A stretch of 32,849 bases of DNA from Cyclobacteriaceae bacterium. GTDB taxonomy: Bacteria; Bacteroidota; Bacteroidia; Cytophagales; Cyclobacteriaceae. Shown here one piece after another: positions 1 to 32,849 of this stretch. The stretch is from contig JALONI010000029.1 in NCBI GenBank assembly GCA_025455015.1, positions 1-32,849 on the forward strand, read 5' to 3'. The notes beneath the pieces are model-generated. The model was not told the origin of the DNA. It made no database searches and saw only the letters and a program-made list of their open reading frames with translations. The stretch's first letter is position 1, and each line of letters begins with the position of its first letter. The translations under genes and the position numbers were made by a program.

Positions 1-162
1 CTTTCCTGGACGATGATTTTCGGTTTGATATTCGGCACGTTTTTGACCTTGTTTCTGGTGCCCGTTATGTACTTGATGACGGCCCGCCTGAAAGAGCGTC
101 TGTTCAAACCCAAAGCCGTGGAAGCCGAGCAACCGGCCGGCACTGCGTTGGGAAGTATCTAA
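1..162 (+). CDS. RND-family efflux transporter, C-terminal end (partial)
   Basis: Only the last 53 residues are present; the frame is open from base 1 to TAA at 160-162. The visible part is a hydrophobic helix of the form GLIFGTFLTLFLVPVMY followed by a basic and then Ala/Glu-rich tail. This is the final transmembrane helix and cytoplasmic tail typical of AcrB/HAE1-type RND inner-membrane efflux pumps, which use the proton gradient to export drugs, metals or lipids through a periplasmic adaptor and an outer-membrane channel. The rest of the gene and probably its adaptor lie to the left of the window. A strong terminator follows 20 bases after the stop, so this is the last gene of its transcript. 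The substrate cannot be told from this fragment. Confidence 0.8.
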   Translation, partial: LSWTMIFGLIFGTFLTLFLVPVMYLMTARLKERLFKPKAVEAEQPAGTALGSI

Positions 163-181
163 CCTTGGCAATAAACCATGG

Positions 182-220
182 GGAAAGTCGTCTGTTAACG
201 CAAGACGACTTTCCTTTTTT
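182..220 (+). terminator. Rho-independent terminator of the RND efflux gene
   Basis: A perfect 12-bp inverted repeat (GGAAAGTCGTCT at 182-193, AGACGACTTTCC at 203-214) with a 9-base loop is followed directly by six T at 215-220. The T run ends exactly at the ATG of the next gene (221), which is unusually close. Confidence 0.9.
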
Positions 221-1471
221 ATGTTAGCCCGTATGACCACACTTGCAATCGTGTTCACCGTCCTGTTGGTGGTGGATGTGTATCTTTTTCAGGCGGTACT
301 CACCGTCACCAAAAGCCTCTCTTCGGGGTGGCAACTGACGTGGCGCGCGCTTTATTGGCTGCCCACCGTTTTTACGTTGGTGGTGTTGTTGTGGTGGACA
401 CTGGCCGACCCTTACGCCATCAACGCCAATGTGCGCAACTGGTTGATATCCGGGGTTTTTGGAATTTACATCTCCAAGGTTGTGGGGTTATTGTTTGTAC
501 TGGCGGACGACTTCACGCGGCTGTTCCGATGGGTGGCCCGGCAATTTGAGGGCAAGGCGGCTGGCGGCCTTCCGGGTGAGGCCATTTCGCGATCAGAGTT
601 TTTGTCGAAAACCGCATTGGTAGCCACGGCTGTTCCGTTTGGCGCCATGGCGTGGGGCATTTTGAGCGGTGCGCACGACTATCGCATCCGCAAGGTGGTG
701 GTTACGCTCCCCCATCTGCCAAAGGAGTTTGACGGCCTGCGGCTGGTTCATTTGAGTGACATCCACAGCGGCAGCTTCTGGAATAAGACGGCCGTAACAG
801 GAGGTGTGGAGATGGTGCGGCAGCAAAAACCCGATCTGATTTTTTTCACCGGGGATTTGGTTAACAACGAATCGAGCGAAGTGCGCGACTATATCGATGT
901 GTTCAGACACCTGAAAGCTCCGTTGGGTGTGTATTCCGTTACCGGAAACCACGACTATGGCGACTACAAATCGTGGAATACCAAGGAGGAAAAGAAACAA
1001 AACTTTGCGGACCTGATAGAGGCGCATCGGCTGTTGGGTTTCGATTTGCTCCTGAACGAAAATCGCATCATCACCGAGGGGGCTGCCCGGCTGGCCATCT
1101 TGGGCAATGAAAACTGGGGTGCGGGCCGGTTTTCTAAATACGGCAAGCTGCCGGAGGCGCATCGCGGCACAGAGGAAGCAGCCGTGAAGTTGCTGCTCTC
1201 ACATGACCCCAGTCATTGGGATGCCGAAGTACGCCCCGCGTTCTCGGATATTGATATTACGTTTGCGGGCCACACCCATGGCTTTCAGTTCGGTGTGGAG
1301 TGGGGCAACATTAAGTGGAGTCCTTCGCAATACGCGTACAAGCAATGGGCAGGGCTGTACACCGAAGGGCGCCAGCATCTGTACGTGAACAGGGGCTTTG
1401 GCTACCTTGGGTACCCCGGCCGGGTGGGCATGCCACCCGAAATAACCGTGATGGAACTGAAGCGCGCTTAG
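221..1471 (+). CDS. Membrane-anchored metallophosphoesterase (YkuE/YaeI-like)
   Basis: A 416-residue protein. The N-terminal ~150 residues hold about four hydrophobic segments (roughly 5-30, 43-62, 74-95, 130-150). A calcineurin-like phosphoesterase domain covers ~170-410, with the expected metal ligands in order: D180 and H182 (LSDIH), D212 (TGDLVNN), N243-H244 (TGNHD), H328 (LLSHDP) and H351/H353 (GHTHG). Family members hydrolyse phosphoesters or pyrophosphate bonds, some on lipids such as UDP-diacylglucosamine; the substrate here is unknown. The predicted topology puts the catalytic domain after the last membrane segment. The first ATG directly abuts the T run of the preceding terminator and has no visible ribosome-binding site; ATG at 233 is an alternative start. 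The 3' end overlaps the convergent DUF3999 gene by 4 bases. Confidence 0.85.
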   Translation: MLARMTTLAIVFTVLLVVDVYLFQAVLTVTKSLSSGWQLTWRALYWLPTVFTLVVLLWWTLADPYAINANVRNWLISGVFGIYISKVVGLLFVLADDFTRLFRWVARQFEGKAAGGLPGEAISRSEFLSKTALVATAVPFGAMAWGILSGAHDYRIRKVVVTLPHLPKEFDGLRLVHLSDIHSGSFWNKTAVTGGVEMVRQQKPDLIFFTGDLVNNESSEVRDYIDVFRHLKAPLGVYSVTGNHDYGDYKSWNTKEEKKQNFADLIEAHRLLGFDLLLNENRIITEGAARLAILGNENWGAGRFSKYGKLPEAHRGTEEAAVKLLLSHDPSHWDAEVRPAFSDIDITFAGHTHGFQFGVEWGNIKWSPSQYAYKQWAGLYTEGRQHLYVNRGFGYLGYPGRVGMPPEITVMELKRA

Positions 1472-2670
1472 GCCTTGCGCAACAGGCGAACGGTGAAGTA
1501 ACCCAACAGCGTAGCAACCGCCAGCAAAATACCCCACAGCCAGCGCGGGTTCTGAAACCACGGACGCGCAGCTTGCTGTTGTTCCTTTTTGAGTTCTTCG
1601 GCCGGCCCGGCTTGCAATACAGGTATGTCTGCCGGTAGTTCTCGTTCGAAGTGCGACACATCGTACTGCGGGGCTCTCAGCGAACGATTCCCATACATGA
1701 TTCGGTAATCGCCCGGGGGCAGATAGGCGATCGCGCGCACGCGCGGAGACCAAAACGTGACGGACCGCACCGCAAGGGGTGGATTGTCATCGTTGTACAC
1801 GGTGAGTTGAAGCATGTGGCACAAGGTAGGCGCAAGGTGTACGGTGTCGGTTTGATAGGATGTCATCACCCCCGTGTGCAGCGGCTCAGTGTAGTAGATC
1901 CATCCCTGCTCCGTTTGGCTGCTGTCGGTCACGCGCTCCAGCCGATAGGTGCGATAGAATTTTTGACCCGGGGGGGCGGCAATGGCAAACTTCGAAACCA
2001 AGGACGGTGCGCCCAAGTTGATTTTTGCTACGCTTTGCTTTTGATTCGTTTTAAGTGCGATGGGTGCGGTGAAGTTCGTGTAGTGCCCGCGGTTTTTTTC
2101 CTGCCAAACAAATGACACCTCCTTCAATGTTAAGGGCTTGTCTGCGGCAATGGCAAAACGCAGGTAGTCGAATCGCGACCAAGGCCATTCTACCTGGGTG
2201 GAGCGATACGAAATAGCCTGCTCTGAAATAGACAAGATTCGTTTGTCGCGGGTCAGTTGAAACCAGTCTTTTTCATCGTGGCTGCCTTCCACGGTCACAC
2301 GCGCATCCCAGTTCTCTTCGTCAAACGATAGAAAGGCCCGGTTTACGGGTTGGTCGCGCGCCAGTTTGACGGTAAAAAAAAGAACCCCGTTTTTCCGTGA
2401 GATGTTCACAGGGCGAAGCGTGACATAATCGGTGGCGGGCGCATCGTCATCGACCTTGATCAGGTAAGGGATGTCGGTGCTGTCGCGGTCAGATAGGCGT
2501 ATCCGCAAATCGGAAAAGTCTGCCGGGAGGTGCGCCAACATATCGGGCACTAAGGAAATGGCGTACCAACCCACGCTGTCGACACGCGGAAGGGAGTGCT
2601 GATACGTGAACTGGCCGTGTGCCGGACGTAAAAACAAAAGAAATGCCACTGCCCACAGGCCGGTTTTCAT
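1468..2670 (-). CDS. DUF3999 family envelope protein
   Basis: A 400-residue protein with a signal peptide (residues 1-19, ending AHG before Q20), a long beta-rich extracytoplasmic region, and one C-terminal transmembrane helix (~375-396) followed by a short basic tail. This layout matches DUF3999, an uncharacterised family commonly found next to DUF2339, as here. The body contains discoidin-like stretches (for example the WDARVTVEGSHD region), suggesting carbohydrate or protein binding, but that is inference. Its ATG overlaps the stop of the upstream DUF2339 gene by 4 bases (ATGA), so the two are almost certainly translated together and probably form one membrane complex. No catalytic motif was recognised. 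Confidence 0.8.
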   Translation of the reverse strand: MKTGLWAVAFLLFLRPAHGQFTYQHSLPRVDSVGWYAISLVPDMLAHLPADFSDLRIRLSDRDSTDIPYLIKVDDDAPATDYVTLRPVNISRKNGVLFFTVKLARDQPVNRAFLSFDEENWDARVTVEGSHDEKDWFQLTRDKRILSISEQAISYRSTQVEWPWSRFDYLRFAIAADKPLTLKEVSFVWQEKNRGHYTNFTAPIALKTNQKQSVAKINLGAPSLVSKFAIAAPPGQKFYRTYRLERVTDSSQTEQGWIYYTEPLHTGVMTSYQTDTVHLAPTLCHMLQLTVYNDDNPPLAVRSVTFWSPRVRAIAYLPPGDYRIMYGNRSLRAPQYDVSHFERELPADIPVLQAGPAEELKKEQQQAARPWFQNPRWLWGILLAVATLLGYFTVRLLRKA

Positions 2671-5006
2671 AAGCCGTTTTGGTTTTCGTGTGTGGTGTCG
2701 CGGGCCGCCCGCTTCCGCTTGTTGTAGATAAACGAAGCTAACAGCAGAAGTATGCCCATGATCATCAAGACGATCGTTTTGGCAATCGTGCCCATCTCTG
2801 ACATGTCATAAAAGAACAACTTCAAAAGCGTGATGCCAAACAGTGCGATGCCCGCGATGCGCAGATACGATTGGTTTTTGGCAAAGCCCCAGATGATCAG
2901 GTAAAGAGCATAGCTTCCCCAGAGGATACTCAGTGCCAGTTTAAATCCATTGGGGTTCCCGTTTAATGCCAGCAGCGAAAGCAACTCGCTGCTGAGCAAA
3001 GTAAGAATCGTAAAATGACAAAACAGCCGTTCCCATTGCCTGAACCCAGGCCCGTTGCTCTCGCGCATGGCCAACCAATAGTTGACAAGCAGCCCCCCGG
3101 CTACAAAGACGTAACACACGTAGCGGATGGCTACATTCCAGAAACTGGACGAATAAAAGCGGTCAGCGGGTGCGAGATAAGAAAACCGCAACGCCTCCAG
3201 TGCATGGAGGCCGGCTGACAAAAACAGAAGCACGATAAACGCCAAAATGCCAAAGACGATCCGGTTGAGAAGCGGTGTGGCGACCCAAAACCGATGGGCT
3301 AGATAGACCAAAACGCCAAAAAACAAAATGGAGTAATTCAGCAGCCACACGGTGCGAAACGAAGTCCAGTCGGGGTTGTAGGTCATGCCCCCGTTGGGGT
3401 CGCGGATGGCGCTGGCCTGGAAGAGATTTGAAAAGTGCAGCGCGACTTCCTGATAGAATGTGACATATAACACCAGTACAGCCGTGGCCGGCACGAGGTA
3501 GTGAATCACGGGTAGCACGGCCGTGAGTAATTTGGGCCCGGTGGGTACAGGCGTACGGTTTCCGCTCCAGAAAAAAAATGCAAAAGCCCCGGCCACCAGC
3601 AACGAAGTCAGGAAATAGATGTTGAGCACCGGGGTGAGCGGCACCTGAGCGATATCTTCCCCTCCATACCCTACCACATAGCGGAAGCTAAGTGCTTGCC
3701 AGTCGTGTAGCAAGCTCAAAAACGAAAGTCCAAGCAAGGGATAAGACAACAGTTCGTAGGTGGTGAATTTTTTCTGGCGTCCGACCCAAAACAGCACGCA
3801 GGCCTCCAATGCCCAAATGAGGGTTACCCAGTTGCCTTCCAATTGTACCGGCACGGCCAACGTCAGGAATGCCAATACCAGCCCCGCCACAAAGTAGAAG
3901 GTATCTTTGGACTCGCGTAAGCGTGTGTACACAAAGACGCCCACCGCGAAGTGGACTACGGCATTGAACACGGTAAAAATACCGAGGTATGATTCGCCCC
4001 CCGGATATTCGTTGACGATCGCATAGCCCGATCCATAATAGATGAAACAGTTGATCAGCACCAGCGCCACATCGGCCACCTTCAAGGTTACCCGGTTGAG
4101 CAGCTTGCCCACCAAAAAAGCGATGTAGAAAAGGAGGAAGAAGAGCGTGGCAAATCCCAGGCTCAGCCAGAGATGCTCGGTTTGGTCATAGCCACCCACC
4201 ATCCAACTTCCAAAAATGATCCACGTAAGGGCAAACGCGAGTCCGAACAACACACGCCACGTACGCTGGAAGGAGATGACGAGAATACCCATGTTGGTGA
4301 TGGCGATGTAGGAGAACAGCACCGCTACCCGCCCCGACCCATCGCTCAATAAAAAGGGTACCGCATACGCACCAATCAGACCGATGATGCCAATGACTTG
4401 CAAATTATACTGCATGGCCGCAAAAACGGTGAAAGCCGTGAAGCCGACCATGATGGCAAAAGCAACGGCCTGCGGTAGAAAGTGGTAGAAATCATAGGCC
4501 GCAAAAGTGATGAAGTAGAGCGTGGCCATGCCCCCGCTGAGCAGCACGGCACTAAACGCGTGATAGTCCTTCTTGAGTTTTAACGCAAGCACGAGTATGA
4601 TAGCACCGGCCAGGTAGCCTAAAATGATCCGCGTGAGCGGATTGAGCATCTCGTGGTCAATGGCATACTTTACGCCAAAGCTAATGCCGATCACAAGCAC
4701 GGCAATGCCAATTTTGTTTAGCAGGTTTGTGCCGATGAAATCTTCCCACGCGCCTTTTTCTCGTGGCGCAGGGCGGGGCGGCCGCGCGGTGGGGGCGGCC
4801 GTTCTTTCGGCTACGGGTTGGTTGGCCGCGGGCACGTTGGGGTGGGGGGCTACCACCGATAGTTTTGTATCGATCACCTCCGGCTGTTTTTCGTTCTTAA
4901 GGTCAGCGATGACTTGGCGCAAGTGCTGAATCTCCGTGGCCAGCTGTTGCTGCTGGCGCGAAAGCTCACGGAGGCGATTTTCTAACTCGTGGAATGACGG
5001 ACTCAC
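2667..5006 (-). CDS. DUF2339 family polytopic membrane protein
   Basis: A large inner-membrane protein of about 779 residues. It opens with a short coiled-coil segment (Glu/Gln/Leu-rich, ELENRLRELSRQQQQL) and a Pro/Ala/Arg-rich linker, followed by some twenty or more hydrophobic helices to a basic C-terminus. This is the architecture of DUF2339, whose function is unknown. I place the start at the GTG at 5006. A longer frame opens with GTG at 5042, but a good Bacteroidota promoter (-33 TTG at 5053-5051, -7 TATTTTTG at 5032-5025) lies inside that extension and would start the mRNA near 5019. No ATG exists near the N-terminus. It is paired with the DUF3999 gene downstream and is divergent from the hydroxyproline operon. 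Confidence 0.82.
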   Translation of the reverse strand: MSPSFHELENRLRELSRQQQQLATEIQHLRQVIADLKNEKQPEVIDTKLSVVAPHPNVPAANQPVAERTAAPTARPPRPAPREKGAWEDFIGTNLLNKIGIAVLVIGISFGVKYAIDHEMLNPLTRIILGYLAGAIILVLALKLKKDYHAFSAVLLSGGMATLYFITFAAYDFYHFLPQAVAFAIMVGFTAFTVFAAMQYNLQVIGIIGLIGAYAVPFLLSDGSGRVAVLFSYIAITNMGILVISFQRTWRVLFGLAFALTWIIFGSWMVGGYDQTEHLWLSLGFATLFFLLFYIAFLVGKLLNRVTLKVADVALVLINCFIYYGSGYAIVNEYPGGESYLGIFTVFNAVVHFAVGVFVYTRLRESKDTFYFVAGLVLAFLTLAVPVQLEGNWVTLIWALEACVLFWVGRQKKFTTYELLSYPLLGLSFLSLLHDWQALSFRYVVGYGGEDIAQVPLTPVLNIYFLTSLLVAGAFAFFFWSGNRTPVPTGPKLLTAVLPVIHYLVPATAVLVLYVTFYQEVALHFSNLFQASAIRDPNGGMTYNPDWTSFRTVWLLNYSILFFGVLVYLAHRFWVATPLLNRIVFGILAFIVLLFLSAGLHALEALRFSYLAPADRFYSSSFWNVAIRYVCYVFVAGGLLVNYWLAMRESNGPGFRQWERLFCHFTILTLLSSELLSLLALNGNPNGFKLALSILWGSYALYLIIWGFAKNQSYLRIAGIALFGITLLKLFFYDMSEMGTIAKTIVLMIMGILLLLASFIYNKRKRAARDTTHENQNGL

Positions 5007-5024
5007 AAGGGGGGTAGGTTTGGT

Positions 5025-5053
5025 CAAAAATACGACAATCACGCGATTTGCAA
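5025..5053 (-). promoter_or_regulatory. Promoter of the DUF2339-DUF3999 operon
   Basis: On the minus strand, TTG (5053-5051), an 18-base spacer and TATTTTTG (5032-5025) match the Bacteroidota primary-sigma consensus TTG-N(17-23)-TAnnTTTG. The transcript would start about 5019, leaving a short leader before the GTG at 5006. Confidence 0.55.
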
Positions 5054-5081
5054 CGGTACTGGTTTATCGCTGGCCCATCCG

Positions 5082-5089
5082 TATCTTTG
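5082..5089 (+). promoter_or_regulatory. -7 element of the hydroxyproline operon promoter
   Basis: TATCTTTG is a perfect match to TAnnTTTG and ends 16 bases before the ATG at 5106. No clear TTG lies at the usual distance upstream, so the promoter may be activator-dependent. It sits back to back with the DUF2339 promoter in a 99-base interval between start codons. Confidence 0.5.
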
Positions 5090-5105
5090 GTTTTTCGACA
5101 CCCCT

Positions 5106-6044
5106 ATGAGACCTCGTTGGCAAGGTATCTATCCGGCCCTCACCACTAAGTTTACCCAAGACGATAAGCTTGACCTTGATCTGTTTGAAAAAAATCTTCG
5201 CGCCCAGTTGGAGGCTGGCATCGATGGCGTGATACTGGGCGGTACGTTGGGCGAAGCCAGCGTGCTGACAACGGACGAAAAGTTTACCCTCGTTCGGTTT
5301 GCGGTCGAAAAAGTGGCCGGCCGGGTACCGGTGGTGATGAACATTGCCGAAGGCAGTACCCGCGAGGCCGTAAAGCTCGCCCACGAAGCCGCGCAATGCG
5401 GAGCTAACGGGCTGATGATGCTGCCACCCATGCGTTACAAATCCGATCATCGTGAAACGGTAGCCTACTACAAAACCGTGGCAAATGCCACTGCATTGCC
5501 CCTCATGGTGTACAACAACCCGGTGGATTACAAAGTGGAAGTGACACTGGATATGTTTGCCGAACTGGCCGAGTGTTCCAACATCGAGGCGGTAAAGGAA
5601 TCGACTCGTGATGTGAGCAATGTCACCCGCATGGTCAACCGGTTTGGCGAGCGTTTCAAAATCCTGTGTGGCGTTGATACTCTGGCCATGGAAGAAACAA
5701 TGCTGGGGGCGCACGGCTGGGTGGCGGGACTTGTCTGTGCATTTCCGCGCGAAACCGTGACATTGTTTCAATTGACCAAGGCCGGAAAAATTCAGGAGGC
5801 CTTGGCCATTTACCGGTGGTTTCTTCCGCTCCTCGAACTGGACATCCATCCCAAATTAGTGCAGTATATCAAACTGGCCGAGCAGGAGGTGGGCCTTGGC
5901 TCGGAGTATGTGCGCGCCCCGCGACTGGCCTTGCAGGGCGAAGAACGCGAGCGTGTACAAGAAATCATTCGCAAAGGTATCGCACAACGGCCTAAACTAC
6001 CATCGGTCGCTGGTGTCGGGTCACTGGCGCCAAATGAACGGTAA
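5106..6044 (+). CDS. DapA-family 1-pyrroline-4-hydroxy-2-carboxylate deaminase (predicted)
   Basis: A 312-residue (beta/alpha)8 aldolase-superfamily protein of the dihydrodipicolinate synthase/N-acetylneuraminate lyase type. The Schiff-base lysine is K164 (AVKES) and the conserved tyrosine is Y136 (VYNNP); the substrate-carboxylate loop is GGTLGE (45-50). In this operon the best match of role is the deaminase that converts 1-pyrroline-4-hydroxy-2-carboxylate to 2-oxoglutarate semialdehyde plus ammonia, the third step of trans-4-hydroxy-L-proline breakdown. True DapA is less likely because the next three genes are hydroxyproline enzymes. It is the first gene of the operon, 22 bases before the aldehyde dehydrogenase. 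The C-terminal ~15 residues (after RPKLPS) extend beyond the usual family end. Confidence 0.85.
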   Translation: MRPRWQGIYPALTTKFTQDDKLDLDLFEKNLRAQLEAGIDGVILGGTLGEASVLTTDEKFTLVRFAVEKVAGRVPVVMNIAEGSTREAVKLAHEAAQCGANGLMMLPPMRYKSDHRETVAYYKTVANATALPLMVYNNPVDYKVEVTLDMFAELAECSNIEAVKESTRDVSNVTRMVNRFGERFKILCGVDTLAMEETMLGAHGWVAGLVCAFPRETVTLFQLTKAGKIQEALAIYRWFLPLLELDIHPKLVQYIKLAEQEVGLGSEYVRAPRLALQGEERERVQEIIRKGIAQRPKLPSVAGVGSLAPNER

Positions 6045-6066
6045 CCCGCCATGATCAATCAGCAGC

Positions 6067-7542
6067 ATGACAGACGCAACGCCAAATGAAATTGACCAGG
6101 CGCTAAAGGCCGCACAACTGGCGTTCTTGTCCTACAAGAATTTGTCAGGGAAAAAGAAGGCCGTGTTTCTTCGCGCTGTTGCGGATGAAATCGAGGCCCT
6201 TGGTCCTGAATTGGTGCAGACAGCTATGCGCGAGACCAACCTGCCCGAAGCCCGCATCATCAACGAACGAGGCCGCACCACCGGGCACTGCCGTATGTTT
6301 GCCGACCTGGTGGAGGAGGGCAGTTGGGTAGATACGCGCGTAGATACCGCCTTACCCCACCGCATGCCTGCGCCCAAGCCTGACCTTCGCAAGATGTTGG
6401 TGCCGATTGGACCTGTGGTTGTGTTCGGTGCCGCGAATTTTCCGCTCGCGTATTCCACAGCCGGAGGCGACACAATTTCCGCTCTGGCAGCCGGTTGCCC
6501 GGTGATCGTAAAAGCCCATCCCGCGCACGCGGGTACTTCTTCGCTGGTGGCCACCGCGGTAACGCAAGCCGCAGGGCGCACAGGAATGCCCAACGCGGTT
6601 TTTCAACACGTATTCGGGGCGAGCTTCGAGGTGGGCCAGGCGTTGGTAAAACATCCGCTTACCAAAGCGGTGGGCTTCACGGGTTCACTCGCGGGCGGCA
6701 AAGCACTGTTCGATTTGGCCAATCAGCGCCCCGAACCGATTCCGGTATTTGCCGAAATGAGCAGCATTAATCCGGTAGTGCTGCTGCCGCAATCACTGCA
6801 AACTGGTTTTGCCAAAACGGCTTTAGTGCTCGCTTCGTCCACTACGCTGGGCGTGGGACAGTTTTGTACTAACCCGGGTTTGATACTGGCGGTTGAAGGT
6901 GAAGGCCTCACTTCGTTTGTGGCTGCGTTGGCCGCTGAAATTAACAAGTCTGCGCCCGGCACGATGTTGCATCAAGGTATTGCCGACAATTACGCAACCC
7001 GTAGCAAGCGGACATTGACCCAGCAGGGTATCACCGTGGAAGCACAAGCAAACGAGGCGGGTGATGCAGCCCAGGGCCGGCCGATGATTGTATCGGTAGC
7101 TGCGAAAGAATTTTTGAAAAACCCGGTGTTGGCGGAGGAAGTGTTTGGACCCTTTTCAATGATTGTGAAGTGTGCCGATCGCCATGAGTTACATACGGTT
7201 GTTAATTTGCTGCACGGGCAGCTTACGTGTTCCGTCATAGGAAGCGACCAAGAGATTGCCGAATACGAGAGCATGATCAATGTACTGGTGGAAAAAGCCG
7301 GCCGACTGATTGTGAACGGTGTGCCCACCGGGGTAGAGGTGTGTCCCTCCATGAATCATGGCGGGCCATTCCCGGCCACTACCGATAGCCGGTTTACGGC
7401 TGTAGGCACGGATGCCATCAAACGGTTTGCACGGCCTGTGGCATTTCAAAACTTTCCGAATGCCTTGTTGCCGGATGAATTGAAAGATGGAAATCCGTTG
7501 GGGATTTGGAGGTTGGTTAATGGAGAGTTTGACAGAAAATGA
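6067..7542 (+). CDS. 2-Oxoglutarate semialdehyde dehydrogenase (2,5-dioxovalerate dehydrogenase)
   Basis: A 491-residue NAD(P)-dependent aldehyde dehydrogenase. Visible landmarks: the cofactor-site lysine K149 (VIVKAHPAH), the GFTGS turn (~204-208), the general base E230 (FAEMSS) and the catalytic cysteine C267 (GQFCTNPG). The AHPAH and EMSSINP signatures are those of the 2-oxoglutarate semialdehyde dehydrogenase branch rather than of succinate semialdehyde or betaine aldehyde enzymes. It oxidises 2-oxoglutarate semialdehyde to 2-oxoglutarate, the last step of the hydroxyproline pathway, feeding the TCA cycle. Its stop overlaps the ATG of the epimerase gene by 4 bases (ATGA), indicating coupled translation. 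Cofactor preference (NAD or NADP) cannot be read reliably. Confidence 0.88.
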   Translation: MTDATPNEIDQALKAAQLAFLSYKNLSGKKKAVFLRAVADEIEALGPELVQTAMRETNLPEARIINERGRTTGHCRMFADLVEEGSWVDTRVDTALPHRMPAPKPDLRKMLVPIGPVVVFGAANFPLAYSTAGGDTISALAAGCPVIVKAHPAHAGTSSLVATAVTQAAGRTGMPNAVFQHVFGASFEVGQALVKHPLTKAVGFTGSLAGGKALFDLANQRPEPIPVFAEMSSINPVVLLPQSLQTGFAKTALVLASSTTLGVGQFCTNPGLILAVEGEGLTSFVAALAAEINKSAPGTMLHQGIADNYATRSKRTLTQQGITVEAQANEAGDAAQGRPMIVSVAAKEFLKNPVLAEEVFGPFSMIVKCADRHELHTVVNLLHGQLTCSVIGSDQEIAEYESMINVLVEKAGRLIVNGVPTGVEVCPSMNHGGPFPATTDSRFTAVGTDAIKRFARPVAFQNFPNALLPDELKDGNPLGIWRLVNGEFDRK

Positions 7543-8540
7543 AAGGTACATTTCGTTGCATAGATGCTCACACCTGTGGTAATCCCGTGCGCGTGGTGGC
7601 TGAAGGCGGGCCCGACCTGAAGGGGGCTAACATGAGTGAAAGGCGCCAGCACTTTTTGCGCGAGTTCGACTGGATTCGAAAGGGACTCATGTTCGAACCG
7701 CGTGGTCATGACATGATGAGTGGCAGCATTTTGTACCCACCCGCTGATCCCCAAAATGATGTAGGCGTTCTGTTTATTGAGACCAGTGGCTGTTTGCCCA
7801 TGTGTGGCCACGGCACTATCGGTACCGTAACCATTGCCATTGAAGAAGGTCTGGTAAAGCCCAAAACACCCGGCATCCTGAATCTAGAAGTACCGGCCGG
7901 GTTGGTTCGGGTTGAGTATCGGCAGGAGGGCGGTAAAGCGAAGTCGGTGAAAATCCGGAATGTGAAAGCCTACCTGGCAGCCGAAGGAATCTTGGCTGAG
8001 TGTCCGCACCTCGGTGAACTGACGGTCGATGTTTCCTATGGCGGAAATTTCTACGCTATTGTCGATGTGCAAAAGAATTTTCCGGGCCTCGAGCATTTCA
8101 CAGCCGACCAATTGATTAGCTGGAGTCGTGCCCTTCGTGCCAACATCAACGTAAAGTACTCGTTCGTACATCCAGAAAATCCAACCATTCATGGTTGCAG
8201 CCACATTCTGTGGGCCGGACAGGTGATGGATCCAAAATCATCGGCTCGCAATGCGGTGTTTTATGGTGACAAGGCGATTGATCGCTCACCCTGCGGCACC
8301 GGCACTTCGGCCCGTATGGCACAATGGTTTTCCAAAGGCAAACTGCGGAAGGGAGAGGAGTTCATTCACGAAAGCATCATCGGAAGTAAGTTTATCGGCC
8401 GAATTGAGGAGGAGACACAACTGGCCGGGAAGCCCGCCATCGTGCCCAGCGTAGAGGGGTGGGCCCGGATTTACGGCCACAATACCATCACCATCGATCC
8501 GGACGATGACCCGTATGCGTACGGATTTCAAGTGATTTGA
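7539..8540 (+). CDS. 4-Hydroxyproline 2-epimerase (proline racemase family)
   Basis: A 333-residue proline-racemase-family enzyme. Both catalytic cysteines are present: C89 (LPMCGHGTIG) and C252 (RSPCGTGTSA). Two cysteines mark an epimerase/racemase; trans-3-hydroxyproline dehydratases have Thr at the second position. The enzyme inverts C2 of trans-4-hydroxy-L-proline to give cis-4-hydroxy-D-proline, the first catabolic step. The three flanking genes supply the remaining steps, which favours 4-hydroxyproline over proline as substrate. Length is normal for the family. ATG overlaps the previous stop by 4 bases, and the next start is 11 bases after this stop. Confidence 0.92.
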   Translation: MKGTFRCIDAHTCGNPVRVVAEGGPDLKGANMSERRQHFLREFDWIRKGLMFEPRGHDMMSGSILYPPADPQNDVGVLFIETSGCLPMCGHGTIGTVTIAIEEGLVKPKTPGILNLEVPAGLVRVEYRQEGGKAKSVKIRNVKAYLAAEGILAECPHLGELTVDVSYGGNFYAIVDVQKNFPGLEHFTADQLISWSRALRANINVKYSFVHPENPTIHGCSHILWAGQVMDPKSSARNAVFYGDKAIDRSPCGTGTSARMAQWFSKGKLRKGEEFIHESIIGSKFIGRIEEETQLAGKPAIVPSVEGWARIYGHNTITIDPDDDPYAYGFQVI

Positions 8541-8551
8541 AGGCTCCCTAT

Positions 8552-9799
8552 ATGAAAGTAGCGGTTATTGGAGGTGGAATTATCGGACTGTGCTCGGCTT
8601 ACTACTTAAAAAAGGCTGGACACGATGTGCTGGTGTTCGATCAGTCTTCGTTGGAAGACGGCTGCTCCATTGGCAATGCCGGCATGGTAGTGCCCAGCCA
8701 CATTATCCCGTTGGCGGCCCCCGGCATGGTCGCCAAAGGCATCCGATGGATGTTTGACAGCCAGAGCCCGTTTTATGTGCGCCCTCGTTTTGATTTCGAT
8801 CTACTCCGGTGGGGCCTCGAGTTCTATCGGCACGCCAACCCAAGGCATGTAGCACGTTCCATACCGGCCCTGAAGGAGTTGAGCCTCCTCAGCAAAGCGT
8901 GTTATCAACAGTTGGTGCGCGAGGTGCCGTTTGATTTCGCCTATCATGAGCGTGGGCTGCTCATGCTCTACCAAACCCAACGCGCAGCGCACGAAGAGGC
9001 GGAAACCGCAGACATCGCCAATCGCCATGGCGTCAAAGCGGAAGTATTGTCTGCCCGCGAAGTTCAAGCACTGGAGCCGAATGTGCGCATCAATGTGCGG
9101 GGGGGTGTGTTTTATCCGGGCGATGCCCACCTGACACCTTCGTTGCTTATGCGCGGCCTGCGGGAGCATCTGCAACAGCTAGGCGTGCGGCTGATGACTT
9201 CCACCGAGGTAAGAGGCTTTGTGTTGCACCACGATCACGCCCGATCGGTTTGCACCGCTGCGGGCGATCACCCCGTGGATTCAATCGTGCTGGCGGCCGG
9301 CTCGTGGTCGGGTGCCGTGGCGCGTCAGTTACACCTGCGCTTGCCCATGCAGGCCGGGAAGGGGTATGGTTTTACGCTTCCGGATGTGAAAGAGAATGTG
9401 CGCATTCCTTCCATTTTGCTGGAGGCGCGCGTGGCGGTTACTCCCATGGGTTCTTCCCTGCGGTTTGGCGGCACCCTGGAGATCACCGGCATCGATCATA
9501 CCATCCACCTGAACCGCGTGCGCGGGATCGTGCAGGCCATTCCACGTTACTATCCGGAGATGAGCGTGTCCATGCCAAAAAAGGAAGACATCTGGCATGG
9601 CCTGCGGCCCTGCTCACCGGACGGACTTCCCTACCTTGGGCGGCTTGAGCGCGTGCCCAATGTGATTGTGGCAACCGGCCACGCCATGATGGGGTTGAGC
9701 CTGGCACCGGGAACCGGCAAGCTGGTGGCGGAGTTGGTGGAAAACGAAAAGCCCAGCATGAACCTTTCGATGTTTGCCGCGGATCGGTTCACCAGATAA
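8552..9799 (+). CDS. FAD-dependent D-hydroxyproline dehydrogenase (DadA-like)
   Basis: A 415-residue DAO/DadA-superfamily flavoprotein. The N-terminal FAD-binding motif is GGGIIG (residues 7-12), with an acidic residue (D30) at the end of the second strand. The SIGNAGMVVPSH segment and the C-terminal RPCSPDGLPYLG and ATGHAMMGLSLAPGTG segments are typical of D-amino-acid dehydrogenases. In this operon it should oxidise cis-4-hydroxy-D-proline to 1-pyrroline-4-hydroxy-2-carboxylate, passing electrons to the respiratory chain or oxygen. The frame opens earlier at a TTG (8537) that overlaps the previous stop, but ATG at 8552 has an AAGG sequence 8 bases upstream and puts the flavin motif at the usual distance, so I chose it. 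The 3' end overlaps the convergent methyltransferase-like gene by 11 bases. Confidence 0.87.
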   Translation: MKVAVIGGGIIGLCSAYYLKKAGHDVLVFDQSSLEDGCSIGNAGMVVPSHIIPLAAPGMVAKGIRWMFDSQSPFYVRPRFDFDLLRWGLEFYRHANPRHVARSIPALKELSLLSKACYQQLVREVPFDFAYHERGLLMLYQTQRAAHEEAETADIANRHGVKAEVLSAREVQALEPNVRINVRGGVFYPGDAHLTPSLLMRGLREHLQQLGVRLMTSTEVRGFVLHHDHARSVCTAAGDHPVDSIVLAAGSWSGAVARQLHLRLPMQAGKGYGFTLPDVKENVRIPSILLEARVAVTPMGSSLRFGGTLEITGIDHTIHLNRVRGIVQAIPRYYPEMSVSMPKKEDIWHGLRPCSPDGLPYLGRLERVPNVIVATGHAMMGLSLAPGTGKLVAELVENEKPSMNLSMFAADRFTR

Positions 9800-10373
9800 A
9801 CGGTATCAACCGCCAACGCGTAAGCAAAAATTGGCGGTAGCGGTCGCCAAATTGTTCCTCCAACAGTAGCTCTTCATCGCGAAGCCGCACCCACAAAAGA
9901 AGCCCGAGCCCCGCCACATGCAGCAACGTCAGCAAAAAATTGGCCGTCAGAAGTGCATTGCCCACCACGCCCAACGCCATGGCCGTATACATGGGATGCG
10001 CCACCCATCGGTACGGCCCCGAGGTGATCAATTCATGTCCCACGCGAATCTGCAGTACCGGGCTCCAATTCGATTGCAACGTCCGGTGTGTCCAGATGAA
10101 AAGAGCCAGGGCGGCCGCCCCTACCGCGCCACCCGTAATGACCAGCCAGGGAGGGCACGGCCATTGGGCAAAGCGTATCCAAGGGGTGAAGAGCCAAACA
10201 ATACTGATTGGAATCACGGTGACGCCCACTATCCACACAACCCACCGTTCGCGTACGCGCTCTTTTTCACGCAACAGATGTTGGTGCGTGTGGCGGTAGC
10301 GGAGTTGGTAAACTATGCGGGTTAGGGCCCACCCTGTTCCCAGCACGGCCAAGGCCATTATTTGGTTTTTCAT
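9789..10373 (-). CDS. Isoprenylcysteine carboxyl methyltransferase (ICMT/PEMT)-family membrane protein
   Basis: A 194-residue integral membrane protein with about five hydrophobic segments. The C-terminal half has the signature of the ICMT/phospholipid methyltransferase family: ELITSGPYRWVAHPMY followed, after a membrane segment, by the RLRDEELLLEEQFGDRYRQF motif with paired Glu residues. Such proteins use S-adenosylmethionine to methylate membrane-embedded substrates. Bacteria generally lack prenylated CaaX proteins, so the substrate here is probably a lipid or quinone-like molecule, or unknown. The ATG overlaps the stop of the AraC regulator by 4 bases, so the two are one transcript; why a methyltransferase travels with a putative iron/haem regulator is unclear. 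Confidence 0.75.
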   Translation of the reverse strand: MKNQIMALAVLGTGWALTRIVYQLRYRHTHQHLLREKERVRERWVVWIVGVTVIPISIVWLFTPWIRFAQWPCPPWLVITGGAVGAAALALFIWTHRTLQSNWSPVLQIRVGHELITSGPYRWVAHPMYTAMALGVVGNALLTANFLLTLLHVAGLGLLLWVRLRDEELLLEEQFGDRYRQFLLTRWRLIPFIW

Positions 10374-11269
10374 CCGCGGGCCCGGCTCATCAGGTACTTT
10401 TTCGGTGTGATGCTGAATTTCTTTTTGAACGCAGCAATAAAATGGCTGGGGTTGGCATAGCCGACTTTGTATGCCACCTCGTTGACATGGTATGCTCCGG
10501 TGTCAAGCATTACCTTGGCGTGGTCGAGCTTGTGGTCGAGCAGATAGCCAAACACGGTGTTGCCGTAGATTTCTTTGAAGCCGACTTTGAGCTGGTATTC
10601 ATTCAGCCCCGCCAATTTGGCCAATTCTTTTAGTCCCGGTGGTGATTCGATGTTTTTCAACAGGTGCTCTTTCGCATGCTTGATTTTTCGCACCACCTCC
10701 TGGTCGTTCAAAAACGGGCAGCTCTCGGTGTTGGGCACTTTGGTGCTGAAGTATAGCCCCAGTATCTCCATGGTTTTGCCCCGGTAGTACACGCCCTTCA
10801 CGTTGTCGCTCAGTTGTTGCGTGAATAATTGCGATAGGGTGACCAACAAGGGCGAGCTCACATCACGTTCGTCATAAAATTTTCGCGTACTGTTTTCGGG
10901 TTTGAGTATCGGCAGGGGTTCATGGATAAACAGATCGTGCAGGCGTTGCAGCGAGATGCTGAGTGCCACCATGCGCGTGCTTGGCAGCACCCGCAGATCA
11001 AAGGGAAGATCTTTTTCGGGATTGTAAAAAAAGTAGGTCTTGGCGCCCCCAATCTCCCGGGCATAGTGCGGCCCAAAGGCAAAGGTGGCTCCGCCCTCCA
11101 GGCAGAAATAAAAATGGATAACGCCTTGGTTCACCTGATCAGGAACGGTGATCGCCTGCTCCTCGGCATGGGCGATGAGGCTGAGCTTCAGATCAGGCTC
11201 CGAATAACAAACCGTCCAGTTACCGATATGGGTATTTTTTTCTACTTCGGGGGTCATAAAGGAATTCAT
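10370..11269 (-). CDS. AraC-family transcriptional regulator, PchR-like
   Basis: A 299-residue regulator with an N-terminal effector domain and a C-terminal AraC double helix-turn-helix (last ~95 residues, from GLKELAKLAGLNEYQL to KYLMSRARG, including the conserved GYANPSHFIAAFKKKFSITPKKY block). The linker GFKEIYGNTVFGYLLDHKL resembles PchR-type regulators, which sense ferric siderophores and control the TonB receptor divergent from them. The layout is the same here, so it probably controls the receptor-HmuY operon in response to iron or a haem/siderophore ligand (inference). The frame opens at a TTG (11287), but ATG at 11269 is the natural start; ATG 11257 is possible. Confidence 0.85.
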   Translation of the reverse strand: MNSFMTPEVEKNTHIGNWTVCYSEPDLKLSLIAHAEEQAITVPDQVNQGVIHFYFCLEGGATFAFGPHYAREIGGAKTYFFYNPEKDLPFDLRVLPSTRMVALSISLQRLHDLFIHEPLPILKPENSTRKFYDERDVSSPLLVTLSQLFTQQLSDNVKGVYYRGKTMEILGLYFSTKVPNTESCPFLNDQEVVRKIKHAKEHLLKNIESPPGLKELAKLAGLNEYQLKVGFKEIYGNTVFGYLLDHKLDHAKVMLDTGAYHVNEVAYKVGYANPSHFIAAFKKKFSITPKKYLMSRARG

Positions 11270-11405
11270 GGCAATAAAAAATGACAAAAATCAGCTTTTA
11301 TATAGCGTCAAAATCATCGTTTTTGTTCAACGAATACCCAAAAATTGCACGATGCGCTCCGGTAATTTCGCAGTGACATAATTAATACAAATATGGGTAT
11401 TTTTT
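11226..11405. repeat. TGGGTAT elements around the araC/receptor divergent promoter
   Basis: The 15-mer ATATGGGTATTTTTT occurs twice in direct orientation, at 11226-11240 (inside the first codons of the AraC gene) and at 11391-11405 (just before the receptor gene). The core also occurs inverted as ATACCCA at 11334-11340. The inverted copy and the right-hand copy flank 53 bases of the intergenic region. These are candidate binding sites for the AraC regulator; no functional evidence beyond position and repetition. Confidence 0.4.
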
Positions 11406-11436
11406 GTTTAGACCGATTCTAATCTTTGCGCCCGAA

Positions 11437-13608
11437 ATGCAACAAAAGGCTTTTATCGCTTGGGGTGCCGGGTGGCTGCTGTGTTTACAGGGTGCGCTTG
11501 CCCAAGCGCCCGTGGCGGTGGATTCGCTCGTCAGCCGTGAGCTGGCCGAGGTAGTCATAACGGCCACGCGCACCGAGCGCGAGGTGGGCTTGTTGCCCAT
11601 GCCCGTTTCCATCATCAGCAAGTCGCAGATTCGTTCGCTTGGTTCTGTTCGGCTCAACGATGTTTTGGCCGAGCAAGCGGGGTTGGTGATCGTGCCACAA
11701 GTCAATGGGCAAGGGAACGGGCTGCAGTTGCAAGGTTTTAACCCTGACTATACCCTCATCCTGATCGATGGCGAGCCGATTATTGGCCGCAACACCGGTT
11801 CGCTCGAACTGAGCCGCATAGCGGTGGGTAACATTCGCCAGATCGAAATCGTCAAGGGGCCAAGCTCCAGCCTGTATGGCTCGGAAGCACTGGCAGGCGT
11901 GGTGAACATCATTACCGAACGCCCCCCGGCCGGCACCAGCGGTCAGGTATCGGCCCGCTACGGCACCAACCAAACGGTTGATTTGAATGGCGATATCGGG
12001 TTCTCCAACGAAAAAGGGGGTGCCTACTTTTTTGTAAACCGTTTTCGCACGGATGGGTATGACTTGTCGCCCGAGCGGTTTGGCAATACGGTGTCTCCCT
12101 TCGCCAGCACCACCTTGTCGGGCAAGGTCTCGTATCGCCTCACCCCGGCAACCGAGTTTGCCATGGCAGGACGTTACTTTCAGGAGAATCAGTCTTTCCA
12201 GTTTGAAGTATTCAACAACAACGATTCGGTGAGGACTTTGGGTGATGGGCGCATCACGGATTGGAATATCAACCCAACCCTTACCACACGCCTCAGTGAC
12301 CGTTGGAAGGCGACCGCCCGGTTTTATGCCACCGGGTACCGAACCCGCTCGCGGCTTGACTTGAAACAACTGGACACCACCGATTACAATGACTTCTTTA
12401 ACCAGACGTTTGCACGCCCCGAGGTAACCACAGAGTATTTTTTGAACGAGAAGCACATGTTTACGGCCGGGGTTGGGCACATTGAAGAGTCGGTGGAGAC
12501 CTCGCGGTACGGAGAGAGCGGTCGGAAAAGACAGTCCACTTCCTACGGCTTTTTTCAATGGGAGTGGCAGGCGCTACCCAGGTGGTCAATCATCAGCGGA
12601 GGCCGCTTTGACTACAATTCGATCTACGGCTCGCAGTTCAGTCCCAAGTTGTCCACACGGTATGAGTTTTCTGACCGGTTTGCCGTGAAGGCCAGTGGCG
12701 GCATCGGATTCAAGGCACCCGATTTCCGCCAGTTGTATCTTAACTTCTTTAACACGGCCGGGGGCGGATACACAGTGCTGGGCACCGAGGTGGCGCTAGG
12801 CCGACTGGCCGAGCTGGAAGCGGCAGGCCAAATCGCGAGTTATCTCTTCGACCCTGCGCTGTTGGGTCAACTCAAAGCCGAGACATCGTATGCCATCAAT
12901 GCGGGGGCCACGTGGCAAATCACACCCCGGTTGGGCACCGAGGTCAACTTCTTTCACAACAGCATTGACAATCTCATTGAAACGCAAGCGGTGGCTGTCA
13001 CCACGGCTAACCAAACGATGTTCAGCTATCGGAACATCAGACGCGCCTTTACCCAAGGGATGGAAGCAAACCTAAATTACCGGTTGGCACCCGCCTGGAC
13101 GCTTTCGGCCGGGTACCAGTTGTTGTATGCCAAAGACAAAGACGTGGCGGCATCGGTCAGGCGGGGAGAAATCTTTTGGCGCGATCCGGAAACGCTTACC
13201 TCAGAGCGGCTGCGGCCGCGCGAGTACTTTGGCTTGTACAACCGCTCGCGGCACATGGGCAACGTCAAACTATTTTATCGGCATCCCGGCAACGGGTGGG
13301 AGGGAACCGTGCGGGCCATCTACCGCGGCAAGTATGGCGTGGGTGACCTGATTGGCAACATTCAGGGTGAAGTGATACCGCCCTCCAACCGGCCCGGCAA
13401 CAGCATCCTGGATGTGCACGATGATTTTGTGTCGGGCTATGTGTTGGTCAACGTATCCATGGCCAAGTCGCTGCGCAACGGCTTTCGGTTTCAAGTTGGA
13501 ATCGATAATCTGTTCAACCACACCGAGCCGGTGTTTATCCCCAACCTGCCGGGGCGACTGGCTTACATAACTGCATCGTATTCATTCAAAAAACAAACAA
13601 ACAAATAA
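11437..13608 (+). CDS. TonB-dependent outer-membrane receptor, probable haem/siderophore uptake (HmuR-like)
   Basis: A 723-residue protein with a signal peptide (residues 1-24, ending ALAQA), a plug domain (~35-150, including RQIEIVKGPSSSLYGSEALAG) and a C-terminal beta-barrel ending in the aromatic strand YITASYSF. It lacks the N-terminal carboxypeptidase-like domain and the ~1000-residue length of SusC-type glycan receptors, so it belongs with BtuB/HmuR/siderophore-type transporters. The HmuY-like gene 12 bases downstream points to haem; the divergent PchR-like regulator points to iron control. Substrate is taken up across the outer membrane with energy from TonB-ExbBD, not encoded here. 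The frame opens at a TTG (11404), but the ATG at 11437 gives a proper signal peptide. Confidence 0.88.
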   Translation: MQQKAFIAWGAGWLLCLQGALAQAPVAVDSLVSRELAEVVITATRTEREVGLLPMPVSIISKSQIRSLGSVRLNDVLAEQAGLVIVPQVNGQGNGLQLQGFNPDYTLILIDGEPIIGRNTGSLELSRIAVGNIRQIEIVKGPSSSLYGSEALAGVVNIITERPPAGTSGQVSARYGTNQTVDLNGDIGFSNEKGGAYFFVNRFRTDGYDLSPERFGNTVSPFASTTLSGKVSYRLTPATEFAMAGRYFQENQSFQFEVFNNNDSVRTLGDGRITDWNINPTLTTRLSDRWKATARFYATGYRTRSRLDLKQLDTTDYNDFFNQTFARPEVTTEYFLNEKHMFTAGVGHIEESVETSRYGESGRKRQSTSYGFFQWEWQALPRWSIISGGRFDYNSIYGSQFSPKLSTRYEFSDRFAVKASGGIGFKAPDFRQLYLNFFNTAGGGYTVLGTEVALGRLAELEAAGQIASYLFDPALLGQLKAETSYAINAGATWQITPRLGTEVNFFHNSIDNLIETQAVAVTTANQTMFSYRNIRRAFTQGMEANLNYRLAPAWTLSAGYQLLYAKDKDVAASVRRGEIFWRDPETLTSERLRPREYFGLYNRSRHMGNVKLFYRHPGNGWEGTVRAIYRGKYGVGDLIGNIQGEVIPPSNRPGNSILDVHDDFVSGYVLVNVSMAKSLRNGFRFQVGIDNLFNHTEPVFIPNLPGRLAYITASYSFKKQTNK

Positions 13609-13620
13609 TATAAAGTTCCT

Positions 13621-14277
13621 ATGAGTACACGTTTCTTTAAATCCATCTGGTTCATGGCCGCGGTTGTTTTGGTGTTGATGTTTTCTTCCTGCGAGGAAGA
13701 CGAGCCTGCCGCAGCGTTGGAAGCGATTACGGTGCGAAACTTAAATGCGGATCATGCTCCCTTCGGTCCAAATCCACCCGCTCGTGTTGGTGAGACGAAA
13801 AAGTTCACATTTTTCAGTTTTAGAACGGGGCAGATTGTGACTCGCGCAGACAGTGCAACCGTGAACTGGGACGTTGCCTTCCAAGGTACTTCTATTATTT
13901 TCAATAGCGGCACCAGCGGTCCGGGCAATGCAGGAGCACAGTTCTTATCTGGTTCATTTGAAGAAGTAACAGAAGCCCCAGAATCTGGTTACGTAGTCGA
14001 CAATGCGCCTATCAGAGCCGTTTCATCAAGTCCATTACCTCCCGGTGCTACCCCTACAAACCAATGGTGGCAGAACAGTGGTACCGGTCAATCTACTGTC
14101 GTATCCCCGATCGCTGGTCGTATTTTGGTGGTGCGGTTAGCGCAGGGAGGCTTTGCTAAAATGGAGATACTTAGCTATTACAAAGATGCACCCGTAACGC
14201 CAAACAATATGAGGGATATTGACCGTCACTATACATTCCGCTACCTCTATCAGCCCAATGGCGGCCGCACGTTCTAG
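13621..14277 (+). CDS. hmuY: HmuY-family haem-binding lipoprotein
   Basis: A 218-residue protein with a lipoprotein signal (residues 1-23, lipobox FSSC, C24) followed by an acidic stretch CEEDEP that resembles the surface-export signal of Bacteroidota lipoproteins. The body has HmuY-family features: a FFSFRTGQIV strand, the SATVNWDVAFQGTSIIFNSGTSG block and the AKMEILSYYK strand. HmuY proteins take haem from host or environmental haem proteins and pass it to a TonB receptor; the partner is the gene 12 bases upstream. In Porphyromonas gingivalis the order is hmuY-hmuR; here it is reversed. Few histidines are present (in ADHAP and DRHYT), so a His/His ligand pair is not obvious. Bases 13861-14100 are about 50% G+C by hand count, lower than many neighbouring stretches. 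A terminator follows. Confidence 0.85.
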   Translation: MSTRFFKSIWFMAAVVLVLMFSSCEEDEPAAALEAITVRNLNADHAPFGPNPPARVGETKKFTFFSFRTGQIVTRADSATVNWDVAFQGTSIIFNSGTSGPGNAGAQFLSGSFEEVTEAPESGYVVDNAPIRAVSSSPLPPGATPTNQWWQNSGTGQSTVVSPIAGRILVVRLAQGGFAKMEILSYYKDAPVTPNNMRDIDRHYTFRYLYQPNGGRTF

Positions 14278-14301
14278 AACCTAATTGATTGTTAACCAAA
14301 G

Positions 14302-14332
14302 CCCGGCACTGACTTGTGCCGGGTTCTTTTTT
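14302..14332 (+). terminator. Rho-independent terminator of the receptor-hmuY operon
   Basis: CCCGGCAC (14302-14309), six-base loop TGACTT, GTGCCGGG (14316-14323), then TTCTTTTTT. A perfect 8-bp GC-rich stem 24 bases after the hmuY stop. It ends 4 bases before the ATG of the pseudogene at 14337. Confidence 0.9.
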
Positions 14333-14336
14333 ACCG

Positions 14337-14662
14337 ATGCTTTCGCTTATTCATAAAATACCCTTGCTGACTACCGTGTTCTCGGCTTTTTTTGCCGTGC
14401 AACTGTATCGGCATTGGGCTACCCGCAGACCTTCGGCCTACCTGCTTTGGTGGCTGATCGGGGTGGTTTGTTATGGGTTGGGTACGTTGACCGAAAGCGT
14501 AGTGGCACTTTTGGGGTTGGAGGGAGATGCGCTACTTCACACCGCTGATCAATCTGTATGCCTTCGCCTTTCTGGTGGGCGGGGCGGTGTATTCTGCGTA
14601 TCGCTATAGCCGCGATCGGCTGTATAAAAATCGGTTTTGGGGCAATGTGGGTGCTTTTTGCG
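14337..14662 (+). pseudogene. Decayed polytopic membrane-protein gene (internal deletion, frameshift, truncated end)
   Basis: From ATG 14337 one frame reads a convincing membrane-protein start of ~63 residues, beginning MLSLIHKIPLLTTVFSAFF and including YLLWWLIGVVCYGLGTLTES, up to about 14525. That frame then becomes Ser/Gly-rich nonsense and stops at 14609. In the +1 frame from 14527 a second convincing membrane segment appears (MRYFTPLINLYAFAFLVGG, then VYSAYRYSRDRLYKNRFWGN) and runs out just where the convergent pdhB gene ends (14663); its stop is at 14686. The two pieces read as the N-terminal part and a later part of one multi-helix protein, with the middle missing and the C-terminus lost. 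I believe intact relatives of roughly 200 residues exist in Cytophagales, but that is from memory and unverified. This accounts for the otherwise gene-free stretch 14278-14662. Confidence 0.6.
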
Positions 14663-15643
14663 TCAGTCGCGGTACATCACCGCTTTGACGGCTTTTATGG
14701 TTTTGGCCACGTTGGGCAGAATGGCTTCGATGAGCGTGGGCGCGTAGGGCAGGGGCACATCAAAACTGTTCACGCGCTGAATGGGCGCATCCAGGTAGTC
14801 AAAGGCATGTTTCTGCACGTGGTAGGTAATTTCCGTGGCAATGGACGACAACGGCCAGGCTTCTTCGACAATGACGAGCCGGTTGGTTTTCTTTACGGAC
14901 TCCACCACCGTGGCATAGTCAATCGGGCGCACCGAACGCAAGTCGATCACCTCACATGAAATACCGTCTTTCTCCATTTCGGCCGCAGCCGCCAAAGCCA
15001 CTTTCATGATCTTGCCAAACGACACGATGGTCACGTCTGATCCCGCCCGCTTGATATCGGCTTTGCCTATGGGGATCAGGTACTCTTCCGTGGGCACCTC
15101 GCCTTTGTCGCCATACATCAACTCCGACTCCATAAAGATGACGGGATCGTTGTCGCGGATGGACGTTTTGAGCAGCCCTTTGGCATCATACGGGTTGGAG
15201 GGCACTACTACTTTCAGACCGGGCGTGTTGGCAAACCAGTTTTCAAAATTTTGTGAATGCTGGGCGCCCAGTTGGCCCGCGTTGCCGGTAGGCCCGCGAA
15301 ACACGATGGGGCAGTTGTACTGGCCGCCCGACATCGACAACATCTTGGCCGCGGCATTGATGATCGTGTCGATGGCCACCAACGAAAAGTTGAAGGTCAT
15401 GAACTCGATGATGGGGCGCAGGCCATTGGTGGCGGCTCCCACGCCCACGCCTGCAAACCCCAGTTCAGCAATGGGCGTATCGATGACGCGCTTGGCTCCA
15501 AATTCGTCCAGCATCCCCTGGCTTACTTTGTAGGCACCGTTGTATTCGGCCACTTCCTCGCCCATCAGAAACACGTTCTCGTCACGTCTCATTTCTTCGC
15601 TCATGGCTTCGCGAAGGGCTTCGCGGAATTGGATTTCTCTCAT
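14663..15643 (-). CDS. pdhB: Pyruvate dehydrogenase E1 component, beta subunit
   Basis: A 326-residue transketolase-like E1 beta subunit. The protein runs from MREIQFREALREAM through the GEEVAEYNGAYKVSQGM, DTPIAELGFAG, NAAAKMLSMSGGQ and RGPTGNAGQLGAQHSQ blocks to the C-terminal domain (TIVSFGKIM, EVIDLRSVRPID, VIVEEAW). It pairs with E1 alpha to bind thiamine diphosphate and decarboxylate pyruvate in the pyruvate dehydrogenase complex. E1 alpha is not adjacent, as is often the case in Bacteroidota. A GTG at 15688 opens the frame earlier, but ATG at 15643 matches the family N-terminus. A weak promoter-like TATTTTTA (15672-15665) lies upstream, between this gene and the terminator of the ompA-type gene, so it is probably a separate transcription unit. 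Confidence 0.93.
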   Translation of the reverse strand: MREIQFREALREAMSEEMRRDENVFLMGEEVAEYNGAYKVSQGMLDEFGAKRVIDTPIAELGFAGVGVGAATNGLRPIIEFMTFNFSLVAIDTIINAAAKMLSMSGGQYNCPIVFRGPTGNAGQLGAQHSQNFENWFANTPGLKVVVPSNPYDAKGLLKTSIRDNDPVIFMESELMYGDKGEVPTEEYLIPIGKADIKRAGSDVTIVSFGKIMKVALAAAAEMEKDGISCEVIDLRSVRPIDYATVVESVKKTNRLVIVEEAWPLSSIATEITYHVQKHAFDYLDAPIQRVNSFDVPLPYAPTLIEAILPNVAKTIKAVKAVMYRD

Positions 15644-15730
15644 GCTGGCTGGGTTGAAAGGCCGTAAAAATAGTACCCAACGGCCCACTTTAAAAGGGAT
15701 TGGTGCCTTTTTTGCCTGCCCCTAAAACAG

Positions 15731-15755
15731 AAAACCCCGCCAAAGGCGGGGCTTT
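15731..15755 (-). terminator. Rho-independent terminator of the OmpA-TPR lipoprotein gene
   Basis: CCCCGCC (15735-15741), AAA loop, GGCGGGG (15745-15751), extended by A-T and G-T pairs on each side. Read on the minus strand, the hairpin is followed by TTTTCTGTTTT. It starts about 20 bases after the stop of the upstream minus-strand gene and separates it from pdhB. Confidence 0.85.
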
Positions 15756-15776
15756 CCGAGTTGCTTTCGCAGGATA

Positions 15777-17549
15777 TTATTTCAAGGCGTTGCGGAAGGC
15801 CTCGGTTGCCGAAAACTTGGCAAACTCAAGGTCCGTCAATGCTTTTTCTTTCAACGAGCTGTCGATGGCTACGGCCTTGGTCAGGTTGCTCACCACGGCT
15901 TCGCCATTGCTGGTTTGCGCGGCTGCCACGGCTGCTCCGTAGAAACCAAGCGCAAAGTTGCTGTTCTTGGCAGTTGCGTCAGCAAACGAGCGCGAAGCGC
16001 TGTTGGCATCTTTGTTCAGCAACTGGGCCAAGCCTTTGTTGAACAAGTTTACATCGGTTTCGGTAGCTGCCGAAGTGGAGGCCACGGCCGCGCTGTAGTT
16101 AGCCATGTAGATTTCGCAGGCACCCTTCACTCCGTTCACCCCGCGGGTCACATCGTTGTTGGCCCCGGCCAATGCCTTGTTGGCATGAGCGTAGGCTTTG
16201 TACGGGTTGCCTTTCCAGAGCGCGATGGTAGCCAGGTTGGCGTGCACTTCGGGTGTCTCGCGCAAGCGGGCCGCAATTTCCAATTGTGCCTGTGCTTTGT
16301 CGGCCAGTTCAGCCGCGCGCGAAGGATTTTCGATGGCCTGGAACAGATAGGCTGCGCCCAGGTTGTTGTGCGCATTCCAGTTGGTTCCCTTTTTCGTGGC
16401 GGCCTCGTAGATGGCTACTTTCTCCTCCAACGAAGGCGTGAGCGTACCGGCATACATCAGTTCTTCGAACGACAGCGCATCGGCCGAGGCAGAGCCTTGC
16501 GTGATCTGCTTAGCCAACACCGAAATCTCGGCATCGGTCTTTTTTACTTTCAGCGTGAGGATTTCGGTTTTTGCCGTACGCAGGCCGGGGTACACATCGC
16601 GGAACACCTTGGCGTACGTGGGTACCTTCTTCATCTGCTTTTCCTGATCTTCGAAAGAACCTCCGGCATTGATGATGTTGAGGTAAGCCGACTTGTCATC
16701 AGCCGTGATGCCTTCGTATTTCGCCAACGCGGCCTTGAACTCGTTCCAATCGTCTACCACGGGCTTGAGGATGAATTTGATCGAATCGGCCATGCCTTTG
16801 TAGTCATACTTCTTCATTTGGCCACGGTAGTACTTTTCGATGGCCTTGGCGCGCTCTTCTGACAGTTTGCTGTTGATGCGCTCGGCACCTTCGGGCGAGT
16901 GGGTACCGGTGATGGTCACCGTGCGGGTCACGTTTTTCGCTGCAATAAATGCATCCAACTGCTTTCCTTTGTCGCTTTTCGTTTCGGACGTACGCAATAC
17001 CGACTTACCGCGTTCAAAGATAAAATCGGGAATTACGACCGGCACCAACTCTTCCTGGTTGTTATACCCATGATCGGCATAGGTGGCGAAGTAGGACTTC
17101 TGCACCAGCTTCGAGGTGGTGATGATGCCCGTGGCCACGTCCAGGCGAGGGGTGGTTTTGGTTTTGGTGCCTTTGCCGGCCACGCCCTGCACTTGTACCG
17201 TGCCTGTCTTGTAGGCGTCCTGGTAGGGGAAGGACTGGCTCTTTTTTACGGGCGTTTGTTCCGTTTTGCTGTTGGGGTAATCTTCGGCCTTGAAAACCGC
17301 AGGCTCCAGGGCCAACTCGTTTTCGCCATACTTGTAGAAAGTATTGAGCGTGTAGGTGGTCCCTTTTTTCAACATTTTCGCGGGCAGGTTGCCGGTCATG
17401 TCAAACACCACGGTGTCCTTGTGGACTTCCAGCGGATTGGGTTTTACCTCTAGTTTTTGCTCTTTGGCAGCTTTGATCATCTGCGGAAGCGTGCAACCCG
17501 AAAAGGTCAGGGCTCCGATGATCACGAACGCATAAACGAATTTTCTCAT
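15777..17549 (-). CDS. OmpA-domain and TPR-repeat lipoprotein
   Basis: A 590-residue envelope lipoprotein: signal peptide with lipobox FSGC (C19), a region of ~150 residues of unknown fold, an OmpA-like domain around 172-285 (PDFIFERGKSVL, then TITGTHSPEGAERINSKLSEERA, the usual peptidoglycan-binding pattern), and tetratricopeptide-like helical repeats in the last ~220 residues (for example NAHNNLGAAYLFQAI and EVHANLATIALWKGN). It probably anchors to the outer membrane by lipid, binds peptidoglycan through the OmpA domain, and offers the TPR part for protein contacts. The start is ATG 17549; the TTG at 17615 is part of the promoter. The gene has its own promoter and terminator and is likely monocistronic. 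It is not the usual PorE layout of type IX secretion, and I do not know a named homologue. Confidence 0.8.
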   Translation of the reverse strand: MRKFVYAFVIIGALTFSGCTLPQMIKAAKEQKLEVKPNPLEVHKDTVVFDMTGNLPAKMLKKGTTYTLNTFYKYGENELALEPAVFKAEDYPNSKTEQTPVKKSQSFPYQDAYKTGTVQVQGVAGKGTKTKTTPRLDVATGIITTSKLVQKSYFATYADHGYNNQEELVPVVIPDFIFERGKSVLRTSETKSDKGKQLDAFIAAKNVTRTVTITGTHSPEGAERINSKLSEERAKAIEKYYRGQMKKYDYKGMADSIKFILKPVVDDWNEFKAALAKYEGITADDKSAYLNIINAGGSFEDQEKQMKKVPTYAKVFRDVYPGLRTAKTEILTLKVKKTDAEISVLAKQITQGSASADALSFEELMYAGTLTPSLEEKVAIYEAATKKGTNWNAHNNLGAAYLFQAIENPSRAAELADKAQAQLEIAARLRETPEVHANLATIALWKGNPYKAYAHANKALAGANNDVTRGVNGVKGACEIYMANYSAAVASTSAATETDVNLFNKGLAQLLNKDANSASRSFADATAKNSNFALGFYGAAVAAAQTSNGEAVVSNLTKAVAIDSSLKEKALTDLEFAKFSATEAFRNALK

Positions 17550-17583
17550 GGTTTTAAATTTGTGGGTTACCTCAAACGAGTGG

Positions 17584-17615
17584 CAAAAGTACGTTTTTAA
17601 TGAAATTTTGTGCAA
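17584..17615 (-). promoter_or_regulatory. Promoter of the OmpA-TPR lipoprotein gene
   Basis: Minus strand: TTG (17615-17613), 21-base spacer, TACTTTTG (17591-17584). This is a full match to the Bacteroidota TTG/TAnnTTTG promoter, with a leader of about 30 bases before ATG 17549. The best promoter in the window by sequence. Confidence 0.65.
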
Positions 17616-17780
17616 TTATAGAGCAAAAAATTGAGAGGCGACAGGCGGGGCGATAGCCGATGTGGCCATCCGTTTGCCAAGCGGAATTTTTGTCGGTAAA
17701 CAGGCTTTAAACCCGGGTAAAGTGTTTTCCGGAAGGCCCGGTCTTAGAACGGTTTTAGATTTTTTCACCATCTTCGCGCC

Positions 17781-18002
17781 ATGGTTGTCAGACGCATCCA
17801 AGATTTTTTTGAGCAGTACGCCTTTGGGGTGTGCACCTTTTTGGGCGAAAAACTGGGGCTGGCCAGCTCGTCCATCCGGCTGTTTTTTATCTACTTGTCG
17901 TTTTTAACGCTGGGGTCCCCGATTGTCATTTACCTGTCGCTGGCCTTCATCCTGGACATGCGCAGGCACTTGCGCAAGCGCAGCACTATTTGGGACTACT
18001 GA
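17781..18002 (+). CDS. Small PspC-like membrane protein
   Basis: A 73-residue protein with one main hydrophobic region (~33-59: RLFFIYLSFLTLGSPIVIYL) preceded by a FGVCTFLGEKLGLASSSIR segment and followed by a basic tail (RRHLRKR). This is the PspC-domain pattern, in which a short amphipathic part with a Gly-Val-Cys/Gly motif precedes a membrane helix. PspC proteins sense envelope stress in Proteobacteria; the short Bacteroidota versions have no established role. ATG 17781 follows a 165-base stretch (17616-17780) in which I see no gene or convincing signal. The 3' end overlaps the convergent glycosyltransferase gene by 17 bases. Confidence 0.7.
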   Translation: MVVRRIQDFFEQYAFGVCTFLGEKLGLASSSIRLFFIYLSFLTLGSPIVIYLSLAFILDMRRHLRKRSTIWDY

Positions 18003-19014
18003 ACCGCGCCTTCGGCAGCTCGCTGAATCGCTGCGTGCCGTTGAGGTAGTAGTCGCGCACCACGCTTCCCCCATACATTTCGGTTACCGCATAGGGTGTT
18101 GCGGCCAATGCCCTGCGTTTGGCACGCTCGCGCGGGAAGGACTTCACAAAATGATAATGCGCCCGAAACACGGCCGCGGTATGGGCCCAGCCCGTGCGCA
18201 CAAACGATAGGGCAGCCACCCAGTCCAACATGAGGCGCAGCGCGATTTTCCACCACAAATCAGGTGGGGGTGCGTGTTTGTACAACAGGCTCAAGCCATT
18301 GCGGAAGTTGAGGTACGTTTTCCGGCTGCTGCCCGCGGCCAGGGTGCCTCCGCCCACATGAAACACCGTGCTCTCCGGCAAACACCACACCTCAAATCCG
18401 GAGCGCCTGACCTTCCAACACAGGTCAATTTCTTCCATGTGCGCAAAGTAATCCTTGTCAAGACCACCGAGGGCATGAAAAACGGACGCACGCACCAGCA
18501 TGCACGCGCCTGAGGCCCAAAACACGGGCCGGGGCTGATCGTACTGGCCCGCGTCTTCTTCGAGGTGGCTAAAAATACGGCCGCGGCAAAAAGGATAGCC
18601 CAGCACATCCACAAAGCCGCCTGCCGCCCCGGCATATTCAAAATGCGTTTTTTGCCTTTGCGCTTTTATTTTGGGCTGCACGGCCGCGGTGTTGGGGTTG
18701 CCATCCAGCCAGTTAATCAGCGGGGCAAGCCAGCCGGGCGTTACCTCCACGTCCGAGTTCAGCAGCACGTAGTAGTCGGCCGCCACCTGCGCCAACGCGC
18801 GGTTGTAGCCCTCACAAAAGCCCCAATTTTGGCCCAGGTCCAATAAGGTTATGGTCGGAAACTGCTCGCGCACCAACCGCTGCGATCCATCGGTCGATCC
18901 ATTGTCGGCAACCACAAGGGTTGCATCCGGGCTGTGGGCGACTACGGCCGGCAGAAAGGCGCGGAGGAAATGCTCGCCATTGAAGTTGAGTATGACTACC
19001 GCGGTGCGCGTCAT
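17986..19014 (-). CDS. Family 2 glycosyltransferase (WbbL/rhamnosyltransferase-like)
   Basis: A 342-residue GT-A-fold glycosyltransferase. The N-terminus MTRTAVVILNFNGEHFL, the VADNGSTDGS loop, the metal-binding NSDVE motif (~86-90) and the WASGACMLVRASVF and FAHMEEIDLCWKVRR motifs (acceptor site and catalytic base region) are characteristic of the GT2 group that includes rhamnosyltransferases. It transfers a sugar from a nucleotide donor to a glycan or lipid-linked acceptor; the actual sugar cannot be read. No other polysaccharide gene is adjacent. The ATG overlaps the ybaB stop by 4 bases, so the two are co-translated, which looks incidental rather than functional. The C-terminal ~70 residues are basic, as in membrane-associated members. 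Confidence 0.88.
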   Translation of the reverse strand: MTRTAVVILNFNGEHFLRAFLPAVVAHSPDATLVVADNGSTDGSQRLVREQFPTITLLDLGQNWGFCEGYNRALAQVAADYYVLLNSDVEVTPGWLAPLINWLDGNPNTAAVQPKIKAQRQKTHFEYAGAAGGFVDVLGYPFCRGRIFSHLEEDAGQYDQPRPVFWASGACMLVRASVFHALGGLDKDYFAHMEEIDLCWKVRRSGFEVWCLPESTVFHVGGGTLAAGSSRKTYLNFRNGLSLLYKHAPPPDLWWKIALRLMLDWVAALSFVRTGWAHTAAVFRAHYHFVKSFPRERAKRRALAATPYAVTEMYGGSVVRDYYLNGTQRFSELPKARFSSPK

Positions 19015-19346
19015 CCCAGCAGGCTGCTTAAATCCATGCCTGGGATGTTGGGCAGCAGTCCTTCGGTACTTTTGCGAATCTCCTCTTTGGCCAGCACTTC
19101 GGCCTCTTCCCCGGCTTTGTTGACAGCCGCGATGATCAGGTCTTGAAGCAGTATTTTGTCGTCAGCCTTGAGCAGGGACGGGTCAATGTCCAGGGCGATC
19201 AGCATTTTTTTTCCGTTTACGGTGGCTTTGACCAGGCCGCCTCCGGCTTCGCCCGTGGCGTTGATGAACTTGAGTTTTTCCTGGGCCTCTTTCATCTTGG
19301 CTTGCATCTCTTTCACCTTGCCCATCATTTTCATCATGTCAAACAT
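19011..19346 (-). CDS. ybaB: YbaB/EbfC family nucleoid-associated protein
   Basis: A 112-residue protein with the YbaB layout: Met-rich helix MFDMMKMMGKVKEMQAKMKE, a beta-sheet core with GGGLVKATVNGKK, the ALDIDPSLL strand and a C-terminal helix with AGEEAEVLAKEEIRK. The family forms dimers that bind DNA and helps compact the nucleoid or regulate genes. In many bacteria it lies beside dnaX and recR; here it sits before a glycosyltransferase. A longer frame opens with TTG 19367, but that codon lies inside a perfect TATCTTTG -7 element, so ATG 19346 is the start. Confidence 0.9.
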   Translation of the reverse strand: MFDMMKMMGKVKEMQAKMKEAQEKLKFINATGEAGGGLVKATVNGKKMLIALDIDPSLLKADDKILLQDLIIAAVNKAGEEAEVLAKEEIRKSTEGLLPNIPGMDLSSLLG

Positions 19347-19364
19347 AGCGCGTGTTGTTTGGGG

Positions 19365-19372
19365 CAAAGATA
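19365..19372 (-). promoter_or_regulatory. -7 element of the ybaB-glycosyltransferase transcript
   Basis: TATCTTTG on the minus strand, a perfect TAnnTTTG match ending 18 bases before ATG 19346. No clear -33 TTG is seen at the normal spacing. Confidence 0.5.
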
Positions 19373-19407
19373 GGGATTGTTGCTGCCTGTCGGGGCGCTG
19401 CGGGTGT

Positions 19408-21297
19408 TCATTTGCGCATCAACGCCACCGTGCCCGTTTTGGTTACTGTTTGGCCGGTCTTGTCCACCACGGTGGCGCGCCACACATAGGCTGACTCGGG
19501 TAGGGGCTGCCCGCGCAGGGTGCCGTCCCACGGCTCGTTATTGTCGGTAAAAAAAACCGTGTTGCCCCAGCGGTCAAACACATGCAGTTGCATGCGTTCG
19601 ATGTATTTGCCAAACACGGCAAAGGTATCGTTCAGGTTGTCGTTGTTGGGTGTGAAGGCCGTGGGCGTAATCAGCCGCGGCTCTTTGCGGATGGTGACGG
19701 AGTTGGAATAGGACACAGGCAAACCGGCCTGAACAGCGGTGGCCTCCACCCGATAGGTGATCAACTGGTTTTCGTCATCGTCATCCACAAACACTGTGTC
19801 GTTGGCCGCGAGGGGCGGAAGGATGTTGATCAGATTGCCTTGGCCGTCATACCGCTCGATGCGGTAGTTTCGTACCCCGTTGTTCCAACCTTTGTAGCCG
19901 CTCCACGCCAGGGCCACTTCGGTGCCGGCCTGCGGGCGGGCAGTCAACCGCAGGGGGCAAACCACCCCCCCGGGGGCGGCCGTGTTTGCGCAGGCATCGC
20001 CATAGCCAATGCGGTAGCAAAAAGGTATTTCCGTTTGATAGCCGTCATCCAGGAAATTGGGCGAGGTGGTTTCGGCCAGCGGCTGGAACGGAGCGTTGCC
20101 GCTTCGCCTGGATACGGTGTAGCGGTCGGCTAACGCGGAGGGTGGCTGCCATAGCAAGGTAGCCCCTGCCGCATCCACCACGGCACTGGTGTTGATGATG
20201 GGCGGGAGGGCGCGCGTCACAAACGAGACGCCACAGCGCGGGGCCGAGGTGCTGGTGCTGCCGTTGGTGTAGCGCGTGATGACGCGGTAGCAGTAGTTGA
20301 TGTTGCAAGTGATGTCCACATCGGTGAAAGACGTGGGTATGCCCGGCACCACGCGCGTCAATGAATTGTTGTTGTTGTCGGGCTCTACCCGTTCAATGCG
20401 GGTTTGATTGGCTGCGATGCCTGTGTTGGGGATTGTCCATGCCAGGTTGTTAGAGCCATTCGTGAGCGTGAGCGTAAACCGATGGCTGCAAATGACGGGT
20501 GAATACGCCACCACCGCATTGGCGCAGGGGTCAAAGGTGCCAATCCGGAAACAATAGAAATTTTGGTCGGTATTCAGGTTGCTCAACGTGGTGGCGGTTG
20601 CCTGATAGATCGTTCGCACCGTCTGAAACCCCGCGGTGCCATTGGTGGCGATCTCCAAGCGGTACTGAATCGCGGGATCGGGATTCAAGGCCAAGTCAAT
20701 CTGCGAAGCGCTGGCGGTGGTGAGCCCCTGAATGGTGCCGGGCGGCAGCGTGTTGACGGCACTGAAGGGCAGCACGCGTTCGGTGCAATTGAATGCCCCG
20801 TCTACGTTGCGGCCGCGTACGCGGATGGTGTAATTGCCCGCGGCTGCATAGGTGTGCTCAATGCTTGGATGGGTGCCGGATGGGATGGCCACCGTGTTCC
20901 CATCACCCAGGTTGATCGAGTAGCTGTCATAGGTTTGGTCGGTCACGTTCACCCGCACACGCCTGCCGCCACACGAGTACAATTCTACCGCGGGGGTGAT
21001 GTTCGGTTCCACCGTAACGGTGATGAAATCCTGGAAGTTGGGGAAAAAGACGCGCACCTCGTAGGTGCCGGGCGTATTGAACGTATGCGTAAACGTAGGC
21101 GAGGGAGTCTCGTTTTCATAGCGGACGTTACACGCGCCCACACACAGCGCACCGGTGTTGAGGGTGATCGTGAGCGGGGCACAGCCGCGCTTTTCGTTCA
21201 CGGTAAAGTTGCCCCCCACGCTGGTATACGGTTGCGCCAGCGCCACGGCCGGAAGGCTCATGGCCCAAATGACCACCCACGTTTTTACCCCTGCCAT
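19408..21297 (-). CDS. Secreted PKD/fibronectin-like protein with type IX secretion type B C-terminal domain
   Basis: A 629-residue protein with a signal peptide (residues 1-21, ending ALA before QPY) and two PKD-type domains in the first ~180 residues (TFTHTFNTPGTYEVRV and SIEHTYAAAGNYTIRV). Several fibronectin-III-like modules follow, with repeated pairs such as NFYCFRIG, NYCYRVI and PFCYRIG. The end is a CHU_C/gliding-motility domain (~545-629: ITPTAFTPNNDNLNDTFAV, HVFDRWGNTVFF, EPWDGTLRGQPLPESAYVW). That C-terminal domain directs export by the type IX secretion system and attachment to the cell surface. Likely a surface adhesin or binding protein; no enzymatic domain is visible. Its ATG overlaps the hutH stop by 13 bases. 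I see no terminator in the 61 bases before ybaB. Confidence 0.87.
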   Translation of the reverse strand: MAGVKTWVVIWAMSLPAVALAQPYTSVGGNFTVNEKRGCAPLTITLNTGALCVGACNVRYENETPSPTFTHTFNTPGTYEVRVFFPNFQDFITVTVEPNITPAVELYSCGGRRVRVNVTDQTYDSYSINLGDGNTVAIPSGTHPSIEHTYAAAGNYTIRVRGRNVDGAFNCTERVLPFSAVNTLPPGTIQGLTTASASQIDLALNPDPAIQYRLEIATNGTAGFQTVRTIYQATATTLSNLNTDQNFYCFRIGTFDPCANAVVAYSPVICSHRFTLTLTNGSNNLAWTIPNTGIAANQTRIERVEPDNNNNSLTRVVPGIPTSFTDVDITCNINYCYRVITRYTNGSTSTSAPRCGVSFVTRALPPIINTSAVVDAAGATLLWQPPSALADRYTVSRRSGNAPFQPLAETTSPNFLDDGYQTEIPFCYRIGYGDACANTAAPGGVVCPLRLTARPQAGTEVALAWSGYKGWNNGVRNYRIERYDGQGNLINILPPLAANDTVFVDDDDENQLITYRVEATAVQAGLPVSYSNSVTIRKEPRLITPTAFTPNNDNLNDTFAVFGKYIERMQLHVFDRWGNTVFFTDNNEPWDGTLRGQPLPESAYVWRATVVDKTGQTVTKTGTVALMRK

Positions 21298-22790
21298 GCT
21301 TCTTCCTTTAACCAGCGTTCGGTGCGGGTCAGGTCTTCACCCAACACGCGATCTCGTTCTATAAACGGCACCACGGCCCTGAAAGTATCCACCCATTGCT
21401 CCAGTGCCGGAGACGTCTTTAACGGCCTGCGAAAGGCCAAGGCTTGCGCGGCTGTCAGGCATTCAATGGCTAAAATCGAATACACATTGTCCACCACGCG
21501 TTTGGCTTTGGTGGCTGCGTTTGCCCCCATGCTCACGTGATCCTCCTGCCCGTTGGAGGAGACGATGCTATCCACCGAAGCGGGCGTACACAACTGTTTG
21601 TTTTGGCTCACGATGGAGGCCGCGGTGTATTGGGGAATCATCAATCCCGAATGAATACCCGGATTGGCCACGAGGTAATGGGGCAACTCGCGCGCCCCGG
21701 AAATCAGTTGATACGTTCTTCGCTCGGAGATATTGCCCAACTCGGCCACCGCAATGGCCAGATAGTCCAGCGCCAGCGCCAGGGGTTGGCCATGAAAATT
21801 TCCGGCCGAGATGATCGTATCGTCTGACGGGAACACGTTGGGGTTGTCCGTCACACTGTTGATCTCGGTTGTCACAATGCCGGCTACATGGGTAATGGCA
21901 TCGGCCGTAGCCCCGTGCACCTGCGGTATGCAGCGAAACGAATAGGGGTCTTGTACGTGCCGTTTGGGTTGTGCGATCAGCTCACTTCCGTGGAGGTGGG
22001 CCCGCACCGCGCGGGCTACCCGGTGCTGACCGGCATGCGGCCGCAAGTCGTGCACGCGACTGTCAAACGGCTCGAGGCGGCCGTCAAAGACATCCAGCGA
22101 AAGCGCCCCGATTTTGTTGGCCAACGCGAGAAGCCGCTCCGCATGCAATACACACCACACCGCATACGCTCCCATAAACTGCGTGCCGTTGAGCAGCGCC
22201 AGCCCTTCTTTGCTTTGCAAATGGATTTTCTCCCATCGTTTTTCGTGCAGCAGTTCACCGCCTTTGAGTACCCGGTTTTTCCAGCGCACTTCGCCCAGGC
22301 CAATCAGCGGCAGCGAGAGGTGCGCCAAGGGGGCCAGGTCGCCCGAGGCACCCAGCGACCCCAATTCAAAGACGCGCGGCAGGATGTCGTCATTGAGCCA
22401 GTCGATCAGCCGTTGCACGGTGGTCAGTTGCACGCCACTGTGCCCGTAGCTCAACGATTGGATTTTAAGAAACAACATCAGCCTCACCATTTCTTCGGGC
22501 ACTTCCGGGCCGGTGCCGCAGGCGTGCGACATCACCAGGTTTTCCTGGAGGGGCTCCAGTTGGTGGGCCGGAATGTTTTTGTTGTACAGCGACCCAAATC
22601 CGGTGTTGATGCCGTACAATGGCGCAGTGGTGTTTCGCAGTTTATTGTCCAGGTAGTGGCGGCACGTTTGGATGCGCTCGCGACTCGCCTCCGAAAGGAT
22701 TACCTCGGCCTGTCCTGCGGCCACGGCCGTCAGCGCATCAAGCGCAAGCAGATCGGGCGATATGGCAATGATTTTTTTTGGCACGGCCAC
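21285..22790 (-). CDS. hutH: Histidine ammonia-lyase
   Basis: A 501-residue MIO-type aromatic amino acid lyase. The MIO cofactor precursor Ala-Ser-Gly is at 148-150 (GSLGASGDLAPLAHL), the catalytic tyrosine is Y59 (LYGINTGFGSL), and MSHACGTG with H89 plus the QEDHVSMG motif favour histidine (or tyrosine) over phenylalanine as substrate. It converts L-histidine to urocanate and ammonia. No other hut gene is nearby; the rest of the pathway must be elsewhere or absent. The start is a GTG directly after the hisS stop (TGAGTG); GTG two codons later is an alternative, and there is no ATG close to the N-terminus. It shares the hisS transcript. Confidence 0.9.
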   Translation of the reverse strand: MAVPKKIIAISPDLLALDALTAVAAGQAEVILSEASRERIQTCRHYLDNKLRNTTAPLYGINTGFGSLYNKNIPAHQLEPLQENLVMSHACGTGPEVPEEMVRLMLFLKIQSLSYGHSGVQLTTVQRLIDWLNDDILPRVFELGSLGASGDLAPLAHLSLPLIGLGEVRWKNRVLKGGELLHEKRWEKIHLQSKEGLALLNGTQFMGAYAVWCVLHAERLLALANKIGALSLDVFDGRLEPFDSRVHDLRPHAGQHRVARAVRAHLHGSELIAQPKRHVQDPYSFRCIPQVHGATADAITHVAGIVTTEINSVTDNPNVFPSDDTIISAGNFHGQPLALALDYLAIAVAELGNISERRTYQLISGARELPHYLVANPGIHSGLMIPQYTAASIVSQNKQLCTPASVDSIVSSNGQEDHVSMGANAATKAKRVVDNVYSILAIECLTAAQALAFRRPLKTSPALEQWVDTFRAVVPFIERDRVLGEDLTRTERWLKEEAWQG

Positions 22791-24155
22791 TCAGCCAAGG
22801 CGTTGGATCAACTCTTCCAAGGTCATCTTTTGTTGCTCACCCGTTTCCATCGTTTTCACGGTCAGTTGGCCGCTGGTCAATTCATCTGCACCGATGACTA
22901 CCGTGAAACGCACCTTCTTTTTGTCGGCAAACTCCAGTTGTTTTTTGATTTTCACCAAGTCGGGATAGACTTCGGTGGCGATGCCACGCGCACGCAGGCG
23001 CGCAGCCGCCCCCAGGGCGAAGGTTCGTGTGGCCTCATCAAAGTGGGCCAGCAAAACGGTAGTCGACCGGGTGGTTTCTTGGGGGAAGGCGGCAAGTTCC
23101 TCCAAGGCATCGTACAGCCGATCCACGCCAAACGAAAAGCCTACCCCCGATACCCCCGGCATCCCAAACATGCCCGTCAGGTTATCGTACCGGCCGCCAC
23201 CACTCACGCTGCCAATGGCCACGTGGTTTATTTTTACTTCGAAGATACAGCCCGTGTAGTAGGAGAGCCCCCGCGCCAATGCCAAGTCAAATTCCACGTG
23301 CTCGGCAGTGCCCCCATAGCGTTGGAGTAGCATCAGCACCTCGGCCACTTCGCGCAGGCCTTTTTGCCCGTTGGGCGATGCCGCGAACTGCGTTTGCAGA
23401 AAAGACTGCTTGTCAGCGGTGGTGCCCTTAAAATTCAAGACCGAAAAAACACGTTCAATACCCTCGCGATCGATGCCCCTAGTTAGCAATTCGTCTCTGA
23501 CTTTATCCTCTCCGATTTTATCCAGCTTATCGATGGCAACAAACAGCGATGACTCGTTTGCCTGGGCGTGGGCTACTTCGGCCAAACCTGTCAAGATGCC
23601 GCGGTGGTTGAGTTTGATTGTGTAGTCTGCGATGTTCAGCCGTTGGAATACCTCGGTGATCATCAGGATGATTTCGGCTTCGCACAGGAGTGAGTCGGTG
23701 CCCACCACGTCTGCATCGCATTGATAAAATTCGCGGTAGCGGCCTTTTTGCGGTCGGTCGGCCCGCCATACCGGTTGAATCTGGTAGCGTTTGAAGGGAA
23801 AGGTGATGTCATGCCGGTTCATGACCACGTAGCGCGCAAAAGGTACGGTGAGGTCATAGCGGAGGCCTTTTTCGGAGATCACCGATGCGAGGCTTTTGCT
23901 GTCACGGTTTCCCATGAGCGTGGTGTCTGCCTCTTTGAGAAAGTCGCCCGAGTTGAGGATTTTAAACAGCAACTGATCGCCCTCCTCTCCGTACTTTCCG
24001 GTAAGCGTGGAGAGGTTTTCCATGGCCGGTGTTTCCAGCGGCAGGAAGCCATACGTTTGAAACACCTGACGGATGTGGTTCAGGATAAACTGGCGCTTGG
24101 CCATCTGTGCCGGTCCAAAGTCGCGGGTGCCTTTGGGTAACGTGGGTTTTTCCAT
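22791..24155 (-). CDS. hisS: Histidine-tRNA ligase
   Basis: A class II aminoacyl-tRNA synthetase of 454 residues that charges tRNA-His. Landmarks: KPTLPKGTRDFGP at the N-terminus, motif 2 (PVWRADRPQKGRYREFYQCD, ~129-147), the histidine-specific ARGLSYYTG motif (~294-302), motif 3 (GVGFSFGVDRL, ~337-347) and a C-terminal anticodon-binding domain. The frame opens with TTG 24182; ATG 24155 (MEKPTLPKG) gives the usual family N-terminus, and ATG 24167 is possible. First gene of a tight run hisS-hutH-secreted protein, divergent from the basic mini-protein gene. Confidence 0.95.
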   Translation of the reverse strand: MEKPTLPKGTRDFGPAQMAKRQFILNHIRQVFQTYGFLPLETPAMENLSTLTGKYGEEGDQLLFKILNSGDFLKEADTTLMGNRDSKSLASVISEKGLRYDLTVPFARYVVMNRHDITFPFKRYQIQPVWRADRPQKGRYREFYQCDADVVGTDSLLCEAEIILMITEVFQRLNIADYTIKLNHRGILTGLAEVAHAQANESSLFVAIDKLDKIGEDKVRDELLTRGIDREGIERVFSVLNFKGTTADKQSFLQTQFAASPNGQKGLREVAEVLMLLQRYGGTAEHVEFDLALARGLSYYTGCIFEVKINHVAIGSVSGGGRYDNLTGMFGMPGVSGVGFSFGVDRLYDALEELAAFPQETTRSTTVLLAHFDEATRTFALGAAARLRARGIATEVYPDLVKIKKQLEFADKKKVRFTVVIGADELTSGQLTVKTMETGEQQKMTLEELIQRLG

Positions 24156-24248
24156 ACTGAAATCCATGCAAGGTACGCGCAAAACCTCGTTTTTGGCCGT
24201 TTGGGAAAATAATTGGCGCGCAGTCGGCCGAAAATGGCAAAACCTGTT

Positions 24249-24256
24249 TATTTTTG
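24249..24256 (+). promoter_or_regulatory. -7 element for the 50-residue basic protein gene
   Basis: TATTTTTG, a perfect TAnnTTTG match, ends 22 bases before ATG 24279. A TTG is present at 24213-24215 but is too far for the usual spacing. Confidence 0.5.
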
Positions 24257-24278
24257 CAGCCTTTAAAAGAAAATCGCC

Positions 24279-24431
24279 ATGTCAGTTACCCGTTTGAAGC
24301 GCAAAAACCGCAAAGATAAGGCCAAGGCTGCCCGCAGAAGGACAGACCTGAAAAACCAGAATTTCAAGCCCGTGGCCAAGGCCGTGGACATTGAAAAGAT
24401 CAAAGAGGAATTCAAAGCGAAGAAGAAGTAA
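24279..24431 (+). CDS. Conserved-looking 50-residue basic protein
   Basis: A complete small gene, ATG 24279 to TAA 24429-24431. The product has 14 Lys and 6 Arg against 6 Asp/Glu. It starts MSVTRLKRKNRKDKAKAARR, has a short turn with FKPVAKAVD, and ends in a helix-like EKIKEEFKAKKK. It has its own -7 element upstream and a strong terminator 24 bases downstream, so it is an independent transcription unit. I recall similar short basic open frames in other Bacteroidota genomes but cannot verify this here. Composition suggests an RNA- or ribosome-binding protein; it is not a recognised ribosomal protein. Function unknown. Confidence 0.75.
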   Translation: MSVTRLKRKNRKDKAKAARRRTDLKNQNFKPVAKAVDIEKIKEEFKAKKK

Positions 24432-24455
24432 GCGAGTTGCTTGTACCCATATCAG

Positions 24456-24484
24456 AAAGCCGTGGTGTTTGCCACGGCTTTTTT
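24456..24484 (+). terminator. Rho-independent terminator of the small basic protein gene
   Basis: AAAGCCGTGG (24456-24465), six-base loop, CCACGGCTTT (24472-24481), a perfect 10-bp stem running into six T (24479-24484). The stop codon of the convergent phosphoesterase gene overlaps its right end. Confidence 0.9.
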
Positions 24485-25004
24485 ATTGCTGCCTGGTGGC
24501 GGGGGGCACTTCGCCTCGTTTTCCCAATTCAATGGCTTCCATGTTTTTGATTTGGCCCCGGGTTATCTCAAACCGCACAACTGTTTTTATCCGGTGGAAC
24601 CCGTGGTGGCCCGCAGCCCCGGGATTCACAAACAAGAAGCCGCGCACAGGGTCGCGCATGACTTTGAGTATGTGCGAGTGTCCGGCCACCAGCAAGTCGG
24701 GCTGGCGTTGCCGCAGGATCGTTTTCACGCGGGCGTTGTAGTGGGGTGGGCTCCCCGCAATGTGCGTCATCCACACGGTGAGCCCGTCCACTTCAAACCA
24801 CAGATCTTCGGGCAGGCAGGTCGTTAGTTCGCGGTCGTCAATATTGCCATAAACCGCTCGCACCGGCTTGAATGCCCGTAGCTGGTGCAGCACGTCCGCG
24901 TGGCCGATGTCGCCCGCATGCCACACCTCATCGCACATTTCAAAGTGCTGCTTAATTCGTTCATCCAAAAAGCTATGCGTGTCTGATAGCAATCCGATCT
25001 TCAT
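24483..25004 (-). CDS. YfcE/MJ0936-type metallophosphoesterase
   Basis: A 173-residue single-domain phosphodiesterase. Metal-site motifs in order: MKIGLLSDTH (D8, H10), HAGDIGH, YGNIDD (the GNxD/H position), THIAGSPP and the C-terminal GHSHILKV. Members hydrolyse model phosphodiesters and possibly cyclic nucleotides; no physiological substrate is established for this branch. The start is 6 bases after the helicase stop, so it is the last gene of the RMD1-HhH-helicase operon. The length is normal for the family. Confidence 0.88.
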   Translation of the reverse strand: MKIGLLSDTHSFLDERIKQHFEMCDEVWHAGDIGHADVLHQLRAFKPVRAVYGNIDDRELTTCLPEDLWFEVDGLTVWMTHIAGSPPHYNARVKTILRQRQPDLLVAGHSHILKVMRDPVRGFLFVNPGAAGHHGFHRIKTVVRFEITRGQIKNMEAIELGKRGEVPPATRQQ

Positions 25005-25010
25005 TGCGCG

Positions 25011-28000
25011 TCAGTCGTTGCCCAGTTTGCGTATCTCCCGCTGCAGGCGCTCGCGGTTGTTCCAGTAGTTGCGGCTGTAGCAAACATGGTATTTCCAGTG
25101 GTTGGCTTCGAGCAGCGTAGGCAAGATGGCGTGCCGTTCTTTGGGCGATAGCGACTGTTGGTAGTCGTCATCGTCTGTCAGCAAGATGGTGTGTGGCCGC
25201 TTGTTCTTCACCACGGTTAAATCCAAATGGGGCAGAAAACGATCATCATAGTACTCGTCTGCTGAGCTCCAAGCCATGATTCGGTCGCGCAACTTGGCCG
25301 AAGAGTGGGGCACCGATGCGGGCGGGGGCGCGTCCGTTCCTAACGACAGCGCATGCGCATAGCGCAGGTAGTCGCGCAGCAACTTTGGCCCCGGGTTTAT
25401 GGTACCCTCCACGGGTAACTGGTCGGGCAGGAGGCTGGCCACGACAATGATTTTTTTGCGGGCGCGGGTGATGGCCACGTTCAGTCGGTTTTCGCCACCG
25501 GCTACATTCAAACTGCCAAACTGAGCCTTGATTTTCCCCTGGTCATCGGGCCCGTAGCCCACCGAAAAGAGGATGATGTCGCGCTCATCGCCTTGCACGT
25601 TTTCGATGTTCTTGACAAAGAGTTGTTCCGGCCATGAGCGACCAGCCGCAGCAAAGGCCGCATCCAGATAGTCCATGATCAACTCTTGCTGCGGGGCGTT
25701 AAAAGTGACCACGCCCAGCGAGAGGTGAGGCTTGGTGTCCAGATAGTCAATGACCCAGCGGGTGATGGCTTTGGCTTCGGCTTCATTTTGCTGGTGGGCC
25801 CACATGCCCGCAACCTGAAAATACTCGATCGGCTTTTCGGGCGAGTGAAACGTTTGGCGATGTGGCAGCAGTGTCAATTTGCCTTCATAGAAATGGGTAT
25901 TGGAGAAGTGAATCAACGGAATGGACTCGCTTCGGTAGTGCCAGCGCAAACCGGTTTGCGGCAGGTAGCGGCTGCACAAGTCGAGAAGTGATTCGGTCTC
26001 CAGATCGGCATGTTCGTCCGCGTCATCCTGCCAGCGGATGCGATACAAGTCACCGGGTTTCAGTTGTTGCTTGTCGCCCGCTACCACCACCTGCCGGCCG
26101 CGGCACATGGCGGGCAGCCCGTGTTCGGCAAAGCATTGCGAGGCCTCGTCAAAGATTACGATGTCAAACAGCGGCTTCAGCGGGAAAATGGCGGACACCG
26201 ATTCGGGCGAGGCCAACCAGCACGGCACAAGCCGAAACACCTCATCCTCAAACTCCTGAAACACTTTGCGCAACGGCCATCGTTTCCGTTTTTTGGTTAC
26301 TTGATGAAGCAGCTCGCGGTAGGTGACGCGGTTGTTCAGGCGGTTGTATTCCAGGTTGTCGGTGATGGCCTCGCGTACGCGCAGGTGCACAATGTCTGTG
26401 CTGCCTTGCTGCTTTTGGGCGATGTGCTGGCGAAGCTCCTGTTCCATCAATGCCAATTTGCCGGACGAAACGAGTGTGAGAACGGGATGCTTGGTTTCGA
26501 TGTGGTCAATCCAGGCCAGGCGCAGGCTGTTCAAAAACAATTTTTCGATGACCTCTGCCTGCCACGAAGGCTCCTTCTCGGCCAGCCGGTCAATCAGCTC
26601 CTGTTCATCGCTGCTCAACGACCGCTTGAGCTTGTCGTACTCCACCAGCGCGTCAAAGTCCGTTTGCAGTTGTTCGCTGGCCAAACGGCCATAATCCGGT
26701 GTTGACAACGCCCGCTCGATTTGGGTAGGCGTAAAGAATTGGGCCCACGTTTTTTTGAGCGCGTGTGTTTGGTCAATGAAGGCAAGCAGTGTTTCAAAAT
26801 AATGGCGCCATTCTTCGAGCGAGTTGGGCGGTGTGCCCAAGGTGTGCCCCAGTTCGCGCAACGTATGGAACAGATTTTTTGCCTGAATGGCCCGCTGTTG
26901 ATCTTGCGCCCAATGTTGAAAGGCCAGCAGGTCGTAGGTCAGAGGCAAATCCACCAGCCATTTTTTTTCTTTCAGCTTGGACAGGTTGTGTTCCAGGTTG
27001 AGGCGGTTGTCCAGCTTGCTCTCCAAGGTGGAAAAGCCCACCGGGTTGTTTTGCAGGCCATTGGAAACCAAGGTGCGTGTAATCAGGATTTTGTCTTTCG
27101 AAAACAGTTCCCATCGCACCAACCCCCAAAGGCTCTTGCGCGCTTTCATGCTTCGCGTGAGGGCCAACTGGAATTGACCGAGGTGGGCACCTGCCACCGA
27201 AGTTTCCGGCCCGGGGTCGCGGTAGCAGTCGTTTACCACGCGCTCGATGTTGGACAGCCACAACGCGCTCGTTTCCTCTGCGTGCTCGTTGAGCATCTGT
27301 TGAAAATACGTGAACCGGGCAGGGCTATCGATCAGCGCCAGCATTTCTACGATGGCGGCCCTTCGCTGCATCAGATTTTCGCAGTCGGCCCAGCTCAGGT
27401 TGATGCCGATCAGTTGGCGCACGGGCTCATACACGCGCACGAACTGGAGCGGCAACTGCTCCATGGCTTCCTGCAACTGCCTGCGCTGCGAGGGCTGGTA
27501 GTGGGCAAATGACAGGCGTTCGCGCCACGGATGCCCATCGTGCTCCAGGCGTGCCGCGAAAAAGCAATACCGCGAAAGTATTTTGGCAAAGGCCGTTTGC
27601 CGGTCGGTGGGCCAGTGCTCGTATTGTTGCTTTACGTTGATGTGGGGCTCATCAGGCGAGCTGGTCAGGTACAGCGACTTGATGCTGGTGCCGCATTCGC
27701 GTTCATCAAACAGCGCATTTTTCAATTCTGTCAGTTCTTCGGTCAGGTGCGCCATTTGCCGGCAGGCCTGATAAAAATTTCGCTCCAGCAGAATGGCGTC
27801 CGATTGATTGTTCAGCGTTTTGTATTCGTCCACGCGCTCGATCTGGTGCGCCAATTGGCCAAACAACTCGGTGCGGTCGTCAATAAAGTCGTGCACCAAC
27901 CCTGCGTAGGCATGTAACCGTTGGCTTTTGAGCCGCTCATACACCACGTCCAGCGCGGCCCTTTTTTGGCATACGATCAATACGCGCTTTCGGTTGGCCA

Positions 28001-28997
28001 TTGCATCGGTGGCCAAGTTGGCAATGAGTTGCGATTTGCCTGTGCCGGGCGGGCCCTGCACGACAATGGAGCGCCCTGTTTTTACCTGGTGGAGGGCGTG
28101 CTCCTGCCACGCATCCATGGCAAAAACGGTATGCACGTCTTCGTCCCGTACCTTGCGCTCCTCACCCGAGGGAGCGTGCTGTTCAAAAATCCGTTCCACG
28201 GACGTGTTGCCTTGTTCGAGCAGTTGCACGTAGTCGGGTATGAGGTAAGAACCCGCCCGCGGAAAAACACCCAGGGCGGCTTCGGGAAAAAGCTTCAATC
28301 CCCCTTCCATCGTCTCTGCGTCAAATTCATCGCGCGTGTACGCGCGAAAGGCGGTTAGCTCATCGCGGAAATTGTCCGTGTTGAAATGCACTTCGATGCG
28401 TGCTTTCTGCAACGCTTGGTAAATGGCCGTTCGAAATACCGTGCTGTCGCGGTCCACCTCATCAAAATCTTCCTCCAGCAGTTCTTCGCTCAGCGTGACG
28501 CGGTGGTAGTGCGCATAAGCAAGCAGGAATGTTTTGTTGAAACCCACTTTTTGATCGGCCCGCGGTTCGAGCACCCATTCATGGTTTCGTAAGGTAAGCG
28601 AAACGGGGAAGAGCAGCAGCGGGCAGCGCACCCGTGTGCCATCGGCAAACTTACCGCGAACAAACGGCCAGCCCACGTGTAAATCGTGCGAGCCATGCTC
28701 ATCAAACAGGAATTGTCCCAGCCGCTGCAGGTGTTTTAGTTTTTGACTGGCCACGGTAGCCGCGGGCAAATGCGCATCCGCCAACGGGCAAATGGCTTTG
28801 GCTTTTTCCGCTATCAGCGATTCGATAATCTTGAACGAAGTTTCTTTTTTGAGTTGGCTGAGCTCGTGCAAATCCAAGTACTGGCGTGCGGTGAGCCGCG
28901 GCATGAACAACATGCGGTTGCCGGCTGCCAAATTGGTTAGCCGGTGCAAATACTGGCGCAGTACGTTGGGCGGTTGGGGGCGTTGCACGGGTGTCAT
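25011..28997 (-). CDS. Large SF1 (Upf1-like) helicase with DUF4011-like N-terminus and degenerate nuclease-like tail
   Basis: A 1328-residue protein. The N-terminus holds a LRQYLHRLTNLAAGNRMLF segment like the DUF4011 family of giant helicases. Walker A is GPPGTGKS at 315-322. The Walker B equivalent is FDEASQCF at ~949, after a ~620-residue mostly helical insertion, then VVVAGDKQQLKPGD (motif III) and ENVQGDERD plus LNVAITRARKK (motifs V and VI, ~1170). The last ~60 residues (TILLTDDDDYQQSLSPKER, then WKYHVCYSRNYWNN) align by eye with the Vsr-like nuclease tail of such helicases (pattern CDG-YH-RDR-W-STDW), but catalytic residues look altered. It probably unwinds or translocates on nucleic acid. 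ATG 28997 overlaps the HhH stop by 4 bases; a TTG-type extension to 29108 lies inside the HhH gene and is rejected. Confidence 0.83.
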   Translation of the reverse strand: MTPVQRPQPPNVLRQYLHRLTNLAAGNRMLFMPRLTARQYLDLHELSQLKKETSFKIIESLIAEKAKAICPLADAHLPAATVASQKLKHLQRLGQFLFDEHGSHDLHVGWPFVRGKFADGTRVRCPLLLFPVSLTLRNHEWVLEPRADQKVGFNKTFLLAYAHYHRVTLSEELLEEDFDEVDRDSTVFRTAIYQALQKARIEVHFNTDNFRDELTAFRAYTRDEFDAETMEGGLKLFPEAALGVFPRAGSYLIPDYVQLLEQGNTSVERIFEQHAPSGEERKVRDEDVHTVFAMDAWQEHALHQVKTGRSIVVQGPPGTGKSQLIANLATDAMANRKRVLIVCQKRAALDVVYERLKSQRLHAYAGLVHDFIDDRTELFGQLAHQIERVDEYKTLNNQSDAILLERNFYQACRQMAHLTEELTELKNALFDERECGTSIKSLYLTSSPDEPHINVKQQYEHWPTDRQTAFAKILSRYCFFAARLEHDGHPWRERLSFAHYQPSQRRQLQEAMEQLPLQFVRVYEPVRQLIGINLSWADCENLMQRRAAIVEMLALIDSPARFTYFQQMLNEHAEETSALWLSNIERVVNDCYRDPGPETSVAGAHLGQFQLALTRSMKARKSLWGLVRWELFSKDKILITRTLVSNGLQNNPVGFSTLESKLDNRLNLEHNLSKLKEKKWLVDLPLTYDLLAFQHWAQDQQRAIQAKNLFHTLRELGHTLGTPPNSLEEWRHYFETLLAFIDQTHALKKTWAQFFTPTQIERALSTPDYGRLASEQLQTDFDALVEYDKLKRSLSSDEQELIDRLAEKEPSWQAEVIEKLFLNSLRLAWIDHIETKHPVLTLVSSGKLALMEQELRQHIAQKQQGSTDIVHLRVREAITDNLEYNRLNNRVTYRELLHQVTKKRKRWPLRKVFQEFEDEVFRLVPCWLASPESVSAIFPLKPLFDIVIFDEASQCFAEHGLPAMCRGRQVVVAGDKQQLKPGDLYRIRWQDDADEHADLETESLLDLCSRYLPQTGLRWHYRSESIPLIHFSNTHFYEGKLTLLPHRQTFHSPEKPIEYFQVAGMWAHQQNEAEAKAITRWVIDYLDTKPHLSLGVVTFNAPQQELIMDYLDAAFAAAGRSWPEQLFVKNIENVQGDERDIILFSVGYGPDDQGKIKAQFGSLNVAGGENRLNVAITRARKKIIVVASLLPDQLPVEGTINPGPKLLRDYLRYAHALSLGTDAPPPASVPHSSAKLRDRIMAWSSADEYYDDRFLPHLDLTVVKNKRPHTILLTDDDDYQQSLSPKERHAILPTLLEANHWKYHVCYSRNYWNNRERLQREIRKLGND

Positions 28998-29905
28998 TCG
29001 GCCGATACCGTAAGGTAAGGTTTTATCCGGTGAAAGGTGGCGGAGTCGAGCTGTTTTAATTTCAGTAAATCGTTGACAGACGCAAACTTGGTATGTTGAA
29101 ATCGCCAAGTGGTTATAGCCTTCGCCAAAGCGGGCCGTATGTACGGCAGTTTTTTCAGCTCCTGCTCGGTGGCGGTGTTAAGGTTGATTTGCAGCGGTTG
29201 AAAAGACGCCTCGATAAAACTGCGCTCGCGCAGGGCGGTGATCGTAGCGCTGTCCAACCCATACACTTCGTACAATTGCCCGGGGCTCACAAATCCGCCC
29301 AAGCGGGTTCGGTAGCGCAAAATGCGCGAAGACAATACCGGCCCAAGGCCGTTGACGCTGAGCAGTTGGAGGCTGTCGCACGTGTTCAGGTCAAATCGCT
29401 CGTGGCGTGCGGGCGGTTTATTCTCGCGCGTGTGGGAAGATGCCACCGGAGGTGTTTTTTCACGCGTGCGCGCAAACGTCATCCACGGGCTAAGTTGCGC
29501 CACGCGGGCCGTGTCAATGCCATAGATATTTTTGACGTCCGCTGCCGAGCGGAAAGTTCCCCCTTTGCTGCGATAGTTGATGATGCGTTGGGCTACACGT
29601 TCGGCAAAGCCCAGCCGTTGCCAGTCACCCAGGGTAGCCGTGTTGGGGTCAAACGAAAACGTTTCGGGGGGCAGGGTGGAAGGTGCGTCCGGATCGGCAT
29701 CCGACTCTGCGTAGATCACGCCCCATAAGCTGTCGAGCTTGCGTTGATCTGCGGTGTGGTTCACCGGCTGCCGCACCCACCACGCGCGGTACAACGGTTC
29801 GGAAAAAAGAGCCAGCAAAATAAATGGAATGAGCAGCAGAAAGCCGTTGGTTTGGCCTTGCGAAAACCCGAAAAAAGCGCGTATCCAAGTTCGAATTTTC
29901 CTCAT
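28994..29905 (-). CDS. Membrane-anchored triple helix-hairpin-helix (ComEA-like) DNA-binding protein
   Basis: A 303-residue protein with a basic N-terminus, one transmembrane helix (~20-38: GFLLLIPFILLALF), a linker, and three helix-hairpin-helix repeats at about 84-130, 168-215 and 238-285. Each repeat has the form FDxNTA..L..L.G....A..I..YR...G.F.S..DL..VYGLD. HhH modules of this ComEA type bind duplex DNA without sequence preference. The anchor and the presumed extracytoplasmic location would suit DNA uptake, but a cytoplasmic orientation is possible because the stretch before the helix is strongly basic. The stop overlaps the helicase ATG by 4 bases, implying tight co-expression. The RMD1 gene is 30 bases upstream. 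Confidence 0.83.
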   Translation of the reverse strand: MRKIRTWIRAFFGFSQGQTNGFLLLIPFILLALFSEPLYRAWWVRQPVNHTADQRKLDSLWGVIYAESDADPDAPSTLPPETFSFDPNTATLGDWQRLGFAERVAQRIINYRSKGGTFRSAADVKNIYGIDTARVAQLSPWMTFARTREKTPPVASSHTRENKPPARHERFDLNTCDSLQLLSVNGLGPVLSSRILRYRTRLGGFVSPGQLYEVYGLDSATITALRERSFIEASFQPLQINLNTATEQELKKLPYIRPALAKAITTWRFQHTKFASVNDLLKLKQLDSATFHRIKPYLTVSAE

Positions 29906-29935
29906 AGATGGTCACACCGATCAGGCGTATGGCGC

Positions 29936-30727
29936 TCAACTCCACAGCTTTGAGATGATCAAATCAAAAACTTCCACTAAAATCAGCACAATAATAATCA
30001 GTTCCAACAGATTGCTCTCGCGCTGGTGCGAGATCTCGCGGAACACACTCAGGTTGTCTTTGATGATTCGCAGCATGTATTCGATTTCGCTAAAGCGGGT
30101 TCGGAGATCAAAGTGTTTGATCAACCCCTTGTGCAATGTATCCAGGTATTCGTTGTCCCAGACTAACTCCGGGGCGTCAAAAATGTAGATGTTTTCGGCA
30201 ATGTCGTTTTGCGTGTTCAGGGCTTTGCCGATGAATTTCATCATGTTGGTGCGGCTGATGCTAAGCTTGCCGGTAGTTTCGAGATTGCGCGTAAACACCT
30301 TGATCTGCGTCAGCAGGTTTTCGGATGTCTCGTGGTAGGAGTCCAGCGCTACGGATTGAGCCAAGTTCAGCATGGCAATGCGGATCACCTTGTCATCGAG
30401 GTGCGATACGTTTACCTGGTCAAATTCGAACTCGGGTTCTTCGGCATCCACAATGCTGATGTCGTGGTCGTCACGCAACCACTGTGCCATCGGGTTTCTC
30501 AACTGGGGCTGCGCCAATTTTACTGCGTACCGGATTTCTTCTTCGGTATGCCCCGAAAAAACGATCACGCCATAGTTGAAGTAGTATTGGTAGCGGTAGG
30601 TTCCAAAGCCGTAAAACAGCTCGGCCGAGCTGTCGGCCAAAGGCTTGATTTCCAAAAACGATTTCATGCCCTTGATGTCCAATTGATTGGATACCACCAG
30701 GGCCGAGAGTCTCAATGTCTTTTCCAT
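29936..30727 (-). CDS. RMD1/DUF155 family membrane protein
   Basis: A 263-residue protein with the DUF155 fold: a sheet-rich N-terminal half including FGTYRYQYYFNYGVIVFSG, a helical C-terminal half with FTRNLETTGKLSISRTNMMK, and a C-terminal transmembrane helix (~240-258: LLELIIIVLILVEVFDLI). In yeast RMD1 and its relatives are mitochondrial or nuclear-division-related and hold membrane-attached assemblies; the bacterial role is unknown. First gene of a minus-strand operon with the HhH protein, helicase and phosphoesterase. A perfect TAAATTTG lies 10 bases upstream of the ATG. The C-terminal anchor suggests attachment to the inner membrane. Confidence 0.85.
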   Translation of the reverse strand: MEKTLRLSALVVSNQLDIKGMKSFLEIKPLADSSAELFYGFGTYRYQYYFNYGVIVFSGHTEEEIRYAVKLAQPQLRNPMAQWLRDDHDISIVDAEEPEFEFDQVNVSHLDDKVIRIAMLNLAQSVALDSYHETSENLLTQIKVFTRNLETTGKLSISRTNMMKFIGKALNTQNDIAENIYIFDAPELVWDNEYLDTLHKGLIKHFDLRTRFSEIEYMLRIIKDNLSVFREISHQRESNLLELIIIVLILVEVFDLIISKLWS

Positions 30728-30737
30728 ACCGTTCAGC

Positions 30738-30745
30738 CAAATTTA
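30738..30745 (-). promoter_or_regulatory. -7 element of the RMD1-HhH-helicase operon
   Basis: TAAATTTG on the minus strand matches TAnnTTTG, ending 10 bases before ATG 30727. The leader would be only ~5 bases. A TTG upstream has a 14-base spacer, too short for a normal -33. Confidence 0.4.
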
Positions 30746-30810
30746 CGTTTTATTCACACCAAGCGAAAATGCGGGTTGGGTCGAATTGTGTATTATTGCG
30801 ACTTCTAAAA

Positions 30811-31584
30811 ATGATTGCCATGAGACGAATGTCGGGGTTGCTGTTGGTGTGGATGATGAGCCCACTGCTGTGCTGGGGTTGGGGTGCTACAGGGCATCGT
30901 GCCAGCGGGCATTTGGCGGAGCAATTGCTGACTTCCAAGGCCCGTAAAAAAGTGAAGGCATTGTTACACGGTCATTCGCTGGCCATGGTGAGCACGTGGT
31001 TGGATGAAGTACGCTCAGATTCCACGTACGACTACACGGGCGATTGGCATTGGACCACGATACCGGATGGCAAGCGCTATGAAGACGTAGCCGCCAACCC
31101 GGATGGCAAGGCCGTGACGATGGTGGAGTTAATTATCCAAAAATTGAAACAGGGGGGATTACCCGCCCGGCAGGAAGAAGAATATGTGAAGGCACTCATC
31201 CACCTGGTGGCAGATTTACATCAGCCCTGCCACGTGGGCAATGGACTGGACCGCGGTGCCAACGATGTGAAAGTAAAATGGTTTGGCCGCGACTCCAACT
31301 TGCACCGCGTGTGGGACAGCCACATGATTGACGACACCCAATTGAGTTATACCGAACTGGCCCAATCGTTCGTGATGGTGGACAAGGCCACGCTTGCGCA
31401 GTGGAAAAACGCCAGCGTACGAGACTGGGCCCACGAGTCGATGACGTACCGCCCGGCCGTGTACGCCATTGGCGATGGCAACCTCAGCTACCAATACAGC
31501 TACCGGAATTTCAGCACGGTGCAACTGCGGCTGCTGCAATCATCGGTTCGCCTAGCGCATATTCTCAACCAGATTTATGGGTAA
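30811..31584 (+). CDS. Secreted S1/P1-type nuclease
   Basis: A 257-residue precursor of the S1/P1 single-strand nuclease family, which uses three zinc ions. The signal peptide (MRRMSGLLLVWMMSPLLC) should be cut before WGWGATGHRASG, so the mature N-terminal Trp can bind zinc, as is characteristic of the family. Other ligands visible: H in ATGHR, D in WLDEVRSD, H in GDWHW, both H in HLVADLHQPCHVG, and D in GLDRGANDV; WDSHMIDD also fits. The enzyme would degrade RNA or single-stranded DNA for phosphate or nucleotide scavenging in the periplasm or outside the cell. The frame opens at 30715, but the signal peptide favours ATG 30811 (or 30820). Its promoter is divergent from the RMD1 operon. Confidence 0.88.
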   Translation: MIAMRRMSGLLLVWMMSPLLCWGWGATGHRASGHLAEQLLTSKARKKVKALLHGHSLAMVSTWLDEVRSDSTYDYTGDWHWTTIPDGKRYEDVAANPDGKAVTMVELIIQKLKQGGLPARQEEEYVKALIHLVADLHQPCHVGNGLDRGANDVKVKWFGRDSNLHRVWDSHMIDDTQLSYTELAQSFVMVDKATLAQWKNASVRDWAHESMTYRPAVYAIGDGNLSYQYSYRNFSTVQLRLLQSSVRLAHILNQIYG

Positions 31585-31596
31585 GGCAGGGGGCAC

Positions 31597-32849
31597 TCAC
31601 TCCAGGTAGGTTTTCCACCAGTGCTGAAACACCACCAAGGCCCAGATGCGGGCGTGTACATCGCCCGGGTTGGACGAGAATAACTGCCGTTTCAGTTTCT
31701 CAATTTCAGGGTAGTGAAACAAACCCTGTGCTTCCACTCGTTTTTTGCCCAGCAGGTCGTCCACAATGGTTGATTTCATTTCGGTACGGAACCATCGCAG
31801 CAGCGGCACTTCAAATCCTTTTTTCGGGCGGTTGTACAGTTCGGGGGGCAACACCTCGCGGTAGGCGTCTTGCAAGATTCGCTTTCGCAGATGCGGGTTG
31901 ATTTTGTAGTCGGCAGGAAGGCCACAGACAAAGTTAACCAGTTCAACATCCAAAAACGGGACGCGCACCTCCAGGCTGTTGGCCATGCTCATCCAGTCCA
32001 CTTTGGTGAGCATGTCGTTGGGCAACACCAAGTTCAGGTCGGTCAGCAACACGTGGTTCATGTCCTGGCCCGATGAAAGTGGGCGCAGCAAGTCGTTTTT
32101 GCGCGAAGCGTATTGCGCGCGGTCTATTTTCAGTCGGACTTCAGAAGACAACAAACGGAGCACTTCCGTTTCATTAGCAAACGATGCCCACGTCCAGTAA
32201 CGATCAGGCAGCGGCAGGTTAGCTCCGTTGGCGAAGCGTGCCAACTGGCGCGCGCGGTTGCCCAAAAATCCGTTTCGCGATTGCGGCAGTCTATTCCACA
32301 ACGGTGCCAATGCCGCCACGGTTTTTTCTTTCCATCCCCCGTGCAGCGTGCGGTAAAATGCCGCATGTTTGTTGTAGCCGCCCAGCAGTTCATCGGCTCC
32401 ATCGCCCGAAAGGGCTACCGTGGCATGTTTGCGCGTCTCGCGACTTAACATATACACCGCCAGGGCAGACGAGTCTGCGAAGGGCTCATCCAGGTAGTTG
32501 AGTGCGTCATGCAAATGCGCGTATAAATCCTGGCGGGTCAACGAAAAAACTACGTGGTGGGTGTTGATTTTTTTGGCCACCAACCGGGCGTAGTCGGTTT
32601 CGTCAAAAAACTTCTCATCGCGGAAGCCGATCGAAAAGGTGTGCAGGTCAGGTTTGTGGCGAGCCGCCAGCGTGGCCACTACGGACGAGTCGATCCCGCC
32701 ACTCAGAAACGACCCCAGCGGCACATCGGCCACCAGCCTGCGCTGCACGGCTGCCTCCAGCAACTGTTGAAAGCGTAGCTGCGCCTGTGGGTAGGACAGC
32801 GAGGAGGGAGCCTCGGGCGGATAGGGGATCTGGTAGTATTGCCCCGACT
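31597..32849 (-). CDS. asnB: Asparagine synthase (glutamine-hydrolysing), partial, runs off the right edge
   Basis: The frame is open from the right edge to the stop at 31597; about 416 residues of the C-terminal part are present. The AsnB synthetase domain is clear: PP-loop SFLSGGIDSSVVATLAA, the GDGADELLGGYNKH motif, and the MLTKVDWMSMANSLEVRVPFLD block, then the FEVPLLRWFR segment. It forms beta-aspartyl-adenylate from aspartate and ATP and transfers ammonia. The N-terminal glutaminase domain lies outside the window. AsnB-like enzymes are also common in surface polysaccharide and exopolysaccharide clusters, so a role in modifying a sugar or peptide rather than free asparagine is possible. 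An internal ATG at 32763 is not the true start. It is convergent with the S1/P1 nuclease gene, 12 bases apart. Confidence 0.92.
   Translation of the reverse strand, partial: SGQYYQIPYPPEAPSSLSYPQAQLRFQQLLEAAVQRRLVADVPLGSFLSGGIDSSVVATLAARHKPDLHTFSIGFRDEKFFDETDYARLVAKKINTHHVVFSLTRQDLYAHLHDALNYLDEPFADSSALAVYMLSRETRKHATVALSGDGADELLGGYNKHAAFYRTLHGGWKEKTVAALAPLWNRLPQSRNGFLGNRARQLARFANGANLPLPDRYWTWASFANETEVLRLLSSEVRLKIDRAQYASRKNDLLRPLSSGQDMNHVLLTDLNLVLPNDMLTKVDWMSMANSLEVRVPFLDVELVNFVCGLPADYKINPHLRKRILQDAYREVLPPELYNRPKKGFEVPLLRWFRTEMKSTIVDDLLGKKRVEAQGLFHYPEIEKLKRQLFSSNPGDVHARIWALVVFQHWWKTYLE

Follow-up and report, generated by a model that had tools for sequence, protein, structure and literature searches.

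An HhH protein gene and the helicase gene that it overlaps in a Cyclobacteriaceae bacterium are tentatively read, at a probability of about 0.48, as two separable DNA-handling genes on a shared transcript, coding for a ComEA-like uptake receptor and a cytoplasmic DNA-processing translocase. The window, that is the whole stretch analysed, comprises 32,849 nt (assembly GCA_025455015.1, contig JALONI010000029.1, positions 1–32,849, forward strand). Four minus-strand open reading frames lie where the first-pass annotation had placed them, at spacings of 30, −4 and 6 bases (Table 1). The HhH stop and the helicase start share four bases (ATGA), and the helicase length of 1328 residues was confirmed.

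Table 1. Features of the locus in window coordinates.
Feature	Coordinates	Strand	Remark
RMD1/DUF155 protein (263 aa), C-terminal hydrophobic helix	29936..30727	-	judged outside unit
HhH protein P0002 (303 aa), N-terminal membrane helix and three HhH modules	28994..29905	-	
Helicase P0001 (1328 aa): DUF4011, Upf1/Dna2-like SF1 motor interrupted by a large insert, MTES_1575-like C-terminus	25011..28997	-	
DUF4011-containing N-terminal domain, helicase residues 1–292	28122..28997	-	
C-terminal nuclease-fold domain, helicase residues 1195–1328	25014..25415	-	
YfcE-type phosphoesterase (173 aa)	24483..25004	-	judged outside unit

Of the 95 family genomes with a helicase match, 58 have an HhH gene upstream of the helicase in the same orientation, within 131 bases in 55 of the 58 and at a median gap of 53 bases (by match ends). 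The pair also occurs in some Hymenobacteraceae and is unseen in the other 37 family genomes, some at contig ends. The 80 named loci include two (L124 and L126) without a helicase open reading frame; among the other 78, eight of which have fewer than 1000 bases of upstream sequence, HhH lies at most 400 bases upstream in 27 and at most 20 bases in 17. By open reading frame calls, no HhH stands within 400 bases upstream in 51 of the 78, six of them with fewer than 1000 upstream bases; at L109 the HhH and helicase matches are 2 bases apart, though the called frame starts later. The link that the first-pass annotation had drawn between the two genes is thus upheld as a tight pair extending beyond close relatives, and falls short as a general rule. 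The helicase's other neighbours give a mixed picture as well, since in several Spirosomaceae and in the Echinicola/Algoriphagus clade it sits behind TerC or SDR.

The 4-kb flank of the 27 paired named loci keeps HemA in 7 and GldH/RicT in 3. These neighbours are mostly gone from the paired flanks, and the pair therefore outlives its surroundings. Of the 37 contexts, 16 have GldH/RicT next to the helicase, and 12 of the 51 named loci without the pair carry it in their flank; HemA adjoins HhH in 14 of 25. These orders are conserved too, and gene order at these loci can thus be kept without a functional tie. Among the papers listed for ProA, Hhe and PDC-S37, no title or abstract opening describes an HhH-helicase gene pair.

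The HhH protein has the single N-terminal helix and the three HhH stretches read earlier (HHH_3, Pfam, 150.8 bits, above cut-off). Its strongest hydrophobic stretch, residues 21–39, is N-terminal and is followed by ComEA-type modules at residues 83–142, 169–228 and 239–298. Hydropathy and charge bias agree on an N-in/C-out topology in 25 of 25 sequences, which places the modules outside the cytoplasm. The protein exceeds the cut-off of TIGR00426 (HhH repeat region; 72.7 against 53.1 bits) and misses that of TIGR01259 (comE; 94.7 against 152.35 bits), and it is therefore termed ComEA-like rather than ComEA. Relatives occur in all 49 same-class genomes among those listed in the phylum sample, and the sampled class members outside Cytophagales have HhH and lack a full-length helicase. 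A ComEC match is found in 56 of 60 family genomes, including the source genome. The four without one (G014, G048, G051 and G054) all carry the HhH-helicase pair, and assembly gaps could explain the missing ComEC; two others (G010 and G029) have HhH and ComEC and no helicase match at E 1e-20.

All 21 paired loci compared have three HhH modules, and all 20 unlinked Echinicola-type loci have two. Four other unlinked loci have three modules (L080, L228 and L096) or two (L227); L096 belongs to genome G045, whose helicase sits in the same SDR context as the Echinicola-type set. Module loss was considered as a sign of co-evolution and discarded, because it may be a single event.

The nearest functional precedent comes from Riemerella anatipestifer, in which the gene of a three-HhH protein, RA0C_RS02645, is reported in the excerpted text of PMC8459023 to be required for natural transformation. 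This protein resembles P0002 in its three HhH domains and its periplasmic prediction, and one domain is reported at residues 236–301, against 239–298 for the third module of P0002; the presumed orthology of the two is a matter of architecture as given in that paper rather than of alignment. The same excerpt names no helicase partner. No paper was found that names natural transformation together with Cyclobacteriaceae.

The HhH protein would thus sit in the inner membrane with its N-terminus as anchor, use its three HhH modules to hold double-stranded DNA in the periplasm and, to judge from Riemerella, pass it to ComEC for natural transformation. The helicase, an SF1 protein that ends in a nuclease fold, would act as a translocase in the cytoplasm, most likely moving on single-stranded or broken DNA and trimming or clearing incoming and damaged DNA. 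The close spacing suggests that pairing would yield co-expression rather than a physical machine, since HhH relatives outside Cytophagales have no helicase counterpart and in several clades the helicase persists unlinked. The single membrane-tethered machine for DNA capture and unwinding proposed earlier is unlikely, because the HhH modules are predicted to be periplasmic, in a compartment where ATP-driven unwinding would not be expected.

The earlier reading of the locus had overlooked both the DUF4011 domain and the C-terminal nuclease-fold domain of the helicase. Searched with the whole protein, Pfam gave AAA_11 (68.3 bits), AAA_12 (61.3 bits) and DUF4011 (25.4 bits), all above their cut-offs. 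DUF4011 (PF13195, cut-off 22.2 bits) reached 29.2 bits with the domain alone and was matched in 36 of 36 helicase homologues (Pfam, E 0.01). The AF2 model of the N-terminal domain has a mean pLDDT of 84.3; Foldseek returned no match for it at E 0.001 and the PDB chains compared reach Z scores of at most 2.3, missing matches that do not establish a new fold. The conserved stretches GPPGTGKSQ, DExSQ, GDxxQL, HYRS, QGDE and NVA..R, which we take to be the SF1 motifs, have key residues that are invariant or at least 90 per cent conserved in alignment A1 (n = 36 of the 37 context helicases, L061 being left out).

At the C-terminus, 30 of the 36 members match MTES_1575 (PF18741) at E ≤1 (best 2.3e-9); the source helicase matches it weakly, at 18.9 bits against a cut-off of 38.2 bits. 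Structure comparison of the nuclease-fold domain ranked I-Bth0305I first (Z 9.1, rmsd 2.7, 88 aligned), and Foldseek gave no match at E 0.001. Residues D1259, D1275, D1276 and K1286 are invariant. The catalytic residues of MTES_1575 are a D and an E-x-D-G...H motif. Compared with the ProA protein of L230, the site retains two aspartates, while the Glu and His of E-x-D-G..H are replaced, and nuclease activity of the putative nuclease tail is therefore uncertain.

In Cytophagales the helicase gene is core and immobile. Of 98 family genomes, 95 have a match, which is weak in G038 and G049; in the order the count is 101 of 146 genomes, and no full-length relative was found outside Cytophagales among 392 sampled genomes. 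A single scan of viral contigs, of weak sensitivity with its one-protein query, returned no relative. The core helicases form one branch (SH support 100), with 18 Hhe/ProA-like rows of lower score outside it, in a tree of 97 of the 151 motor sequences, which retained the named loci, the source helicase and those 18 rows. FastTree flagged a long branch, L045. The label 'Hhe-like' denotes a lower profile score, the NCBIfam check covering one of the 18 rows, the protein of L054 (as L229). Genome G030 carries a core helicase as well as a genuine ProA-type protein, L230, which scores 1618.7 bits against the cut-off of 1500.

Such a distribution would also suit a general genome-maintenance enzyme, Dna2-like and active at stalled forks or in resection, that has come to follow HhH by chance. 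Its near universality in the family and its persistence when unlinked from HhH favour this explanation, as do neighbours across contexts such as HemA, GldH, RicT/PSP1, PurD, RecQ, SDR and TerC. The solved proteins nearest by sequence are Sen1, Upf1, SMUBP2 and Dna2, which match in the motor region alone (E 1e-18 to about 3e-14); Dna2 too combines an SF1 motor with a nuclease. The helicase nevertheless diverges more than two other genes in the same locus pairs (41.6 per cent identity against 70.0 for RecQ; 41.4 against 60.3 for PurD), full-length relatives are confined to Cytophagales in the sample, and the HhH pairing recurs across two families. Such a maintenance role is possible, if rather unlikely.

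Judged by sequence, the helicase is a compact relative of the anti-phage proteins ProA and Hhe that falls outside their cut-offs. ProA (NCBIfam NF058533, 'anti-phage protein ProA') has DUF4011, an SF1 motor and an MTES_1575-type domain in the same order and is the best curated match, at 526.4 bits, with residues 264–1323 aligned to positions 620–1700 of the 1903-position model. That score is far below the cut-off of 1500; judged by the ends of the match, the helicase lacks about 350 positions of the model at the N-terminus and 200 at the C-terminus. Three other core helicases score 457.2–553.7 bits, and the control proteins L230 and L229 score 1618.7 and 2004.1. DUF3320, which in ProA follows the nuclease domain and is present in both controls, was not matched at E 1e-4 by P0001 or by two further core helicases, and the helicase also differs from ProA in being core and immobile. 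Hhe (NCBIfam NF042953; PADLOC PDLC02194), another DUF4011 anti-phage helicase, is matched at 339.5 bits, short of its cut-off of 2000. PADLOC PDC-S37 (PDLC05009), a model shown without a cut-off, aligns residues 259–1323 with positions 261–1335 of 1550 (489.8 bits), leaving about 215 C-terminal model positions unmatched. In Pseudomonas aeruginosa a DUF4011 gene is reported in every isolate in the excerpted text of PMC10250203, and by this description resembles the helicase in being core; it differs in flanking the defence hotspot cDHS1. With an HhH protein of a known competence type and a helicase with named anti-phage relatives, calling the locus a new system was too strong.

This kinship, with the scores and parts in common with ProA and PDC-S37, could mark the helicase as an immobile, innate version of ProA/Hhe that restricts phages or plasmids. 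Missed curated cut-offs and the absent DUF3320 match count against this, as does a spread that is not patchy. A defence-island setting showed no clear sign, either in the contexts read or among 128 neighbouring proteins (the nearest two on each side at 33 of 36 loci, taking those of 100–900 aa other than HhH). At E 1e-5 these gave matches to 13 PADLOC families, with 1–8 proteins per family, the strongest being PDC-M37B (one protein, 5.9e-40), DolB (one, 4.4e-29) and mad2 (eight, 7.4e-21), and the viral-contig scan adds no relative. Innate restriction is an improbable account of the helicase.

Less probable again is a ProA/Hhe-type helicase-nuclease fixed as a Cytophagales core gene and wired to the ComEA/ComEC route as a DNA-entry checkpoint; the helicase would then inspect, degrade or process arriving DNA and so keep a balance between uptake and foreign DNA. 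That the helicase functionally replaces ComFA, whose motor activity pulls transforming single strands into the cytoplasm, is very unlikely. The close or overlapping spacing to a ComEA-like gene speaks for this role, but ComFA itself is an SF2 helicase, and 37 of 95 family genomes are unpaired, some at contig ends. Riemerella lies outside Cytophagales, where the sample lacks a full-length helicase. Yet it transforms, according to the excerpt of PMC8459023.

The two outer genes look like chance neighbours. RMD1/DUF155 was correctly identified (PF02582, 106.6 bits against a cut-off of 27), and its strongest hydrophobic stretch is C-terminal (residues 240–258). It is present in 18 of 98 family genomes, adjoins HhH only in the source genome, and in several relatives lies upstream of a C39/RimK/GCS2/amidohydrolase cluster. 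In relatives RMD1 is followed by an RLAN/RimK gene. A search of the source genome (96 per cent complete, 154 contigs), run without a positive control, returned no such gene, consistent with a local loss by which RMD1 came to lie beside HhH. The phosphoesterase exceeds the cut-offs of Metallophos_2 (Pfam, 120.1 bits) and TIGR00040 (YfcE; 69.7 against 56.25 bits) and has no homologue in the contexts of the other loci. Local gene loss or rearrangement would have made these two genes neighbours of the pair. The four-gene membrane machine of the first-pass annotation has close gene spacing in the window in its favour and is barely credible, given that RMD1 and the phosphoesterase do not travel with the pair, that HhH and helicase are predicted on opposite sides of the membrane, and that the order RMD1-HhH-helicase-phosphoesterase is absent from every other genome examined.

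Two separable genes, probably co-expressed, remain the preferred reading. The helicase is a core gene in much of Cytophagales, an order of environmental bacteria; some of its relatives act in phage defence, and its gene is repeatedly linked to that of a presumed DNA-uptake receptor. Should this link prove functional, it would reveal how a helicase of the defence type was made a permanent component of the cell, and transformation in Bacteroidota would gain a missing cytoplasmic actor.

The first-pass annotation had described four ORFs, their spacings and their families, all of which were borne out by ORF calls and family matches. The HhH stop and the helicase start share a four-base overlap. 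In most homologues the alignment begins near residue 11 of the helicase, in keeping with a start at 28997 and not with a longer TTG-initiated frame. RMD1 and an S1/P1 nuclease gene are arranged head to head; a member of the nuclease gene's cluster, c27, faces away from RMD1 in locus L080 and another adjoins HemA in L067.

Coordinates of the genes and the domain region discussed
Feature	Start	End	Strand	Remark
Phosphoesterase	24483	25004	-	
Helicase	25011	28997	-	1328 aa
DUF4011 region of helicase	28122	28997	-	residues 1-292
HhH protein	28994	29905	-	303 aa
RMD1	29936	30727	-	
S1/P1 nuclease	30715	31584	+	

The proposal that the four genes encode one membrane machine had to be abandoned. RMD1 was matched in 18 of 98 same-family genomes and stands directly beside HhH in the window only; in 7 of the 17 other RMD1 genomes it is a same-strand gene some 3 to 12 kb farther upstream. 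No phosphoesterase homologue was found within flank reach in 40 other contexts (36 with the helicase) or 80 named loci. The unit, if any, is therefore limited to HhH and the helicase. In the contexts seen, RMD1 neighbours a C39-type peptidase, an RLAN/RimK ATP-grasp protein, a GCS2 ligase and an N-formylglutamate amidohydrolase; some of these genes recur near it in L060, L062, L064, L065 and L080, possibly as a small-peptide or glutamyl-ligation cluster. A search of the window's genome found no RLAN/RimK gene.

The HhH–helicase pair is widespread. Among the 98 family genomes, the helicase was matched at E 1e-20 in 95, some matches being contig fragments and two weak (G038, 1e-63; G049, 1e-42), and HhH in 96. 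A same-strand HhH gene precedes the helicase in 58 of these 95 genomes, the gap between match ends being -1 to 809 bases (median 53; at most 131 in 55 of 58); in some of the remaining 37, where HhH was not seen upstream, the helicase sits at a contig end. Of 335 relatives found by scanning genome contigs, the best 80 were kept; their titles name Cytophagales families, unplaced Bacteroidetes and a single Thalassovita. The helicase ORF was present in 78. In 27 of these HhH lies no more than 400 bases upstream; they comprise several Cyclobacteriaceae and unplaced bins, Fulvivirga, Ekhidna, Agaribacillus, and the Hymenobacteraceae Rufibacter, Adhaeribacter and Pontibacter (one each). In four other Pontibacter HhH is 2.1 to 2.7 kb away on the upstream side, separated from the helicase by genes of the opposite strand, and no HhH was found upstream of the helicase in the other Hymenobacteraceae examined (one Rufibacter, four Pontibacter). 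On the tree, the distribution of the paired state over the core rows requires nine changes, be they gains or losses.

Other gene orders are also conserved, since HemA is the immediate neighbour of HhH in 14 of 25 HhH contexts, whether paired or not, and GldH or RicT adjoins the helicase in 16 of 37. The helicase surroundings include HemA, GldH, RicT/PSP1, PurD and RecQ; over the same locus pairs, RecQ, RicT and PurD are more conserved than the helicase, which in turn exceeds HhH and GldH. Upstream of the helicase stands an SDR gene in the Echinicola/Algoriphagus clade and TerC in the five Spirosomaceae-type loci tested (L094, L116, L118, L121, L136). A convergent GldH/RicT-PurD-RecQ block, whole or partial, lies downstream of it in both main clades (L068, L069, L076-L078, L081-L087, L089-L091).

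The helicase was matched in 101 of 146 genomes of the order at E 1e-60, including at least one weak Hhe-like match (G584), and in 61 of 392 phylum-sample genomes at E 1e-20. In that 392-genome sample no full-length helicase was found outside the order, where matches are partial and fall within reading frames some 600 to 2030 aa long. The contig L114 bears the name of a proteobacterium, Thalassovita, but its helicase is placed in the tree beside a Flammeovirgaceae row, and the contig is probably mis-binned.

DUF4011 is present in 36 of 36 homologues; the region has a confidently predicted fold (blocks within residues 31-240 with mean pLDDT of at least 90) and no clear solved relative. It is accompanied by an SF1 motor with conserved motifs, nearest by sequence among solved structures to Sen1, Upf1, SMUBP2 and Dna2. 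For 30 of the 36 members the C-terminal domain gives a match to REase_MTES_1575 (E up to 1), and the domain's model, of predicted nuclease fold, resembles I-Bth0305I, NGO0050, VRR_NUC and Hjc (Z 9.1, 8.2, 6.7 and 6.0); plain Foldseek with this model gave no match at E 0.001. D1276 and K1286 are invariant in the homologues. Compared with ProA_L230, the helicase retains two aspartates, the first one and that within E-x-D-G, whereas the glutamate of that motif and the histidine are replaced; the ProA-type L229 likewise has no such glutamate. PMC3710099 describes MTES_1575 as a Vsr-type domain found with an SF1 helicase and a wHTH overlapping DUF3320.

The anti-phage models ProA, Hhe and PDC-S37 are all matched by the helicase, but the curated ProA and Hhe cut-offs are missed by far and DUF3320 is absent. 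The core helicase is separated from 18 Hhe/ProA-like rows by a branch with support 100, and G030 carries a true ProA-type gene alongside it. One Hhe/ProA-like helicase (L231, 2144-6553) ends in a GreA/GreB C-terminal domain, an unusual fusion.

HhH relatives were matched in 49 of 49 listed phylum-sample genomes from within the class or more closely related, two being weak or partial; beyond the class matches are weak or absent (overall 84 of 198), and the order of listing suggests no same-class genome among the unlisted misses. Outside the family, 26 loci encode three modules (21), four (two) or two (three). The first module is lost in all 20 Echinicola/Algoriphagus-type proteins examined (L209-L226, L097, L098), the helicase lying elsewhere; in G045 (L096) the helicase has the same SDR context, yet HhH keeps three modules. 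From charge bias, the modules are predicted to be extracytoplasmic in all 25 of 25 sequences. According to PMC8459023, a transposon screen in Riemerella anatipestifer found a predicted periplasmic three-HhH-domain protein essential for natural transformation. ComEC gave matches in 56 of 60 family genomes, and the window's genome has it too; the four others all carry the pair.

The pair itself, how widely it occurs, the domain composition and the helicase's core status are established; membrane topology and nuclease fold are predictions. These data suggest that HhH would serve as a DNA-uptake receptor and the helicase as a DNA translocase in the cytoplasm that may or may not also cleave, the two presumably linked through co-expression. 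HhH probably does not need the helicase for its function in general, because HhH also occurs without it. The HhH–helicase pair represents a real unit, joining a receptor of known type to a compact core helicase that is itself a new form within a known class of helicase-nucleases.
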